A DNA stretch of 64,000 nt, taken from the NCBI RefSeq assembly GCF_022637395.1, contig NZ_CP093338.1:620001-684000 (forward strand), in the 5' to 3' direction. The notes beneath the pieces are model-generated. The model had not been told where the DNA came from and searched no databases. It saw only the letters and a program-made list of their open reading frames with translations. This stretch comes from Shinella sp. H4-D48. Lineage in GTDB: Bacteria > Pseudomonadota > Alphaproteobacteria > Rhizobiales > Rhizobiaceae. Shown in pieces: positions 1 to 64,000 of the stretch. Each line of letters opens with the position of its first letter. Position 1 is the first letter of the stretch. The position numbers and the translations under genes are program-made.

Positions 1-846
1 ATCCTGTCTCTCGGCGGGCGTTACGACTGGGTGAACGGTAAGCTCTACGACAATCTCTCCAACAGCGTGACGAAAACAGACGATGCCGCCTTCAGCGGCC
101 GGATCGGCCTTGGATACGTGTTCGACAACGGCGTCGTACCCTATGTCAGTTACGCGACCTCCTTCCAGCCGGACTCATCAATCGATTTCTCGGGCAACCC
201 CTTCAAGCCGACAACGGGCCAACAGTACGAAGCAGGCGTGAAATACCAACCACTTGAGTGGAACGCGTTGTTCACCGCCTCGGTCTTCCAGATCACCCAG
301 CAGAACGTCTCGACGGCAGACCCGCTGCATGTCGGTTATGCCGTGCAGCAAGGCGAGGTACGCTCGCGAGGCTTCGAACTCGAAGCCAAGGCAAGCCTGA
401 CCAACGCGCTCAGTCTGACGGCCGGCTATTCCTACACGGATGCGCGTGTCACTGAAGACAACCCGAACATGAGCGGCGTCAGTGCAATCGGGTCCCGCTC
501 AGCGTCTGTGCCCTATCATACTGCATCGTTCTGGCTTGATTATGCTATTCAGGACGACACGTTCGACGGCCTGAGACTTGGCGCGGGTGCGCGCTACGTC
601 GGCAGCTCGATGGCCGTGATGGACACGACAACAGGATCGCAGATCAAAGTTCCCGGCCATACCCTTCTCGACGCTTCGATCTCCTATGATTTTGGCGCGA
701 AAAATCCCGACTTGAATGGCCTGACCCTTGCGATCAGCGGCACCAACCTTACAGACGAGAAGTATTTCACGCCCAGCTTCTACTCCAATACTGTTGTTTA
801 CGGCAACCGGCGCGCCGTCAACGCCACCCTCGCCTACAAATGGTAG
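1..846 (+). CDS. TonB-dependent siderophore receptor, C-terminal part (cut by window edge)
   Basis: The frame is open from base 1, so only the C-terminal 281 residues of an outer-membrane receptor are visible. The segment is a run of amphipathic beta strands with the aromatic-rich pattern of a TonB receptor barrel. It ends in a typical last strand, with the motif NLTDEKYF about 35 residues from the end and a final YKW. FhuA/ferrichrome-type receptors end this way, and the next two genes (a periplasmic binding protein and a FhuB-like fused permease) support hydroxamate siderophore uptake. The plug and TonB box lie outside the window. The family call is firm; the exact siderophore is inferred from context only. 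Confidence 0.88.
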   Translation: MLSLGGRYDWVNGKLYDNLSNSVTKTDDAAFSGRIGLGYVFDNGVVPYVSYATSFQPDSSIDFSGNPFKPTTGQQYEAGVKYQPLEWNALFTASVFQITQQNVSTADPLHVGYAVQQGEVRSRGFELEAKASLTNALSLTAGYSYTDARVTEDNPNMSGVSAIGSRSASVPYHTASFWLDYAIQDDTFDGLRLGAGARYVGSSMAVMDTTTGSQIKVPGHTLLDASISYDFGAKNPDLNGLTLAISGTNLTDEKYFTPSFYSNTVVYGNRRAVNATLAYKW

Positions 847-850
847 GCGC

Positions 851-1765
851 TTGATCCAACGACGGACATCCCGCCACCTCATCCCCCGCCGGGCTTTTCT
901 CGGCGGGCTGATGTCTTTTGCATTCCCATCGACATCGGGTGCCCGTAAGCCTCCGCCGTATCGAATTGCCGCCTTGGACTGGACCAGTGCACAAAACCTG
1001 CTGGCGCTCGGCGCAAACGTCATCACGCTGCCCGAGCGCACGCGTTACGGCGAGCGCGTGGTGGAGCCGGCAGCGCCGCCGGGCACCTACGATCTCGGTC
1101 TTCGTTCGGAGCCAAATCTTGAGCTGCTGAACAGCCTGGCGCCGGATCTGATCGTCATGCATCCGGAGCTCGACATGCTGCGACCGGTATTGGATATGAT
1201 CGCCCCTTCCATTCTCTTCGATCCTGATGCCAATGACGATCCCCAAAACGCCAACAAACTTGCGAGTGCCCGCGTAAAGCTCGAAAGACTCGCCGACGAG
1301 ATCGGAAAACTTGACGCATTTTCCTCCTACATGAATGTCTACGACGCGGGGCTATCCGAGGCCGCAGCGAGATTGCGGAGTTATGACGGGAGGGCGGTGT
1401 ATATCGTGACGCTTCTCGACACCCGCCGCGCCTTGGTCTTTGGGAGGAACAGCTTGTTTCAAAGTCTGTTCAGCCAGTTTTCCATTGAGAACGCATGGGA
1501 TGGCCCAACCTCTACCTATGGTCATGCCACCGTCACGATCGATGCCCTTGCCCGACGGCCCGATGCAAGGTTGTTGTCAGTCGGACGCGAAAGCAGATTG
1601 CTTTTGCAGGCGGCACTGCGATCGCCTGTCATCGCCAGCCTTCCCTTTGTCCGGGAAGAGCGAGCCGTCGCGATAGACGACGTGCTATTTTACGGCGGCC
1701 TTCCTTCGGCAGAGCGTTTTGCGCGAATGGCATCCTTCGGTTTGACGGGCACCGCTGCCCCATGA
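851..1765 (+). CDS. Iron-siderophore ABC transporter substrate-binding protein, Tat-exported (FhuD-like)
   Basis: A class III (BtuF/FhuD-type) periplasmic binding protein of about 304 residues that would deliver ferric siderophore to the FhuB-like permease downstream. I chose the TTG at 851 because it follows the receptor stop by 4 bases and keeps a twin-arginine signal, RRAFLGG at residues 13-19, ahead of a hydrophobic stretch. An ATG at 910 would lose the signal, and a longer upstream reading would overlap the receptor. The body has the family features: an early IAALDW strand, the LAPDLIV motif near residue 95, and a long linking helix. Its stop overlaps the next start (ATGA at 1762-1765), so translational coupling is likely. 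No ATPase (FhuC) gene is visible on this side; it may lie left of the window. Confidence 0.85.
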   Translation: MIQRRTSRHLIPRRAFLGGLMSFAFPSTSGARKPPPYRIAALDWTSAQNLLALGANVITLPERTRYGERVVEPAAPPGTYDLGLRSEPNLELLNSLAPDLIVMHPELDMLRPVLDMIAPSILFDPDANDDPQNANKLASARVKLERLADEIGKLDAFSSYMNVYDAGLSEAAARLRSYDGRAVYIVTLLDTRRALVFGRNSLFQSLFSQFSIENAWDGPTSTYGHATVTIDALARRPDARLLSVGRESRLLLQAALRSPVIASLPFVREERAVAIDDVLFYGGLPSAERFARMASFGLTGTAAP

Positions 1766-3744
1766 GGCCGGGCGATGTGCTCCGCCATCCGGCGGCCGTT
1801 CTGGGCATAATGGCGATATCCGCCGCAGCCGTCTGCCTGCAAAACATCCGTGCCATCCTACCTCCTGGGGCAGGCTTGAGCACGATCTTGTTTCCCAACC
1901 CATCCAGCACGGCGGAACTGATGCTTCACTACACGGTTCTGCCGCGCATCGTGATGGCCCTTATGGCTGGCGGAGCCCTCGGCCTCTCCGGCGCACTTCT
2001 CCAGCGAATTCTGAAAAACCCTCTGGCAGAACCCGCAACGCTTGGCGTTTCGGCGGGCGCCTACCTGACACTTGCGATTGCCGGCGTTTTCGCACCTTCC
2101 ATCCTGCTTGTCGCCCAGACGTGGATCGCGATTGCTGGGGCAGCACTCGCGCTTCTTGCCGTTCTGGGTCTATCGTGGAGAGGCGGTCTTTCACCGGAGA
2201 CCGTGACCTTATCCGGCCTGATCGTCAGCCTTTATTGCGGAGCAGCCAGCGCCGTGCTGACGCTGTTCAATCATGAACTGCTGCTCGGACTGTTCATCTG
2301 GGGCGCGGGGTATCTGGACCAGCAGGACTGGACGGGCGTGCTTTTTCTGGCCCCCCGTGTTGGATGTCTGGCAATCGCCGTGGCGCTCATTCTCCGCCCG
2401 CTGACAATCCTTTCCCTCGACGACCGCAGTGCCCGCAGCCTGGGTCTGCCCACCACGACATTCCGTGTTATCGCCCTGGTTCTGGCGACCGCGCTCACCG
2501 GGCTGGTAACAGCACAGGTGGGTATAATCAGTTTCATCGGCCTTGCGGCGCCGGCCATCGCGGGCGGTCTCGGCATGCGACGCACCGGCAAGGGGATTGT
2601 GTGGGCGAGCCTGATCGGCGCGCTGCTCCTGCTGCTGACGGACCAGATCGTGCTTGCCTTTCCCGTCACCTATCGCCTCTTCCCTGTTGGAACAATCACA
2701 GGTCTGCTCGCGGCACCTTTGCTGATCGTGATGATCCGCCGACTGAGACCGACCACTGTGCCGGAACAAAGGGCGCGGCCAAGGCTGGCTCAAATGCGAC
2801 GCCCTGCCCTACTGTTGGTAACGTTGATCGTTGTCAGCGCACCACTTTTCTGGTTTGCGGTCGCCTTCGGTCGCGGGCTGGGCGGCTGGGAACTCTCCAG
2901 CGGTGACGCGCTGATGAGCCTTTCGACCTGGCGATTGCCGCGTGCGGCCTGCGCATTTACCGGAGGTGCGATGCTGGCGCTGGCCGGCGCCATCCTGCAG
3001 CGCATGACATCCAATCCGCTGGCCTCTCCGGAAATTCTCGGCGTCTCCTCGGGCGCAATGGTCGGCACTATCCTGTTCATCATGACAGTCGCGCTGCCAA
3101 CACGATGGGGGCAGATCGGCGCTGGTGCGGCAGGTGCACTGATCGTGCTCGTGGCCATGCTGATCCTGTCGCGCCGCCCCGCCTATGGCGGAAGCCGGCT
3201 TCTCCTTCTTGGCGTATCGCTGAGTTCGATCTCGAGCTTTATCATCGCGCTGCTGATGACAAGCCAGGATCCCCGGTTGGGGCAAGTGCTAAGCTGGCTC
3301 TCCGGATCGACCTATGCCGTGACGCTCTCCGATGCCATCTCTTCCACCACCGTCCTGTTTCTGGGCTGCCTCACCATTCCGCTGATCGCGCGCTGGCTTG
3401 AACTTCTGTCGCTGGGCGAAGCGGCGGCATCCTCGCTGGGCACGCCTCTGATCGGAAGCAGATCGATCCTGTTTTCAATCGCAGCCGTCATGACCGCCAC
3501 GGCAACAACGCTGGTTGGCCCACTCAGTTTTTCGGGCTTGATGGGACCACATCTCGCTCGCCTCGTCGGCTTTCGGCGTGTGGCGAGCCATCTTTTTTCA
3601 TCTGCCCTGATGGGTGGGCTTATCCTCCTGATTGCCGACTGGGCCGGGAGAAACCTGATCTTTCCTTACCAGATCCCGGCAGGCCTTCTGGCGACGCTCA
3701 TCGGTGGGCCTTTCCTACTGTTCCTGATCGGAAGAAGAACATGA
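1762..3744 (+). CDS. fhuB: FhuB-like fused siderophore ABC transporter permease
   Basis: A 660-residue inner-membrane protein made of two FecCD-type permease halves of about 330 residues each, the arrangement typical of FhuB. Each half carries the family motif around GALLQRILKNPLAEP (near residue 80) and AILQRMTSNPLASPE (near residue 415), followed by GVS.GA, the loop that contacts the ATPase. Each half has about ten hydrophobic segments. The start at 1762 overlaps the stop of the binding-protein gene and agrees with the usual FhuB length. It would pass ferric hydroxamate siderophores to the cytoplasm. The gene looks intact, but no ATP-binding partner is encoded in the window next to it. Confidence 0.92.
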   Translation: MRPGDVLRHPAAVLGIMAISAAAVCLQNIRAILPPGAGLSTILFPNPSSTAELMLHYTVLPRIVMALMAGGALGLSGALLQRILKNPLAEPATLGVSAGAYLTLAIAGVFAPSILLVAQTWIAIAGAALALLAVLGLSWRGGLSPETVTLSGLIVSLYCGAASAVLTLFNHELLLGLFIWGAGYLDQQDWTGVLFLAPRVGCLAIAVALILRPLTILSLDDRSARSLGLPTTTFRVIALVLATALTGLVTAQVGIISFIGLAAPAIAGGLGMRRTGKGIVWASLIGALLLLLTDQIVLAFPVTYRLFPVGTITGLLAAPLLIVMIRRLRPTTVPEQRARPRLAQMRRPALLLVTLIVVSAPLFWFAVAFGRGLGGWELSSGDALMSLSTWRLPRAACAFTGGAMLALAGAILQRMTSNPLASPEILGVSSGAMVGTILFIMTVALPTRWGQIGAGAAGALIVLVAMLILSRRPAYGGSRLLLLGVSLSSISSFIIALLMTSQDPRLGQVLSWLSGSTYAVTLSDAISSTTVLFLGCLTIPLIARWLELLSLGEAAASSLGTPLIGSRSILFSIAAVMTATATTLVGPLSFSGLMGPHLARLVGFRRVASHLFSSALMGGLILLIADWAGRNLIFPYQIPAGLLATLIGGPFLLFLIGRRT

Positions 3745-3968
3745 GGCGCAACAGCAGTTTCCGAGCGATGCATGTGCTCTCCGAGAGGGGATATTGCATG
3801 GCGGGCCCGGTAACAGTGGAAGTTCGAAGGAAATGAGCGCGTGTTGCCGGATTGGGTGTTCAGCGGTGCCCTTCTCGCACGATCTCTCAGGTGCATACCT
3901 GGATGCTGTGTCGTGGTGACTGACCGGCCCGCAGCCTAGACATTTCCGAATGACAAGCCGATCCAACG

Positions 3969-5006
3969 TTAAACTGATTTACTCTGGACCAGCAGCCACA
4001 GGAGATAGAAACCGCCCAGGAAGCCTGTGGTTAGACCGATGGGCATGTGGATTTCGAGCGGAAGGTGCTGGCTGAATAGGTCTGCAGCCATAAGGAGGAC
4101 CATGCCCATCAGCGCACTCAAGAGAACCGGCACGTCCGGCGATCCGCCAAGCCGGCGGGCGAGCTGCGGTGCAGCGAGCGCGACGAAGGCGATCGGGCCG
4201 GCGGCGGCGGTGGCGATCGATGTCAATCCGACGGCAGCCATGATCATCAGTAGTCGCGTACGCTCGGCATCCACGCCGAGTTGACGTGCAGCATCATCGC
4301 CCATCTCAAGAAGATTGAGGCTGCGTGCATGCGCGATCGCCACCGGCAGGACGAGGATGAAGCCTATCGCCGCCGGCACCACGTGCGCCCAGGTCCGTGT
4401 GTTGAGCGAGCCAGCAAGCCAAAGCTGGGCGGAGGCTGCTTGATCGAGGTCGCCGCGCACCAACAGGATCGTGTTGATGCCCGAGAGCGTCGCGCCAACG
4501 CCGATGCCAATCAACACGAGGTGGTAGCCGCCGATGGAGCGTCCCTTGCGTGCCAAAAGGAAAACCATAACGGCGGTCAGGACGCCCGACACCACCGCCG
4601 CTGCGGATGTTTCGAGCGGGCCGGCATCAAGCAGCATGATCTGAACGATCGCGCCCGTGGCTGCGCCTGTCGTGAAGCCGATAATATCGGGGGAGCCGAG
4701 CGCGTTGCGCGAGATAGACTGGAAGATCGCCCCCGACATGCCGAGCGCGCCGCCGACGAGAATGGCCGTCAAGACGCGCGGAAGCCGGATACGCAAGATG
4801 ATGCGCTCTACTTTCGCGTCATCGCTCTGCCCGATGAGCGTTGCGACAACATCTTTTAGACTAAGCGACAGAGAGCCACTGGACAGCAGCAGAACGGTAA
4901 GGACAGCGAGCACCAGGATCAGGAGGCCGCAAAACACGGCGACGCGCGGATGCCACCGCACAGACAGTTGCCCCAGCCGGCACACGGATGCAGGCGCTGT
5001 TTTCAT
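3969..5006 (-). CDS. FecCD/FepG-type iron-siderophore ABC transporter permease
   Basis: A complete 345-residue permease with about nine membrane segments and the FecCD signature GGALGMSGAIFQSISRNALG near residue 80, followed by SPDIIGFTTGA. The second-half motif AAAGPIAFVALAAPQLAR is near residue 250. The ATG at 5006 overlaps the stop of the upstream permease fragment (ATGA, 5003-5006), the normal arrangement of fepD-fepG pairs. A longer reading would overlap that gene and contains no membrane segments, so it is rejected. Its partner permease is truncated and no ATPase gene follows (the next gene downstream is the convergent fhuB), so this permease is probably an orphan that no longer works unless it pairs with another system. 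Confidence 0.88.
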   Translation of the reverse strand: MKTAPASVCRLGQLSVRWHPRVAVFCGLLILVLAVLTVLLLSSGSLSLSLKDVVATLIGQSDDAKVERIILRIRLPRVLTAILVGGALGMSGAIFQSISRNALGSPDIIGFTTGAATGAIVQIMLLDAGPLETSAAAVVSGVLTAVMVFLLARKGRSIGGYHLVLIGIGVGATLSGINTILLVRGDLDQAASAQLWLAGSLNTRTWAHVVPAAIGFILVLPVAIAHARSLNLLEMGDDAARQLGVDAERTRLLMIMAAVGLTSIATAAAGPIAFVALAAPQLARRLGGSPDVPVLLSALMGMVLLMAADLFSQHLPLEIHMPIGLTTGFLGGFYLLWLLVQSKSV

Positions 5007-5399
5007 AGCGGCCTCAGGCGAAACCTGCGGACAATGAAGATAAAGAACGGCCCACCGACCAGCGCGGTGACGATACCGGCGGCAATCTCGTCCGGTGAGG
5101 CGATCATACGACCGAGTAAATCTGCTCCAAGCAGGAGGAGGGCCGCAAACAGAGCAGAATAGGGAAGGATCCAGCGATAATCCGGGCCTGTGACAGCACG
5201 CGCAAGATGCGGCGCCACCAGCCCGACGAAGCCTACGGGTCCGGCCGCCGCCGTCGATCCGCCCGCCAGCAGCATGACGGCTAGACATGCAAGGAAGAGT
5301 GTGCGGCCCGTATGCAGGCCGAGCACCTTGCCGAGGTCGCTCCCTAGCGAAATCGCGTTGAGGTTTGCGGCAATGGAAAATGCCAGAACGAGCCCTATA
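5003..5399 (-). pseudogene. FepD-type siderophore permease, only the C-terminal half left
   Basis: Reading leftward from about 5399, the protein begins abruptly at GLVLAFSIAANLNAISLG. It continues with the normal second half of a FecCD permease (STAAAGPVGFVGLVAPHLAR, then DEIAAGIVTALVGGPFF) and stops at 5003, overlapping the FepG start. About 200 N-terminal residues are missing. Immediately right of the break the DNA switches to a TonB receptor tail coding on the other strand. This is what a deletion or recombination joining two genes of one siderophore locus would leave. An open frame extends to 5548, but that extension is only the antisense of the receptor tail. Confidence 0.85.
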
Positions 5400-5583
5400 C
5401 ACGATCGTCGATATCCGAGCGAGCTACAAACTGCATGACAACATGGAAGCCTACGGTTACGTGAAGAACGTCTTCGACGAGCGCTCGCCCACCTACATGC
5501 AGCAGAACCGCGGCATCGGCGGCATCGAAGCCAGCATGACCGCTCCACGCATGTTCGGTATCGGCGTCAAAGGTACGTTCTAA
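5396..5583 (+). pseudogene. TonB-dependent receptor, last ~60 residues (deletion remnant)
   Basis: The + frame from about 5396 to the TAA at 5581-5583 reads YTIVDIRASYKL, then EAYGYVKNVFDER and a final VKGTF. This is the classical last two strands of a TonB-dependent receptor, including the terminal Phe. It has no start and no barrel. The bases just left of it belong to the fepD fragment on the opposite strand, so it is the 3' end of a receptor gene whose body was deleted. It is not the tail of the receptor at position 1, which has its own complete 3' end. Confidence 0.8.
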
Positions 5584-5626
5584 TCGATGGCAGGAATCGT
5601 TTTCGCATAACGATCGCGTTCGATCC

Positions 5627-5651
5627 CGGCCGGCTCAACAGGAGCCGGCCG
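5627..5651 (+). terminator. GC-rich hairpin after receptor remnant
   Basis: Perfect 10-bp stem, CGGCCGGCTC (5627-5636) and GAGCCGGCCG (5642-5651), around a 5-base loop, 44 bases after the receptor stop. There is no strong T run after it, so termination strength is uncertain. It probably was the terminator of the lost receptor gene. Confidence 0.5.
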
Positions 5652-5720
5652 CAGGTGGTCGAGATCACCGCTCGAACGTTTCGGCTTAGACGGATATCGC
5701 CAAAGCCCTATGTCGCGACA

Positions 5721-6995
5721 TCAGGCTTTTTTGGAATGCCGCCGGGCAAGTTTCGATAGCCTCTCCTTGTCCATGTCCATGTTGAGAGCGGCCTGGGCCC
5801 GGTCGAAAGCCAGTCCAGCCTGTTTCAGTGCCGCAGCCTTAAAGCCATCGTCCCCCATAAGAGCAAGGGCGGCCAAAGTCTTCTGGATGCGCAATTGTAC
5901 CTCGATCAAGCCGGCGCCGTCCCGCGCCATCAGCATGAAGGCATCCTCGAAAAGATCATCCGAATTGAGCGGTGGCACATGGACACGCGGATAGTCCGGC
6001 TCATAGTCACTATCGTCGCGTTTGCTCGCGCTCCAAAGACTTAGCAAGCGTGTGTTGCGACCGATGACGTCGATCGCCGTTCCTGGATCGTTGGTGGCGG
6101 GCGAAAGTGCACGTGAACCGATCTCGCTCATCACCGCCAATCCGAAACGGGGATCCTGATCGAAGGACCGCTCGTCTCCGACGGTGAAAGCAGCTCTTAC
6201 CCGCTCCACAGCCGCATCTGCATTCTCGATTTCCCCATCTGCGATCCAGGCGAGGGGCGTATGCGGATAGACGAAGGTGCCGGGAACCGCGTTGACATAC
6301 AGATCTTTGTCGTACTCTTCAGCGAACCGGGCAAGTGCGGGCATGTCCACATGCTGGATATACCCGATCGTGTCGGTCGTCACTCCAAAGGAGGCTGGCG
6401 GATCCTGCGCATCCGCATTCCGCAAAGGTACACCACCGAGATAAGGCTGGCGCAAACGGCCCTCAAGAGCTTCGCGTGTCGCCTCCTCTACCCTGTCGGT
6501 CGTTTCCCCGACGCGGCCAAGCCGAGTCAAATGATCGATCCATCGCAATAGAGAGATGACAACAAGCGCGATGACGGCGATCGTCACGATGAAGAGAACA
6601 ACCCGCCCACGTTCGCCATAGGCACCCGTTCTGAGGACGATCAGACCGACGATACCAAACAGGAAAGAGCCGATGAACGTCGACAGAACCGTTTGTGTCA
6701 GCCGGTCCTCGATAAACAGCTTGGTCGCGCGCGGCGTGACATTGTTCGTTGCCGAACCGTATGCAGAAACCATGATGCTCAACGAAAACGTCGTCACGGC
6801 GAGCATGCTGGAAGCAATTATCGAAAGAATACTGTCGACGGCATCCGCTCCGATGCTACCCGGCATATCCCAGGGAATATACTTTTCCGCGACAGCAGCG
6901 AGAATGGCTGCGAATATCCCTAGAGCCCCGATCAATGTCGCCCGAACCCACAGCCGGCGCGCCATTTGCGCCATCAACCATTGCCATCTCGGCAT
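5721..6995 (-). CDS. DUF2254 family membrane protein
   Basis: A 424-residue protein matching the DUF2254 family. Four predicted membrane helices (about residues 17-36, 53-79, 103-122, 131-152) are followed by a soluble domain holding the family hallmark ALSPATNDPGTA at residues 296-307. Function is unknown in the family. Charged residues after helix 4 and the long C-terminal part suggest a cytoplasmic domain. The ATG at 6995 agrees with the usual short N-terminus before helix 1. The gene lies downstream of, and on the same strand as, the broken FUSC-type gene, with a 220-base gap, so an operon is possible but not shown. Confidence 0.85.
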   Translation of the reverse strand: MPRWQWLMAQMARRLWVRATLIGALGIFAAILAAVAEKYIPWDMPGSIGADAVDSILSIIASSMLAVTTFSLSIMVSAYGSATNNVTPRATKLFIEDRLTQTVLSTFIGSFLFGIVGLIVLRTGAYGERGRVVLFIVTIAVIALVVISLLRWIDHLTRLGRVGETTDRVEEATREALEGRLRQPYLGGVPLRNADAQDPPASFGVTTDTIGYIQHVDMPALARFAEEYDKDLYVNAVPGTFVYPHTPLAWIADGEIENADAAVERVRAAFTVGDERSFDQDPRFGLAVMSEIGSRALSPATNDPGTAIDVIGRNTRLLSLWSASKRDDSDYEPDYPRVHVPPLNSDDLFEDAFMLMARDGAGLIEVQLRIQKTLAALALMGDDGFKAAALKQAGLAFDRAQAALNMDMDKERLSKLARRHSKKA

Positions 6996-7107
6996 CTGTT
7001 AGCCTTTCATAACGCAGCATGAGCAAACAATGTAGCGCGGCGACACGGCTTGTGAACAATCGTCTTACGCAACCGGTGTTTTCGACGGTTTGGGAAGCTC
7101 GCGTCAA

Positions 7108-7200
7108 TCAGACGCTGGTGCTGCATGCAACGGTTCGCGAGCCCACACCATCGGTCTTGATGATGCCGATCACTTGCATTGTCTCGCCGGCTACATCCAT
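7108..7200 (-). CDS. Possible 30-residue short ORF between the FUSC and DUF2254 genes
   Basis: An ATG at 7200 sits 6 bases after a good CGGAGG ribosome site (7207-7212) and opens a 30-codon frame ending in TGA at 7108-7110 (MDVAGETMQVIGIIKTDGVG and ten further residues). I recognise no family. It lies on the same strand as its neighbours and just after the FUSC stop, so it could be a real small protein, a leader peptide, or chance. The only support is the ribosome site and the position. Confidence 0.22.
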   Translation of the reverse strand: MDVAGETMQVIGIIKTDGVGSRTVACSTSV

Positions 7201-7218
7201 CCTCAGCCTCCGGTCGCA

Positions 7219-8336
7219 TCAGTCTGAAGGAACTATGCCCGTTCTTCCAAGCATGGAGACGATACCTGCTGCGGCTGCGGCCGCGATAATTATGGACAGG
7301 CCCTCGACGGTGACTGTTCTAAGATCCGTGGCGGCAAGAACCGACCCTTGGCCAAGCAGCAGAAAAATCATGTTTGCATCGAGTGCAGCGCCAGCGGTGG
7401 GCGAAAATGAGCGGGCCACACCCCCGAGGCAAGGAAGGGCAAGAGGCTCAAGATCGCGATGGGTTGGGACGGTAGGAATGGCAGGATACCGACACGATAG
7501 ACCATGGCCAGACCGACCCCGATAACGACGCCCGAAAAAAGAAACGGCGCGACTTTGCCCGGATGCTGCAGTCCGCCCAGGATCAGCGCAAAGATGGCGA
7601 ACCCAAGAGCGCTAAGTTCGGCGGGTCTGTAGGCTTCAAGGATGCCCATCAGGCCAAACGCGAATGTCCCCAACCCCGCGGTCGATCCGGCGAGCAGCGC
7701 TCGCACACCAGAATCTGAGTTTACAACGAGCCTTGGCTGTGACGGCGTTTTCACTGGATCTGCGCGCCGCGCCAGCACCTCAGGCGATGGCGGCGTCGTA
7801 ACCCCAATAACCACAACGGCGGTGACAACACCGACGAGCACCGCAAGCACACGCTCGAGCCCGACGACCACGTCCAGCGTAGGAGAAAGCAGGCCCGGCA
7901 ACACAACCACGGCTGCGGTCATGCCGGTCATCAATGCCAGATAGCGGCCCCGCCCATGCCAGAGGTTTTGCGCCCCTCCCCAGACCGCGATCCACAGGCA
8001 CGTCAGCATCAATCGGATTCCAGGGTCTGGGCACGCCCAAATCATCAGCACCCCGAAGCCTGCGCCGAGGATCGTGCCAATCAAGCGGAATGCGCCGCGC
8101 TCCAGAACATGGTCACGATAAGGCTGGGCCACGACCCAAACCGACATGGGCGCCCAATAAGCGTGAGAGAGCCCCAGGGCATTGGCAATTATCAATGCGG
8201 AAAAGGCTGCCAGCGTCAGCGCCGCAGCGGCCTTCAGGTCGATCAATCTTGTCGCTACGATCACTGTACTTTCTCTCAAACACATTCGCGTCGCGCATTC
8301 TTGGGCAATGGCGCAGCCATCGTCAAACGCCTGCAT
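7219..8336 (-). pseudogene. FUSC/aromatic-acid-exporter-type membrane protein with a -1 frameshift
   Basis: The frame from 8336 encodes an FUSC-type integral membrane protein: helices after residue 30, the motif YWAPMSVWVVAQP, and a second membrane block after residue 205. At the run of five C at 7421-7425 (G on the coding strand) the reading frame is lost. One extra G there would join LLPFLASG to the next frame, which reads GVARSFSPTAGAALDANMIF and ends at 7219 after another hydrophobic stretch, giving a normal-looking protein of about 372 residues. FUSC proteins are inner-membrane parts of aromatic-acid efflux systems, and the next gene upstream is an aromatic-type aldehyde dehydrogenase. 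The frameshift could be real, programmed, or a homopolymer sequencing error. The start at 8336 (GGAG three bases upstream) is uncertain; 8285 is an alternative. Confidence 0.72.
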
Positions 8337-8525
8337 CGTCTCCGCCGCTTTCCGAGCGAAAAAGAGCCGTCATCGCCAACGGCGAAATCAAAACAGACCG
8401 GCAGCGGCGCACACAGAGATTGCTACGCCCGAGGGATGCAGGGGATCAAATAGCTGGCAACTCTAGGCTATCAGTGCGATCAACCAAAGGGTCATTGACC
8501 GGGGGAGCCCCCCCGGCACGTGCAC

Positions 8526-9974
8526 TCAGAAAGGATAATGCTGATGCGGGTCCTCAATGGTGATCCAACGGAGATCTGTGAACTCCGCGATCGCTGCTTT
8601 GCCGCCGAAGCGACCGTAACCCGAATTCTTGACGCCGCCGAAAGGCATCTGGGCCTCGTCGTGGACCGTCGGACCATTGATGTGGCAAATGCCGGTCTGG
8701 ATCTGTGCCGCGACAGCCATCGCGCGTTGGACATCGCGGCTGTAGACTGACGAGGACAGTCCATACTCCGTTTCGTTCGCGATGCAGACGGCCTCGGCCT
8801 CGTTCTTTACGCGCACGATCGGCTTTACCGGTCCGAACGACTCTTCTTCGAAGGTGCGCATGCCAGAGGTCACGTGATCGAGCAGTGTCGCATCGACAAC
8901 CGAACCATTGCGGTTGCCACCAGCGATAAGCTTTGCTCCCTTTCCAACGGCATCGGCAATGAACTCTTCCATCTTGGTCGCAGCTTCCGGTGTGACCAGC
9001 GAACCAAGCACGACGTGCCCGCGCGGATCGCCTGCCGGCAGTTTGCTTGCGCGCGCGGCGAGCTTCGCGACGAATTCGTCGGCGATCTTCTCATCGACGA
9101 TGATGCGTTCGGTGGACATGCAGATCTGACCCATATTGGCAAAGGCGCCAAAGATCGCACCGTTTACAGCTGCATCGATGTCCGCGTCATCCAGCACGAT
9201 CATCGGCGCCTTGCCACCCAGTTCCAGTAGCGCCGGCTTCAGGTGACGGCCACAGAGCTCGCCGATGATGCGACCGATCTTGGTCGAACCGGTGAAATTG
9301 ACGCGACGGACCTCGGGCGCGGCAACGAGTGCCTCGACGATCCTAGCTGCATCCTCAGGCGCGTTGGTGATGACGTTGATAACGCCATCCGGCAGGCCCG
9401 CCTCAACGAGAGCTTGGCCGATAAGCAGGTGGAGACCTGGGCAGGCTTCGGAAGCCTTGAGGATGACGGTGTTACCGCACGCCAAAGCCATGGCAATTGC
9501 GCGCGTTCCGAGAATGATGGGGGCGTTCCAAGGCGCAATCCCCAAGCAGACGCCTGCAGCCTGACGAATCGCCATCGACATGGTGCCGGGCTTATCGGAG
9601 GGAATGATCTCGCCCTGGATCTGCGTCGTCATGCTCGCTGCCTCGCGAAGAATGCCTGCCGCGAGCATAGTGTTGAAGCCGGCCCATGGCGCGGTTCCGC
9701 CCGTCTCCTCAATCATGATCCGGGCAAACTCATCCGCCTTGGAAGCAAGAATGTCCGCCGCTTTCAGGAGCAATGCACGGCGCTGTCCCGGGCCAGTCTT
9801 CGACCAAGCCGGAAACGCGGCAGCTGCGGCGGCCACGACGGAGTTCACATCATCCAGATCGGATGCCGGGGCGCGGCTTGCCACTTTGCCGGTGAACGGG
9901 TCCATGCGATCGAAGGTCTTGCCAGAAATGGCCGGCACGAACTTGCCGCCGATAATCTGCTTAAGTTCCAACAT
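8526..9974 (-). CDS. NAD(P)-dependent aldehyde dehydrogenase (vanillin/salicylaldehyde dehydrogenase type)
   Basis: A full-length 482-residue aldehyde dehydrogenase. Visible catalytic features are Asn150 in APWNAP, the cofactor lysine in TVILKASEACP (Lys173), the Rossmann motif FTGSTKIG (227-234), the general base Glu251 in LLELGGKAP, and the nucleophile Cys285 in GQICMSTER. The CMSTER context and overall length match the vanillin/salicylaldehyde dehydrogenase group, which oxidises aromatic aldehydes to acids. A FUSC-type exporter gene lies downstream on the same strand, which would fit aromatic acid handling. The substrate is inferred, not shown. The ATG at 9974 has an AAAGGAAAAAG ribosome site upstream. 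Confidence 0.88.
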   Translation of the reverse strand: MLELKQIIGGKFVPAISGKTFDRMDPFTGKVASRAPASDLDDVNSVVAAAAAAFPAWSKTGPGQRRALLLKAADILASKADEFARIMIEETGGTAPWAGFNTMLAAGILREAASMTTQIQGEIIPSDKPGTMSMAIRQAAGVCLGIAPWNAPIILGTRAIAMALACGNTVILKASEACPGLHLLIGQALVEAGLPDGVINVITNAPEDAARIVEALVAAPEVRRVNFTGSTKIGRIIGELCGRHLKPALLELGGKAPMIVLDDADIDAAVNGAIFGAFANMGQICMSTERIIVDEKIADEFVAKLAARASKLPAGDPRGHVVLGSLVTPEAATKMEEFIADAVGKGAKLIAGGNRNGSVVDATLLDHVTSGMRTFEEESFGPVKPIVRVKNEAEAVCIANETEYGLSSSVYSRDVQRAMAVAAQIQTGICHINGPTVHDEAQMPFGGVKNSGYGRFGGKAAIAEFTDLRWITIEDPHQHYPF

Positions 9975-10404
9975 GGTCTTTTTCCTTTTTCTTAGAAGCC
10001 GAGGATGTCTGCATTGATGGAGGCTTCGAGGACACCATCATTGGCAACGCTGATCCACCACACGGCGACTTTCAATGTCGATCTCCCGGTAGCCAAGCGC
10101 CAGCGTCAGCTCTTCTCGGGACGCTGTTTCCCCTCCCGCCTGAGCCAGCCGATCCACGAACGCCGCTTCCCTGCCCGAGAGTTTGATTGACACAGCTCGG
10201 GGCCAACGTGAAGCGTGAAAGGTCGGGCCGTCATGAGATCAAGTTAGGGAAGCACCCTACGATGCTCAACAAAGGGTGCTCAGTTCAAGACAAGCGTGTT
10301 CATCGTTCCGTTTCGACACTACGTAAAGTTACTGGCCGGCAATATTCTCACCGGCAGCAACCTCTGGCTTAAGCTGATTAAAAAGAACAACGCCCGTGAA
10401 GGGT
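9975..10404. other. Gap upstream of the aldehyde dehydrogenase
   Basis: This 430-base gap presumably holds the aldehyde dehydrogenase promoter. The only coding-like trace is a short fragment at 10038-10193 on the minus strand, listed separately. No repeat or RNA gene was recognised. Confidence 0.5.
10038..10193 (-). pseudogene. Possible fragment of an OmpR-type response regulator DNA-binding domain
   Basis: The minus frame from a GTG at 10193 reads SIKLSGREAAFVDRLAQAGG then SREELTLALGY and stops at 10038. It resembles the start of an OmpR-type winged helix (LTxREaalLexLaxxxGxxvSReeL). The recognition helix and the receiver domain are absent. About 50 residues is too little for a firm call; chance similarity is possible. 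Confidence 0.25.
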
Positions 10405-10845
10405 TCAAAGCCCGGCGTCGTCGTGAAGAAGCTCCCCACTGAAACCGCATGAGGCGCCGTGATAGCCGATGCAGCCGCTTCGCTCCTCCAACAGCAACTT
10501 CCGCCCTTCTGTAAAGGTTAAGCCGATTTCGCAGTACCGCTCCTTGAGGCCGGGAATCGAAGAATCCGGATCATAGGATTCGTTTTCGACAAAAAAGTTT
10601 CCGCCTGTCTTGTCGAGCTTAACCTCTCCGCCGACTCCTCCGCCACACCCCGGAAGATCGCCTTCCATGGCGACTGTTGTCTCGATCGAAATCTTGTAAA
10701 TGTCGTCTTGTAGGTGCTTCAGATCGACGGTGAGATCTCCTTCTCCTTGGCCGGACCATATCCCCTGGACGCCAGCTGGATCCTGTGCATGGGCGGGCAC
10801 AACCGCGAGATTGAGCGAGGCGGTGAGAAGAAGGTATTTGAACAT
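10405..10845 (-). CDS. Small secreted protein of unknown function
   Basis: A 146-residue protein with a clear Sec signal peptide (MFKYLLLTASLNLAVVPAHA, cleavage after AHA near residue 20). The mature part has four cysteines that could form disulfides, and alternating short strands (GIWSGQGEGDLTVDL, IYKISIETTVAMEGDLPGCG) that suggest a small beta-rich fold. I chose the ATG at 10845 because it starts the signal peptide and has GGAGAG upstream; a start at 10875 would add ten residues ahead of it. I do not recognise the family with certainty. It has no evident operon partner. Confidence 0.6.
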   Translation of the reverse strand: MFKYLLLTASLNLAVVPAHAQDPAGVQGIWSGQGEGDLTVDLKHLQDDIYKISIETTVAMEGDLPGCGGGVGGEVKLDKTGGNFFVENESYDPDSSIPGLKERYCEIGLTFTEGRKLLLEERSGCIGYHGASCGFSGELLHDDAGL

Positions 10846-11357
10846 ATGCTCTCCGAAGGCAATCAGCGCTGACAACTACAATATGGTGCTTAAACCTTCC
10901 ATGGAAATGCATGACCAATCAAGTCGGACTTTGGGATTTACGCTTCGGATTCCCACGCCGGTTCCCAATGGACGTAGCGCTTCAACGGCGGCGGAACCTT
11001 CGCCGCCGGGAAACCATCCATAACGGCGGTTCGGGTGCTCGATCGCCGGCCTCTTCGATCAGGACTTCATGGTTGAGTGCGATGTGCGATCGTCCCATTG
11101 CCCGTCGTGAACATTCGTGATGTCGATTGCGACGCTTCGAACCGCGGCTTTTTGAAGCTCTGCAAGAGCTTGCCGGTGACGATTGCGGTTTTCCATATGA
11201 TGATTGGCTGAAACCCCCAAGGAAACGCAAAATCGGCATCCTCTCATGATGATCAGGACAATCGCCTGCGCCGATGAACGTATATCGGTCGCCACGAATT
11301 TGCCATAGTGAAAAATTCGTGAAATAGTGCGCGCTTAAACACCCCTTGCTGGAGGAA
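10846..11357. other. Gap with only weak coding traces
   Basis: About 510 bases without a gene I can defend. On the minus strand a short frame from an ATG near 11197 (MENRNRHRQALAELQKAAVR...) runs about 45 codons. Two other frames continue downstream of it (LNHEVLIEEAGDRAPEPPLW, then LKRYVHWEPAWESEA ending near 10970). This pattern could be one gene broken by frameshifts, but I recognise no family. Confidence 0.3.
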
Positions 11358-11359
11358 AT

Positions 11360-11824
11360 GTGCCCGGATCGGCCTCCGGGTTCAAATTGAAAGGACTGTT
11401 CGTGACTGTTGAGAGAGAGATCGACTATGAAGTCGGTCAGGACGACGTCGACTTTATGGGGCTGGACATACATATTCCGGTCTTCTTCATATCAGGCGGC
11501 ATAGTTGTTCTTTTCGTATTCTTCGCCGCAACACTCCAGGCTCCGATGGCCGATTTTTTCGTGTGGCTCCGACCGACCGTCACGGGTCCGTTTGATTGGC
11601 TTTTCGCCGTTACCGCCGACATGGGTATCGGGGTCACGTTTTACGGCGTCTCCGAGCCGGTTTCGCATTTCCCCGCATCATTGTCATCGCATGCCGGAAC
11701 ATCTGAAGGTTGGGCTCCGCTCGGCGGTGCTGCGGGAATCCCCTTCGCAATAGTGCTGCTCGGCGCGTGCCCAGTTCTCTGGAGAGGTCTGGCTCCCGAG
11801 CGCAACAGGCAGCAAACCGCCTAA
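11360..11824 (+). pseudogene. BCCT-family (betaine/choline) transporter reduced by two in-frame deletions
   Basis: A 154-codon frame stitched from three pieces of a betaine/carnitine/choline transporter. The first is the N-terminus and first helix (VEREIDYEVGQDDVDFMG, then VFFISGGIVVLFVFF). It joins directly to the conserved MGIGVTFYGVSEPVSHF motif of the third helix, and then to the extreme C-terminus (GIPFAIVLLGACPVLWRGL). Intact family members exceed 500 residues, so roughly 350-400 are missing, yet the frame stays open. It cannot transport. The GTG at 11360 follows a GGAGG site; a GTG at 11402 is the more likely original start. The MscS channel at 12354 is also an osmotic-stress gene, so this may have been an osmoadaptation locus. 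Confidence 0.7.
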
Positions 11825-11918
11825 CCCCTACACCTGTGATCCAACCTGTTCGCCAAGCATAAGCATGGCGAACACCTCTCGTTGTTCGATCAACAATCCA
11901 GAAAAATGGAGACTGAAG

Positions 11919-12278
11919 ATGTTTACTGAAGACCTTGAATTGCATGCCGAGGACACACTCGGGGGCCGCATCTCACTTGCCCGCGCGACAAGTGGCCTTT
12001 CTGTGGAAGAGGCTGCCGAGCGCCTCGGGGTTCTTCCCGAAAGCTGGAAAGCATGGGAATGCGACCGGGACGTCCCGCGCGCAAATCGCTTGACGATGAT
12101 GGCCGGCATTCTTGGGGCGAGCCCATCGTGGTTTCTGACCGGACAAGGGTATGGGCCGCTGGCCGCCCCTGAAACTGAGAGGCAAGTGCTTCGCGATGCG
12201 TTGCGCCAGGCGACGGCGGACGCAGAGACACTAAACAGACGACTGCGGTCGATCGCATCGCGCATCGAAGCTTCGTAA
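11919..12278 (+). CDS. XRE-family helix-turn-helix regulator
   Basis: A 119-residue protein with a Cro/C1-type helix-turn-helix at about residues 12-68 (GGRISLARATSGLSVEEAAE, RLGV, then the WKAWECDRDVPRANRLTMMA segment). A short polar, probably helical tail (ALRQATADAETLNRRLRSI) may mediate dimerisation. The ATG at 11919 has GGAGA seven bases upstream; an ATG at 11865 lacks a ribosome site and would add 18 unrelated residues. Its targets are unknown. It lies 95 bases after the BCCT remnant and 75 bases before an MscS gene, all on the + strand. Confidence 0.8.
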   Translation: MFTEDLELHAEDTLGGRISLARATSGLSVEEAAERLGVLPESWKAWECDRDVPRANRLTMMAGILGASPSWFLTGQGYGPLAAPETERQVLRDALRQATADAETLNRRLRSIASRIEAS

Positions 12279-12294
12279 GACGCCGGGGACGTTC

Positions 12295-12319
12295 CGCGCG
12301 CCGGTTTTTTCGGCGCGCG
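12295..12319 (+). terminator. 9-bp GC hairpin with a T6 loop between the XRE and MscS genes
   Basis: CGCGCGCCG (12295-12303) and CGGCGCGCG (12311-12319) form a perfect 9-bp stem; the loop is a G followed by six T. The T run sits in the loop and not after the stem, so this is not a standard terminator on either strand. It may attenuate transcription or mark the end of the regulator transcript. Confidence 0.45.
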
Positions 12320-12353
12320 TCGACCCTACGCACGACATCTCCAGGACACGACA

Positions 12354-13634
12354 TTGATCTCCACCTTCCCAGAACTACACCCGGTCCTTACAACCGGAAT
12401 TGCCCTTTTCGTTCTCGCGGTTGCCGCGCTGTTTGCGAACTACGTGGTGAAGGCGCTCCTTGTGCGGATGCTCAATCGCGTCTTGAGCTTCACCGCCTAT
12501 GGCCGAGATGAGGAGTTACGCCGGCACGGTTTTATCGAGAGGCTTTCGAACATCATGCCGGCGCTCGTCATCTCGACCGGCATTGCAATCGTGCCGAACC
12601 TCCCGGCATTTGTCGTCGTGGTTGTGCGCAATGTTTCCAGCGCATTCATGATCCTGACTGTCGCCATGGCTATCGGCGCTGCCCTCAACATCATCGACAC
12701 CGTGTATCATCGCCGACCCGACGCACGGTTGAAGCCGATCAAGGGCTATGTGCAGGTCGTCAAGATCGCGATATATGTGATCGCGGCGCTCCTGATGATT
12801 GCGACGCTGATCGATCGCTCACCGTTGATCCTGCTGTCCGGTCTCGGCGCCATGGCTGCCGTATTGATACTGGTCTTTCAGGACACTTTGCTGTCGTTGG
12901 TCGCAGGCATCCAAATTTCCTCCACGGACATGGTCCGCGTCGGCGACTGGATCGAAATGCCCGGCCAGAATGCAGACGGCGACGTCATCGAGATTGCTCT
13001 TCATACCGTCAAGGTCCAGAATTTCGACAAGACGATCACGACGGTCCCCATCCGCAAGCTGGTGACCGACCCCGTCAAGAACTGGCGCGGCATGCAGGAG
13101 TCCGGAGGACGTCGCATCAAGCGTTCGATCCATCTCGACCAGAACAGCATCCGGTTCCTCAGTCCGGAAGATCAGGAGAAGCTTAGGCAGTTCGGCCATC
13201 TGGAGACATATCTCAAACGAAAAGAAGCTGAACTTGCGGCATGGAATAGCAAGCTCGGCGCACGGGCAGATGTCCCCGCCAACAGGCGGCGTTCGACGAA
13301 TATCGGGACGTTCCGCGCTTACGTGGAAAACTATCTGCGCAACCATCCCGGTATTCATCAAGGCATGACGATTATGGTGCGGCAGCTACCACCGCAAGCA
13401 GAAGGTCTGCCGCTTGAAGTTTACTGCTTCACCAACACGACTGCCTGGGCTGCATATGAAGGCATCCAGTCGGATATCTTCGACCACCTTCTCGCGATCT
13501 TGCCGGAGTTTGAACTGCACGTCTTCCAGATTCCGAGCGGTCGCGATTTTCAGGCCTATCGTCAAGAGACTAAGCACACATCCTCCAATCTATCGGATTC
13601 GCGCACTGGTAGTCTGGCATCATCTTCGCAATAG
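12354..13634 (+). CDS. Mechanosensitive ion channel, MscS superfamily (YbdG/MscM-like)
   Basis: A 426-residue inner-membrane channel that would open on hypo-osmotic shock. About five hydrophobic helices (roughly 12-37, 66-90, 94-116, 135-156, 158-186) are followed by the MscS beta domain (VGDWIEMPGQNADGDVIEIA, then NFDKTITTVPIRKLV). The pore helix is at 161-186 (GLGAMAAVLILVFQDTLLSL). Length and the long C-terminal domain resemble the YbdG miniconductance type more than MscS itself. The start is a TTG at 12354; AGGA lies 7-10 bases upstream. Its position near a betaine transporter remnant fits an osmotic-stress role. Confidence 0.87.
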   Translation: MISTFPELHPVLTTGIALFVLAVAALFANYVVKALLVRMLNRVLSFTAYGRDEELRRHGFIERLSNIMPALVISTGIAIVPNLPAFVVVVVRNVSSAFMILTVAMAIGAALNIIDTVYHRRPDARLKPIKGYVQVVKIAIYVIAALLMIATLIDRSPLILLSGLGAMAAVLILVFQDTLLSLVAGIQISSTDMVRVGDWIEMPGQNADGDVIEIALHTVKVQNFDKTITTVPIRKLVTDPVKNWRGMQESGGRRIKRSIHLDQNSIRFLSPEDQEKLRQFGHLETYLKRKEAELAAWNSKLGARADVPANRRRSTNIGTFRAYVENYLRNHPGIHQGMTIMVRQLPPQAEGLPLEVYCFTNTTAWAAYEGIQSDIFDHLLAILPEFELHVFQIPSGRDFQAYRQETKHTSSNLSDSRTGSLASSSQ

Positions 13635-13643
13635 AGTCGATGG

Positions 13644-13666
13644 GGCGCGGATATGAAACCCGCGCC
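13644..13666 (+). terminator. Hairpin after the MscS gene
   Basis: GGCGCGG (13644-13650) and CCGCGCC (13660-13666) pair perfectly around a 9-base loop, ten bases after the channel stop and in the convergent gap before uxaC. No T run follows, so it is a plausible but weak terminator. Confidence 0.4.
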
Positions 13667-13779
13667 AACGGCCTCGCACTGCAGCCGTTATCATCTCTAG
13701 TAATGTCGCGCCTGGATTTTCTGGTGGCGAACACGACTTGGAATCGATGTCGGTCGCGCCGATGCGCATACGATAGGCC

Positions 13780-15171
13780 CTAAAGCCTGTAGCCCTCGCG
13801 CGCGAGGCCATCGGACAACAACGGTGCAATTTCGTACGCTTCCGCCTCGTCGAGTCGATGGGTGACCACCAGTTCTGCAAGGAAGGCAGAGTCCGCGCGT
13901 CGGCTGACGTCGTGGCGTGCTGGGATCGAACACAATGCGCGTGTATCGTCGTTGAATCCTACCGTGTTCCTAAACCCGGCCGTTTCTGTCGCCAGTTCGC
14001 GGAAGCGACGGATACCTTCGAAACTGTCGTGAAACCACCAGGGCGGCCCAAGTCGCAGCGACGGGTAGGCTCCAGCGAGCGGCGCAAGTTCACGGGAGTA
14101 TGTGGTTTCATCCAGCGTGAACAGGACCAGCCGAAGACGCGTATCCATTCCCACCGCATCGAGAAGCGGCTTCAACGCGACCGTGAAGCTGACCGGCACA
14201 GGAATATCAAAGCCTCGATCGCGCCCATAGCGCGAATAGACTGCTGCATTGTGGCTGCGGAAGGATCCGGCATGAAGCTGCATCACCAGCCCGTCCTCGA
14301 CTGACATGCGCGCCATTTCCGTCAACATCTGCGCACGAAAAAGTTCAGCATCGCCGCTGTCGATCTTGCCGGACCTCACACGTGCGAACAGCGCAGCAGC
14401 GGCGGTTTCGGCCAAATCAGCCGTACGTGGTGTCGGGTGACCGTGATCGGTTGCTGTGGCTCCCATTCTGCGAAAGAATGCACGCCGTGCACGATGCGCT
14501 TCGAGGTACCCCAGCCAAGAGCCCGTATCGCAGCCGGTGAGATCACCCAGCCGGGCCAGGTTCGCGGCGAAATCCTCGCTGTCAGGATCAATCACTGCAT
14601 CGGGCCGGTAGGTCGGCACCACCCTGCCCTTCCATCCGCTTTCGCGCGCCATAGCATGCCAGCGCAGATCATCCAGCGCGGAATCGGTGGTGGCAATCAC
14701 CTCTATGCCGAACCGGTCATAAAGTTCGCGCGGGCGATAATGCGGGCTCGCGAGTTGCTCGGCGATGGCATCATAATGCGCGTCGGCATTGGCCGGCGAA
14801 AGTCGCTCGGCAAGGCCGAACACGGTGGAGAGCGCATGGTCCAGCCAAAGCCGTGAGGGTGTGCCTTGGAAAAGGTGGTAATTGGCGGCAAAGCATCGCC
14901 ATATCGTGCGAGGATCGCGCTCCGCCCCTTCCCCAATGCCCAGTTCCTCATAGCGCACCCCTTGGCTGACCAACATCCGCACGACATAGTGATCTGGAAC
15001 GATGAACAGGTCGGCCGGATTGGAAAAGGCGGGATTCTCCCCCCACCAGCGCGGATCGGTGTGTCCATGTGGAGAGATTATCGGCCTATCTGCCACCGCG
15101 GCGTAAAGGCCGCGCGCAATGGCTTTTGTTGCGGGATCGGGGGGCAGCAAACGGTCGGGATGCAACAGCAT
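13780..15171 (-). CDS. uxaC: Glucuronate isomerase
   Basis: A 463-residue amidohydrolase-superfamily enzyme that interconverts D-glucuronate and D-fructuronate (and galacturonate/tagaturonate). The N-terminal SPHGHTDPRWW segment supplies the metal-site histidines His35 and His37. The sequence MQLHAGSFRSHN near residue 295 and the C-terminal WWFHDSFEGIRRF and HDVSRRADS segments are characteristic of UxaC. The start is one base after the dctM stop, so it is translated as the last gene of the TRAP operon. Fructuronate would then be used by the UxuB-type reductase encoded divergently at 21266. The gene appears intact. Confidence 0.93.
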   Translation of the reverse strand: MLLHPDRLLPPDPATKAIARGLYAAVADRPIISPHGHTDPRWWGENPAFSNPADLFIVPDHYVVRMLVSQGVRYEELGIGEGAERDPRTIWRCFAANYHLFQGTPSRLWLDHALSTVFGLAERLSPANADAHYDAIAEQLASPHYRPRELYDRFGIEVIATTDSALDDLRWHAMARESGWKGRVVPTYRPDAVIDPDSEDFAANLARLGDLTGCDTGSWLGYLEAHRARRAFFRRMGATATDHGHPTPRTADLAETAAAALFARVRSGKIDSGDAELFRAQMLTEMARMSVEDGLVMQLHAGSFRSHNAAVYSRYGRDRGFDIPVPVSFTVALKPLLDAVGMDTRLRLVLFTLDETTYSRELAPLAGAYPSLRLGPPWWFHDSFEGIRRFRELATETAGFRNTVGFNDDTRALCSIPARHDVSRRADSAFLAELVVTHRLDEAEAYEIAPLLSDGLAREGYRL

Positions 15172-15172
15172 G

Positions 15173-16468
15173 TCAGTGCCCGCCCATCATCAAATTGGGC
15201 AAAAACATAACGATATCCGGGAAGCAGATCATGATCGCCACGACCCCAAGCACCGCAGCGGCCAACGGAATGAGTTCGACGGTGTAATCCTTGTAGGAGC
15301 ACTTGAGAATGCCGCAGACCGTGAACATCGATACCCCCACCGGCGGTGTCATCCCCCCGAAGGTGACCAGCGTCATCATGATCAATCCGAAGTGCACGGG
15401 ATCGACGCCGGCAGCCGTGATGACCGGCACCAGGATCGGCGTCAGCAGCATAACAATCACCGTTGCCTCGACGAGCATGCCGAAGAACAGCAGAAATGCC
15501 GAGATGGTAAACAAGAGTGCGATCTTTGAGGAAAAGAGACCAAGCGTCAGTTCTGCGAGGGTCTGTGGGACGCGTTCGAAAGTGATGACATAACCGAACG
15601 CGCCCGAAAGCAAGATGATGAACATGATCATGCCGATATCGCGCACCGACATGATCAGTGCATCGATAACAGCGGCGAAGCTTAGTTCGCGATAGATCAG
15701 CATACCGACAATCAAAGCGTAAGCCACCGCAAAGGCGCCGGCTTCGGACGGCGTGAAAATACCGAAGCGAATGCCCACGATCAGCCAAACCGGAAACAGG
15801 ATCGCCCAGAAGCTGGTTTTTACCGCTGAAATCACTTCAGAAAATGTGGGGAGCCGGTCATGGACAGGCTTATAGTCACGCCGCTTTGCTATCCAGGCGG
15901 TGGCGATCATCAAAGCAATAGTTAGCATGATGCCCGGCACGATGCCGGCGATAAAAAGCCGTCCGATCGATACCTCTCCCAGAAAGCCGTAAAGGATCAG
16001 GCCAAGGCTCGGCGGGATTGTTGCGGTAATCAGCCCGCCCACGGAAAGAAGCGCCGCCGTAAACCCCTTGGAATAGCCTTCCTTGATCATCGGGCCGCCC
16101 AGGATGCGGGATTGCATCGCCGCATCGGCGACGGCGGAACCAGAGATGCCGCCCATCAAGGCCGACAGAAGAAGGCTGACCTGGGCAAGGCCACCCCGCA
16201 TCCAGCCCGCAACGGTCGAAGCCAAGGTCATCATGCGGGGCGTTATGCCTGATCCGTTCATCAGATGGCCGACAAGGATGAACAACGGCACCGCCAAAAG
16301 GGGAAAAGACTGGCTGGACGCTATTATCCGCTGCACCGCCGTCGCATCGGGCATGAAGGTTGAAGGCAGCAGGAAATAGACAAGGCTCGCCACACCGATG
16401 GCGAAAGCAACCGGCATTCCGATGACCATAAAGCCAAGTGCAAGGCACAGAAGAAGAAAGGAAATCAC
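15173..16468 (-). CDS. dctM: TRAP transporter large permease (DctM)
   Basis: A 431-residue DctM-type integral membrane protein with about twelve hydrophobic segments. It begins with the typical short N-terminus (ISFLLLCLALGFMVIGMPVAF). The motif GSAVADAAM in GGISGSAVADAAMQSRILGG, near residue 98, and the repeat-related GGMTPPVGVSMFTVCG, near residue 375, mark the two halves of the transport domain. It works with DctQ and DctP in sodium-driven uptake. The start overlaps the dctQ stop by four bases (ATGA). Given uxaC next to it, the ligand is probably a uronate or similar sugar acid, which is inference from context. Confidence 0.92.
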   Translation of the reverse strand: MISFLLLCLALGFMVIGMPVAFAIGVASLVYFLLPSTFMPDATAVQRIIASSQSFPLLAVPLFILVGHLMNGSGITPRMMTLASTVAGWMRGGLAQVSLLLSALMGGISGSAVADAAMQSRILGGPMIKEGYSKGFTAALLSVGGLITATIPPSLGLILYGFLGEVSIGRLFIAGIVPGIMLTIALMIATAWIAKRRDYKPVHDRLPTFSEVISAVKTSFWAILFPVWLIVGIRFGIFTPSEAGAFAVAYALIVGMLIYRELSFAAVIDALIMSVRDIGMIMFIILLSGAFGYVITFERVPQTLAELTLGLFSSKIALLFTISAFLLFFGMLVEATVIVMLLTPILVPVITAAGVDPVHFGLIMMTLVTFGGMTPPVGVSMFTVCGILKCSYKDYTVELIPLAAAVLGVVAIMICFPDIVMFLPNLMMGGH

Positions 16469-16956
16469 AGGAGTTGTTCCCCGTCACGGGTTTCGGGCTC
16501 AATCGAGTACAGCAGGCCATGGCCAAGAATCCGGCGCAGCAGCGACAGGATCATCAGGGCGCAACCTACCGGGAACGCCAGGGTCACCCAGCCGTAGGAC
16601 AGGCCGGAGGCGCCCATCTCACGGGCCCAGTTCGACATTGCCAGCATCCAGCCCAGCCATCCGCAATAGCCCAAGAAGCCGAGCATGCATATGACACAGA
16701 CGAGGTGCAGGACGCGGCGACCTATAGGTGGCAGTGCATCCGGCAAGGCCGAAATGCGGATATGCCCACCGCTCTTAATCATCAGGTCCGCACCCAACAT
16801 ACAGGTCCAGATGAGAAGAAGCTGGGCAATCTCGGGACCTGCCGGTACCGGATGACCAACTGAGCGCCCGATTGCCCCCGCCAAGACGGCAACGACCGTT
16901 CCAGCAAGCAAAGCGACCGCGGCAATTTCCTCTGTCCGGTCGAGAAATTTCAACAT
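16465..16956 (-). CDS. dctQ: TRAP transporter small permease (DctQ)
   Basis: A 163-residue protein with four predicted membrane helices (about residues 13-34, 45-60, 87-110, 128-150) and the DctQ arrangement of GRSVGHPVPAGPEIAQLLLIW in the second helix region. DctQ is the scaffold subunit of a TRAP transporter. It overlaps dctM by four bases. A long GC hairpin separates it from the binding-protein gene upstream, which probably lowers its expression relative to dctP. Confidence 0.9.
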   Translation of the reverse strand: MLKFLDRTEEIAAVALLAGTVVAVLAGAIGRSVGHPVPAGPEIAQLLLIWTCMLGADLMIKSGGHIRISALPDALPPIGRRVLHLVCVICMLGFLGYCGWLGWMLAMSNWAREMGASGLSYGWVTLAFPVGCALMILSLLRRILGHGLLYSIEPETRDGEQLL

Positions 16957-16989
16957 GATCTTCTCCTGGGCTTGGCATGTCGGCTGCAG

Positions 16990-17016
16990 GGCGCGGGCGG
17001 CCGTGCCGCCCGCGCC
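16990..17016 (-). terminator. 12-bp hairpin between dctP and dctQ
   Basis: GGCGCGGGCGGC (16990-17001) and GCCGCCCGCGCC (17005-17016) form a perfect 12-bp stem with a 3-base loop, 12 bases after the dctP stop. No T run follows. Such hairpins after binding-protein genes usually stabilise the upstream message or cause partial termination, so more binding protein than permease is made. Confidence 0.7.
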
Positions 17017-17027
17017 AGCCGCTCACG

Positions 17028-18008
17028 TCAGGGTTTGGCCGCGTCGATCGCGGGCTGTAGCGCGGCGCGTGCTTCCTCAAGCCCGAGTTCGGCGTAGACA
17101 CCAGCGGTCAGCGCCTTGAAGTCCTCGGGATTGACGTCGTTCACCACCATTCCGCCCGCTTTCATCTCAGCAAGCACTTCCTTGCCCTTTGCAACGGTTG
17201 CCGCCGAAGCCTCATCGCCCGCACGCTCCAGTTCCTCGACCAGAATCGCCTGATGTTCCGGGGACAGCGACTTGAACCACTCTTCCGACGTCGTGAGGCC
17301 GGTGACGAGTTGTACATGGTTGGTGAAGGCAAGATTTCCCGTCACCTCGTGCAGCTTGATCCCGTAGGCGCCTGTCAATTGGGCCTCGGCGCCATCAAGC
17401 GCACCCAGCTGAAGAGCCGAATAGACCTCGGACCACGCCATCGGCACGGCGGTCGCACCCATGGCATTTACGGTGGCTAGCCAGCCGGCGGCGTCGATTG
17501 TGCGAACGCGTACGCCCTTCAGATCCTCGGGCTTCGTCACCGGGTTCTTGGAAAACATCTGACGGGTGCCCTGGAACCAGTTGTAGTTCAAAAGCCGCAG
17601 GCCGGAAGAGGCCGCCAGTTCTTCGACCCACGCCTTGTAGGGTTCGGATTTCGTGATGGCAGCGTATTGGGACCAGTCATCCACGAGATAAGGTGCCGAA
17701 AGGATGCCGAGCTCTTTCTTGAATGGCGCAAGGCGACCCGCATCGACAAGTACGGCGACAGCTGCGCCGTTGCGGATCTGCTCCAGAACGTCGTTGTCCG
17801 AGCCCAGCTGCGAGGATGGGTAAACGGTAACGTCGATCTCCCCCTTGGTCCGCTCTTCGATACGCGTCGCTGCCGCCTCCATCGCAATGGCCAGAGGGTC
17901 CGTTGCGTTCTGCGAAGTCGAAAGCGCGAACTTGATTTCGGCGATCGCGCCGGTTGCGGTTGCGGCAAGCAGTGCGGCCGCAATACCGATTGTCTTAATG
18001 TGGAACAT
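17028..18008 (-). CDS. dctP: TRAP transporter substrate-binding protein (DctP family)
   Basis: A 326-residue periplasmic binding protein. A Sec signal peptide (cleavage after GAIA, residue 23) precedes the DctP domain, with LSTSQNATDPLAIAMEAAAT at the start and YPSSQLGSDNDVLEQIRNG near residue 62. The segment PEDLKGVRVRTIDAAGWL near residue 160 carries the arginine that binds the ligand carboxylate in this family. It feeds the DctQM permease. With uxaC, uxuA and uxuB around it, a hexuronate is the likely ligand. A strong hairpin follows the gene. Confidence 0.92.
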   Translation of the reverse strand: MFHIKTIGIAAALLAATATGAIAEIKFALSTSQNATDPLAIAMEAAATRIEERTKGEIDVTVYPSSQLGSDNDVLEQIRNGAAVAVLVDAGRLAPFKKELGILSAPYLVDDWSQYAAITKSEPYKAWVEELAASSGLRLLNYNWFQGTRQMFSKNPVTKPEDLKGVRVRTIDAAGWLATVNAMGATAVPMAWSEVYSALQLGALDGAEAQLTGAYGIKLHEVTGNLAFTNHVQLVTGLTTSEEWFKSLSPEHQAILVEELERAGDEASAATVAKGKEVLAEMKAGGMVVNDVNPEDFKALTAGVYAELGLEEARAALQPAIDAAKP

Positions 18009-18029
18009 GTCTTTCCTCCTTTGTTAAAG

Positions 18030-19244
18030 TCAATTCCCCCGGGGCACTGCCCACAGGCCCGCGCGCGCGCCCTCCGTCAGTGCAAGCGCGAGATGGTAGA
18101 AGAGGCGCGTCAGAGTTTCGGGCCATAGAACGAGGCCTGCACTGTCCACGCGATTGATCCAGAAGGGCGTGGCGCTGAACCAGCGATCGAATACCAGCGC
18201 CATGAGGTCCAGCGCGCGGGGGCCGGCCGCGATATCGCCATAGGCGTGGCGCTGCGCAAAGACCTTTATTGCTTCGGTCTGCGGCCAGAGAAGAAAGGCT
18301 TCTTCCTGAATCTCACCGGTTGCGGAAACGGCATCGAGGGCAGCACCCCGCATTCTTCCCGATTGCGCAAAACCATGACGGTCGGCAAAATTCATCAGGC
18401 GCACGGCAAGATCATCCAGGAAGGCATTTCCGCTGAAGGAGGCTTCACGGCGCAAAAGCCAGGCCCATTCACATTGATGACCGGGCTCGCGACGCAAGCC
18501 CGCAGCCCCGGGCAGGTCAGCAAGATCGGGTGCAACCCATTCTCGAATGCTTCCGGTTTCTTCATCCAAAAAATAGCGCAGGGCAACATTGCGAAGCATT
18601 GATGCCCGGTCGAGCCAAACCGCGGCACCGGTCATCTCAAACGCCTGAAGACATGCCTCATAGAGGTGCATATGTGGATTTTGCGCGCGCGGTGGTGCGT
18701 GCGGCGCAGCCGGATCAATGACGCCATCGTGCTCCAAAAGCAGGCCGGTCGCCGCATCCGTCAACTTTGAGCCAATTGCGCTCCAGCAGGCCTCGATTTC
18801 GGTTTCCGTGTCGACGGAAGGCGCAATCCGGTTCCATGTCACAAGTCCCAACAGCACAAAGCTCTGGTCGTAACTGCGGGCGATGCCGTCCTCCCGACGA
18901 CCAGTCGGGGTGCCATCACGCCGCACCGCCCGACAGTACAACCCCGCTGCCTTCCGAAACGCAGCAAGCGCACCCGCCTGACGCTTTGCCAGTTCGACGA
19001 GTTGCGTTTCGCCACCCGTGATTAGTGCGAGGTGCGAAAGGGTGAATAGCATCCGGGCCTGCACGAGAATGGTCTTATCGGCCCGAAGTTGGGGCCTGCC
19101 CGCCGCATCCAGCGTATCGAAAAATCCGAAATGCTCGATATCTGCGGCCTGGGTCAGCCAACGGGAAAGCAGCAACGCCCATGCCCGCCCAACCTGCTCC
19201 GGCACATCCCCATCGCTTGCAGAACTCTGAAGCTGCCCGCTCAC
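18030..19244 (-). CDS. AGE-family (N-acylglucosamine 2-epimerase-like) sugar isomerase
   Basis: A 404-residue protein of the AGE fold ((alpha/alpha)6 barrel; relatives include N-acetylglucosamine 2-epimerase, mannose isomerase and the sulfoquinovose isomerase YihS). Supporting segments are NPHMHLYEACLQAFE near residue 195, GHQCEWAWLLRR near residue 255 and EEAFLLWPQTEAIK near residue 315, which hold the expected His, Glu and Arg residues. I chose the GTG at 19244 because it overlaps the gntR stop by four bases (GTGA); a frame open to 19280 would run further into gntR. In a uronate operon it may isomerise a sugar or sugar acid before UxaC acts, but the substrate cannot be read from the sequence. 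Confidence 0.82.
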   Translation of the reverse strand: MSGQLQSSASDGDVPEQVGRAWALLLSRWLTQAADIEHFGFFDTLDAAGRPQLRADKTILVQARMLFTLSHLALITGGETQLVELAKRQAGALAAFRKAAGLYCRAVRRDGTPTGRREDGIARSYDQSFVLLGLVTWNRIAPSVDTETEIEACWSAIGSKLTDAATGLLLEHDGVIDPAAPHAPPRAQNPHMHLYEACLQAFEMTGAAVWLDRASMLRNVALRYFLDEETGSIREWVAPDLADLPGAAGLRREPGHQCEWAWLLRREASFSGNAFLDDLAVRLMNFADRHGFAQSGRMRGAALDAVSATGEIQEEAFLLWPQTEAIKVFAQRHAYGDIAAGPRALDLMALVFDRWFSATPFWINRVDSAGLVLWPETLTRLFYHLALALTEGARAGLWAVPRGN

Positions 19245-19951
19245 GTCGGCATCTCCAGCAAATCGGCGCCCAGGAAGCATTCAGGCTGCTGCTCGACGAT
19301 ACCCGGCAAATCGCTGACGATTTCCATCAGATGACGGCGCATTGCCGTTTCTGCCCGACCGGGATCATGGAAGCGAATAGCCTCCACGACCTCTCCATGC
19401 TGGGCGATCAACCGATCACGGGAGAAGTTGCGCGCACTGATGTGCCGAACGCGGTTCATCTGGGTTTTGAGCTCTTCCAAGTGATCCGCCACTGCCGCAT
19501 GGCCCAGCAATTCGGCAAGGCAGCGGTGAAACTCCTCGTCCAGACGCATGAACGTCTCTCCGGATGCATCGGGAGCAAGACTGCGCTGTTCGGCCATGTT
19601 TGCATCGAGGCGGGCGATCATCACAGCGTCGGCCTTTTCGGCCAGCCTGCGGACGATATCGGCCTCGATCGCCTCGCGCATGAATCGCGCTGTCATCACG
19701 ACGGGAAGCGATATCAGGGAGACAAAGGTGCCACGCTGCGGCCGAACTTCAACCAGCCCCTCCTCCGCAAGCTTGATAAAGGCTTCGCGCACAGGCTGGC
19801 GCGATACGGAGTATGCGCTGGCAATCTCGGTTTCGGAGATCCGCGCACCGGGAGCTAGCTCGCCGCGAATAATGCGATCACGCAATATGCGATGAAGCTG
19901 CGGCCCAACCGCAGCACCCAACTCCAGAACTGTCGCGAGCTTTGCTTCCAT
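19241..19951 (-). CDS. GntR-family (FCD-type) transcriptional regulator of the uronate genes
   Basis: A 236-residue regulator. The N-terminal winged helix-turn-helix is at about residues 20-78 (LAPGARISETEIASAYSVSR, then PVREAFIKLAEEGLVEVRPQ). A helical FCD ligand domain follows, with the metal-site pattern DEEFHRCLAELLGH near residue 140 and the late HGEVVEAIRFHD near residue 190. FCD regulators of uronate catabolism (UxuR/ExuR type) bind a pathway intermediate and release the promoter. It starts divergently from uxuA with 103 bases between them and is translationally coupled to the AGE gene, so it probably controls both transcripts and itself. Confidence 0.88.
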   Translation of the reverse strand: MEAKLATVLELGAAVGPQLHRILRDRIIRGELAPGARISETEIASAYSVSRQPVREAFIKLAEEGLVEVRPQRGTFVSLISLPVVMTARFMREAIEADIVRRLAEKADAVMIARLDANMAEQRSLAPDASGETFMRLDEEFHRCLAELLGHAAVADHLEELKTQMNRVRHISARNFSRDRLIAQHGEVVEAIRFHDPGRAETAMRRHLMEIVSDLPGIVEQQPECFLGADLLEMPT

Positions 19952-19977
19952 TCATTTCCTCCCTGACTGAACTTACC

Positions 19978-19998
19978 TCCATACTTCCATACTAGTCA
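19978..19998. promoter_or_regulatory. Possible GntR operator: tandem TCCATACT repeat plus ACTAGT
   Basis: TCCATACT occurs twice in direct tandem (19978-19993). The second copy runs into ACTAGT (19991-19996, a 6-bp palindrome) followed by CAACA. It lies in the only gap between the divergent regulator and uxuA genes, where an operator is expected. Binding is not shown. Confidence 0.35.
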
Positions 19999-20054
19999 AC
20001 AAAAATGCCGTGTGCTAGATGGAGGAAACGTTTGGAGAGAGGAGAAAGCGCGCG

Positions 20055-21269
20055 ATGCGGCAAACCTGGCGTTGGTTCGGTCCAAAAGATTTGTGTTCAG
20101 TCGACGATATGCGGCAGGCTGGCGTTGAGGGGGTCGTTTCTGCGCTGCACCATGTGCCGACCGGAAATGTCTGGTCGCCTGCCGCGATTGCCGAACGCCA
20201 GAGCGTCATCGCGCGAATGCGCGATGGCAGTCCTTCTGGCTTGGCCTGGGAGGTTGTCGAAAGCCTTCCGGTTTCAGAGGATATCAAGAAGCAGAAGGGC
20301 GACTGGCGCGCGCATATCGAGAACTGGAAGATCTCGCTTCACCATCTTCGCGATGCAGGGATCGAGGTCATCTGTTACAATTTCATGCCCGTTCTGGATT
20401 GGACACGAACCGATCTTGCCTGGCGCCTGCCCACAGGCGGTACCTGCATGCGCTTCGATATCATCGATTTCGCCGCCTTCGATATTCATATCCTGGCGCG
20501 CGATGGCGCCGCTGATGACTTTCCCAGCGAAGTGGTAGAGGAAGCCAGGCGCCGGTTCATCGATATGACGGATGAACGGCGCGGCGAACTTGCCCGCAAT
20601 GTTGTCTTTGGCTTACCGGGTTCGGCGGAAAGTTTCAGCCTTGATGACGTGCGCCGCCACATCGCGGAGTATGATGGCTTGCCGGCCGAGCAATTGCGTC
20701 GTCACCTCATTGATTTCCTCTCCGAGGTCTGTCCATTGGCGGAAGAGCTTGGACTGCGCCTTTGCTGCCACCCGGACGACCCACCGTTCCCGCTCCTTGG
20801 CCTGCCACGGGTGATGTCGACGGAAGACGACTACGCCACGATCATGCGGGCGGTCGACAGTCCGGCCAATGGAATCACGCTTTGCTCGGGCTCTCTTGGC
20901 GTTCGTCCCGACAATGATCTGCCTGGCATGATGGATCGGCTGGGAAGCCGGGTGCATTTCCTGCATCTTCGAAATGTCCTACGCGAGAGCGCCGATCTGA
21001 AAGGCAGCTTCCACGAGGCCGAGCATCTTGGCGGGAATACCGATATGGTCGCGCTGATGGCTGCCGTCCTGCGCGAGGAACGCCGCCGCAAGGCAGCGGG
21101 ACGTTCGGACATCTCCATCCCATTCCGCCCCGATCACGGGCAAGACATCCTCGACGATCTCGGACGCAAGGCGCAACCGGGTTATCCGTCGATCGGCCGG
21201 TTGAAGGGGCTTGCGGAACTACGCGGTATCATGACTGCCCTCGATCATCCCGCGGAGGGATTACGGTGA
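20055..21269 (+). CDS. uxuA: Mannonate dehydratase
   Basis: A 404-residue enzyme that dehydrates D-mannonate to 2-keto-3-deoxy-D-gluconate. The start MRQTWRWFGPKD is the canonical UxuA N-terminus, so I prefer the ATG at 20055 over one at 20019. GVVSALHHVPTGNVW is near residue 23 and YNFMPVLDWTRTDLAW near residue 110. CCHPDDPP near residue 235, CSGSLGVRPDND and FRPDHGQ carry the metal and catalytic residues known for the family. The stop overlaps the uxuB start (GTGA at 21266-21269). Confidence 0.95.
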   Translation: MRQTWRWFGPKDLCSVDDMRQAGVEGVVSALHHVPTGNVWSPAAIAERQSVIARMRDGSPSGLAWEVVESLPVSEDIKKQKGDWRAHIENWKISLHHLRDAGIEVICYNFMPVLDWTRTDLAWRLPTGGTCMRFDIIDFAAFDIHILARDGAADDFPSEVVEEARRRFIDMTDERRGELARNVVFGLPGSAESFSLDDVRRHIAEYDGLPAEQLRRHLIDFLSEVCPLAEELGLRLCCHPDDPPFPLLGLPRVMSTEDDYATIMRAVDSPANGITLCSGSLGVRPDNDLPGMMDRLGSRVHFLHLRNVLRESADLKGSFHEAEHLGGNTDMVALMAAVLREERRRKAAGRSDISIPFRPDHGQDILDDLGRKAQPGYPSIGRLKGLAELRGIMTALDHPAEGLR

Positions 21270-22729
21270 AACGGCTTACGTCCCCTGATTCCGTCACCGG
21301 CCCCGCAAAGGTGCCGGGCTACGACCCCGATGCGCATGGGCGGGGCATTGTCCATCTCGGCATTGGCGCCTTTCATCGCGCCCACCAGGCCGTCGTGACC
21401 GATGACGCGCTGGCAGCGTCAGGTGGCGATTGGCGGATCACCGGCGTCAGCCTTCGTTCGGTCGAGGTTGCCGAGGCGCTCAACGCGCAACACGGATTCT
21501 ACACCTTGATAGAGCGTGGGTCGCAAGGTACCAGCGCGCGCGTTATCGGGTCGATCCGTGATGTGATCGCCGCGGATTCGACCGCCACGCTTGCCGCGCT
21601 TTGCGCGCCTGAGGTCCGCATTGTCACCCTGACGGTGACTGAAAAAGGATATGGCATCGACCGCTTAAGCGGCGGGCCGGATCTCACCCATCCTGCTGTT
21701 GGCGCCGATCTCGCCTCACCGGACACGCCCGCAGGCGTCTTGGGACTACTCGTGCGCGCCCTTGCCCAGCGGCGGTTGTCCGGGCACAAACCATTCACCG
21801 TGCTTTCCTGCGATAACCTGCCGGAAAACGGCCGCCTGGTTCGTAGCGGGGTTGTCGGTTTTGCACGGATGACCGATCCTGGGCTCGCCGACTGGATCGA
21901 GGCAGAAGTCGCCTTTCCGTCCTGCATGGTCGACCGCATCACACCTGCAGCGACACCGAAAACGCTGTCGGAAGCGGAACGTCAGACGGGCTGCATCGAC
22001 CTCGCTGCGGTAGAAACCGAACCCTTTGTGCAGTGGGTGATTGAGGATCTGTTTCCAACTGGCCGCCCGGCGTGGGAAGCAGGTGGCGCTCTTTTTGTCA
22101 CGGACGTAGCGCCCTATGAGCAGATGAAACTCACCATGCTCAATGGCAGCCACTCGATGCTGGCCTATGCTGGGTTCCTGTCCGGACGGCAGTATGTGCG
22201 CGATGTAATGGAGGACCGGGCGCTGGCACGGCTGGTGAAAAGGCATCTGGCGGCCGCCGCCGCCGTCCTTCCAAGACTACCTTCGATAGATCTTGCAGAT
22301 TACGCCAGATCCCTCGAAATTCGCTTCCGTAACCCTGCCATCGCACATGAGACGCGCCAGATCGCGATGGATGGCAGCCAGAAATTGCCGCAGCGTATTT
22401 TCCAGCCGGCTCTTCTGGCGCTCGAACGGAACTTGCCGATCCAGGCTTTCGCTTTCGCGACGGCCGCGTGGATGCGCTACACCCTTGGCCGAAATGATGC
22501 GGGAGAAGTCTATCCGATCCGCGATCCGCGCGAAGCAGAGATCGCCGCCGCACTCAGCGATACTCCACTGGAGGCTCCGGCGATCGTGGCAGCGCTTTCC
22601 GCCCTGCCAGGATTGATTCCGCCGGCACTTGCAGAGCATGCCATATGGACTGCCGCCGTCGAGCGCGCGCTGGAGCGCATGCTCACCCAAGGAATGCTTG
22701 ATGCTATCGATCTGGAAGCGTCAGATTGA
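21266..22729 (+). CDS. uxuB: Fructuronate reductase / mannitol dehydrogenase family (UxuB)
   Basis: A 487-residue polyol-specific long-chain dehydrogenase. The N-terminal NAD site appears as IVHLGIGAFHRAHQA (about residues 28-42). The catalytic set of the family is in KLTMLNGSH (Lys288, Asn293, His296). UxuB reduces D-fructuronate to D-mannonate, which UxuA then dehydrates. Translational overlap with uxuA and a uronate context make fructuronate the best substrate, although the family also contains mannitol and tagaturonate dehydrogenases. The GTG start is set by the overlap. Confidence 0.9.
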   Translation: MKRLTSPDSVTGPAKVPGYDPDAHGRGIVHLGIGAFHRAHQAVVTDDALAASGGDWRITGVSLRSVEVAEALNAQHGFYTLIERGSQGTSARVIGSIRDVIAADSTATLAALCAPEVRIVTLTVTEKGYGIDRLSGGPDLTHPAVGADLASPDTPAGVLGLLVRALAQRRLSGHKPFTVLSCDNLPENGRLVRSGVVGFARMTDPGLADWIEAEVAFPSCMVDRITPAATPKTLSEAERQTGCIDLAAVETEPFVQWVIEDLFPTGRPAWEAGGALFVTDVAPYEQMKLTMLNGSHSMLAYAGFLSGRQYVRDVMEDRALARLVKRHLAAAAAVLPRLPSIDLADYARSLEIRFRNPAIAHETRQIAMDGSQKLPQRIFQPALLALERNLPIQAFAFATAAWMRYTLGRNDAGEVYPIRDPREAEIAAALSDTPLEAPAIVAALSALPGLIPPALAEHAIWTAAVERALERMLTQGMLDAIDLEASD

Positions 22730-22945
22730 TCTTTCGATCACCTTCACCCACACGGCCGATCGCGTGAGCCGACTGTCTCGGGATCTAGTTGAGCTGCACA
22801 GAACGACGGTTGAGACGGGTAATTCTGCCCATGCTGCTGCCGAGTGGCAGGTCAGAGGCCGCCAGGATTGGCAAACGTTTCACGGCTTGACAGAGGGCTC
22901 ATCGCGTATAGATCGGCACCATATTTTTCCTGTTGGAGCAAAGAC

Positions 22946-23878
22946 GTGAAAGCACTGACATCCATTTCGACCTTCGTTGGCAAGACGTTTGCTGCCTGGG
23001 TCATCCTCTTCGCAGTCCTCGGCTTCTTCTTCCCCGATACCTTTAAGCAGTTTGGCCCGTGGATCGTCACGCTGCTGGCAATCATCATGTTCGGCATGGG
23101 CCTAACCCTGTCGATCGACGATTTCCGCGAAGTGGTGAGGCGGCCATTCGACGTCGCAATCGGGGTCCTCGGCCAGTTCCTCATCATGCCTCTTCTCGCT
23201 GTCCTGCTGACGCGCATCATCCCCATGCCACCAGAGGTCGCGGCGGGCGTAATTCTTGTCGGCTGCTGCCCAGGCGGGACCTCGTCCAATGTGATGACCT
23301 ATCTGTCGAAAGGTGACGTCGCGCTGTCGGTCGCCTGCACATCCGTCACAACGCTGGCTGCACCGCTCGTAACACCTTTCCTCGTCTGGCTGTTTGCCAG
23401 TCAGTATCTGCCTGTCGATGGCTGGTCTATGTTCCTCAGCATCGTCAAGGTCGTGCTCGTTCCACTCGCCCTCGGCGCGCTCCTCCAGAAACTGCTGCCC
23501 GGCACCGTTAGGGCGGCGGTTCCTGCACTTCCCCTTGTCAGCGTCGTCGGCATCGTTCTCATCGTCTCGGCCGTCGTCGGTGCATCGAAGGCTTCCATCG
23601 TCCAGTCGGGCCTGATGATCTTCGCAGTCGTGGTGCTTCACAACGGTCTCGGCTACCTGCTCGGTTTCTTTGCAGCGAAAGCCACGGGGCTCTCGCTTGC
23701 AAAACGCAAAGCGATCGCCATTGAGGTCGGCATGCAAAACTCTGGACTGGGCGCTGCGCTCGCGACCGCTTACTTCTCGCCCCTTTCAGCCGTTCCCAGC
23801 GCCATTTTCAGCGTCTGGCACAACATTTCCGGCGCGCTGCTGGCCAATTGGTTCGCTGGGCGCGAGGAAGAAGCCTAA
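22946..23878 (+). CDS. BASS-family (bile acid:Na+ symporter-like) organic anion transporter
   Basis: A 310-residue protein with about ten helices matching the bile acid:sodium symporter family, closest in pattern to bacterial PanS-type members. Key segments are MFGMGLTLSIDDFREVVRRP near residue 50 and CCPGGTSSNVMTYLSKGDVA near residue 110, the latter being the sodium-site crossover motif. KAIAIEVGMQNSGLGAALA is near residue 255. The GTG at 22946 has GGAG eight bases upstream and gives a short N-terminus before the first helix; a longer frame starting at 22844 is unlikely. Substrates in this family are small organic anions; the ligand here is unknown. Confidence 0.87.
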   Translation: MKALTSISTFVGKTFAAWVILFAVLGFFFPDTFKQFGPWIVTLLAIIMFGMGLTLSIDDFREVVRRPFDVAIGVLGQFLIMPLLAVLLTRIIPMPPEVAAGVILVGCCPGGTSSNVMTYLSKGDVALSVACTSVTTLAAPLVTPFLVWLFASQYLPVDGWSMFLSIVKVVLVPLALGALLQKLLPGTVRAAVPALPLVSVVGIVLIVSAVVGASKASIVQSGLMIFAVVVLHNGLGYLLGFFAAKATGLSLAKRKAIAIEVGMQNSGLGAALATAYFSPLSAVPSAIFSVWHNISGALLANWFAGREEEA

Positions 23879-23935
23879 CGGCGACGCATTCAAGCGTTGC
23901 GGGCTCACAACTATCGTGCAACGATCTGACTGCAA

Positions 23936-23971
23936 TGACAACCACCGTGCCAAATCGCGCGGGGGTTGTCA
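23936..23971. promoter_or_regulatory. 8-bp inverted repeat ending on the symporter start
   Basis: TGACAACC (23936-23943) and GGTTGTCA (23964-23971) are perfect inverted copies 20 bases apart. The last base of the right arm is the A of the ATG at 23971. In the mRNA this could fold over the ribosome site; in DNA it could be an operator. Function is not shown. Confidence 0.35.
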
Positions 23972-25419
23972 TGATGATCCAGCGTTCTTATCGAAAGAGT
24001 GCCGCCGTGACCGTTTTGAATGCAATCGTCGATTTTCTGAATACGATCTTTTGGGGCTATGTCCTCATTTACGGACTGATTGCCGTCGGCATCTACTTCA
24101 CGCTGCGGCTGGGCTTCATCCAGTTCCGGCACTTCCCGGAGTTGTTCCGCTCGGTCATGCGCGCACCAGCCAGCGATACGAGCGGGATCACACCATTTCA
24201 GGCGTTATGCACGAGCCTCGCCTCACGTGTGGGCACCGGCAATCTCGCCGGTGTCGCCGTTGCCCTCTTCCTCGGCGGCCCTGGTGCGCTATTCTGGATG
24301 TGGGTCGTCGCTGCAGTCGGCATGGCAACGGCCTACTCAGAAAGTGCGTTGGCTCAGCTCTACAAGGTCACGGACCATAACGGGCAGTATCGCGGCGGCC
24401 CGGCATTCTACATCGCTCGCGGCTTGAACGCGCCGTGGGCCGGCATGATATTCTCGGTCTGCCTGATCATCGCGTTTGGTCTCGTCTTCAATGCCGTACA
24501 GGCAAACTCGATCGCGGACGCCATGCAGGGCGCCTTCGGGCTCGAAAAGATCTGGGTCGGCGTCGCCCTGGCAGTGCTGACGGGTGTGGTGATCTTCGGA
24601 GGCATCCGTCAAATCGCACAGGTGGCTGAGTATGTTGTCCCGTTCATGGCCGTTGCGTATCTCGGTATGGCCTTCTATGTCGTTATCGCCAACATCACCG
24701 AGGTTCCGGGTGTCATCGCGCTGATTGTCAAAAGTGCCTTCGGCATCGAGCAGGCAGCAGGCGGTGTAGCGGGGGCTATGCTCAACGGCGTGAAGCGCGG
24801 CCTCTTCTCCAATGAGGCCGGCATGGGCTCCGCGCCGAATATTGCAGCCGTCGCGACGCCGTCTCCACATCATCCGTCCAGCCAGGGTCTCGTGCAGGCG
24901 CTGGGCGTCTTCATCGACACGATCCTGATTTGCACGGCAACCGGCATCATGATTCTGCTGTCGGGTGTTATGACACCCGGATCCGAGCTCACCGGCACGC
25001 CGCTGACACAGGAAGCGATGGTCTCACATATCGGAGAAGCTGGGCGCTACTTCATCGCCATTGCTATCTTTTTCTTCGCCTTTACCTCGATTATCGGCAA
25101 CTACGCGTATTCGGAAAACGCCATGGTGTTTTTGAAGCTCGACAACAAGGGCGCGGTCGGCACACTGCGCGTTGCCGTATTGTTGATGGTGATATGGGGC
25201 GCCTATACGACGGTCGCCGTCGTTTTCAATCTGGCCGACGCTGCAATGGGCCTCATGGCCTCTGTCAACCTAATTGCAATCCTGCTGCTTTCAGGAACGG
25301 TCGCCAAACTCACGAAAGATTATTTCGAGCAGAAGAAGACACGGGAACCGCGTTTTGATCCGGAGGCCTATCCGGAACTCAAAGGCAAGATCGAGCATGC
25401 CATCTGGGCGCGGGAGTGA
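23971..25419 (+). CDS. AGCS-family sodium:alanine/glycine symporter
   Basis: About 482 residues with eleven helices, matching the alanine or glycine:cation symporter family. Signature segments are FQALCTSLASRVGTGNLAGV near residue 75, GALFWMWVVAAVGMATAYSE, GVKRGLFSNEAGMGSAPN near residue 272, and AFTSIIGNYAYSENA near residue 370. It imports small neutral amino acids with sodium. The start is uncertain: ATGs at 23971 and 23974 follow a GGGGGTT stretch, while a GTG at 24007 begins the region conserved in the family. An upstream reading from 23848 overlaps the BASS gene and is unlikely. The pair of sodium symporters may form one transcript. Confidence 0.9.
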   Translation: MMIQRSYRKSAAVTVLNAIVDFLNTIFWGYVLIYGLIAVGIYFTLRLGFIQFRHFPELFRSVMRAPASDTSGITPFQALCTSLASRVGTGNLAGVAVALFLGGPGALFWMWVVAAVGMATAYSESALAQLYKVTDHNGQYRGGPAFYIARGLNAPWAGMIFSVCLIIAFGLVFNAVQANSIADAMQGAFGLEKIWVGVALAVLTGVVIFGGIRQIAQVAEYVVPFMAVAYLGMAFYVVIANITEVPGVIALIVKSAFGIEQAAGGVAGAMLNGVKRGLFSNEAGMGSAPNIAAVATPSPHHPSSQGLVQALGVFIDTILICTATGIMILLSGVMTPGSELTGTPLTQEAMVSHIGEAGRYFIAIAIFFFAFTSIIGNYAYSENAMVFLKLDNKGAVGTLRVAVLLMVIWGAYTTVAVVFNLADAAMGLMASVNLIAILLLSGTVAKLTKDYFEQKKTREPRFDPEAYPELKGKIEHAIWARE

Positions 25420-25425
25420 TATCCG

Positions 25426-26061
25426 CTACCAGCGCAACCAGCGCCGGCCAAGCAATGCGCCCACGGCGCTCACGCTGGCAATGGCTATCACATACCAGGT
25501 AGCCAGGAACAGCGGACTGTCATCCGGGCAGTGCCAGGCATAGATAGCGGCGGCGATGGCACCCGCAGCTAGCCCGGCCGCGGCGCCCGCGGCCGCCGGG
25601 TTCTCTGGCGCGCCTTTCTTCAAGGCCCAGAACAAGCCGGCGAACGGCGCAAGCGAAAGGACCGGGACGAAAAACAAGCAAAACAGCGCGTTTTGCCCGA
25701 CGAGGCTCGCCCGCCAGGCATCCTCCGGCAAAACAGAAAGCTCTACGACAACAGCGGCGACGACCATGATGAGCGGCACGCCGAGCGACAGAGCAGTCAG
25801 GCGGATTTCCGCGCCTGGCCGGCCGATACGTACAGCAAGACGGGCGGCGAGAACCGCGAGCACGAGTGTGATGACGATCTTGAACAGTACGCGCCAAGTC
25901 TCAAAGACGCTCGCCATATTATGCCGCAGCCCGACGGTGCCGACGAGCAGCGCGGCAGAGAAAACGACGCTGGCGCCGAGCGCGAGCGCTAGAACTCGAC
26001 TGTAGCGCATACTTACGGGGGCGTCGTGCGTCATCAGGGTGATCAGATCGTCCGTTTTCAT
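25426..26061 (-). CDS. NrsF-like (DUF1109) membrane anti-sigma factor
   Basis: A 211-residue protein with six predicted membrane helices (about 23-43, 58-78, 88-110, 122-146, 158-175, 185-205), matching DUF1109/NrsF. NrsF proteins hold an ECF sigma factor at the membrane and release it under metal stress; a conserved cysteine pair is needed in characterised members, and Cys128 and Cys178 here are the only cysteines. The start is one base after the sigma-factor stop, so the two are co-translated. It should restrain the sigma factor that drives the bufferin operon across the divergent promoter region. Confidence 0.87.
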   Translation of the reverse strand: MKTDDLITLMTHDAPVSMRYSRVLALALGASVVFSAALLVGTVGLRHNMASVFETWRVLFKIVITLVLAVLAARLAVRIGRPGAEIRLTALSLGVPLIMVVAAVVVELSVLPEDAWRASLVGQNALFCLFFVPVLSLAPFAGLFWALKKGAPENPAAAGAAAGLAAGAIAAAIYAWHCPDDSPLFLATWYVIAIASVSAVGALLGRRWLRW

Positions 26062-26062
26062 T

Positions 26063-26617
26063 TCATTCGCTCCGATACAGGGCCGCCAACGATTTCAGCG
26101 CCCGGTGGAGGGCGACGCGCACCGCGACCTCCGTCATTTTCAGCCGTGCCGCCGTTTCGCGGATGCCTTGCCCCTCAATCGAGATCGAACGGACGATATC
26201 GCGTTGCGGATCTTTCAATCGCGCCAATATTGTTTCGGTGTCGATTCGGTCGGCGGCTTCATGCGTTTCATCGGCCGCCTTCAGGAAATCGGCAACGTCC
26301 TCGATCGGCACATTCACATGCCGGCCGCGACGCCTCAGGCTATCGACCAGCTTGTTGCGCACGATGGTCGCCAGCCACGGTCCGAGCGGTCGGGACGGAT
26401 CCCAGGTGCCGCGCTTCAGGTGGATGGCGAGCAGCACTTCCTGCACCACATCCTCGGCTTCGCTTGCCGGCGCACCGAACTGATCGCAACGCCGACGCGC
26501 CATGCGGCGCAATTGCGGCGTCACGTCAACAAGGAAACGGTTGTAGGCCTGCGCATCGCCCTTGATGGCGAGGCGCAGCCAGGCTGCCCATTGCTCTTCA
26601 CGCGTCGATTGTTTCAC
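26063..26617 (-). CDS. ECF RNA polymerase sigma factor (SigF-like)
   Basis: A 184-residue ECF sigma factor. Region 2 includes APASEAEDVVQEVLLAIH and the promoter-melting segment GPWLATIVRNKLVDSLRRRG. Region 4 is at the end (ISIEGQGIRETAARLKMTEV, then VRVALHRALKSLA). I chose the GTG at 26617 because a good ECF promoter motif on the same strand (26628-26656) would put the transcript start about 4-6 bases upstream, making the message nearly leaderless. A GTG at 26644 has a stronger ribosome site (GGAGGT) and is the alternative if another promoter is used. The next gene is its NrsF-like anti-sigma factor. The divergent DUF2282/DUF692/DUF2063/DoxX operon carries the same motif and is the likely regulon. 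Confidence 0.88.
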   Translation of the reverse strand: MKQSTREEQWAAWLRLAIKGDAQAYNRFLVDVTPQLRRMARRRCDQFGAPASEAEDVVQEVLLAIHLKRGTWDPSRPLGPWLATIVRNKLVDSLRRRGRHVNVPIEDVADFLKAADETHEAADRIDTETILARLKDPQRDIVRSISIEGQGIRETAARLKMTEVAVRVALHRALKSLAALYRSE

Positions 26618-26627
26618 CGTTTCATAC

Positions 26628-26656
26628 CCTACGCGAGGCAACACGAGTTTGTTACC
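26628..26656 (-). promoter_or_regulatory. Predicted ECF promoter of the sigma/anti-sigma operon
   Basis: GGTAAC (26656-26651) and CGTAGG (26633-26628) on the minus strand are separated by 17 bases. An AAC-type -35 and a CGT-type -10 are usual for ECF sigma factors. The divergent operon has the same two boxes with the same spacing, so the sigma factor probably activates its own gene. Confidence 0.6.
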
Positions 26657-26764
26657 TCCCGCGACAAGAAAACTGTGATGCGCCCAACAGCCTGAAGCGC
26701 AGGGTCTTTTTCCTATGCCGCGTGCCCATCCGCAAGAGGTGTCCGGAAAAATACACTTCAGCTC

Positions 26765-26793
26765 TGTAACGAAGCGCAATCGCTCTCCGTAGC
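26765..26793 (+). promoter_or_regulatory. Predicted ECF promoter of the bufferin operon
   Basis: TGTAAC (26765-26770) and CGTAGC (26788-26793) on the + strand are separated by 17 bases, as in the promoter facing the sigma gene. Transcription would start about 26800, giving a 5' leader near 42 bases before the ATG at 26842. Confidence 0.65.
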
Positions 26794-26841
26794 CGTCTAT
26801 GCACAGCCAATCGTGGCTGCCCCGAAAAACGGAGACAGAGA

Positions 26842-27123
26842 ATGAAAACCTCACTCGCCACTCTCGCCCTTGCCGGTTCGCTCGCTACCGCAATTGCTGC
26901 CGTCGCAGCACCCGCAAACGCCGATGACAGCAAGGAGAAGTGCTACGGCATCGCGATGAAGGGTCAGAACGACTGCGCCGCGGGTGCTGGCACCACATGT
27001 GCCGGGACATCAAAGATCGATTACCAGCAGAACGTCTTCAAGCTCGTGCCAAAGGGCACCTGCGTTTCGATGACGACGCCGAATGGCCACGGCATGCTCG
27101 AGCCGGGCATGGCACCGACCTGA
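26842..27123 (+). CDS. bufA1: DUF2282 bufferin precursor (BufA1-type copper-handling RiPP)
   Basis: A 93-residue precursor with a Sec signal peptide (residues 1-27, ending ANA) and a short mature part with four cysteines at 34, 45, 53 and 74 in the DUF2282 pattern KCYGIA, NDCAAG, TTCAG and PKGTC. Family knowledge: DUF2282 proteins (bufferins) are ribosomally made peptides whose cysteines are modified by a DUF692 multinuclear iron oxygenase with a DUF2063 partner; they then bind copper in the periplasm. Both partner genes follow here. GGAGACAGAGA precedes the ATG. A sigma-dependent promoter lies upstream and a hairpin downstream. Confidence 0.9.
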
Positions 27124-27148
27124 CACGCACCGGCTGCTACCCGACGGG

Positions 27149-27166
27149 CGGCGCCATCCGGCGCCG
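27149..27166 (+). terminator. Hairpin between the precursor and MNIO genes
   Basis: CGGCGCC (27149-27155) and GGCGCCG (27160-27166) pair perfectly around ATCC, 26 bases after the precursor stop. There is no T run, so partial termination or 3'-end stabilisation is likely, giving more precursor than enzyme. Confidence 0.5.
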
Positions 27167-27193
27167 TCACTTCCGTTTCAGAAAAGGTGTCCC

Positions 27194-28048
27194 ATGCTTT
27201 CCTCCGCCCTTCCACGCCGCGTTGGCGTCGGCTTCAAGCCTGAGCATTTTGCTGACATCCTGACCGAGCCGCAGCCGGTCGGCTTCTTCGAGGTCCATGC
27301 GGAAAACTACATGGGCGCTGGCGGCCCGCCGCACGCCCAGCTTGGCCGACTGCGGGAGGATTATGGCCTCTCGGTGCACGGTGTCGGTCTCTCCATCGGC
27401 TCCATGCAACAACTCGACCGTCACCATCTCGCCCGGCTGAAGACGCTCTGCGACCGCTACCAGCCGGAGAGCTTCTCCGAACATCTCGCGTGGTCCAGTC
27501 ACGACAGCGTTTTTCTGAATGACCTCTTGCCGTTGCCTTATACGGAGGAGACCCTCGCCCGCGTTGTCGAGCACGTTGATCAGGTTCAGATGACACTGGG
27601 CCGTCAGATGCTGCTCGAAAACCCCGCCACCTATTTGCTTTTCGCAGACAGTACGATCGAGGAGACGGCTTTCCTTGCGGAGGTGGCACGACGCACCGGC
27701 TGCGGTCTGCTACTCGACGTCAACAATGTGTTCGTTGCCGCAACGAACCATAATCTCGATCCCGGCGACTATATCGACCGCTTTCCGCTGGCGGCGGTGC
27801 GGGAAATCCATCTGAGCGGTCATTCCGAAACGGCGGACGAGCTTGGGGCACCGCTTCTGATCGACAGCCATGATACGCCGGTAAAGGATCCGGTCTGGGC
27901 GCTCTATCAGGAGGTCCTCGGTCGCATCGGCCCGGTCGCGAGCCTGATCGAATGGGACAATGACGTACCCGCTTGGCCAGTGCTGCGCGCCGAGGCAGCC
28001 TCGGCGCAGCACCTGCTTGATGCGGCCCACCGCAGCGTGGCTGCCTGA
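27194..28048 (+). CDS. bufB: DUF692 multinuclear non-heme iron oxidative enzyme (MNIO), bufferin-modifying
   Basis: A 284-residue TIM-barrel-type protein of the DUF692 family. Metal-ligand motifs are in the expected order: EVHAENY (33-39), VHGVGLS (61-67), SEHLAW (95-100), ENPATY (142-147), DVNNVFV (175-181), EIHLSGH (204-210) and DSHD (224-227). MNIOs use two or three iron atoms to oxidise cysteine side chains of RiPP precursors. The ATG at 27194 follows AAAAGG. It would act on the DUF2282 precursor with help of the DUF2063 protein encoded two bases downstream. Confidence 0.92.
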
Positions 28049-28050
28049 CG

Positions 28051-28836
28051 ATGTCCGCGACCCTCCAAAGCGCGTTCGCCGCAGGTCTTCTCGCCACCGG
28101 GCCCGCACCCGGGGGACTGACGGCATGGAACAACAAAACGCCGGAAAGACGCTATGGTGTCTACCGCAACAATGTCATGGCAAGCCTAACCGCGGCACTT
28201 GCGTCGCGTTTTCCAGCTGCTGAAAACATCGTCGGGCAAGCGTTCTTCCAGGCGATGGCACAGACCTTTATCGCGGCCCATCCACCGTCGTCGCCTGTCC
28301 TGCTGGCTTACGGTGACGATATGCCCGACTTCGTCGCCAACTTCGCGCCGGCCCGGGAGGTCGCCTACCTGCCCGACGTGATGCGGCTCGAAATCGCCCG
28401 TGGGCGGGCGTATCACGCGGCCGATGCCCCGCCGCTCGACCCAACGGCGTTCGCCGCAATCGACCCTGCCCGACTCGGCGGGCTGGTGTTTGAACCGAAT
28501 CCCACTTTGTCTGTGCTCTCCTCACTCCATCCGGTGATAACGATATGGGCGATGAATGCCGGCGCGCGACCGCTGGCAAAAATCGATGTCTGGCATGGCG
28601 AACACGCCCTGATCGCCCGCCCGCAAATGACAGTCGAAATAACCTCGTTATCGCCGGGCGGTGCAGCGTTTTTTCACCAGCTTGTCGCGGGCGCGACGCT
28701 CGCCATCGCCGTGGAAAGCACCATCCGTAAACACGCCGATTTCGATCTTTCAGACAACCTGGCGACGTTGCTCCGCTCGGGAGCCTTCTCCGCCATCCAT
28801 CAGGACAAAACCAATGAAGACCGAAACCATGTCTGA
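28051..28836 (+). CDS. bufC: DUF2063 partner protein of the MNIO
   Basis: A 261-residue protein of the DUF2063 family. The N-terminal helical domain shows the typical [20 protein letters not shown] (about residues 34-54), followed by [20 protein letters not shown] near residue 70 and [20 protein letters not shown] near residue 106. In characterised MNIO clusters this protein docks the precursor's leader onto the enzyme. It begins two bases after the DUF692 stop and overlaps the DoxX gene by 23 bases, so the operon is tightly coupled. Confidence 0.88.
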
Positions 28837-29299
28837 CCACGGCCGGTTCTTGCCGCACCGGATCTTTGAGCAAGGCCTGAATGCCCTGAACGCCATCCCG
28901 AACAATGTGATATCGCTCATCGCCCGGCTCTCGATAGCCGCCGTCTTTTGGCAATCCGGGCAGACGAAAGTCGAAGGATGGCGGCTCTCCGACAGCGCCC
29001 TCTATCTCTTCGAGAACGAATACAAGCTACCGCTGGTCGACCCATGGCTCGCCGCCCACCTCGCCGCTTTCGCGGAACACCTTTTTCCAATCCTGCTGGT
29101 TGTCGGCCTCGCCAGCCGACTATCGGCACTGGCGCTCTTAGGAATGACGCTGGTGATCGAGATTTTTGTCTATCCTGCCGCCTGGCCAACCCATGGAACC
29201 TGGGCCGCCTGTCTCCTGTTTATCATCGCCCGAGGGCCAGGCTCGCTTTCGCTCGATGCTGTCCTGTTTCGCATCTGGTTTTTGCGGCGCGGGCTTTAA
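28814..29299 (+). CDS. DoxX-family inner-membrane protein
   Basis: A 161-residue protein with four predicted helices and the DoxX pattern: [22 protein letters not shown] at the first helix, [20 protein letters not shown] in the middle, and [14 protein letters not shown] near the end. DoxX proteins often accompany DUF2282/DUF692/DUF2063 genes, where their role may concern redox balance. The ATG at 28814 has AGGA eight bases upstream and overlaps the previous gene by 23 bases; an ATG at 28829 is an alternative. It is the last gene of the sigma-controlled operon. Confidence 0.85.
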
Positions 29300-29481
29300 G
29301 ACCATGACTGCGACAGGCTGGAATGTCCACCGCACTTAGGCAGACAGAGTACCCCTCCGGTTTTGGACGAAGGGTTCGAGCCGGAATTCCACAACGCTCA
29401 TGGCACGACCTAGCCTATCGGCGCGGCAGACCGCCTAAAGGCCTGGCAGTATCTTCGCGCGTAGTTCGCAAATTTAGGAAC

Positions 29482-29497
29482 TGGCGACTGGTCGCCA
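29482..29497. terminator. Hairpin TGGCGAC-TG-GTCGCCA
   Basis: TGGCGAC (29482-29488) and GTCGCCA (29491-29497) pair perfectly over a 2-base centre. No T run follows on either strand, so terminator activity is only possible. Confidence 0.35.
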
Positions 29498-29507
29498 CAA
29501 GGGATGA

Positions 29508-29541
29508 GCGCCCGGCAGTCAGTTATTCCGCAGCCGGGCGC
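29508..29541. terminator. 9-bp GC hairpin with a 16-base loop
   Basis: GCGCCCGGC (29508-29516) and GCCGGGCGC (29533-29541) pair perfectly. It lies about 65 bases past the end of the leftward chemoreceptor gene and about 210 bases past the DoxX stop. Confidence 0.4.
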
Positions 29542-29605
29542 ATCCATCACACTAGGTTCTGGGAAAGACCGCGAGCGGGCCATTCCCAGTGCTTCATTCT
29601 ACAGT

Positions 29606-31549
29606 TCAGAACTCTTCCCAGTCATCCTTTTCGGCGGCATTGCCACCAAAAGCGGATGACAGCCTACGGCTGAGCTTGCGAGCTGGCGAGGCGACAGGAG
29701 CGCGCTGTCTTCCCGTGCCGGCCTGCTGCACAGGTACCGGCCGATTGATCGCAGCGCCCGCCTGTGAGAGCTTGAATTGCCCCAACAGCTCGCTCAGGGA
29801 GCCCACCTCTCTGGCGAGGCCATGGGTGGCTGCGGTCGTCTCTTCCACCATGGCCGCATTCTTCTGCGTGTCCTGGTCCATCTGATTCACGGCCGTATTG
29901 ATCTGCTGGAGACCGGACGCCTGTTCCTGCGCCGAATCCACGATCGCAGACACATGCCGGTTGATCTCCTGCACTTCGGACACAATGGTCTCAAGCGCAC
30001 GACCCGTTTCTCCGACCAGTTGCACGCCCTCCTGCACCTGACTGTTGGACGCGGTGATCAACGCTTTGATTTCCTTGGCCGCGTGGGCCGAACGTTGCGC
30101 AAGCTCTCGGACTTCCTGCGCAACCACCGCGAAGCCCTTGCCGGCTTCACCTGCCCGCGCCGCCTCGACTCCAGCATTCAGAGCGAGAAGGTTTGTTTGG
30201 AAAGCAATCTCATCGATCACACCAATGATGTTACCGATTTCGTCAGACGATTTCTCTATACGCTCCATCGCGGTGACCGCCTTGCGAACCACCTCGCCCG
30301 ACTGCTCAGCTCCGGCCCTGGCGCGGCCGACGAGCTGGCCCGCCTCCTGAGCCCGCTTCGTCGAATCTCTCATGGCTGTCGTGATCTCTTCGAGTGCGGC
30401 GGCGGTCTGTTCGACGGCTGCTGCCTGCTGCTCGGTGCGCTTGGAAAGATCCTCAGCCGCAGATCGGATTTCGTTCGTTCCCGCATCAATGCCACGGGCG
30501 TTATCCGCGACGTTTTTCAACGCGCTCTCCAGTTTTTCGGCAGAACGGTTGAAGTCCTGCCGGACATAATCGACTTGGGAAACGAATACGTCATGGATGC
30601 GATAGGAAACATTCCCATCGGCAAGCGCGGCAAGACCTTTGGCAACGTGGTTAGAAGCGAATTCGATATCAGCGGCATCTTTCGCAGCCTGGTCTTCTCG
30701 CTCGGAACGTTCCTTTTCCGACAAACTGCGATTGGCGGTGGCTTCTTCTTCCAGGCGAATACGGTCGCGAGCGTTTTGCAAAAACACTTCGACGGCCCTC
30801 GCCATTTCACCGACTTCGTCGGCGCGCTGTTTGCCCGGGATGTCGTCCGCGATATTTCCCTCGATGAGACTTTGCATACGAAGACGCAGTCGGTCGATAG
30901 GCTTGGTTACCCCCCGTGCTGCAACAAACAGCGACAACCCAACAAATGCAACGAACAAAAGAATCAAGACCGCGAGGGAATTGATGATCGTCGAATTGGT
31001 TTGCGCCGTGAGAAAATTGCTCTTTGCGACAATGGCATCCAGATTGGCATCGTTCCACTTCCGCAGATCGGCACGCCATTTTGCCACAGCAGGATCGCTC
31101 TGTGCCAGCAGAGACTTGGCCGCTGCTTGATCTCCCTTACTGGCGCTGGCGACAGCCTGATCGAGTGTCTTCAGAACATCGACTGCCTTCTGACGGAACA
31201 CCGCCAGTTCAGCCTGATTTTGTGGCGTCAGGGCCGCCGCCGCGTCGAGAAACCTGACAAGGGCAATCTTGCTGGCATCATACTCGGTGCGGATATCAGG
31301 CACATAGGCGGAATGTGCATCATACTCGAGCAGCTGATAGGCGTTGTACGTTACGCCCACCAAGGACGTACTGGCGCGCGCAAGGAGCGTGGCAGCAGCA
31401 TTGTCCTTTGCAATGAAGTCGGAATACGTCGTGTCGGCGTTCTTGTAGCTGTTGGCCACGACACCCAGTCCAACCAGTCCAATAGCGCTGACCGGAAGGA
31501 TCAGTAGGAGAATTTTCGAACGGATTTTGATTTTTTCAAGAAGGGACAA
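29606..31549 (-). CDS. Methyl-accepting chemotaxis protein with C-terminal DWEEF tether
   Basis: A 647-residue transmembrane chemoreceptor. Helix 1 is at about residues 13-32. A four-helix-type periplasmic sensor follows to about 185, helix 2 spans about 190-212, then HAMP (starting [20 protein letters not shown]). The signalling hairpin tip reads [20 protein letters not shown] and [20 protein letters not shown]. The last five residues, DWEEF, match the WxxF-type pentapeptide that tethers CheR/CheB in methylated receptors. It signals to CheA/CheW, which are not in this window. The ligand is unknown. It is transcribed toward the bufferin operon and ends about 300 bases from it. Confidence 0.93.
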
Positions 31550-32002
31550 GGAAACCTCTCAACTCAAGAGTTTACCGTGCTATCCCCGTGTCGGCAGCGA
31601 TCGGAAAATGGAATTCAAACAGTTCACGGTCGACATTCAGTCATTGAATGTTGCGGTCTCCTCCCAAGCATCTGTCGGGTCGTCAGCGCACAACGACCGA
31701 GCCAAAAGCATGCGGGCGACGCTATCAAGGAAAAGATTAAAATTTTACTGATACGGGCACACCTGTGTTCAGGCCAAGCTTCCGTGGAGCGACCCAACCC
31801 GATGTGAATGCAGAGAGCTACCAAGAGGCCAAGTGTCCGTCATCCTATGATTTTCGACTTTCTTGAAGATGACCGCGTGGAGAAGCGGTAGGCGCACAGC
31901 TGGCGAAACAAAGGAATAGACACAGGACTCGCGACGGAGAAGTTCTTTATCTTTCAAATGACCAAAGAATGGGGAACTTGGATCGGGTACCCCCGCCTAC
32001 TG
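31550..32002. other. Gap upstream of the chemoreceptor
   Basis: About 450 bases lie between the chemoreceptor start and the deoR-type gene's 3' end. It should contain the receptor promoter. I see no coding frame, repeat or RNA that I can support. Confidence 0.5.
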
Positions 32003-32812
32003 CTATACGATCTCGACATTCAACTTGGAGGCGCGGATCAGGTCGAGTTTGGCGGGTGGGATGTCTCCGGTAAGAATGACCAGATCGAAATCCGTGATTT
32101 CAGCCACGTAGTTGAGAGCGCTGAACGTGAACTTCGTGGCATCTGCCAGCAGGATACGCCGTCTCGCAACCTTCATCATCGCCTGCTTGGCACGCACCAC
32201 GATTTCGTCCGGTGTGTACATCGACAGCCCCTGGATCGTCGTCGTCGACAGGATGGCGACGTCGACATGATAGGAAAGGATCGCTTTTTCACAATTGGCG
32301 CCGAAATAGCCGTTATAGCCGGGATGATAGCGACCACCGGTTGAGATTAGGTCGATTTCTGGGAGATGACGCAGCCGCTCCAGAATTGGCGCAGCATTGG
32401 TAATGACTGTCAGCGGCGTGACCTCTGGCAGGAATTCGGTTAGATGATACGTGGTCGTGCTGTCATCAATGATCACCGCATTGCCGGGCTCAAGATGCGC
32501 GAGCGCAGCGCGGGCGAGCCGCCTCTTGTCCTCCACGTTCTTGCGGCCGCGATAGTTGTAGCTGCTTTCGAACAGCAACGACTTTTCCGCCGACACCGAC
32601 CCACGAAGCCGGCGAACAAGCCCCTCTTTTTCGAGCACGGCGAGGTCCCGGTGGATCGTCATCAGGCTGACATTCAACGACTCCGCCAGATCCCGGATCA
32701 GCGTGGACGAGCCGCTCATCAAGGTCTGGATGATCGTTGTTCGCCGACGCTCGGCCTTGGATGCGGCCACCTCTTGATCGGAATTGTTATAATCACTCAT
32801 CGCAAATCGCAT
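32003..32812 (-). CDS. DeoR/GlpR-family transcriptional regulator
   Basis: A 269-residue DeoR-type regulator. The N-terminal winged helix spans about residues 20-75 (STLIRDLAESLNVSLMTIHR, then DLAVLEKEGLVRRLRGSV). The C-terminal DeoR sensor domain contains AVIIDDSTTTYHLTEFLP, LTVITNAAPI and the late ILLADATKF motif that binds phosphosugars. It is divergent from the aldolase/ABC/kinase operon starting at 33203, so it most likely represses that operon until a phosphorylated intermediate accumulates. An ATG at 32800 is an alternative start. Confidence 0.9.
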   Translation of the reverse strand: MRFAMSDYNNSDQEVAASKAERRRTTIIQTLMSGSSTLIRDLAESLNVSLMTIHRDLAVLEKEGLVRRLRGSVSAEKSLLFESSYNYRGRKNVEDKRRLARAALAHLEPGNAVIIDDSTTTYHLTEFLPEVTPLTVITNAAPILERLRHLPEIDLISTGGRYHPGYNGYFGANCEKAILSYHVDVAILSTTTIQGLSMYTPDEIVVRAKQAMMKVARRRILLADATKFTFSALNYVAEITDFDLVILTGDIPPAKLDLIRASKLNVEIV

Positions 32813-33202
32813 TCAATTTAACATTTCCCCTTTTATCAGTTGATTCATCGCTGCTGTCCACACAATTCGCGCGCGCAGCACGAATCTACGAAATACGCGA
32901 AAAATACAGCAAGAACAGATATTTCTCCCACCAGAAGAAGCCGCATCGTGCATCCGCGCCAATTATAAGCACTCACTGCTATGCGGCATTGCAACATAAA
33001 TTACGATATAAATAACAAAAATATTGATATCTACCGGGCGACTTGCTAGAGATTATGTCAGCGAGGTGGGAGGTCACCCGAAACCGATTACCATTTTGCC
33101 GAAAGGCGAACGGGCGCCGCCCAGCCGTGGATGAGAAAGCCCGGCCGAAGGGTGCGCACGACAACGGACGGCCGCCTTGAGGGCGGCGATTGAGAGGACG
33201 AC
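32813..33202. promoter_or_regulatory. Divergent control region of the DeoR regulator and the catabolic operon
   Basis: About 390 bases without a gene. Bases 32880-33045 are clearly AT-richer than the surroundings (for example TTACGATATAAATAACAAAA at 33001-33020), as expected for two divergent promoters. Just before the operon's ribosome site (GAGAGG, 33193-33198), GCCGCC (33171-33176) and GGCGGC (33182-33187) can form a small hairpin in the leader. No operator sequence could be defined. Confidence 0.4.
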
Positions 33203-34084
33203 ATGGCAGATTTGGACGATATCAAGGATGGCAAGGACTGGGGCCGCGACCGCCCGGCGGACACATCGCGCTTTTTCCTGAAAGGCAACGCGCATCAGGA
33301 CTGGGGTATGAAAGCGCGGCTATCGCAGGTGTTCCGCCCGGATACCGGCCGCACGGTTATGCTGGCCTTCGACCACGGCTATTTCCAGGGACCGACCACC
33401 GGCCTGGAGCGCCTCGACCTGACGATCGCACCGCTTGCCGAGCATGCCGATGTCCTGATGTGCACGCGTGGTGGTCTGCGCACGTCTATACCGCCGGAAG
33501 CGCGAAAGCCGGTGGTCCTTCGTTGCTCGGCCGGCAACTCCATCCTGACAGAACTGTCCAACGAGCTGGTGAGCGTCGACATCGAGGACGCCATCCGTCT
33601 CGGCGCGTCCGCCATGGCTGCACAGGTCTATATCGGCGCGGAATACGAGCACAAGTCCATTGCCAATGTCGTCAAGTTGATCGATGCCGGCACGCGTTAC
33701 GGCATTCCCACAATGGCCGTGACCGGCGTTGGCAAGTCCATGGCGCGCGATGCCCGCTATTTCGGCTTGGCAACACGCATTGCCGCCGAAATCGGCGCGC
33801 AGTTCGTAAAGTCATACTATGTCGACGAAGGCTTCGAGCGCATCACCCTCGGCTGCCCGGTTCCGATCGTAATTGCCGGCGGCAAGAAGTTGCCGGAGCG
33901 CGAAGCGCTGGAAATGGCCTATCGCGCGATCGACCAAGGCGCCGCCGGTGTCGACATGGGCCGCAATGTGTTCCAGTCGACCGATCCGGTCGCCATGCTG
34001 ACCGCCCTCGCTGCAGTCGTTCATGAAGGCCGCACGGGTGCAGAAGGCTACGAGCTGTTCCAGGACCTGAAGGCCAAGGCCTGA
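33203..34084 (+). CDS. LsrF-type class I aldolase/thiolase
   Basis: A 293-residue class I aldolase-fold protein of the LsrF/DhnA group. [14 protein letters not shown] (about residues 56-69), [11 protein letters not shown] near 174, and the Schiff-base lysine in [11 protein letters not shown] at Lys203 match LsrF, whose catalytic lysine has the same number. [16 protein letters not shown] and [11 protein letters not shown] complete the phosphate site. LsrF cleaves the phosphorylated autoinducer-2 breakdown product, but no lsrG or typical lsr transport set is here. The neighbours instead suggest a sugar or polyol pathway, so the real substrate may differ. Confidence 0.88.
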
Positions 34085-34108
34085 CGCCATCACCGCATTG
34101 GCGAAGAA

Positions 34109-34128
34109 CCGGGCCAACATTGGCCCGG
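34109..34128 (+). terminator. Hairpin between the first two genes of the operon
   Basis: CCGGGCCA (34109-34116) and TGGCCCGG (34121-34128) form a perfect 8-bp stem with an ACAT loop, in the 66-base gap after the LsrF-type gene. It probably affects message stability or polarity rather than ending transcription. Confidence 0.45.
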
Positions 34129-34150
34129 CAACCAAATCGAGGATCATTGC

Positions 34151-36106
34151 ATGGACAATCTCTGGAACGAGGCAGAGGCCGCAAAGGCTGGAACGGGGCT
34201 AGACCTTCGGGTCTACTCATCGCGGCTTATCGGGAGCGACCCTGCGATGGTGCTGCACGGCGGCGGCAACACGTCCTACAAGGGCACCGTTACAGATCGG
34301 TTTGGAGCAGAGCGCCCGGTTATATGGGTCAAGGCCAGCGGTTTCGATCTTGGTACGATGGGCGCCGAGGGGTTCACCGCGCTCGACCTCCCCGCTGTGC
34401 TGGCGCTAGCCGAGCTTGAAATCCTGTCCGACAGCGACATGGTGGCGGAAGTCAAACGCGCCCGCCTTGATCCACAGGCCGCCGCCGCCTCCATAGAGGC
34501 CATCGTACATGCCCTGTTTCCCGCCGCCTATGTTGACCATTCCCATGCTGATGGCGTTCTAACCGTCTCAAACAGCCTCAATGGCACCGCACTGCTTCGG
34601 GAGATTTACGGCCCGCGGGTGATGATCCTTCCCTATGTAAAGCCGGGTTTCGATCTGGCGCGACAGATGCGCGAGGCTTTGCTTTCACCGGCTTTCGCGC
34701 AGGCCGAGGCCATCATCCTCGAACATCACGGCGTCTTCACCTGGGGTGACACGGCGCGCGAAAGCTATGAACGCATGGTGGAGATCTGCGCGCGGGCCGA
34801 AACGTGGCTTGCCGGCCGTGTACCCTCTCTGCCAGCGTCCCAGCGGATCGAAACCGATCCGGTCCTTATCGCCCGGTTGCGCGGTGCAGCAAGCAGACTG
34901 GCCGGTCGCGCACTGGTTTCGCGCCCGGTGGCAGGCGTACCGGTTGCGGAGATCGCCGATATCACACGGCTTTCCCGTCACGGCACATTGACGCCGGAAC
35001 ATGTCATCCACAACAAGCCCTTCCCCGCCATTGTCGATGACGACCCGGAAACCGCGCTGGAAGACTTCGCGGCCGAATACCGGGCCTATGTCGCACGCGC
35101 CGACGATGCGGGTCTGACACCCTTGCCGCCGCATCCCCATTGGGCGCTTCTCGCCGATGGCGCGGTGCGCAGCTTCGGGCCGACGCTGGCGCGCGCGCGC
35201 ATCTCGGCGGATGTCGCCGCGGCCAATCTGAAGGCGTTGCGTTATTCCTCCCGTCTCGGCGGCTGGCAGGGATTGGCTGAAGGCGATCTACGCGCACTCG
35301 AATATTGGGAACTGGAACAGGCCAAGCTGCGCGCCCAGGGGGCGCTGCCGCCGCTGGCAGGTAAGATCGCCGTCGTGGGCGGTTGCGCAACTGGCATCGG
35401 CCGCGCGACGGCAGAGGCCTTGCGCGACCGCGGCGCGGTTGTCGTGGGGCTGGATATCAATCCCGCCGTAAAGGACCATATGAACCGTCCCGGCTATGAC
35501 AGCATCCTTGTCGAACTGACAGACGAGGTTAAGGTGCGCGCCGCCGTGCATCAAGTGGTCGCCGATTACGGTGGCATCGACATTCTGGTGTCCAATGTCG
35601 GCATCTTCCGTGCCGGGGCCAATATCGAGTTGCTGGAGGACGCCGCCTGGGATGCATCGCTGGCCGTTAACCTGACGTCGCACCGAAAGCTCCTCAAGCA
35701 GGCAATCCCCTTCCTGCGCCACGGCGTCGATCCGAGCGTGGTTCTGATCGGTTCCCGCAATGTGCCGGCACCCGGCGCAGGCGCTGCCGCCTATTCCGTC
35801 TCCAAGGCGGGGCTAACGCAGTTGATGCGCGTTGCCGCACTTGAACTCGCGCCAGAGGGTATCCGGGTGAATGCCATCCACCCCGACGGCGTGTTCGACA
35901 CCGACCTCTGGACTCCGGAAGCGCTCGCGACATCCGCCCGGCGCTATGGACTGACGGTCGAGCAATACAAGGCGCGAAACCTGATGCGCACGGAGGTGAC
36001 GTCGAAGGATGTCGCCCGTGCCGTTGCAGCGCTCGCCGACGCCACGTTCTCCCGAACCACGGGGGCGCAAATTCCGGTGGACGGTGGCAATGACCGGGTC
36101 GTCTGA
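34151..36106 (+). CDS. Bifunctional class II aldolase / short-chain dehydrogenase
   Basis: A 651-residue fusion. The N-terminal class II aldolase domain (about 1-240) has the GGGNTSYKG motif and two sets of zinc ligands, VDHSHADGV and EHHGVFTWG. The C-terminal SDR domain (about 400-648) has the Rossmann motif GGCATGIG near 409-416, SNVG, and the catalytic YSVSK with Tyr near 548. The layout is that of bifunctional rhamnulose-1-phosphate aldolase/lactaldehyde dehydrogenase-type proteins. It would cleave a ketose-1-phosphate and oxidise or reduce the released aldehyde. It follows the LsrF-type gene by 66 bases. Confidence 0.88.
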   Translation: MDNLWNEAEAAKAGTGLDLRVYSSRLIGSDPAMVLHGGGNTSYKGTVTDRFGAERPVIWVKASGFDLGTMGAEGFTALDLPAVLALAELEILSDSDMVAEVKRARLDPQAAAASIEAIVHALFPAAYVDHSHADGVLTVSNSLNGTALLREIYGPRVMILPYVKPGFDLARQMREALLSPAFAQAEAIILEHHGVFTWGDTARESYERMVEICARAETWLAGRVPSLPASQRIETDPVLIARLRGAASRLAGRALVSRPVAGVPVAEIADITRLSRHGTLTPEHVIHNKPFPAIVDDDPETALEDFAAEYRAYVARADDAGLTPLPPHPHWALLADGAVRSFGPTLARARISADVAAANLKALRYSSRLGGWQGLAEGDLRALEYWELEQAKLRAQGALPPLAGKIAVVGGCATGIGRATAEALRDRGAVVVGLDINPAVKDHMNRPGYDSILVELTDEVKVRAAVHQVVADYGGIDILVSNVGIFRAGANIELLEDAAWDASLAVNLTSHRKLLKQAIPFLRHGVDPSVVLIGSRNVPAPGAGAAAYSVSKAGLTQLMRVAALELAPEGIRVNAIHPDGVFDTDLWTPEALATSARRYGLTVEQYKARNLMRTEVTSKDVARAVAALADATFSRTTGAQIPVDGGNDRVV

Positions 36107-36215
36107 GCCGAGAGGAGCACACCACCAGAAAAGATGGCTGCGCGAAGCCAGCCATCGAGAAGCAACAGCAGGATGATCCGGTTGTGAAGCAAGCACCAGC
36201 ACTATGGAGGATATG

Positions 36216-37340
36216 ATGCGAGGCTTTTTGAAAATGACAGCGGTATCGGCGCTCTGCCTGATGGCAGGCACCGCCATGGCCAAAGACTACAAGGTTGCCG
36301 TCATCCGGTGGGAACCGAACGATATCTATTTCAACGGCGTGGCGCTGGGCCAACAGCAGGAGGCCAAGCGCATCCAGGCTGAAAACGGTGACACTATCAC
36401 TTTCAACGTCTTTGGTGCGAACGATGCGGGCCAGCAGCTCAAGGCCCTACAGGCACAGTTCGACAGCGGCGTTGACGGCGTACTCTTGACGTCCTGGCGC
36501 GGCGAGGCAATGCGCAGCATTGTCAAGCAGTTACAGGAGGCCAATATCCCCGTTGTAACGACCAACGCTTGGGTTCCCGGCGTCAAGCAGACCTTCGTTG
36601 CTTTCGACAATGAGACTGCGGGACGCCTGGGCGGCGAGGCCTTGATCAAGCGTCTGGACACGCTGCGCGGCAAGGATTGGCCGGAAAAGGGCGGAGTCTT
36701 CATCGAGCTGCGCTGCATCATCACCGCCTCCTTCGACATTGCCCGCCACACAGGTTACCGCTCTGCGCTCGATCCGATCGCCGCCAAGTATCCGGGCGTC
36801 AAGATCGTTGAGCAGGAAGCGGGCTGCGATGGCGGCAAGGCACGCAAGATCGTCGATGACGTGATCTCGCGTGAAGGTGCGGACAAGATACTCGGTATTG
36901 CCAGCATCGACGGTACGATGGGTATCGGTGGTGCCGTTCCAGCCTTCAAGGCGCAGGATTTGCTTTTCCCGCTCGACGATCCCAAGCATATTCCGGTCGC
37001 CACGATTGATGGCACCGTACCGGAATTCCAGTCTATGGCGCGTGGTGAAATCGACCATATCTCCGTACAGCCGGCAACCGGCGAAGGCATCATCTCGATG
37101 CGCATGCTCTACACGTTGATGACAGGCAAGGAACTGCCCGACGAGGCCAACGTCCTCTTGAACGGCGAGGAGCCCGTCTGGGCGCCGGTCAAGGTGCTGA
37201 AGCCCGAAGCAATCGAGGGCTCTTGGTATCAGACGCAGGCCTATAGTGTGCCAGGTGACGCTACTTATGACGACAAGCGCAACTGGGCGAATGAAATGAC
37301 GGTCGAGCAGACGGGCAACATGCCCAACTTTGGCAAGTAA
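36216..37340 (+). CDS. Sugar ABC transporter substrate-binding protein (RbsB-like)
   Basis: A 374-residue periplasmic binding protein with a Sec signal peptide (cleavage after AMA, about residue 18) and the two-lobe type I fold: FFxxA-like start YKVAVIRWEPNDIYFN, a ligand lobe with FGANDAGQQLKALQAQFDSG, and GVLLTSWRG. I chose the ATG at 36216 because GGAGG lies five bases upstream; ATGs at 36204 and 36213 are less well placed. It would deliver a sugar or polyol to the CUT2-type permease and ATPase that follow. A 13-bp hairpin follows the stop. Confidence 0.9.
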   Translation: MRGFLKMTAVSALCLMAGTAMAKDYKVAVIRWEPNDIYFNGVALGQQQEAKRIQAENGDTITFNVFGANDAGQQLKALQAQFDSGVDGVLLTSWRGEAMRSIVKQLQEANIPVVTTNAWVPGVKQTFVAFDNETAGRLGGEALIKRLDTLRGKDWPEKGGVFIELRCIITASFDIARHTGYRSALDPIAAKYPGVKIVEQEAGCDGGKARKIVDDVISREGADKILGIASIDGTMGIGGAVPAFKAQDLLFPLDDPKHIPVATIDGTVPEFQSMARGEIDHISVQPATGEGIISMRMLYTLMTGKELPDEANVLLNGEEPVWAPVKVLKPEAIEGSWYQTQAYSVPGDATYDDKRNWANEMTVEQTGNMPNFGK

Positions 37341-37349
37341 CAGCCACAA

Positions 37350-37377
37350 GGCTGCGAGCGCCCTGGCGCTCGCAGCC
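37350..37377 (+). terminator. 13-bp hairpin after the binding-protein gene
   Basis: GGCTGCGAGCGCC (37350-37362) and GGCGCTCGCAGCC (37365-37377) are perfect inverted copies, 9 bases after the stop. No T run follows. It likely protects the upstream message or reduces read-through so that binding protein is made in excess. Confidence 0.7.
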
Positions 37378-37397
37378 GAACCGCAACAGGAGTTTCC

Positions 37398-38936
37398 ATG
37401 ACACTGGACCCTTCGCTGAGCTTTGCCGTGCAAGGCGTTACGCGCCGCTTTCCAGGCGTTCTGGCGGTCGACTCGGTTGATCTCGATGTACGCAAGGGCG
37501 AGATCCATGGTCTGATCGGCAAGAATGGTGCGGGGAAATCGGTGCTCGTCTCTATGGTAGCTGGATTGCTGGCGCCGAGCCAGGGGCAGATCGTCACCAG
37601 CCGCGGCGGCCTCACGCCATCCCAGTCCGGGCCGTCTCGTGCCAAGAAGCTCGGCATCGCGCTTGTCACCCAGGAGCCGGCCTTCGCCGCGGACCTGTCG
37701 GTCGCGGACAATCTATTCATGGGTCGCCATCCGGCGAGCCGGCTGAATTTCCTGTCCCCAGCCATAACGCGGCGGCAATCTTCCGAGGTGCTCGCGCAAC
37801 TCGGCCTGCGCGCCCGGCCGGAGGATCGCATGGGCGACCTGCCGCTCGAAACCCAGCAGCTTCTCGCCTTCGGCCGCGCTGTCTTCATCGAGAAGGCAAG
37901 CACCATTCTGTTGGACGAGATTACCGCGTCGCTGACCAGCGAGCGCAAGGACAGCCTGCTTAAGCTGCTGCGCCGTCTGATCGTTGAGCAGCCCGATCTG
38001 TCTTTCACGCTGATCTCACACCATGTCAGCGAAGTCATGGGCTTTACGGATCGTGTTTCGGTGATGCGCGACGGCGAGCGCGTCGCAACGCTCGAGACCT
38101 CGAAAACCACCGCGAGGGAACTGGCCGACTGGATCGTCGGCGACGTCGCACGCACCGAGATCAACTATACCGACGAGCCCGAATTTGCGTCCCCGCCCGT
38201 CTTGACGGTGCGCGCGCTCAAGGCCGGACGCTCGCTTTCCCAACTTGATTTCCAACTTCATCGTGGCGAGGTGCTGGGCTTTGCCGGGCTGGAAGGGTCC
38301 GGCAAGGACGCCGCCATCGAAGCGCTCTACGGGCTGGTCCCGACCTACAGTGGTTCGATCGTGATGGACGGCAGGGACGTCCGTCTTAGAAGCCCGAAGA
38401 TGGCGCAAACGGCGGGTGTTTCCTTCCTGCCCAAGCACCGCGAGGAGCAGGCGGTTATCCAGAACCGTTCGGTGCTGGAGAACGCGATCATTGCGGGGCT
38501 TCCCGTGCTCACCAACCGCCTGGGCTTCGTGCGGCGCGCGGAATGCGAGGCTGTCGCCCGCTCCATCGTCACGCGCCTCAAGGTCAAGACACCGGGGCTC
38601 GACGTGCCCATCGACGGCTTGTCGGGCGGCAACAAGCAGAAAATCCTGCTCGGACGGCTGTCCCTGACGGCGCCGCGGCTGGTGCTTTTGAACGAACCGA
38701 CGCGCGGCGTCGATATTTCCGCCAAGCCGGACATCCTCAAGATGATCCGCGAGGACCTGTCGGCCAATGCCGGCGTCATCATGATCTCGGAAAGCGAGGA
38801 AGAGCTGGCCGAGATCTGCGACAGAATCCTGATCTTCTATCAGGGACGTGTGATCCGGGAGTTGAAGCGCGGCAAGCCGGGTTTCGACGTCGAAACGATC
38901 TACAAGGCGATACAGGGTGTTGAGGTGCCAGCATGA
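37398..38936 (+). CDS. Sugar ABC transporter ATP-binding protein with two ATPase domains (CUT2)
   Basis: A 512-residue duplicated ATPase. Domain 1 has Walker A GKNGAGKS near residue 41 and a Walker B-like ILLDEITASL. Domain 2 has a degenerate Walker A (GLEGSGKD near residue 301) and a clean signature LSGGNKQKILLGR near 415, with LNEPTRGVDI. One degenerate site is normal in the RbsA/MglA class. The domain 1 signature is also divergent (LPLETQQLLAFGRA). It energises uptake with the permease whose start overlaps by four bases (ATGA at 38933-38936). Confidence 0.92.
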   Translation: MTLDPSLSFAVQGVTRRFPGVLAVDSVDLDVRKGEIHGLIGKNGAGKSVLVSMVAGLLAPSQGQIVTSRGGLTPSQSGPSRAKKLGIALVTQEPAFAADLSVADNLFMGRHPASRLNFLSPAITRRQSSEVLAQLGLRARPEDRMGDLPLETQQLLAFGRAVFIEKASTILLDEITASLTSERKDSLLKLLRRLIVEQPDLSFTLISHHVSEVMGFTDRVSVMRDGERVATLETSKTTARELADWIVGDVARTEINYTDEPEFASPPVLTVRALKAGRSLSQLDFQLHRGEVLGFAGLEGSGKDAAIEALYGLVPTYSGSIVMDGRDVRLRSPKMAQTAGVSFLPKHREEQAVIQNRSVLENAIIAGLPVLTNRLGFVRRAECEAVARSIVTRLKVKTPGLDVPIDGLSGGNKQKILLGRLSLTAPRLVLLNEPTRGVDISAKPDILKMIREDLSANAGVIMISESEEELAEICDRILIFYQGRVIRELKRGKPGFDVETIYKAIQGVEVPA

Positions 38937-39907
38937 CTTCGGTGAATAAATTCGTTTTCCTGGTTCTGGAAAAGCATCTGATCTGGGCCCTTCTCGCGCT
39001 TCTGTGCCTCGCGGGGCTGGCCGTTCCGGGCTTCTTGTCGACGCGCAACATCCTCAATGTGATGTGGGCGGCCGCACCGCTTGGGTGCATGGTACTGGGG
39101 CTGTTCTTCGTGCTATTGACCGCCAATGTGGACCTGTCGCTTGAATCGACTTTCGCGCTGGCGCCTGCACTGGCCATCGTTATGTTCTTCCAGGGCATGG
39201 GTCTGGAGAGCTACCCAATCCTCGCCGTCATTGCCACGCTCGTGTTCGGCGCACTGGCGGGATTGGTGAACGGGGTTTTCTCCGTAAAGCTTAGGGTAAG
39301 CTCGTTCCTTGTCAGCCTCGGCACCATGTTGTTGATGCGCGGCATTGTGGTCTATCTCATCCCGGAAGGCATCTACTACCTGCCGGAAGGCTATGTTTAT
39401 CTCGGTTCGGCCAAGCTGTTCGGCATCGTGCCGGTGGCCGTTCTGGTGTGGATCGCGATCTTCCTCGTGGCCTGGCTGCTGATCGACCGCCATCGCCTCG
39501 GCAAGGATATCCTCGCACTTGGCAACAATGAGCACGCCGCCTTCGTGGCCGGGGTTAACATCGAGCGGACGAAGGTCGTCTGCTTTGTCATAGCGGGCTT
39601 CCTTGCCTCGCTCGGTGGCCTTCTCGAAGTCGGCCGTCTGGAGTCCGTGGTCGCCGACATGGGTCAGGGCGATATTATGATGGTGTTTGCGGGCACCATT
39701 CTCGGCGGCACTGCGATGACCGGTGGCAAGGGCAATGTCGGCGGGGTCTTCGCAGCGGTGCTGGTGATCGCAATCATCGAGAACCTGATGAACCTGCACG
39801 GCGTGCCGCCATCGATCCGCCAGGTCGTCTTCGGCGCCGTGCTTCTCGTGGCGATCTATCTGGCGAGCCTTCAGGAAAGGCTGCGTCACGCGAGGCTGGA
39901 ATCCTGA
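38933..39907 (+). CDS. Sugar ABC transporter permease (RbsC-like)
   Basis: A 324-residue permease with about ten helices and the BPD_transp_2 pattern: FVLLTANVDLSLESTFALAP near 58, ALAGLVNGVFSVKLRVSSFL near 104, ALGNNEHAAFVAGVNIERTK near 195, and the late GTILGGTAMTGGKGNVGG near 255. A single permease gene means it works as a homodimer with the duplicated ATPase. It is followed after two bases by the kinase gene, so uptake and phosphorylation are co-expressed. Confidence 0.92.
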   Translation: MTSVNKFVFLVLEKHLIWALLALLCLAGLAVPGFLSTRNILNVMWAAAPLGCMVLGLFFVLLTANVDLSLESTFALAPALAIVMFFQGMGLESYPILAVIATLVFGALAGLVNGVFSVKLRVSSFLVSLGTMLLMRGIVVYLIPEGIYYLPEGYVYLGSAKLFGIVPVAVLVWIAIFLVAWLLIDRHRLGKDILALGNNEHAAFVAGVNIERTKVVCFVIAGFLASLGGLLEVGRLESVVADMGQGDIMMVFAGTILGGTAMTGGKGNVGGVFAAVLVIAIIENLMNLHGVPPSIRQVVFGAVLLVAIYLASLQERLRHARLES

Positions 39908-39908
39908 C

Positions 39909-41411
39909 ATGACCGCCTATCTTCTGGGGCTGGATAGCGGGCTTACCGTCACCAAGGCCGTTGTCTTCCGGGACGACGGAGAGGTGGTGGCGCTGGCCCG
40001 GCGCGAGGTCGCGCAGATCAAGACTGTGCCCCGCCATGTTGAACGCGACATGGCGGGGCACTGGCAAGCCTCTGCAGCGGCTATTCGCGAGGCGCTGGAG
40101 CTTGCAAGCGCAAGCGTCGGCAGTGAGGTGCGCCCGGCCGCCGTTTCGGTGGCTGGGCATGGCGACGGGCTCTACCTGCTCGACCGCGCCGGCGCACCGC
40201 TTGGCCTTGCCGCCACCTCGCTCGACAGCCGGGCGCAGGCCCTGCTGCGGCGCTGGGACGAAACCGGCGTCTCGGCTCGCGCGCTGGAGCTGACCGGCCA
40301 ACGCCCCTTCCCCTCCTCCCCTGCACCGCTGCTCGCCCACCTGCGAGAGGAGGAGCCCGAACGCTACGACCAGATCGCCGCGATCCTCTCCTGCAAGGAC
40401 TGGCTGCGCTACTGCCTGACCGGCAAGGTGGCGACCGACTTCACCGAGGCGAGTGTCGCGTTCTCCGACATCCGAACGCAGCGCTATAGCGACGAGGCGC
40501 TAGCCCTCTTCGGCCTGGGTGCGATTGCCGGCGCCCTGCCGCCGGTCTTCATGCCGGGTGACGTGGCGGGCCATATAACCGAGGACGTCGCGCAACTGAC
40601 CGGTCTTGCCATCGGCACGCCCGTTGCGGCGGGCCTGCACGACGTGACCGCTTGCGCCGTCGGGTCGGGCGTGACGGAAACGGGCACGATCGCGGTGATC
40701 GCCGGAACTTATTCGATCAACGAAATGCTGGTTGATACACCCAAAACCTCTATCGGCTGGAACGCGCGCAACGGGCTGCGTGCCGACCAATGGATGAACA
40801 TGTCGGTCTCACCGGCCTCCAGCGCCAATCTCGACTGGTTCGTGCAGACATCCGCTCGCGACGCGCTGGCGAACGGCAATCCCTTCGCCACGCTGCAAGC
40901 CGAACTGGATGCCGTTGCTGGCGATCCGTCCGATGTCGTCTACCTCCCCTACCTCTACGGCTCCCCCCATGCCGAGGACGTGCCGGCCGCCTTTGTCGGG
41001 CTGCGGGGGTGGCACGGGCGCGGCCACATGCTGCGCGCCGTCGCAGAAGGCATCGTCTTCAATCACCGGCACCATATCGACCTGATTGATCCGCATGGCG
41101 CGGTCGGCCGTGTACGGCTTACGGGGGGCAGCAGCCGAAATCCGTTCTTCGGGCAGCTCTTTGCCGACGCGTTGAACCGCCGCGTCGAGGTGCCGGAAAT
41201 GCCGGAGGCTGGTGCCTTGGGCGCAGCCATCGCCGCAGGGATCGCAGCCGGCGTGTACAACGGCTGGGAGGAGGCATGCCTTCGCACAAGGCCGCAACTT
41301 CGCATCTACGAGCCGGGTGATGCTGTTGCGCGGCTCGGTGCCGGTTATGGCCGCTACTGCGATGCCATCGACACGATTATGCAACGGCGAGACGAGAAGG
41401 CAGTGCCATGA
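39909..41411 (+). CDS. FGGY-family carbohydrate kinase
   Basis: A 500-residue kinase of the FGGY family. The N-terminal phosphate-1 motif is LGLDSGLTVTKAVVF (about residues 6-20). HVERDMAGHWQ, the central SCKDWLRYCLTGKVATDFTE and the GGGS-like LTGGSSRNPFFGQLFADALN near 395 follow in the usual order. Substrates in the family are pentoses, polyols and AI-2; the N-terminal pattern looks closest to L-xylulokinase/LyxK-type members, which is an impression only. It would phosphorylate the imported compound before the GlpD-like enzyme, whose start overlaps by four bases (41408-41411), oxidises it. Confidence 0.9.
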   Translation: MTAYLLGLDSGLTVTKAVVFRDDGEVVALARREVAQIKTVPRHVERDMAGHWQASAAAIREALELASASVGSEVRPAAVSVAGHGDGLYLLDRAGAPLGLAATSLDSRAQALLRRWDETGVSARALELTGQRPFPSSPAPLLAHLREEEPERYDQIAAILSCKDWLRYCLTGKVATDFTEASVAFSDIRTQRYSDEALALFGLGAIAGALPPVFMPGDVAGHITEDVAQLTGLAIGTPVAAGLHDVTACAVGSGVTETGTIAVIAGTYSINEMLVDTPKTSIGWNARNGLRADQWMNMSVSPASSANLDWFVQTSARDALANGNPFATLQAELDAVAGDPSDVVYLPYLYGSPHAEDVPAAFVGLRGWHGRGHMLRAVAEGIVFNHRHHIDLIDPHGAVGRVRLTGGSSRNPFFGQLFADALNRRVEVPEMPEAGALGAAIAAGIAAGVYNGWEEACLRTRPQLRIYEPGDAVARLGAGYGRYCDAIDTIMQRRDEKAVP

Positions 41412-43141
41412 CCGCAGTGAAAATCACCCGGGAAAACGCCCTGGCAGCCCTGCGCACGATCGGTCATGTTCCCGTCCTCATCGTCGGCGGCGGCATCAAC
41501 GGCATGGGCACGTTTCGCGATCTCAGCCTGCAAGGTGTCGGGTGTCTTCTCGTGGAACAGAGTGATTTTTGCTCGGGCGCCAGCCGAGCGCCGTCGCGGA
41601 TGATCCATGGCGGGCTCAAATATCTGGAGACGGGCGAGTTCCGCCTCGTGCGCGAATCCGCGGCCGAGCGCAACCGGCTGCTGCTCAACGCTGCGCACTA
41701 TGTCCGCCCGCTGGAAATGATTATCCCGATCCATTCTTGGTTCGACGGCATCGTACCGGCCCTGCGCAAGTTCCTACGCATGCCGGCGAAGATCACCGAA
41801 CGCGGCGCTTTGGTCATCAAGCTTGGCCTGTGGCTCTACGATCTATACGGCGCCTTGAACCGGGCCATGCCCCGCCATCGCATGATCGCGCGCCAGGACA
41901 TCCTGCGCGAAATTCCCGATCTCGATCCCTCGTTGAAGGTTGCGGCCTCCTATTACGATGCCTGGATCACCTCGCCTGAACGTCTCGTGCTTGAACTGGC
42001 GCTCGATGGCATGGCCGCGCATCCCGGCAATCTCGCCCTCAACCACGTTCGCTTTGTGAGGGTCGAAGGCAATGAGGTCGCGTTACAGGATGTGGAAACC
42101 GGCGAGATGTTTTCCATGACCTGCGATATCATGGTGAATGCCGCCGGCGCGTGGATCGACCGCGTGAATTCAGGGGCCTCGTCGGCTCGTCGTATGATCG
42201 GCGGCACCAAGGGCAGTCATCTCATGCTGGAGCTGCCGGCACTTGCCGAAACGCTGAACGGCCGGATGATTTATTTCGAAGCCGCAGGCGGGCGCATCTG
42301 CATCCTGTCGAACTTCATGGGCCATGTACTGCTCGGCTCAACCGACATACCGGTCGACAATCCCGACGGGGTAATCTGCGATGATGACGAGGTGGATTAT
42401 CTCCTCAGCGCGTTTCGGCGCCTGTTTCCGCAAGTTTCCGTTGATCGTTCCAGCATCTTCTTCAGCTATGCCGGCGTGCGTCCGCTACCGGCAAACGATG
42501 CGAGCGATCCCGGCCGGATAAGCCGCGATCATTCCATGCCCGAATTGCCGCCAGAGGGAGAGCGGCGCTTCCCGATCCTCTCGCTGGTCGGTGGCAAATG
42601 GACGACGTTCCGCGCTTTCTCCGCTGAAGTCACAGATGAGATCCTCAAGCGGCTGGGCAAGCGCCGTTTGTCTTCAACCGAAAACACGCCGATCGGCGGT
42701 GGCGCCGGGCTCTCGCAGGCATCGACACATACGGAGCGGCTGCTGACCACGATCGCACAGGAACACAGGCTCGATAGGAGCAGGGCGCGCCAACTTGTGT
42801 CCCGATACGGCTCGCGCGCGAAAAGCATTGCCGAGGCGCTTGCCGGAGGCGAGACGTTCCTGGCTTCGCTTCCAGAGTTTTCGAGAGAAGAAATCGCCTT
42901 CGTCAGCAACACAGAACTGGTCCTCCACGCCGAAGACTTCCTGTTCGGCCGAAGCTCGGTCTTCATGGAGCGCCCGCTCAGGCACGCTGCCCTTCGCGAG
43001 CTTGTCGAGACCATCGCGGCATTTCGTGGCTGGGATGCCGCAAAGCAGTCTGCGGAGCTTGGGCGGCTGGTGGACCGGTATCGAAGACTTCACAGGATCG
43101 ACATTTCCGCGGCAACGGCACCGCATCCACGCTTCATCTGA
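41408..43141 (+). CDS. GlpD-like FAD-dependent phospho-polyol dehydrogenase
   Basis: A 577-residue flavoprotein of the glycerol-3-phosphate dehydrogenase family. The FAD motif VGGGINGMG is at residues 26-34, and SGASRAPSRMIHGGLKYLET near 58 is the family's second signature. The later blocks NAAGAWIDRVN, GGTKGSHL, LLGSTDIP, SYAGVRPLP and GGKWTTFR are all present. In erythritol catabolism a GlpD homologue (EryB) follows an FGGY kinase (EryA), and the same kinase-then-dehydrogenase logic appears here, with aldolases downstream in the pathway. Electrons would pass to the membrane quinone pool. It ends the operon. Confidence 0.9.
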   Translation: MTAVKITRENALAALRTIGHVPVLIVGGGINGMGTFRDLSLQGVGCLLVEQSDFCSGASRAPSRMIHGGLKYLETGEFRLVRESAAERNRLLLNAAHYVRPLEMIIPIHSWFDGIVPALRKFLRMPAKITERGALVIKLGLWLYDLYGALNRAMPRHRMIARQDILREIPDLDPSLKVAASYYDAWITSPERLVLELALDGMAAHPGNLALNHVRFVRVEGNEVALQDVETGEMFSMTCDIMVNAAGAWIDRVNSGASSARRMIGGTKGSHLMLELPALAETLNGRMIYFEAAGGRICILSNFMGHVLLGSTDIPVDNPDGVICDDDEVDYLLSAFRRLFPQVSVDRSSIFFSYAGVRPLPANDASDPGRISRDHSMPELPPEGERRFPILSLVGGKWTTFRAFSAEVTDEILKRLGKRRLSSTENTPIGGGAGLSQASTHTERLLTTIAQEHRLDRSRARQLVSRYGSRAKSIAEALAGGETFLASLPEFSREEIAFVSNTELVLHAEDFLFGRSSVFMERPLRHAALRELVETIAAFRGWDAAKQSAELGRLVDRYRRLHRIDISAATAPHPRFI

Positions 43142-43994
43142 GGCCCGCGGTTCAAAGCTGCGAGCGTCGCCAATGCGAGGTAACAACTGAAGTGTGGATC
43201 CGGCCGAATTGCTCTAAAAGGTCTAGGACCAGCCTGGAAAACCACGCGAAGGTCATGAGCAATTGAGGCCGGGTTGTCGGTGAGTGCCTTGAGAGATATT
43301 CGAACCTACGACCCCTCTGATATTCCACGCTGATCTCATCTGAACTCTTAGAAATGTCCCGCACCCGAATTTGTCGTTCGATCACCCATGAATTACGAAT
43401 AGACGTAACAGGGAAGTCTCAACGCGACGATAGTTATCGAAAAAGCCCTTCGGTGAGACCATGTTTGGATCGGTTGTCGTGGGAGGCGGGTAACGCCCGA
43501 ATTCTTCTGTTGATCTTACACCAGACAGGCTCCTGCGATCAGGCGTGTTACGATCCTGGATACGCTGGATGGTGTGTGCCACCTCGATCTAAACTTACCG
43601 TCCCGGCAGTCGCGAGTTGGCCGTCGGGTATGGCAGCGCGTACAGCTCTGCCAAATGCGATGGAAATTCATGATGAACCATCATCAAGTCTGCGGCCTGA
43701 ATTGGCCTAAACTACACTTTTCCACTATCATGGCGCTCTCCGCAGCAAAAAGCGACTTAAACTTACAATACTCTTCTTGAGATTAATATAATTGAAGGAA
43801 ATTGCCCCTATATCTGGGGTGTCCTCTTGGACGCGCGATGGACGGCATGATGTCGATCCGGCACAACAACGGCGCCGATATGCCGCTACCACGTTTGTGC
43901 CAGCAACTCTTGGCCTTTGGGCACTTCCCTGAAGATATTGACGCTGAAGCGCGCGTGAAATCGCGCGGGTTGCCGCGTAAAAGTGGAGTTCATG
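43142..43994. other. Long gap with no supported gene
   Basis: About 850 bases. A minus-strand frame at 43382-43582 reads IQRIQDRNTPDRRSLSGVRS and ends NYRRVETSLLRLFVIHG, but I recognise no family and see no ribosome site. Bases 43740-43800 are AT-rich and probably hold the promoter of the short gene and chemoreceptor that follow. Confidence 0.4.
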
Positions 43995-44393
43995 ATGCAA
44001 ATTCGCATGCTTTTTACGTCTTTGGCGTTAACAGCCTTATGCTTCCCGACCTTGGCTTTCGCGCTCGACAAGCCAAAAGGGGAAGTCATTTTGACGATAT
44101 CTGCTGCCCACCTGGACCATCCCAACATAGACGAGACGGCACAATTTGACCTTCCCATGCTCGAGGCTCTCACAAGCCGCACAGGGGAGATGGAAACACC
44201 CTGGACCGAAGGCAAAGTAAAGTTCTCCGGGCCGCTCCTCAGAGCCGTCCTGGAGGCGGCTGGCGCTCATGGCACGACAATGAAAATCATTGCCTTGAAT
44301 GATTACTCGGCCGAAGTTCCGGTCGAAGATGCTGCAAAGCTCGACACCATCCCGCGCAATCAGTTCACTTGCTTACGAGTACTACCACGATAA
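43995..44393 (+). pseudogene. Molybdopterin-oxidoreductase-like small secreted protein, C-terminus lost
   Basis: A 132-codon frame with a Sec signal peptide (cleavage after AFA near residue 23). The body resembles small periplasmic proteins with a molybdopterin-binding-type fold (DLPMLEALTSRTGEMETPWT, then KFSGPLLRAVLEAAGAHG and IIALNDYSAEVPVEDA). Family members run about 30 residues further, with a conserved block after the VPVED segment. Here the sequence degenerates after DAAKLDTI and stops at 44391-44393, so I treat it as truncated. The ATG at 43995 has GGAG six bases upstream. The chemoreceptor gene starts 51 bases later. Confidence 0.55.
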
Positions 44394-44444
44394 GAGACCG
44401 TGTGATCGTCTCTTCTACAGGATCGCCAGAGGAGAGATCTGAAA

Positions 44445-46241
44445 ATGTTCGGCAGTTCTAAAATTACGCAAATGCAGACAAGGTCTTTGAACTCCATTAC
44501 TGCCAATATCATGATCGCCGACGCCGATCTGAACATCCGATATATGAATGAGGCCGTCACTGCGCTGCTCAAAGAAGCCGAATCTGACCTGAAGAAGGAA
44601 TTGCCGCGGTTTGTCTTTGACAAACTTGTAGGAAGCAACATCGACATTTTCCATAAGAATCCGTCCCATCAGCGAAACATGCTCGCGGCGCTGAAGACCC
44701 AGCACCGAGCCACGATCTGGATCGGCCACCGTGCCTTCGACCTGATTGTCACACCGCTGCTTGAAGGAAACAGGACGACGGGCTTCGTCGTGGAGTGGGC
44801 AAACGCGAAAGAACGGTTGCAGAATATCGATTTCGCAGGCCAGATGGTGGCGATCAGCCGTGTTCAAGGGATCATCGAGTTTACCATCGACGGTGAAATC
44901 CTGACCGCGAACGATAACTTCCTGAGAGCGATCGGCTATCGTCTGGACGAGATCAAGGGTCGTAGCCACAGCATGCTGGTTGATCCGGAATACGCCCGAA
45001 CACCGGCTTACAAGGAATTTTGGGACGCGCTGCGCCGTGGGGAGTTTCAGGCTGCCGAATTTACCCGCTATGGCAAGAACGGTAAACTTGTCGTCATCAA
45101 CGCATCGTATAATCCAATCTTGGATTCCAAGGGCAAAGTCACCAAGGTCGTGAAATTCGCGACCGACGTGACAGAGCGAGTGCATGCGGTGAAGACCATC
45201 GGCGCAGCGCTGACCAAGCTTGCACAGGGAGATCTCTCATTCAGCATCGAACATCCGTTTGCGCCCGATTTCGAGGGGCTGAGGAACACGATGAACGAGG
45301 CGCTCAGCCAGATGCGGAACACCCTTGGCGATGTCGCGCATGCGACCGATCAGATTGATACTGGCACGCGCGAAATCAGCCAAAGTGCGGAAGACCTTTC
45401 CAAGCGGACCGAACAGCAAGCCGCGTCACTTGAAGAGACCGCCGCAGCACTTGATGAGATCACAGTCAATGTGAGCAACGCCGCAAAGCGCGCCGACGAA
45501 GCCCGTCATGCTGCTGCAACGGCGAGTGAAAATGCAGCACGCTCCGGGAACGTTGTTGCCGACGCGGTGGGCGCGATGTCGCGGATCGAAAGTTCGTCCA
45601 ACCAGATCTCCAACATCATCGGTGTTATCGACGAAATTGCCTTTCAGACGAACCTTCTCGCGCTGAACGCCGGGGTCGAGGCTGCACGTGCCGGCGAAGC
45701 CGGAAAGGGGTTCGCTGTAGTGGCGCAGGAGGTGCGCGAACTTGCGCAACGCTCTGCTCAGGCTGCAAAGGAAATCAAGGGGCTGATCCGTAACTCCTCG
45801 GAGGAGGTCAGCACCGGCGTCAGGCTCGTCAGCGAAACTGGCGAAGCTCTGCGTACAATCCAGCAGAACATTGTGGCGGTTAATGACCACATGGAGGCGA
45901 TCACCAGTTCGGCCAAGGAACAGGCGACTGGACTGTCGGAAGTCAATTCCGCGGTCAATCAAATGGATCAGGTCACGCAGCGCAATGCCGCCATGGTCGA
46001 AGAAACCAACGCTGCCAGTGCAACGCTTGCTCAGGAGACAGCGCGTCTGCGGGAACTAATCGAAGGCTTCCAGCTCGGTGGGGTTTCAGGCAGGCCTTCG
46101 CTGGACAAAACATCAAGCCGCAGACCTGAGATTGCCAAGCCGGCTCATCGACCTGTTCCCTCGCCGGCAAGGCAGATGCTCTCCAAGATATCTGGGAAAG
46201 TCGGGAACGGAGTTGCAGCCGAAAGCTGGGAAGAGTTCTAA
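44445..46241 (+). CDS. Soluble PAS-domain methyl-accepting chemotaxis protein with SWEEF tether
   Basis: A 598-residue chemoreceptor with no membrane segment. Two PAS-type domains are visible: [20 protein letters not shown] at about 16-35, and [20 protein letters not shown] followed by [20 protein letters not shown] at about 145-185. A short HAMP-like linker ([13 protein letters not shown]) and the signalling hairpin follow, with tip [20 protein letters not shown]. It ends in SWEEF, the same tether type as the receptor at 29606. PAS domains of this kind sense redox, oxygen or small metabolites in the cytoplasm. The last base of its stop codon directly abuts the left end of an IS6 remnant. Confidence 0.93.
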
Positions 46242-46697
46242 GGGGCCTGTCGCAAATTTTCTTGATTAAAGGCGTGTTGACCATCAGCTGAGACATTCTC
46301 GCCCCAATGTGGCGGATCGTAGCCATGATTTTCAATGCCATTGCCGAAAAGCCGAAGCGCCAGTCGACGGACGACTTCAAAGGGCGGCATTTCGAGGCAC
46401 GGCTCCATTGTTCGGGCCGTTGCCTGGTACTTGCGCCCTTCGCTGAGCTATCGCGTTTTGGAGGAGATATTCCGAGAGCGCGGCTTCGAAGTGGATCACT
46501 GCGCGATCGACCGCTGAGTCCTTGCCTACGCGCCGATGATCGAGAAGCGGCTGCGGAAGGGTTTTGGCTTCACTGGCGATTGGACCGTCAACGAACGACC
46601 TGTTCGCGTGGCTCGTCGGCCTTCCAAAAGTTAACAAAGCATAAACGCAGGGTGTACTTCGCTCCAATGCGTCCCATCACCAGCTTCGCGACACGCC
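46242..46697 (+). mobile_element. IS6-family insertion sequence, internally deleted
   Basis: The left end GGGGCCTGTCGCAAATTTTC (46242-46261) has the IS6-type GGxCTGTCGCAAA terminal repeat. A degenerate right end is at 46684-46697 (reverse complement GGCGTGTCGCGAAG, 11 of 14 matches to GGCCTGTCGCAAAT). Between them is only a shortened transposase. Full IS6 elements are usually near 0.8-0.9 kb; this one is about 456 bases. It begins at the base after the chemoreceptor stop. The right border is less certain than the left. Confidence 0.7.
46325..46644 (+). pseudogene. IS6-family transposase with internal deletion, stop and frameshifts
   Basis: The N-terminal IS6 signature is visible across two frames (DFKGRHFE, then IVRAVAWYLRPSLSYRVLEE and IFRERGFEVDHCAID). 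A TGA replaces the usual Trp in the INRW motif at 46516-46518. After YAPMIEKRLRK the sequence jumps to the extreme C-terminus (GFGFTGDWTVN, then in another frame NDLFAWLVGLPKVNKA and TAA at 46642-46644). The catalytic DDE core, roughly 130 residues, is gone, so it cannot transpose by itself. Confidence 0.8.
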
Positions 46698-46720
46698 TTA
46701 TCGCACCTGTTGAAGTCGGA

Positions 46721-47599
46721 TCAGATTGCCTTGACCAACCAATCCGCAAACATGCGCGATTTGGCGGTGGCCTTGGCATGGATTCTCAAATGGAACGGCA
46801 CGGGTGAGGAAACCGATTGTGGCACCAGCGCAATAAGCCGCCCCGCCGCCATCACGCTGCTCACCAGCCCGTCCCAGCCCAACACGGCGCCGACGTCGTC
46901 CTGGGCTGCTTGTAACGCGATCATATAGTTGTTCACGAAAAAGCCCCGCCCTTTCGGCGCCGCATGTCCGAGCGCCTCGAACCAGTCGGTCCAGGTCGTC
47001 CAGCCGTTCTCCTCGTTGTTCATATGGATGAGCGGCACTTTGCGAAGGTCCGCAATGCTCGAAACACCGTGCTGCGCGGCGAAAGCAGCGGTCCCCAGCG
47101 CTACAATACGGTCCTGAAAAAGAAGGCGGTGCTCCACGCCGCTCTCGTCGGGATCGCCATAGTGGATGCTGAGATCGCAGTGCCCGCTGGTGCTAGGAAC
47201 ATCACTCGTAACCTGGGAGACACTCACGGATGGATGGATTTTCCAGAACGCCGAGATTTTGGGCATGAGCCACAAGGAGCTTATCGCCGTGGTCGTACGG
47301 ATTGTCACGTCGACCGTCTCATGCCGGTCGCGGATCTGTGTCACCGCCTCCGATATTCCCTCGAAACCACGACGGATCGAAAGAAACAGGAAAGCGCCCT
47401 TTTCCGTCAGTTCGACACCGCGGCTGCGCCGAACGAACAGGCTGCACCCGAGATCCAGTTCAAGTGCCTTTATTTGATGGCTGACCGCCGCCGGCGTTAC
47501 GCTCATCTCCTGCGCGGCATCCTTGAAACTTGCCTTGCGAGCAGCGGCTTCGAAACAGGACAGAGCCGTCAGGGACGGAAGATCGTAAGGACGGCGCAT
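46721..47599 (-). CDS. LysR-family transcriptional regulator (GcvA-like)
   Basis: A 292-residue LysR-type regulator. The N-terminal helix-turn-helix spans about residues 8-66 (LPSLTALSCFEAAARKASFK, then DAAQEMSVTPAAVSHQIKAL). An effector domain with TIRTTTAISSLWLMPKISAF follows. The opening LPSLTALSCFEAAAR resembles the GcvA subgroup. It is divergent from the enolase-superfamily gene at 47792 with about 190 bases between them, so it most likely regulates that gene in response to its substrate. The IS6 remnant lies just beyond its 3' end. Confidence 0.9.
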   Translation of the reverse strand: MRRPYDLPSLTALSCFEAAARKASFKDAAQEMSVTPAAVSHQIKALELDLGCSLFVRRSRGVELTEKGAFLFLSIRRGFEGISEAVTQIRDRHETVDVTIRTTTAISSLWLMPKISAFWKIHPSVSVSQVTSDVPSTSGHCDLSIHYGDPDESGVEHRLLFQDRIVALGTAAFAAQHGVSSIADLRKVPLIHMNNEENGWTTWTDWFEALGHAAPKGRGFFVNNYMIALQAAQDDVGAVLGWDGLVSSVMAAGRLIALVPQSVSSPVPFHLRIHAKATAKSRMFADWLVKAI

Positions 47600-47610
47600 C
47601 GATCACCTTA

Positions 47611-47621
47611 TCAGTCACTGA
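47611..47621. promoter_or_regulatory. Small palindrome TCAGT-C-ACTGA upstream of the LysR gene
   Basis: A perfect 5-1-5 palindrome 11 bases before the LysR start and about 170 bases before the divergent dehydratase gene. LysR sites are short dyads in such gaps, so it is a candidate, without further support. Confidence 0.25.
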
Positions 47622-47791
47622 CATTAATCCATCTAATCTCACTTCAAAAAAAGTGCTGTTGTCAATTGGTCTTACCATGATGACACTCTCGGCGAGTTGA
47701 ACCATTCGAATGCTCGCCCTCCAAGAGGTCTGTTCAGATTTCTTCCCAACCTGGCCGTTTTGTCGACCATGGCCACTTTCTTGAGGCTTCC

Positions 47792-48898
47792 ATGAAGATC
47801 ACGGAAATCCATATTTATTCGCATGCCCTGCCTGTCGTGAACGGCCCCTATACGATAGCCAGCAGTAAAGTGTTTTCGCTCGATACCACACTGGTCAAGA
47901 TCGTCACCGACAACGGCCTTGTGGGTTGGGGCGAGACCTGTCCCGTCGGCCCCACGTACCAGCCGCACCATGCTGAAGGTGCCAGATCGGCACTGGCGGT
48001 GGTCGCTCAGGGTCTCATTGGCGCGAACCCGCTTCAGCCCGTCGTGCTCCGCCGCACCATGGACGGCCTTCTGAACGGCCATCAGTATGCGAAAGCCGCC
48101 ATCGATATCGCCGCCTACGACCTCATGGGCAAGCATTTCGGCATGCGCGTAGCTGATCTTCTGGGTGGCGTTGTAACCGAGCGGGTGCCCTCCTACTACG
48201 CCTCCGGTGTCGGTGAACCAGATGACATTGCGCGCATTGCCGCAGAGCGTGCGGCAGAAGGCTATCCGCGCATGCAAATCAAAGTAGGCGGCCGACCAGT
48301 TGAGATCGACATCGCGGTCGTGCGGAAGGTCTGGGAACGTGTGGGGAGCAGAATGCGCCTCGCCGTCGATGGCAATCGATCGCTAACAACGCGTGATACG
48401 CTGCGTCTCAGCCGCGAATGCCCTGACATCCCATTCATCCTGGAACAACCCTGCAACACGCTCGAGGAAATCAAAGCTATTCGCGGACAGCTTCACCACG
48501 GCGTCTATCTCGACGAGAACGGAACCGATCTCTCGACCGTAATCCGCGCTGTCGGCGAGGGCCTTTGCGACGGTTTCGGTATGAAGGTCACCCGCATCGG
48601 CGGTCTGCAACAGATGGCGGCTTTTCGCGATGTCTGCGAGGCCCGCTCGATGCCCCACACGTGCGACGACGCATGGGGTGGCGACATCATCGCTGCCGCC
48701 TGCACCCACATTGGCGCAACGGTCCTGCCGCGCCTCAACGAAGGTGTATGGCTGGCTCAGCCCTATATCGAAGGTCATTACGACCCTGAAAACAGCGTGG
48801 CCATTGGGGGCGGCTATATAGAGCTTCCGATTGGACCGGGCCTGGGCGTGGTACCCGATGAATCGCTTTTTGGAAGTCCTGTCAGTTCCTACGGATGA
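47792..48898 (+). CDS. Enolase-superfamily dehydratase, probable cis-3-hydroxy-L-proline dehydratase
   Basis: A 368-residue mandelate racemase/muconate lactonizing enzyme-family protein. The active-site set is complete: Lys164 in QIKVGG, metal ligands Asp193 (AVDGN), Glu218 (LEQPC) and Asp241 (DENG), and Lys265 in MKVTRIGG, the MLE-type arrangement with two lysines. The N-terminal stretch [20 protein letters not shown] and [13 protein letters not shown] match what I recall of cis-3-hydroxy-L-proline dehydratases, which form pyrroline-2-carboxylate. No partner pyrroline-2-carboxylate reductase gene is nearby. The LysR gene upstream is divergent. The superfamily is certain; the substrate is probable. 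Confidence 0.8.
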
Positions 48899-49360
48899 TT
48901 TTTGTGAGAATGAATAAGCAGTTCCTTGGCTAGAGGGGATTGCAGTTGGATAAGATAAAGGGGCTCTTGATGGGTGTCGAGCCGCTGGTCTGGCGCCACT
49001 ATGACTAAGCTCGCGGAGTGGATCCCGCTAGTCACCGAACTCGCTCAGGTTGCCCGATCCGCTTCCACAATCCGTAGATCACGAGCAGTCGCCGGCGCTG
49101 GCCGCCTGGCCAGGCGAGACGGAGGCGCATGAGATGAGATCATGCATCGGGGCACCGCATGGGCGGCATTGCCCGGCTCCGTCTGGCGGCGGGCGGCGGC
49201 AAGACGATACCGATATCCCGGCGATGGGGGCTCGAATGTGATATCCCGATCGCCAAGATGGATCGCCCCCGAGGTCGGCTGCACGCGAGGCGAACGGCAG
49301 GCATCACATGGCCAGCGTGAACGGAAGATCGTTTTTGAAGATCAGCCGCTCAGCCGTTTT
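48899..49360. other. Gap with a possible ABC-ATPase remnant
   Basis: About 460 bases between the dehydratase and the next minus-strand gene. The only recognisable trace is the short minus-strand fragment at 49045-49284, listed separately. Confidence 0.45.
49045..49284 (-). pseudogene. Possible remnant of a LivG/UrtD-type ABC ATPase
   Basis: The minus frame opens with MQPTSGAIHLGDRDITFEPP, which resembles the segment after Walker A in branched-chain amino-acid-type ATPases (PTSGxIxxxGxDITxLPP). The rest of the 79 codons shows no ATPase motif. The match is about 20 residues, so the call is tentative. Confidence 0.3.
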
Positions 49361-49765
49361 TCAGGCCGTTGCACGCCCGGAACGCTCCGACATCAGTTTC
49401 CCGGCGATTGCCATAGCCTCTTCGCGAGAGGAAGCGAGCTTCAACGGGTAACCCCAGAACTTGGCGAAGGCGATGCCGAAGGGCTTGAATGCCAGACGCT
49501 TGGCGGCGCTCGGTTCGATCACGATCATCGCCAGCACCAGCGTTCGAAGTTCGGCCTTATGCTTCTTCATCCAAAGCGACGTGCGCTTCTTTTCTTCCTG
49601 GCTGTGCTGGTGCTCTTCGGTCGGCGCTGAATCCGTCAGGAGCACGAAAGGTGTGCCGCGTTTCAGATTGGCTTCCAGCGCCTCGAAATCCTCATCGTGA
49701 TCGTGGTCCGGGCCCTCGTCATACGTCATCCAGACGAAGGGGAAGTTGGTGCTGTCCAAAGGCAT
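49361..49765 (-). CDS. Hypothetical protein, 134 residues
   Basis: I do not recognise the family. The protein is soluble, with an acidic His/Asp stretch EGPDHDHDEDFEALEANL near the N-terminus, the strand-like TPFVLLTDSAPTEEHQHSQE, and a helical second half (KKHKAELRTLVLAMIVIEPS). Alternating strand and helix with a LVLAMIVIEPS core is compatible with a small STAS-like or similar fold, which is only an impression. An AAGGA site lies nine bases before the ATG. It follows the membrane-protein gene at 49796 by 30 bases on the same strand, so the two may form an operon. Confidence 0.6.
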   Translation of the reverse strand: MPLDSTNFPFVWMTYDEGPDHDHDEDFEALEANLKRGTPFVLLTDSAPTEEHQHSQEEKKRTSLWMKKHKAELRTLVLAMIVIEPSAAKRLAFKPFGIAFAKFWGYPLKLASSREEAMAIAGKLMSERSGRATA

Positions 49766-49795
49766 ATGTTGTTTCCTTGCCGAGATGAATGGGGT

Positions 49796-50194
49796 TCAAT
49801 TCGAGCGGATGTGTTGCCACGACATGATCACCGCGACCGCACCCGGGAGCGTTACGGCCAGCAGCTCCAGGCCAACGAGGTGGCCGCCGTCGCGCAAGCC
49901 ATCCCAGACGCCGCCAAGCGTGCTCATGGCGAAAAGCAGACCGCCGATGACGAGCATTGCCCAGTCGGTCGCGCGCCTTGCGGCAAGCGCCAGCAATGGC
50001 GGGATGACCCAGGCACCGTAAACGATGGAGATTGCCCACAATTCAGCTGGGCCGAATGTAATGGCCTGCATTGTCCCGCCGCTTCTGACGTAATCGTTCA
50101 GAAAAGAGAAACACTGGATTGTGACAAAGATCGCGGCTCCGACCGCCGGGACCAGCCAAACAATTGCAAGGCCAACTGGCTTCTTTTCGCTCAC
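49796..50194 (-). CDS. Hypothetical membrane protein with four helices
   Basis: A 132-residue protein with four hydrophobic helices at about 9-28, 48-70, 76-92 and 104-124, and a short charged N-terminus (SEKKP). No family is recognised. The start is a GTG at 50194 with AGGAG eight bases upstream. It precedes the hypothetical gene at 49361 in the same direction with a 30-base gap. Confidence 0.6.
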   Translation of the reverse strand: MSEKKPVGLAIVWLVPAVGAAIFVTIQCFSFLNDYVRSGGTMQAITFGPAELWAISIVYGAWVIPPLLALAARRATDWAMLVIGGLLFAMSTLGGVWDGLRDGGHLVGLELLAVTLPGAVAVIMSWQHIRSN

Positions 50195-50379
50195 TGCAAT
50201 ACTCCTACCTGAATTTTTTTGATTTGGCAGTCATGATCTGCCCACATGAAAAAGAGCGTGATCACACGCGCTGTATTTTCTTCTGTTTGAAAGCAATAAG
50301 TCAGTCCATAAGTGACGTCATTGCGCAATCGTGACATTGTATTGTTCGATCCCGCCGCAATGAAACGCGGACTCCGGTC

Positions 50380-51195
50380 TCACGAGGGGCGCTCTTCACC
50401 CAGACTGTAGGCCTGATGCATGAGGTAGCGCGCCGGAGGTTTTCCCAGGGTCTTTCGAAACATTGTCACGAAACTGCTCGCACTTTCATACCCGAGATCG
50501 ATCGCGACGTTCTGAACGGTTTCGCCGTCACCAAGTCGTTGAAGAGCAATGACAACATGCAGATGGCGTCGCCAGCGACCAAAGCTCATACCAGTTTCTA
50601 CGAGCAGTGACCGGCTTAAGGTGCGCTCACTCAATCCGATCCTTGCTGCCCATTGGGCGAGGGTCGCCTTGTCCATAGGATGTCTGAGAAGCAAATCTGC
50701 AAGCTGGCGAAGAGGAGCCGATTTCGGCATGGGAAACGTGAGTTTCACTTCCTGAGCCGCATCAATTTCATCCAGCAGGACCGCCAGGATGCGAAAATCC
50801 GCGTCGAAAAATGGCGCATCGACAGGCGACTGCGCGCATCTGAGAACCAGTTCCCTCAAGAGAGGAGAAACGGAAAGAGTTGCGCACGAATTTGGCTGCT
50901 TGGTGATCAATTCGGGTTCGATGAAAACCGCATAGCATTCGATGTTACCGGACAGACGCCCAGAATGAGCTTTCCCAGCGGGCATCCACAACGCAGAGTG
51001 GGGAGGAACGATCCAAACACCATCGTCTGCTTCGCACGTCACCATTCCGCGTAGATTCAGTAAAAGTGAAGCCTTTCTGTGCGCGTGTTTTCCCTTCTCC
51101 CAGTAGGATACCGCTCTTTTGGCACCAACGACGATGAGAGGTTTATCCACCGTATCAGGATCAAATCCGGTCTCGAATTCTTCCAAGATAGGCAT
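50380..51195 (-). CDS. AraC-family regulator next to a TonB receptor
   Basis: A 271-residue regulator. The N-terminal cupin-like sensing domain includes SYWEKGKHAHRKASLLLNLR and IVPPHSALWMPAGKAHSG. The C-terminal double helix-turn-helix has WAARIGLSERTLSRSLLVET followed by the second helix pair in VAIDLGYESASSFVTMFRKT and GKPPARYL. I chose the ATG at 51195, which has GAGAGG seven bases upstream; a frame open to 51246 adds residues outside the domain. It follows the TonB receptor gene on the same strand. AraC-type regulators of siderophore receptors (PchR/YbtA type) act this way, although this sensing domain is the generic cupin type. Confidence 0.88.
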   Translation of the reverse strand: MPILEEFETGFDPDTVDKPLIVVGAKRAVSYWEKGKHAHRKASLLLNLRGMVTCEADDGVWIVPPHSALWMPAGKAHSGRLSGNIECYAVFIEPELITKQPNSCATLSVSPLLRELVLRCAQSPVDAPFFDADFRILAVLLDEIDAAQEVKLTFPMPKSAPLRQLADLLLRHPMDKATLAQWAARIGLSERTLSRSLLVETGMSFGRWRRHLHVVIALQRLGDGETVQNVAIDLGYESASSFVTMFRKTLGKPPARYLMHQAYSLGEERPS

Positions 51196-51268
51196 TGAAA
51201 AACCTCTCATCTTCAGTCGGCATTGGCGAGACGTACATGCCATCAAAGCGCTGATATAGTGTGATCAG

Positions 51269-53428
51269 CTAAAAGGACTTTGAAATCCCGACCCCCAGGA
51301 CGCGGCCCTGGCTCACAGAAACAACCTGGCTTCCGAAATAACCGGCGGCGCCGAACGTTTCATAACGTTCGTCAAACAGGTTGCGTCCGAAACCATAGAT
51401 TTCAAAATCACCGCTCGCGTCTTTCCAGCCAACCCGTGCATTGACGATGCTATATGCATCAAGGTTGAATGTGGATTGTACATCAGCGGGGCGAGAGCTT
51501 CTGTACTGATAATCGATGGCGGCACTGAACGAGCCGGGCAGGCCTACCACTTCAGCATCCGTTTCATAAGCCAGGCCCGCCGAGACACTCCATTCTGGAA
51601 TATTGGGAACCCGGTTCCCTTCGAAAATCGAGCTCGCTCCGTCCGAGCCGAGCCGGGTATGTGTATAACCCACGCCCGCATTGAAGCTTAATTCGTCCGT
51701 AATTGCAGCACGCGCCTGCAGCTCGAACCCCGACGTCTCGTAACTCTGGAAAGTCGTGGCAAAACCTCCAAGGCGCGGATCATAATAGCTCAGGACACCG
51801 TTCTTAACGTCGTTATAAAAGATACTCCCGTCCAGTTCGAGACGGTCGTCGAAAAGCGCAACCTTGGTGCCAATCTCATAGGTCCAATTCTCGGCCGCCG
51901 GGTAAGCGTCGGCCACAATGCCATTGTTCGGATAGGAAAACAGCGGGTAGATTCTGGTCCCATGGCCCCGAGCGATGGAGACGTAGCTCTGTGCGGTGTC
52001 GTTCCATTTGTAAGCGAGCGCAGCGCGTCCCGTGAGATAGGTCCCATCCGCATCGCTGCCGCCCGTGAGGCCGGGCACCCCAAGATCGTTGGTCTGTTTG
52101 AGTTTAATGTCATCATGGCTCAGTCGCCCGCCAAATGACACTTCCCATTTCTCGCCAAGCGGGATGGAGGCGTCACCGAACAGGCCGAGATTCAAAGCTC
52201 GAAGATTCGTGTCCATGGTGACGAGACCGGAATAAGGAAATGGCGCGCATTGTGAAGCCTCGCAGCTATGGTCGAGATCCGAATAGTTAAGGCTCCCTCC
52301 CACGACCCACCTGATATCATCTCCTTCAAGGGAGTTAAGCCGGATCTCCTGACTGAAGATCTTTTCCTTGTCGACCCCGTGCCAGACATTGCTTCCTACC
52401 AACGGGAATGGCGACGGAATGAGGACATCATTTGCTTCGGTCCGGGCCGTCATCTTGTTATTCTGAAAGCCGGTGATGGACGTGAGGGAAAAGTCCTCGA
52501 ACTCGTGCTTGATAGTCAATCCCACATCCGCATGCGTCGTAACATAGTCAGGTTCTGTTACGACCCCACTGATCGGGAACCCAGGCGCTCCGCGCAAAAG
52601 CGAAAACGGGGCGTTTGAGTTGTCACGAAGATAGTTGCCCGTCAGTGTGACAGTCGTGTCATCGAAGCCATTGAATTGCAGCCCTCCGCGGAAGGCCCCG
52701 ATTTTTCTTGCGCCGAGATCGTCGGTGGACAGGCTGTCGATATCACCGTCGAAGCGGTTGAAACGAATTGCCATTCGCCCGTTCAGAGCATCTGGGATCA
52801 GGACGCCGCCGAGTGTGGCTTCGCCCATGGCGTAGCCATGTTCTCCATATTCCGTTGTGATTTTGGCCTCGTGTTCGCCGTCCGGCTGTTTGGTGGTCAC
52901 ATTGATTGCGCCGCCAAGCGCATTCGTGCCCCATAGCGTTCCCTGCGGCCCACGAAGAACTTCCACATGATCGATGTCGAAGAGCATATTCTGTGAACTC
53001 AACATGCTCTGGGGCATGCCATCAACCGTGAAGCCGATGGTGCCATCGGAGAAATTGTTCGGCACACCGAGAGAACTGATGCCGCGGATCGAAAAGAACT
53101 GTCTGCCTACGGATGCACTCTGCCACACAACGTTTGGAGACTTCGCCGCGATCGCTCCGCTTGGGTCGAGCGCATTGCTGTCGATGTCTTGGGATCGTAC
53201 CACGGTTATGCTTTGAGGTACGTCCTTTATCCGTTCTTCCGTTTTTCGGGCGGTTATGATGATCGGCTCAAGCACGGTAGATTCCTGTTCGGACGCTTCC
53301 TGAGCGTTTGCAGGCACACCCGCCGTGGCCACGATTGCAAGCATCGACACGCGAGCTAGGCATTTGAACTCATATTGCTTTTTAAAATTATTCTGCTTGA
53401 TTTTCTGGCCACCCAAATTGCCGCTCAT
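51269..53428 (-). CDS. TonB-dependent outer-membrane receptor
   Basis: A complete 719-residue receptor. An unusually long charged N-terminus precedes the signal peptide, which ends at VPANAQ. The TonB box-like PIIITARK is followed by the plug (DVPQSITVV, SIRGISSLG, VEVLRGPQGTLWGTNALGGA). The beta-barrel ends in the canonical NLFDERYET and a final Phe. Likely ligands are ferric siderophores, cobalamin or plant compounds. I chose the ATG at 53428 rather than 53455, as both precede the signal peptide and the shorter is more usual. The AraC gene lies 73 bases downstream. Confidence 0.92.
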   Translation of the reverse strand: MSGNLGGQKIKQNNFKKQYEFKCLARVSMLAIVATAGVPANAQEASEQESTVLEPIIITARKTEERIKDVPQSITVVRSQDIDSNALDPSGAIAAKSPNVVWQSASVGRQFFSIRGISSLGVPNNFSDGTIGFTVDGMPQSMLSSQNMLFDIDHVEVLRGPQGTLWGTNALGGAINVTTKQPDGEHEAKITTEYGEHGYAMGEATLGGVLIPDALNGRMAIRFNRFDGDIDSLSTDDLGARKIGAFRGGLQFNGFDDTTVTLTGNYLRDNSNAPFSLLRGAPGFPISGVVTEPDYVTTHADVGLTIKHEFEDFSLTSITGFQNNKMTARTEANDVLIPSPFPLVGSNVWHGVDKEKIFSQEIRLNSLEGDDIRWVVGGSLNYSDLDHSCEASQCAPFPYSGLVTMDTNLRALNLGLFGDASIPLGEKWEVSFGGRLSHDDIKLKQTNDLGVPGLTGGSDADGTYLTGRAALAYKWNDTAQSYVSIARGHGTRIYPLFSYPNNGIVADAYPAAENWTYEIGTKVALFDDRLELDGSIFYNDVKNGVLSYYDPRLGGFATTFQSYETSGFELQARAAITDELSFNAGVGYTHTRLGSDGASSIFEGNRVPNIPEWSVSAGLAYETDAEVVGLPGSFSAAIDYQYRSSRPADVQSTFNLDAYSIVNARVGWKDASGDFEIYGFGRNLFDERYETFGAAGYFGSQVVSVSQGRVLGVGISKSF

Positions 53429-53712
53429 GCCTATCGCCCCGATTAACCTGACCATTTAGTCTTCTAATCGGGTTGATGATCGCGAGCATGTCGATATTTG
53501 GACAAAATATTTTTCATTCCGGCCAACTTAGATCCGGAGACGAACCTTTTGGCATTTTCGACGACACCAAGGGCTGCGGCATTCAATCTTTAAGCTGCGG
53601 CTGAAAAGTCTGATTTGAGACGCGCAGACTTCCACCTATGGCATAATCACACCGAAAATTGCGTGTGGCGACAGCTTAACTTTCGGCGCAGAACTCCTCC
53701 ACTGGCCGGCTT

Positions 53713-54288
53713 TCAAGCTCCGTTGCACCACCCTGGCATAGGGATTGGAACAAGGCTTTTTCGAAACCGGCCTTGCCGGACTGCGAGCTGTTGCACCAGC
53801 GCGGCGCGGTGACGCTTGCCCAACTCGACATAGTGATCCGGATTGTGCATCCATTGCAGCACTTCGTCCGGTGTCATCACCCGCACGAGACGCGCCGGAT
53901 TTCCCAGCCACAATTCGCGCGGTCCGATACGCTTTCCGGGCGGCCATAACCCGTTGGCACCGAGTATGCCTTCTTCTTCAATCACGGCGCCATCCAATAT
54001 GATAGCGCCCATGCTGACAACGGCATAATCGCGCAACGTGCAAGCATAAATGATGCATGCATGCCCGACAGTAAAGTCATCACCGATGATCACTGGAAGC
54101 GTTCCACGGGCTACGTGGACGACTGTCCCGTCCTGGATATGCTGCGTGCTCCAACGCGAATAATATTCGTGTTACCGAGCAACACCCAATACTGATTTTA
54201 GCGTCGCCAATGACCGCTGCAGTCGGTGCGATGAACGCGCTGGGGTCGATGGTCGGGAGGCGTCCTCGAACAGTATCATGTTGTTCAT
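53713..54288 (-). pseudogene. Gamma carbonic anhydrase-like hexapeptide protein, frameshifted
   Basis: The longest open piece (53713-54093) carries the middle and end of a gamma-class carbonic anhydrase/YrdA-type left-handed beta helix: VIIGDDFTVGHACIIYACTL, LRDYAVVSMGAIILDGAVIE and LWLGNPARLVR. Upstream, in other frames, are the beginning (LPTIDPSAFIAPTAAVIGD), NIIRVGARS and IQDGTVVHVARGTLP, in the right order but separated by at least two frameshifts, with the block around the metal site (WYGTVLRGD in relatives) missing. The ATG at 54288 or 54279 marks the original start. Part of the C-terminus is also altered. Confidence 0.75.
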
Positions 54289-54413
54289 GTCATGATCTTC
54301 CCACCGGTGCAGGATGAAGGTTCTGGAATGACCAGCATCAGTAAATGCTCGTAAGGTAGTGGCCTGCCCGCATGAGGCGACCCCTTTACAATGTCAGGCT
54401 CAGGCTTCGTTGC

Positions 54414-55005
54414 TCATAGCCAGAAGATGACGGTTGCAGCGAGAGCGATGGCGGAGAGGAAGGCCGTTGAGCACCTGTCGTAGCGCGTAGCAACACGCAG
54501 CCAGGCTTTGAGCCGCCCGACATGGTCTCGATCTGGTTGCACCGTCAATTGAGGCATTTGTCGTATTTGATGGTCTTTCTGCGGGATTTCCGACCCGGAA
54601 TGCAGGGAGTGATGCCCTTCGTCAGCAAAGGGTCACCATACCAGCCGGCATCATAGCAACGGTCGGCCAGCCGCCTTTTGATCTTAAGAAGCTCATCAAG
54701 CAAGGCGGCAGCACCGGGGTAATCGCTGACCTGCCGGCCGTTATGAAGAAACCGATCGGGCGAACGCTCGCATACGTTACGACATGAAGCTCGGTGTTCA
54801 TGCAGCCTTTCGTGCGTCCAATCAAGCGGTCCGTACCCCATTTTGCCCGCAGGCTGGAAGCCGTGCGGTGGGCCTTGAGATAGATCGCATCGATCATGAT
54901 GGTCTTGTGCTCTGCAGCGTCAGGCACAGCCAGGCCCTCTATCATCCGGATAAAGATGCCCTTGTCGCCCCAGCTTTTCCAGCGATTATAAAGCGTCACC
55001 GCGCC
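54414..55005 (-). mobile_element. IS5-family insertion sequence remnant with frameshifted transposase
   Basis: The minus strand encodes, in three frames, most of an IS5-family DDE transposase: TLYNRWKSWGDKGIFIRMIE, the first catalytic block IMIDAIYLKAHRTASSL, RLIGRTKGCMNTELH, a decayed middle, CIPGRKSRRKTIKYDK, and the C-terminus LKAWLRVATRYDRC ending at the TGA at 54414-54416. The N-terminal part is replaced near 55005 by a HipA fragment on the other strand. At least three frameshifts make it inactive. Terminal repeats were not identified. Confidence 0.78.
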
Positions 55006-55266
55006 GAAATCGGCCACCGGCTGAAGGTGTCTACCCAGGACATCGTTGGCCTGCTTGGCCATATCGGACGGGATACGGCGGGCGCATTGTCAATTGGCGC
55101 ACCCCGCAAGTCGGGTATTCGTCTCCAGCCCGTGCCGGATGCGGCGGCGCTGGAGCGCATTCTGGACGAGCTTCCCGCAAAACCTTTCCTGGTTGGCCAA
55201 CGCGGCGATGTCAGGCCGGTACGGAGCGCGGCCTCAGTATATGAATACAATCTTTTAATGCTTTAG
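55005..55266 (+). pseudogene. HipA-type toxin kinase, fragment of the N-terminal domain
   Basis: The + frame reads RLKVSTQDIVGLLGHIGRDT followed by AGALSIG, then DAAALERILDELPAKPFLVG. This is the pattern of HipA-family Ser/Thr kinases just before their SLAGAQxKL motif, where the similarity ends. Both ends are cut: on the left by the IS5 remnant, on the right by the ABC transporter gene, whose stop overlaps its last codons. It is a fragment of about 75 meaningful residues with no start, HipB partner or kinase core. Confidence 0.55.
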
Positions 55267-55995
55267 GATCTGGCTAAGGAAGAGTTTTGTGCGCTCATGT
55301 TGAGGGTTTGAAAAGAAGTCGTCGGGCTTGCCCTGCTCGACGATCTGGCCTGCATTCATGAAGATCACTCGGTCGGCCACCGCGCGCGCGAATGCCATTT
55401 CGTGGGTAACGCAGACCATGGTCATGCCGTCGCGTGCCAGGCTGGTCATCGTGTCAAGCACTTCCGACACCATTTCTGGATCGAGGGCGGATGTCGGCTC
55501 GTCGAACAGCATAACGGCCGGCTGCATGCAGAGCGAACGAGCGATAGCCACGCGCTGCTGCTGTCCGCCGGAGAGTTGAACAGGAAATTTGTCCGCCTGT
55601 TCAGGAATGCGCACGCGTTCCAGGAATTGCAACGCCGTCTTCCGGGCTTCGGCCTGTGAAACTCCCTTGATCCACATCGGCCCGACCATGCAATTCATCA
55701 GAACGGTCATGTGCGGGAAGAGGTTGAAGTGCTGGAAGACCATTCCAACGTTTTTGCGCACCTCGGCGACATTGCGCATCTTATCGTGCAGCGGGATGCC
55801 GTTGACTACGATGTCGCCCTCCTGATGCGCCTCCAGCCGGTTGAAGCAGCGGATCAGCGTCGACTTCCCCGAGCCGGAAGGGCCGCAGATGACGATGCGC
55901 TCGCCTTTCTCGACGGTAAGGTTCACATCGGTGAGCACTCGGAAAGAGCCATACCATTTTGAGACGTTGCGGACGTCGATGATCTTTTCGCTCAT
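55255..55995 (-). CDS. Polar amino acid-type ABC transporter ATP-binding protein
   Basis: A 246-residue GlnQ/AapP-type ATPase. Walker A is [10 protein letters not shown] near residue 39, the Q-loop is in [16 protein letters not shown], the signature is [15 protein letters not shown] near 143, Walker B is [16 protein letters not shown], and the switch His is in [10 protein letters not shown]. It energises uptake with the permease whose stop overlaps its start (ATGA at 55992-55995). It is the last gene of an eight-gene minus-strand operon that also encodes a monooxygenase pathway, so the imported compound is probably the pathway's substrate. Confidence 0.93.
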
Positions 55996-56966
55996 CGGAT
56001 TTTGCTCCTCGCATAATGACGCTCAATGCGTGACTGGATGAGTTCGAGGCAGATCGAGACGACCCAGTAGAGCATCGCGGCGGAGATCAGCATTTCCATA
56101 TGCTGGAACGACTTCTGGCCAAGCGTGCGCGCCAGGAACATCAGTTCCCACACGCCGATGACCGAGACGAGCGAACTATCTTTCAGCATCGAGATGAACT
56201 GGTTGCCGGTGGGCGGGATGATGACGGGCAGCGCCTGCGGCAGGATGATCTTGCGCATGGTGATACCGAAGCCGAAGCCGATCGAGCGCGAGGCCTCCCA
56301 TTGACCGCGGTCGATGCTTTGGATGCCGGAGCGAAAGATTTCCGTCATATAGGCACCGTAGCAGAGCGACAGCGCGAGGATGCCGGCCGGCACCGCATCG
56401 ATGACGAAGCCGAGCTGCGGCAGGCCGAGATAGATGAGGTAGACCTGCATCAGGAGTGGTAGGCCGCGGAAGAACGAGGTGTAAAAACTTGCGATCGCAT
56501 AGGCGAACCCGTTCGTCGAAAGCTTCGCCACCGCGCCGAGAATAGCGATGGCGGACGCGATGACGATGGAGATCGCCGAGACGTAGATCGTCGTGAAAAG
56601 CCCCTGCGTGACGAGGAAGGGCAATTTCTCGGCCATGAACGGCAGGCTGAGATTGAACGTCTTGAAGAAGGCGAGGAACAGCAGCAGGAGTTCAAGCCAG
56701 ACGATCGTGATCTGCACCCTAAGCGAGGCGAAGCCGATCAGGACGACGTTCAGGCAGAACAACGCTGCGATCACGAAGGCGATGGCGAAGCGGCCGTAGA
56801 TGCCGCTTTCTAGGGGCTCGCCGATCACTGGGCGCATCAGCTCGCCCAACAACGTTCCCGAGAGATCGAAGGCAAGGAAAAGGGCGAAGATCGCCGCAAA
56901 CATCACCCCAACGAACCACGGCTTGTGAACGAGCACTTCGGACTCGACGGTATCCGGATACAGCAT
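55992..56966 (-). CDS. Polar amino acid-type ABC transporter permease
   Basis: A 324-residue permease. The C-terminal two thirds is the His/Glu/Gln/Arg-type permease domain ([20 protein letters not shown] near 135, [20 protein letters not shown], and the ATPase contact [20 protein letters not shown] near 240). The first 110 residues add three extra helices, longer than the usual single-domain permease of about 220-240 residues. I chose the ATG at 56966 (GGGAGCGGAG upstream) over a frame open to 57062, which overlaps the binding-protein gene. Only one permease gene is present, so a homodimer is likely. Confidence 0.9.
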
Positions 56967-56986
56967 CTCCGCTCCCTGAATGTAAG

Positions 56987-57011
56987 GCGCGGCCCGGCAT
57001 TGCGGGCGCGC
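56987..57011 (-). terminator. Hairpin between the binding-protein and permease genes
   Basis: GCGCGGCCCG (56987-56996) and CGGGCGCGC (57003-57011) form a 9-bp stem with one bulged base and a 6-base loop, 18 bases after the binding-protein stop. It is similar in position to the hairpins after the TRAP and sugar ABC binding-protein genes in this window. Confidence 0.45.
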
Positions 57012-57028
57012 GCGAACGGATGGCTCTT

Positions 57029-57862
57029 TTACTGCGTGACCGTGTAATCGACACCGTACCACTTGACCGACAGCTTGCTCAGCGTGCCATCGGCACGGAT
57101 CGCATCCACAGCCTCCGCGATCTTCTCGCTCAGCTCCTTGTCACCATGTTCGACAGCAACGGCAAGAGGCTCGAAGAAGACCGGCTTGCCGAGCTGCTTG
57201 ATCGGATAACCGGCCTTTTCCGCATCGAGAATGCTCGGCAGCGTCGAGACGACGGCGTCAAGGCGCGTTCCATCGCCCAGACGCAGATCGTCAAAGGCGG
57301 TGGTGGAGTTGGCGTAAGATTTCACCTCACCCGCTTTGAATTCATAGGTGAAAGGCGGTGCGCCGGCGGCGTCCAGCGTAAGGTCCTGATTGGCATAGGC
57401 CTCAAAGGTCGAGGTTGCCGTCACGCCGACGACCTTGCCTTCGAGATCGGAGAGCTTTTCCGCCTTGCTGTCCTTGTGCACGGCGACGGCGGCGGGCGTG
57501 TAGTAATAGACCGCCGGGAAATCGAAGATTTCGGCGCGTGCCTTGGTCGGCGTCATCGAGCCAACATGCATGTCCCAGCGGCCCTGCCACTTGCCGGCCG
57601 TGATAATGTCCCAGCCAGGCGTCACAAATTCGACGGAGACGCCGAGGCGCTTGCCGATCTCCTTGGCAACGTCAATGTCGAAACCGTCCATCTCGTTCTT
57701 GTCGTTGACGAAGGATTGCGGTGCCCAGTTGGCATCGGTCGCGACCTTCAGGGTTTTGGCGGCGAGCACCCGGTCGAGAACGGCGCCGGCCTGAGCCGGC
57801 ACGGCGGCGAGCGAAAGCGAGAGAGAGGCGACGAGCGCCGCGAGTGTCGATGTCTTCGTCAT
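57029..57862 (-). CDS. Polar amino acid-type ABC transporter substrate-binding protein
   Basis: A 277-residue periplasmic binding protein of family 3. A signal peptide ends at AQA (about residue 25). The family start TLKVATDANWAPQSFVND is near 40. The middle block GKWQGRWDMHVGSMTPTKAR near 90 includes the usual Arg that grips the ligand's carboxylate. LSDLEGKVVGVTATST follows. I chose the ATG at 57862 (AGGG nine bases upstream) over an ATG-less extension to 57883. Family members bind polar amino acids or related compounds such as opines; in this operon an amino-containing catabolic substrate is plausible. Confidence 0.92.
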   Translation of the reverse strand: MTKTSTLAALVASLSLSLAAVPAQAGAVLDRVLAAKTLKVATDANWAPQSFVNDKNEMDGFDIDVAKEIGKRLGVSVEFVTPGWDIITAGKWQGRWDMHVGSMTPTKARAEIFDFPAVYYYTPAAVAVHKDSKAEKLSDLEGKVVGVTATSTFEAYANQDLTLDAAGAPPFTYEFKAGEVKSYANSTTAFDDLRLGDGTRLDAVVSTLPSILDAEKAGYPIKQLGKPVFFEPLAVAVEHGDKELSEKIAEAVDAIRADGTLSKLSVKWYGVDYTVTQ

Positions 57863-58012
57863 GTGTTTGTTCCCTCTGACCATTGTCGTTTCTGTTGACG
57901 GCGCGGGTTCCTCTCCCTGCCGATGGTAACAATCTTGAGGCTTATCGCCCCTTCCCGTCTTCCGGCGTTCCCAAGCAGCGCGCGGCCCCTGGCTTCATCG
58001 AAATGACGGAAA

Positions 58013-58402
58013 TCAAGTCGTGCCCTCCCCGCCCACTTCCGCGCGGATGGCGCGGGCCACCCGGAACGCCTCAACGCCCGCCGGTACGCCGCAATAGATC
58101 GCGATCTGGAGAAGGGCCGCCTGCAATTCCCTGTCCGTCAGGCCATTGCGGATGGCGCCGCGGAAATGGATGCCGAATTCATGCATGCGGTTGCTGGCGG
58201 CAAGCATGCCGAGGTTCAGAAGGCTGCGCTGCTTGAGGTCGAGGCCATCGTCCGTCCAGCCCACGCCCCAGCAATATTCGTTGAGCAGGTCCTGCAAGGG
58301 TGCGGAGAAGGCGTCCGCGCCTGCCCTGGCGCGGTCGACATAGTCGTCGCCGAGCACGCGCCGCCGGACGGCCTCCCCGTCTTTCCGCAAAGTCTCATCC
58401 AT
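58013..58402 (-). CDS. Carboxymuconolactone decarboxylase family protein (PcaC-like)
   Basis: A 129-residue protein of the CMD family. The pattern matches PcaC: RRRVLGDDYVDRA at the start, LQDLLNEYCWGVGWTDDGLD near 37, SLLNLGMLAASNRMHEFGIH near 60, and LQIAIYCGVPAGVEAFRVA near 97. The family's CxxxH is replaced by a single late Cys, as in PcaC-type members. The ATG at 58402 has GGAGGC six bases upstream and lies inside the 3' end of the hydrolase gene (8-base overlap). A longer frame to 58579 is only antiparallel noise over that gene. In beta-ketoadipate-type pathways PcaC and a PcaD hydrolase act in sequence, as here. Confidence 0.88.
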   Translation of the reverse strand: MDETLRKDGEAVRRRVLGDDYVDRARAGADAFSAPLQDLLNEYCWGVGWTDDGLDLKQRSLLNLGMLAASNRMHEFGIHFRGAIRNGLTDRELQAALLQIAIYCGVPAGVEAFRVARAIRAEVGGEGTT

Positions 58403-59207
58403 GGGCCGCCTCCGTCTTGGATACGAAATTGTCGATGGTTTCGGCCACGACATCCGGCGCCTCGATGAGGATGGAATGACGCAGGCCCGAAAAGAGGGCG
58501 AGTTGCGATCCCGGGATGCGGTCGTGCATGTAGCGGGCCATGCGCGGGTTGGAGCCGACATCGTCCTCGCCGGTGGCAATCAGGGTCGGGCAGCGGATCT
58601 GGTCGAGGAAGCCGCCGAAATCCGTCTCGGCCAGCACCCGATAGGCGGCCGCGTAGCAGTCCGGATCGTTTTCCGCGTCGCGTGCCCGCAACCAGGCGAT
58701 CACGTCGGGATGTTCCTCCTGAAACGCTTCCGTCAGCCAGCGCGAGAGGGATGCCGTGTGGTGATCCGCCGGCGTTCCGGCCTGAAGCGCCGCGAGGCGG
58801 CCGAGGACCCGTTCCCGCTCTTCAGGCGTGCGGCCCGCAACCGTGGACAGTAGCACGAGCCGGCGCAGGCGCGGCAGATGTGTGAGCGCGAGGCGTTGTG
58901 CGATCAGGCCGCCCAGCGAAAACCCCGCGAGATTGAAGGTCGAAAATCCGGCCCTGTCGGCAAGCGCCAGTGTCTCGGCCACGAAGTCGTCGATCTCGTA
59001 GCGGCCCTTGACGCGGCTCGACCGGCCATGGCCCCGCAGGTCAAAGGTGAGGATCGTGAAACGGTCCCTCAACCGCTCCACCGCGCCCGACCAGGCCTCC
59101 AGATAGGAGCCGACGCCGTGAATGCAGACGAGCGGCTCACCGCCATTGCCATCAATGCGATAGTTGAGTGTAACCTCGCCGACCGTATGCTCTCGTGCCT
59201 CCGCCAT
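58395..59207 (-). CDS. Alpha/beta hydrolase (PcaD/RutD-like)
   Basis: A 270-residue alpha/beta hydrolase. The oxyanion-hole motif is HGVGSYLEAW (30-39), the nucleophile Ser97 is in the elbow GFSLGG, and the C-terminal His is in GLRHSILIEAP near 248. TLIATGEDDVGSNP near 218 supplies the acid. The closest families are 3-oxoadipate enol-lactonases and RutD-type hydrolases. It lies between the LLM monooxygenase gene (two bases upstream) and the CMD gene (8-base overlap), so it likely opens a ring or cleaves an ester or amide after oxygenation. Confidence 0.88.
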   Translation of the reverse strand: MAEAREHTVGEVTLNYRIDGNGGEPLVCIHGVGSYLEAWSGAVERLRDRFTILTFDLRGHGRSSRVKGRYEIDDFVAETLALADRAGFSTFNLAGFSLGGLIAQRLALTHLPRLRRLVLLSTVAGRTPEERERVLGRLAALQAGTPADHHTASLSRWLTEAFQEEHPDVIAWLRARDAENDPDCYAAAYRVLAETDFGGFLDQIRCPTLIATGEDDVGSNPRMARYMHDRIPGSQLALFSGLRHSILIEAPDVVAETIDNFVSKTEAAHG

Positions 59208-59209
59208 GA

Positions 59210-60286
59210 TCAGCCCCCCGCAGCCGCCCGCTTCCGGTCGTTCTCGCGCGCAGCAAAGAACGGCATGACCTCTTTTACGAAAAGCTCGATCGTGCGCTTC
59301 TGCAATTCGAAGGGCAGGTTAAAGGTGAGGCCGAGGCAATATTGGTCGACACCTGCCGCTTCGAAGACGAGCAGCTTCTCGATCACTTCTTCCGGCGTGC
59401 CGAACATGAGGTTCTTGCGGATGCTCTCAGGATTGTAGTTCTCCTTGCCCTTTACTGCATCATAAGGCACGGCCTCAGGGAAACCGTTCTGCACGGTGCC
59501 GGCATTCTGCATGAGGTTCTCGAAAGCGCGGCCATAATCCATGCTGTGCTGTACGGCCTTTTCCCAGCCGTCCGGCCGGTCGTAGACGCAGGTGCGCCGC
59601 TGCATCATGAAACGCGGGCGCGGCACCTCCGGATGGTCGGCCACGGCCTTGTGGAACTTGTCGGAGAGCACCTGGATTTCGGCGGCGGGTGCCGAAAGCG
59701 GCGTTGACAGGATACTCGCTCCGTTCGCAATCGCCCAGTCGAAGGTGCCGGGATCGCGCGCGGCGACCCAGATGCGCGGATGCGGCTGCTGCAAGGGTTT
59801 CGGCACGGAGGTGGCCAGAGGGAATTTCCAATAATGCCCATCATGGGCGTAATCGCCGGCCCAGAGTTTCCTCACCGCCGGCACGATCTCCTTCATATAC
59901 GCGACGCCTTCCTGCTGCGGCATGCCGCCCGCCATCCGGTCGAACTCGTACTGGTAGGAGCCGCGCGCGATGCCGAATTCCAGCCGGCCGTTCGTCAGGT
60001 GGTCGCAAAGCGCCGATTCGCCGGCAAGCCGGATCGGGTCCCAGTAGGGTGCCACTAGCGTCGAGGTGCCGAGCCGCAGTTGCTCGGTGTGCTGCGCGAG
60101 CCAGACGAGCGTCTGAAACGGATTGGGAGAGATCGTGCATTCGATTGTGTGATGCTCGGCGGTCCAGAGCATCTCGAAGCCGCCCTCGTCGGCCATGCGG
60201 GCCAGCGTCAGCAGGTTGTTCTTCGCGGTCGCCATCGGCACATCCGGCGAGAAGCGTTCCATCGTGAGCGAGACTGCGAACTTCAT
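59210..60286 (-). CDS. LLM-class flavin-dependent monooxygenase
   Basis: A 358-residue bacterial luciferase-like monooxygenase. FSPDVPMATAKNNLLTLARM near the start, MLWTAEHHTIECTISPNPFQ near 38, LRLGTSTLVAPYWDPIRLAG near 70, and LEFGIARGSYQYEFDRMAGG near 100 are typical flavin-site blocks; HPRIWVAARDPGTFDWAIAN near 175 follows. These enzymes use reduced flavin supplied by a separate reductase, which is encoded two genes upstream. It probably starts the pathway by oxygenating the imported substrate. The 21-base gap to the aldehyde dehydrogenase gene supports one transcript. Confidence 0.92.
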   Translation of the reverse strand: MKFAVSLTMERFSPDVPMATAKNNLLTLARMADEGGFEMLWTAEHHTIECTISPNPFQTLVWLAQHTEQLRLGTSTLVAPYWDPIRLAGESALCDHLTNGRLEFGIARGSYQYEFDRMAGGMPQQEGVAYMKEIVPAVRKLWAGDYAHDGHYWKFPLATSVPKPLQQPHPRIWVAARDPGTFDWAIANGASILSTPLSAPAAEIQVLSDKFHKAVADHPEVPRPRFMMQRRTCVYDRPDGWEKAVQHSMDYGRAFENLMQNAGTVQNGFPEAVPYDAVKGKENYNPESIRKNLMFGTPEEVIEKLLVFEAAGVDQYCLGLTFNLPFELQKRTIELFVKEVMPFFAARENDRKRAAAGG

Positions 60287-60307
60287 GGTTCTGCCTTTCG
60301 ATGCTTG

Positions 60308-61822
60308 TTACTTGAGGCGGATGACGAAGGGGTCCTGCATCGCGCCGGAATAGTCGATGATCACGTTCTTCAGCCGCGAGAACTCGTGCATCACCTCGAA
60401 GCCACCGCGCCGGCCGTAGCCACTTTCCTTAAAACCGCCATTGGCGGACATGAAGGAGGCGGAGCGATAGGTGTTGACCCAGACGGTGCCCGCCTCGATC
60501 TCGTTGGCGAAACGCAGCGCCCGGTCGATGTCCTTCGTCCAGATGCCGGAGGCGAGGCCGTAGCGCGTATCGTTGGCAAGCCGGATCATCTCCCCCTCGT
60601 CGCGGAACGGCATGACGCCGACAACTGGGCCGAAAAGCTCGTCGCGCATGAAGGTCATGTCGTTTTGCGCATCGACCATCACGGTCGGCTCGAAATACCA
60701 GCCGCCGGGCGCAAGCCCATCCTTCTGCGGCCGCCGGCCGCCGGCAGCCACCTTCGCGCCCTCCTTCACACCCGAGGCGACGTAGGATTCGACCTTGGAA
60801 AGCTGGTCGGCGAGCGCCAGGGGGCCGATATCGGTGTCATCGCCGGTCGGAAGGCCGACGCGGATACGCTGTGTGCGGGCGACGAGGGCGTCGATGAACC
60901 TGTCGTAGACGCTCGCCTCGACGAAACAGCGCGAACCGGCCACGCAGGTCTGGCCAGCCGCGGCGAAGACGCCGGAGACGACGCCGTTCACCGCGTGCTC
61001 GATATCGACGTCGCCGAAGACGACATGGGGCGACTTGCCGCCGAGCTCCATCGAGCACGGCACGAGGTTTTGCGCGGCGTTGCCGGCGATGCGGCGACCG
61101 GTGGCGGTGCTGCCGGTAAAAACGTATTTCGCGACGCCCGGATGGCGCGTCAGCGCCTCGCCGGCGCTCTTGCCGGTGCCCGTCACGACGTTGACGACGC
61201 CGGCCGGGAAACCCGCCTCGTGGATGAGTTCGGCGAGCGCCAGCGTGGAGGCCGTCGCATGTTCCGAAGGCTTGATGACGATGGTGTTGCCGATCGCAAG
61301 GCAGGGCGCCAGCGTGCCGGTCAGCAGCATCAGCGGGGAGTTCCATGGCGTGATCATGCCGATGACGCCGAGCGGCTCGCGCAGGTTGATGTTCAGCGTG
61401 TCGAGCCGGTTGATCGGGATCGTGTCGCCCTGCAACTTGTCGGCCATGCCGGCGAAGTAGTGGTAGCTGTCCGGCATGGCGCGCATCTGCGCCCGGGTTT
61501 CCTTGAGAAGCTTGCCGTTGTCGCGCGTCTCGATGTCGGCGAGCGTATCGGCATTGGCCCGCACGAGTTCGGCGAGACGGCGCACCAGCGCACCGCGATC
61601 GGTCTGCGTCATGCGCCGCCATTCGGGATTGCGGAAGGCGGCATTGGCAGCCGTGACGGCCGCCTCGACATCGTCCGCATCTGCCTCGGCAAATTCATAC
61701 CAGGGCGCGCCCGTCGTCGGATCGTAGCTCGGGATGTAGTTGCCGTTCTTCGGGGCCACGAACCGGCCGTCGATGAACAGCAGCTGGCGGGAGCCCTCGA
61801 TTGAGCTGGCTGTCGTCTTCAT
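60308..61822 (-). CDS. NAD(P)-dependent aldehyde dehydrogenase
   Basis: A complete 504-residue aldehyde dehydrogenase. Catalytic residues are all present: Asn161 in TPWNSP, Lys184 in IVIKPSEHA, FTGSTATGR (235-243), Glu259 in MELGGKSP, and Cys293 in GQTCVAGSR. The N-terminal YDPTTGAPWYEFAEADADDV is normal for the class. It would oxidise an aldehyde released after monooxygenation or hydrolysis. The start is one base after the flavin-reductase stop, so the two genes are tightly coupled. It belongs to a different branch from the aldehyde dehydrogenase at 8526. Confidence 0.92.
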   Translation of the reverse strand: MKTTASSIEGSRQLLFIDGRFVAPKNGNYIPSYDPTTGAPWYEFAEADADDVEAAVTAANAAFRNPEWRRMTQTDRGALVRRLAELVRANADTLADIETRDNGKLLKETRAQMRAMPDSYHYFAGMADKLQGDTIPINRLDTLNINLREPLGVIGMITPWNSPLMLLTGTLAPCLAIGNTIVIKPSEHATASTLALAELIHEAGFPAGVVNVVTGTGKSAGEALTRHPGVAKYVFTGSTATGRRIAGNAAQNLVPCSMELGGKSPHVVFGDVDIEHAVNGVVSGVFAAAGQTCVAGSRCFVEASVYDRFIDALVARTQRIRVGLPTGDDTDIGPLALADQLSKVESYVASGVKEGAKVAAGGRRPQKDGLAPGGWYFEPTVMVDAQNDMTFMRDELFGPVVGVMPFRDEGEMIRLANDTRYGLASGIWTKDIDRALRFANEIEAGTVWVNTYRSASFMSANGGFKESGYGRRGGFEVMHEFSRLKNVIIDYSGAMQDPFVIRLK

Positions 61823-61823
61823 G

Positions 61824-62816
61824 TCATTGTCCTTGGTCTTGGGAGGCCTGAAGCCAGGTGCGAGCTTCGCCGTCGATCATCGCGACACGGCCGCCGTCGT
61901 CGGAATCCATGTAGATGCCGAAGCGGCCCGCCAGCCGCTCGCGCCCATAGCGCCGCAGCATCGAGCGCAGTTCATGGGTCGCGATCGTATCGTAGGGCAG
62001 ATCGTCGATTGGGAAGAAGCGGAGGTCGGCGGGGAGATTGCCCGCGGCGCCCTCGCCCGCCAGGCGCGCCCGGTAGACGAGATAACCGGGATCGCTGTCG
62101 GCGACATCGAAGACGGAATAGAGGAAGGTTTCCTCCGGCACGAGACGCAGCGCATCGCCGCCGTCGAGCACCAGCTGGCTGTCCGCCTTGCGCCGGCGCG
62201 CCGACGGCAACACCCAGCCGCCTTTGCCATCCGAGCGCAGCAGCAGGCTGTCGCCCGCCTCGATGAGATAGCCGATGATCATGCCGTGCGAGGCGAGCCA
62301 GCCGGTCGGCAGCGGGTCCTTCACGCTGGCATAACGGCCCCGGCAGAAGCCGAGCGGCGCGGTCGGGCTGGTGCCGAAGGCGCGCACCTGGCCGATCAGG
62401 ATGGCGTGGTCGCCGGCGTCCACCGCGCTGTAAAGGCTGCAATCGAACCAGGTCAGGCTGTCGGTGAGAACAGGTGCGCCGGTGTGCACCCGGTCGTGGT
62501 TGACCGACTGGAACTTGTCCTGCGCCTTCGAGGCGAAGGTCGCCGATACCTCGACCTGCCCCTCATGCAGGATGTTGACCGCAAAACAGTCCGCCGCCTT
62601 GAACACCGCATAGCTGGACGCCGACTTGGCGACGCAGACGAGCAAGAGCGGCGGATCGAGCGACACGGATGTGAAGGAATTCGCGGTCATGCCGCGCGGC
62701 GTTCCGTCCGCTTCGAGCGTGGTGATGACCGTCACGCCGGTGACGAATGTGCCGAAGGCCCGGCGCAACGCGATCGGGTCGATCGGTGCATCCTGTGCTG
62801 CCGCTTGCTCCACCAT
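61824..62816 (-). CDS. Flavin reductase fused to a Nudix-like C-terminal domain
   Basis: A 330-residue two-part protein. Residues about 14-165 are an HpaC/RutF-type flavin reductase: GTFVTGVTVITT (22-33), MTANSFTSVSLDPPLLLVCV (43-62), FAVNILHEGQ, and the His/Asp-containing DCSLYSAVDAGDHAILIGQV. It would supply reduced flavin to the LLM monooxygenase. Residues about 178-300 (IIGYLIEAGDSLLLRSDGKG, then GWVLPSARRRKAD and LRFFPIDDLPYD) look like a Nudix fold, but the catalytic Nudix box GX5EX7REUXEEXGU is not intact. The extra domain may bind a nucleotide or a pathway ligand. It is the first gene of the operon, with GGAGG upstream. Confidence 0.85.
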   Translation of the reverse strand: MVEQAAAQDAPIDPIALRRAFGTFVTGVTVITTLEADGTPRGMTANSFTSVSLDPPLLLVCVAKSASSYAVFKAADCFAVNILHEGQVEVSATFASKAQDKFQSVNHDRVHTGAPVLTDSLTWFDCSLYSAVDAGDHAILIGQVRAFGTSPTAPLGFCRGRYASVKDPLPTGWLASHGMIIGYLIEAGDSLLLRSDGKGGWVLPSARRRKADSQLVLDGGDALRLVPEETFLYSVFDVADSDPGYLVYRARLAGEGAAGNLPADLRFFPIDDLPYDTIATHELRSMLRRYGRERLAGRFGIYMDSDDGGRVAMIDGEARTWLQASQDQGQ

Positions 62817-62873
62817 CCCGACCTCCTGTCCGGTTCATTGAGGGGAAGCTACCGCCGCCGGCGGGCGGCTTCT

Positions 62874-62890
62874 TCCTCCTAGGCGGAGGA
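62874..62890. promoter_or_regulatory. Inverted repeat TCCTCC-TAGGC-GGAGGA in the promoter gap
   Basis: Six-base arms around a five-base centre lie in the 120-base gap between the PucR-type gene and the flavin-reductase gene. It could be part of the PucR operator or a weak terminator. No further evidence. Confidence 0.3.
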
Positions 62891-62936
62891 GAGTGGCAAA
62901 GAGTTCTCCTGCGTTTCGAAGGAGAGCCCGAAGGCG

Positions 62937-64000
62937 TCAGCGGTCGCTGAAGGCGTGGTTCTCGATGACGCCGTAGAGACGCAGGGCGAGCTCGACGGAA
63001 AAGCGTCTTTCCGCTGTTTCAACATCGATGCCGAAGAGCTCCTGGATGCGTGAGAGCCGGTAGCGCAACGTCGTCACATGCAGGCCGAGGCGGTCGGCGC
63101 AGGCCTGGCTGCGGCAGCCTTCTTCGAGATAGGCCGACAGAGTTTCCAGATAGGGCGTGCCGTTTTCGCGGTCGTGCTCGGCAATGGCACCGATGCTTTC
63201 GCGGACGAAGCTGCGCACGTCGCCCACATCGGCGGCGGAAACCAGCATGGGCAGCGGACCGAAATCCTGCGTGGAGAGCGCACCCGTCAGACCGAACGAC
63301 CGGCCGATGCGGATCATCCGGCTGCACCGTTCCCAAGCGGCGGGGTAGTCTTCCAGCCCGGCGCAGCGGTCTCCGGCAACGATGACCGGCGCCTCGTCGA
63401 AATAGCGTCCCAGTTCATCGGCCATGCGGCGCATGAGTTTCGTGGTGCGCTCCTGCTTTCGCCCTGCCTCATGCCGTACGAGGCAGACGACACCGCCATC
63501 AATGGCGACGAGGCTCGCCTCCAGCGACGCTTGCCGCATGATGCGCGACAGGGTGTGCTCGACATCGACGGAAGCGCCGCCGAAGGCCTTTGCCTTCTCC
63601 GGAAAATCGACGACGATCATCTGCTGGGGCGTGGAAAAATCGAGCCCGAGGCGCGTGGCGCGCTGGGTGACATCCGCAGCATCGCGCCAGCGCCGCTCGA
63701 CGACTTCGAAAAACAGCTCGCTTTGCGTGCGCGTCTCGAAACGGAAGCGCAGGAAGGAACGCATCATCTGCACGCTCAGCGCAAACTTGGCGCTGTCGAG
63801 CATAAGTTGGTCCAGTTCGCCCTGGGCGACAGCACCGGGGAAGATGACTAGCGCACCGACCAGTTGCCGGTCCACCGTTAGAGCCTCAGTTCGCGCTAAA
63901 ACCCGCTGCCGCCGCGTGCCATCGTCCAGCAGGATTGGCGCCGTTTCCAAGGCGCCACGCTCGACGGCGTCGCGGGCCGCCTTGATGATGGTGCGACCAA
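62937..64000 (-). CDS. PucR-family transcriptional regulator (cut by window edge)
   Basis: The frame is open to the right edge, so only the C-terminal part (about 354 residues) is visible. The end is the PucR helix-turn-helix domain: LSAYLEEGCRSQACADRLGL, HVTTLRYRLSRIQELFGIDV and a final helix. The middle is a GGDEF-like/CdaR-type sensor region (QQMIVVDFPEKAKAFGGASV, then VACLVRHEA-like strands). PucR/CdaR regulators respond to purine breakdown products or other metabolites and usually activate neighbouring genes. It lies on the same strand just upstream of the monooxygenase operon and is its most likely regulator. Confidence 0.88.
   Translation of the reverse strand, partial: GRTIIKAARDAVERGALETAPILLDDGTRRQRVLARTEALTVDRQLVGALVIFPGAVAQGELDQLMLDSAKFALSVQMMRSFLRFRFETRTQSELFFEVVERRWRDAADVTQRATRLGLDFSTPQQMIVVDFPEKAKAFGGASVDVEHTLSRIMRQASLEASLVAIDGGVVCLVRHEAGRKQERTTKLMRRMADELGRYFDEAPVIVAGDRCAGLEDYPAAWERCSRMIRIGRSFGLTGALSTQDFGPLPMLVSAADVGDVRSFVRESIGAIAEHDRENGTPYLETLSAYLEEGCRSQACADRLGLHVTTLRYRLSRIQELFGIDVETAERRFSVELALRLYGVIENHAFSDR

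Follow-up and report, generated by a model that had tools for sequence, protein, structure and literature searches.

A Buf1-type bufferin cluster under its own putative SigF/NrsF-type (ECF16) switch, likely copper-triggered, in Shinella sp. H4-D48

Does the sigma factor/anti-sigma factor pair that lies back to back with a bufferin operon in Shinella sp. H4-D48 control that operon, and to which signal would it answer? The published relatives of this pair disagree on the signal of NrsF, Cu, Cr and Cd being named on one side and H2O2 and HOCl on the other. The locus lies in a 64,000-nucleotide stretch of contig NZ_CP093338.1 (the window), and DUF2282, MNIO and NrsF have one match each in the whole genome, all in the island. 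With one precursor, one MNIO and one NrsF, the island is a simple rhizobial example, well suited to working out what NrsF senses; it reveals no new kind of system. We consider it highly likely that this is a Buf1-type bufferin cluster under its own SigF/NrsF-type (ECF16) switch, likely triggered by copper, which makes a copper-binding peptide.

A preliminary description of this DNA had claimed a complete six-gene island, and the frames, their order and the Pfam domains all agree with that claim: the six genes of 25426-29299 are all open (ORF check), and the Pfam matches of all six proteins lie above the family cut-offs (Table 1). The minus-strand nrsF and sigma genes, 1 bp apart, are divergent from bufA-bufB-bufC-doxX, in which bufC and doxX overlap by 23 bp. 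A sigma start at 26854, the far end of the open frame, was rejected in favor of GTG at 26617 as the most likely start, because the sigma promoter occupies 26630-26655 and an annotated R. leguminosarum relative starts at that GTG. By tblastn, all six genes are present in 29 of the 32 fetched relatives, which argues against a chance assembly; of the remaining three, contig ends truncate two and the third gives no NrsF match.

Table 1. Genes and promoter motifs of the island (positions within the window)
Feature	Position	Strand	Description
nrsF	25426..26061	-	211 aa, Cys128 + Cys178; PF06532
ECF sigma factor (SigF/RpoE7 type)	26063..26617	-	184 aa, GTG start; Sigma70_r2, Sigma70_r4_2, PRK12512
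sigma-nrsF promoter (putative)	26630..26655	-	GTAAC-N17-CGTA, 12 bp ahead of GTG
buf operon promoter (putative)	26766..26791	+	GTAAC-N17-CGTA, 50 bp ahead of ATG
bufA (DUF2282, Buf1 precursor)	26842..27123	+	93 aa, Cys34/45/53/74; PF10048
bufB (MNIO, DUF692, bufferin maturase)	27194..28048	+	284 aa; PF05114, NF050167
bufC (DUF2063 partner, C-terminal RRE-like domain)	28051..28836	+	261 aa; PF09836, AlphaFold2 model
doxX (DoxX-family membrane protein)	28814..29299	+	161 aa; PF07681

The assignment to the bufferins draws on domains, on conservation and on published work on orthologues. BufA matches DUF2282 (PF10048, E 4.4e-24), and the four cysteines that had been placed at C34, C45, C53 and C74 are indeed there, each invariant in 113/113 aligned precursors (the window, 32 family loci and 80 named loci). 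Its N-terminus, read from the sequence itself and not by a signal-peptide predictor, is a hydrophobic stretch ending ANA-DD and a probable secretion signal. Identification of the precursor as Buf2 from a BufA2 match was rejected: the best score against NCBIfam BufA2 is 19.5 bits, below the cut-off of 60, and four cysteines with a DUF2282 domain indicate Buf1. BufB belongs to MbnB_TglH_ChrH (PF05114, E 1.5e-106), passes the NCBIfam model NF050167 'MNIO family bufferin maturase' (MNIO_BufB; 389 bits, cut-off 310) and matches 3bww, 8hci chain D and MbnB 7dz9 in sequence; the His/Asp/Glu/Asn set expected of an MNIO is as had been described, and is kept in at least 93% of the 113 aligned sequences. 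BufC carries DUF2063 (PF09836, E 8.5e-25) and fails NCBIfam HvfC (35 bits, cut-off 142). An AlphaFold2 prediction of its structure, with a mean pLDDT of 91.5, most resembles 8hi7 chain A (E 2e-5, TM 0.58), which is presumably TglI, judging in part by its length, and 3dee (E 1.5e-4, TM 0.48/0.59); for 5v1u/5v1v, leader-binding chains that stand alone, E is no better than 1.4-1.8. The predicted fold matches those of MNIO partner proteins. A four-cysteine DUF2282 precursor, an MNIO_BufB maturase and a DUF2063 partner with a predicted RRE-type domain, three marks of a Buf1 cluster, are present. DoxX matches PF07681 (E 4.4e-19) and falls short of NCBIfam HvfX (52.3 bits, cut-off 80).

On the other side of the divergence, the sigma factor passes NCBIfam PRK12512 (265.8 bits, cut-off 198) and by homology with RpoE7, and following the name used in the papers, is placed in group ECF16. 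Its gene adjoins that of a two-cysteine DUF1109/NrsF anti-sigma protein, as expected of that group. This protein is filed under the Pfam NrsF family (PF06532, E 1.2e-54) and outside the NCBIfam equivalog AntiSigF_NrsF, since its 84.5 bits over the full length of NF042994 lie below the curated cut-off of 300. Cys128 and Cys178 are its sole cysteines, invariant in 88/88 aligned relatives, and their positions match the functional pairs C131/C181 of NrsF and C129/C179 of OsrA. Six membrane helices are described for NrsF homologues in the papers on them.

Both divergent units are headed by GTAAC-N17-CGTA, pointing both ways within one 224-bp gap, so that the promoter expected of ECF16 (GTAAC at -35, a 16-17 bp spacer, CG(A/T) at -10, ahead of sigma and target) occurs twice. 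The motif is rare: GTAAC-N17-CG[AT]A has 17 sites in the 4.77 Mb genome, two of which are the island promoters. Among the other 15, four of them with CGTA, no target was accepted from the open frames around all 15 and the translations around the four. One of these sites lies between frames that, judged by eye, we take to resemble HlyD and RND genes. With the motif relaxed slightly, a site faces buf in 30/30 relatives and sigma in 27/30 (loci L092 and L109 left out, the latter also from one earlier scan), against 0.7% per strand in shuffles. A narrow promoter scan recovered the buf motif in 44 of 80 named loci (31/56 with NrsF), a low count explained at least partly by tandem precursors that put the motif out of range; scanning the full sigma-to-MNIO interval found it in 70 of the 80 divergent loci. 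The domains, the pair of promoters, their conservation and published studies of orthologues all support sigma control of the divergent operon, as proposed in the preliminary description, and the sigma/NrsF switch very probably turns on the buf genes.

Within the bacterial family, NrsF and DUF2282 lie within 8 kb of each other at 33 places in 32 of 151 genomes, the window's included; 32 of the 33 are divergent, and genomes G084 and G100 each carry a tandem pair of precursors. These counts drop four NrsF places below the cut-off and take three fragments of genome G094 as one place; we also fetched 20 of 21 unlinked NrsF places (that of G094 left out) and 20 of 54 unlinked DUF2282 places, the latter outside the promoter scans. 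A DUF2282 place without linked NrsF occurs in 52/151 genomes, some perhaps split by contig ends. The operon can thus live alone, as it might if the sigma factor had no control over it and the neighborhood were historical, and the island's -10 (CGTA) departs at one base from the CGAA consensus of two papers; both observations also count against our main reading. The Bradyrhizobium member has a promoter motif that tolerates CG(t,a) at -10. Against a purely historical neighborhood stand the twin promoters, their conservation and direct evidence in two relatives, Caulobacter and S. meliloti (parts of PMC3511200 and PMC6180224), which leave it very improbable indeed.

The -10 element shows a clade-wide shift from CGAA to CGTA. 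The buf promoter has CGTA in 30/30 scored loci whose sigma residue 70 is G or A, and CGAA in 39/40 with H, Q or T at this residue; of 86 aligned loci, 6 failed the divergent-layout filter, and among the 80 that passed, 10 lacked a scored buf promoter. Two Shinella genome loci (L150, L151) also have CGTA. Residue 70 (HLKR-G-TW) presumably lies near the loop that reads the -10. It might therefore set the -10 base, but we put the association down to clade history, because the tree needs only two to three changes (one independent pair on starred branches, two on all branches), equally strong differences occur at many other positions of sigma, and in R. leguminosarum WSM1689 a G at residue 70 goes with CGAA ahead of sigma; S. 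meliloti 2011, with H and CGAA, fits the pattern.

Established for the island itself are the genes, domains, cysteines, twin promoter motifs with their conservation and the predicted BufC fold. Sigma dependence, anti-sigma action, thiooxazoles and copper protection have been shown by others in relatives, from which we infer the signal (mainly copper), the modification, the metal bound by the BufA peptide and the benefit in Shinella sp. H4-D48. Unstressed cells would hold the sigma factor at the membrane through NrsF. Thiol-attacking envelope stress, with excess copper as the likeliest cause and other soft metals or oxidants as further possibilities, would alter NrsF via its two cysteines and free the sigma factor, which would transcribe its own operon and bufABC-doxX from the twin promoters. 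BufB and BufC would then convert precursor cysteines to thiooxazoles, and the modified peptide would be exported through Sec to the periplasm, there to bind copper.

Alternatively, what the switch mainly senses in the envelope may be reactive chlorine or oxygen species, the peptide and DoxX forming a sulfur-based oxidant sink with copper binding secondary. Published work describes a Brucella pair, BcrS/AbcS, in which HOCl drives bcrXQP, a methionine-rich sink protein with MsrPQ, and a Bradyrhizobium pair, EcfF/OsrA, in which H2O2 acts via C179 on methionine-sulfoxide reductases; such answers to oxidants by ECF16 pairs count against our main reading. In Caulobacter, a sigF mutant also resists oxidative stress less well in stationary phase. 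In our data, among the 20 fetched loci that have NrsF and lack bufA, seven lie near an MsrP-type oxidoreductase, six of the seven also carrying a methionine-rich, secreted-looking peptide (methionine-rich frames at L127, L083 and L088 are not secreted-looking); island loci had shorter flanks, so a missing nearby msrP there is no fair control. Over 86 of 87 msrP places (that of G087, at a contig end, omitted), the upstream regions share the sigma motif mainly in island-bearing genomes (11/24 vs 1/53), and GAAAC-type sites occur in 9/24 against 6/53 upstream regions from genomes without NrsF. The window genome's msrP, whose best upstream site is GAAAC-N17-CGTA beginning 62 bp before the start codon, is perhaps in the sigma regulon. 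However, copper induces the Caulobacter SigF regulon and sigF::Tn5 is copper-sensitive, bufferins bind copper, sequestering it through thiooxazoles, and in the parts of the two reports available ROS-generating agents did not induce the Caulobacter regulon (PMC3511200) and H2O2 did not induce the S. meliloti orthologue (PMC6180224). We therefore regard a mainly oxidant-sensing switch as rather unlikely.

The peptide could also buffer a soft metal other than copper (gold, silver, cadmium, zinc). The homologous gig cluster of Cupriavidus is reported to be upregulated by gold, silver and copper, and the Caulobacter operon responds to Cr and Cd (PMC3511200), but the Caulobacter sigF mutant resembles the wild type in Cr/Cd sensitivity and is severely impaired in growth with copper, and we judge this substitution improbable. 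The S. meliloti orthologue was, in the portion of PMC6180224 available, likewise deaf to CdCl2 and K2CrO4, which together with its silence toward H2O2 counts against our copper-triggered reading too. A broader proposal, which we put forward only tentatively, is that ECF16/NrsF is a general reporter of envelope thiol attack with an exchangeable output, a cysteine-based copper buffer in certain lineages and in others an oxidant sink that relies on methionine and on MsrPQ-type repair, perhaps both here via a distant msrPQ promoter, and that the Shinella/Rhizobium sigma factor and both local promoters moved together from CGAA to CGTA.

The island exemplifies a system already known and is no special case, because papers have described this layout and regulation from 2012 on and Buf1 clusters are stated to include sigma and NrsF genes as a rule. 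One of its closest known counterparts, according to the excerpted PMC3511200, is Caulobacter crescentus sigF-nrsF (CC3253-CC3252)/CC3254-CC3257, with the same six genes, domains and divergent layout, twin sigma-dependent promoters (GTAACC-N16-CGAA) and two functional NrsF cysteines (C131/C181), like the island's conserved pair; Caulobacter has an extra DUF2282 target cluster, CC2907-2905, and CGAA at -10, whereas Shinella sp. H4-D48 has a single cluster and CGTA. The Sinorhizobium meliloti rpoE7-ecfR7/SMb20530-SMb20527 island, with RpoE7-dependent promoters, shares bacterial family and layout; S. medicae and some S. meliloti strains lack it (parts of PMC6180224). On S. meliloti 2011 pSymB we found tblastn matches for all six proteins and both published promoter sequences; its sigma factor is 45% and its MNIO 58% identical to those of the window, and its -10 is CGAA. 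Brucella bcrS-abcS/bcrXQP and Bradyrhizobium ecfF-osrA, as far as the excerpts go, share the sigma/anti-sigma group, GTAAC promoters and two conserved anti-sigma cysteines, but differ in their methionine-based outputs and oxidant signals. Also close are the Shinella plasmid islands, with 73-76% DNA identity over 76-77% of a 5001-base query in the best 10 plasmid records (nine Shinella and one labelled Roseateles sp. XES5), set apart, as far as compared, only by sequence divergence.

The six genes that the preliminary description placed at 25426-29299 are present as described, each as an open frame read from the window (Table). Every one has a Pfam match above cut-off. Against NCBIfam models two of the six exceed theirs, the MNIO (as bufferin maturase) and the sigma factor; the best matches of NrsF, BufA, BufC and DoxX all fall below. 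The window genome has a single DUF2282, a single MNIO and a single NrsF match. In searches that may omit the host genome itself, the nearest named relatives of the MNIO are from Shinella (83%) and that of the sigma factor is from Shinella sp. WSC3-e (90%), which places the host in the Rhizobiaceae, within Shinella or close to it. The neighbouring genes, a sodium:alanine symporter and a chemotaxis receptor, have no evident connection to the island.

In aligned rows that were all recruited by similarity to the window's own proteins, the four precursor cysteines are invariant (113/113), as are both NrsF cysteines (88/88); in the MNIO, 29 positions with His, Asp, Glu or Asn are conserved in at least 93% of 113 relatives. 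By sequence, the MNIO matches 3bww, 8hci and MbnB chains in the PDB, and BufC matches nothing at E 0.001. An AlphaFold2 model of BufC (mean pLDDT 91.5, alignment of 30 rows) best resembles chain A of 8hi7, the TglHI complex, and NGO1945 (3dee), with TM-scores of 0.48-0.59. According to excerpts of PMC12452194, NGO1945 combines DUF2063 and RRE domains and 8hi7 includes TglI, the partner of an MNIO.

The sigma and buf operons share a promoter motif. Genome-wide, GTAAC-N17-CG[AT]A occurs at 17 sites in 4.77 Mb (6 of them CGTA) and is not enriched, the reversed pattern having 58. The 224 bp that separate sigma from bufA contain two of these 17 sites, one directed at each gene, against about 0.0008 expected by our arithmetic if the sites were evenly spread. 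Among 30 scanned relatives, GTAAC-N16/17-CG[AT][AT] is directed at bufA in all 30 and at sigma in 27 (shuffles, 0.7% per strand); across a larger collection of 80 divergent loci (the window, family genomes and named genomes, some possibly of the same species) the counts are 70 and 76. In these 80 loci the -10 is CGTA across the clade of the window and mostly CGAA elsewhere, and its variable base covaries with residue 70 of the sigma factor (G/A versus H/Q). The shift from CGAA to CGTA, which affects both local promoters, is essentially one historical change, and Rhizobium leguminosarum WSM1689 is a counterexample to the covariation.

Features of the island and of related loci (G, family genome, G000 being the window genome; C, contig; L, fetched locus)
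Feature	Location	Strand	Detail
nrsF, ECF sigma gene		minus	separated by 1 bp
bufA, bufB, bufC, doxX		plus	successive gaps 70, 2, -23 bp
Promoter before sigma	26630-26655	minus	GTAAC-N17-CGTA
Promoter before bufA	26766-26791	plus	GTAAC-N17-CGTA
msrP of the window genome	G000:C1 near 2015353; L231 1175-1300		only GAAAC-N17-CGTA, starting 62 bp upstream
Bufferin-less sigma/NrsF loci near an MsrP-type oxidoreductase	L110, L111, L113, L114, L116, L122, L126
R. leguminosarum WSM1689 plasmid	L319 4501-6971		consecutive sigma, NrsF, chlorite dismutase family protein, second NrsF; bufferin cluster absent from the fetched stretch

Across 151 family genomes, DUF2282 occurs in 80 and NrsF above cut-off in 51. 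NrsF lies within 8 kb of DUF2282 at 33 places in 32 genomes, 32 of the 33 being divergent; DUF2282 without a linked NrsF occupies 54 places in 52 genomes. All six genes are found in 29 of the 32 fetched counterparts; of the remaining three, two run into a contig end and one lacks an NrsF match. In Mycoplana azooxidifex the bufferin cluster has an NrsF match adjoining bufA and no sigma factor found by tblastn, the sigma gene possibly having been lost. In two genomes (G084:C14 and G100:C22) a tandem pair of DUF2282 precursor genes takes the place of the window's single copy.

In Caulobacter, msrP belongs to a SigF-regulated cluster (PMC8224329, in part). GTAAC-N16/17-CG[AT]A precedes msrP in 11 of the 24 genomes that carry the island, in 2 of the 9 whose NrsF is unlinked and in 1 of the 53 upstream regions from NrsF-less genomes (86 of 87 places used; island versus NrsF-less, Fisher p 3.7e-6, uncorrected for relatedness). 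The GAAAC variant before the window genome's own msrP is ambiguous as a sigma site. An MsrP-type oxidoreductase (34-39% identical) lies within the fetched stretch in 7 of 20 NrsF loci without bufA, 6 of the 7 also holding a Met-rich, secreted-looking peptide, an arrangement that resembles that of Brucella.

The proposal that the island senses copper or another metal stands in part, because the signals of relatives disagree. We assign its function class with high confidence and copper as the specific signal with moderate confidence. Partial accounts describe responses to Cu, Cr and Cd, not to reactive-oxygen-generating agents, in Caulobacter (PMC3511200, PMC8224329), where a sigF mutant is also impaired under stationary-phase oxidative stress (PMC8224329); to H2O2 in Bradyrhizobium EcfF/OsrA, which requires C179; to HOCl in Brucella BcrS/AbcS; and, for S. 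meliloti RpoE7, to none of H2O2, Cd or chromate (PMC6180224, in excerpts that make no mention of copper).

Layout, regulation and proposed function are already known, because they have been published in Caulobacter, S. meliloti and the Buf1 work. The Caulobacter island is the same as the one in the window, and excerpts of PMC3511200 cover its promoters, how it depends on SigF and what C131 and C181 of NrsF do; copper induces the regulon and a sigF mutant is copper-sensitive (PMC8224329, in part). Promoters of the S. meliloti orthologue have been mapped (PMC6180224, in part), and we located both published sequences, together with relatives of all six window proteins (tblastn), on pSymB of strain 2011. 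Available portions of PMC12452194 define Buf1 as DUF2282 and place sigma and NrsF genes in Buf1 clusters, not in Buf2, and those of a preprint (PMC12668002) propose grouping such peptides as captophorins. The island is a well-preserved example of this known system.
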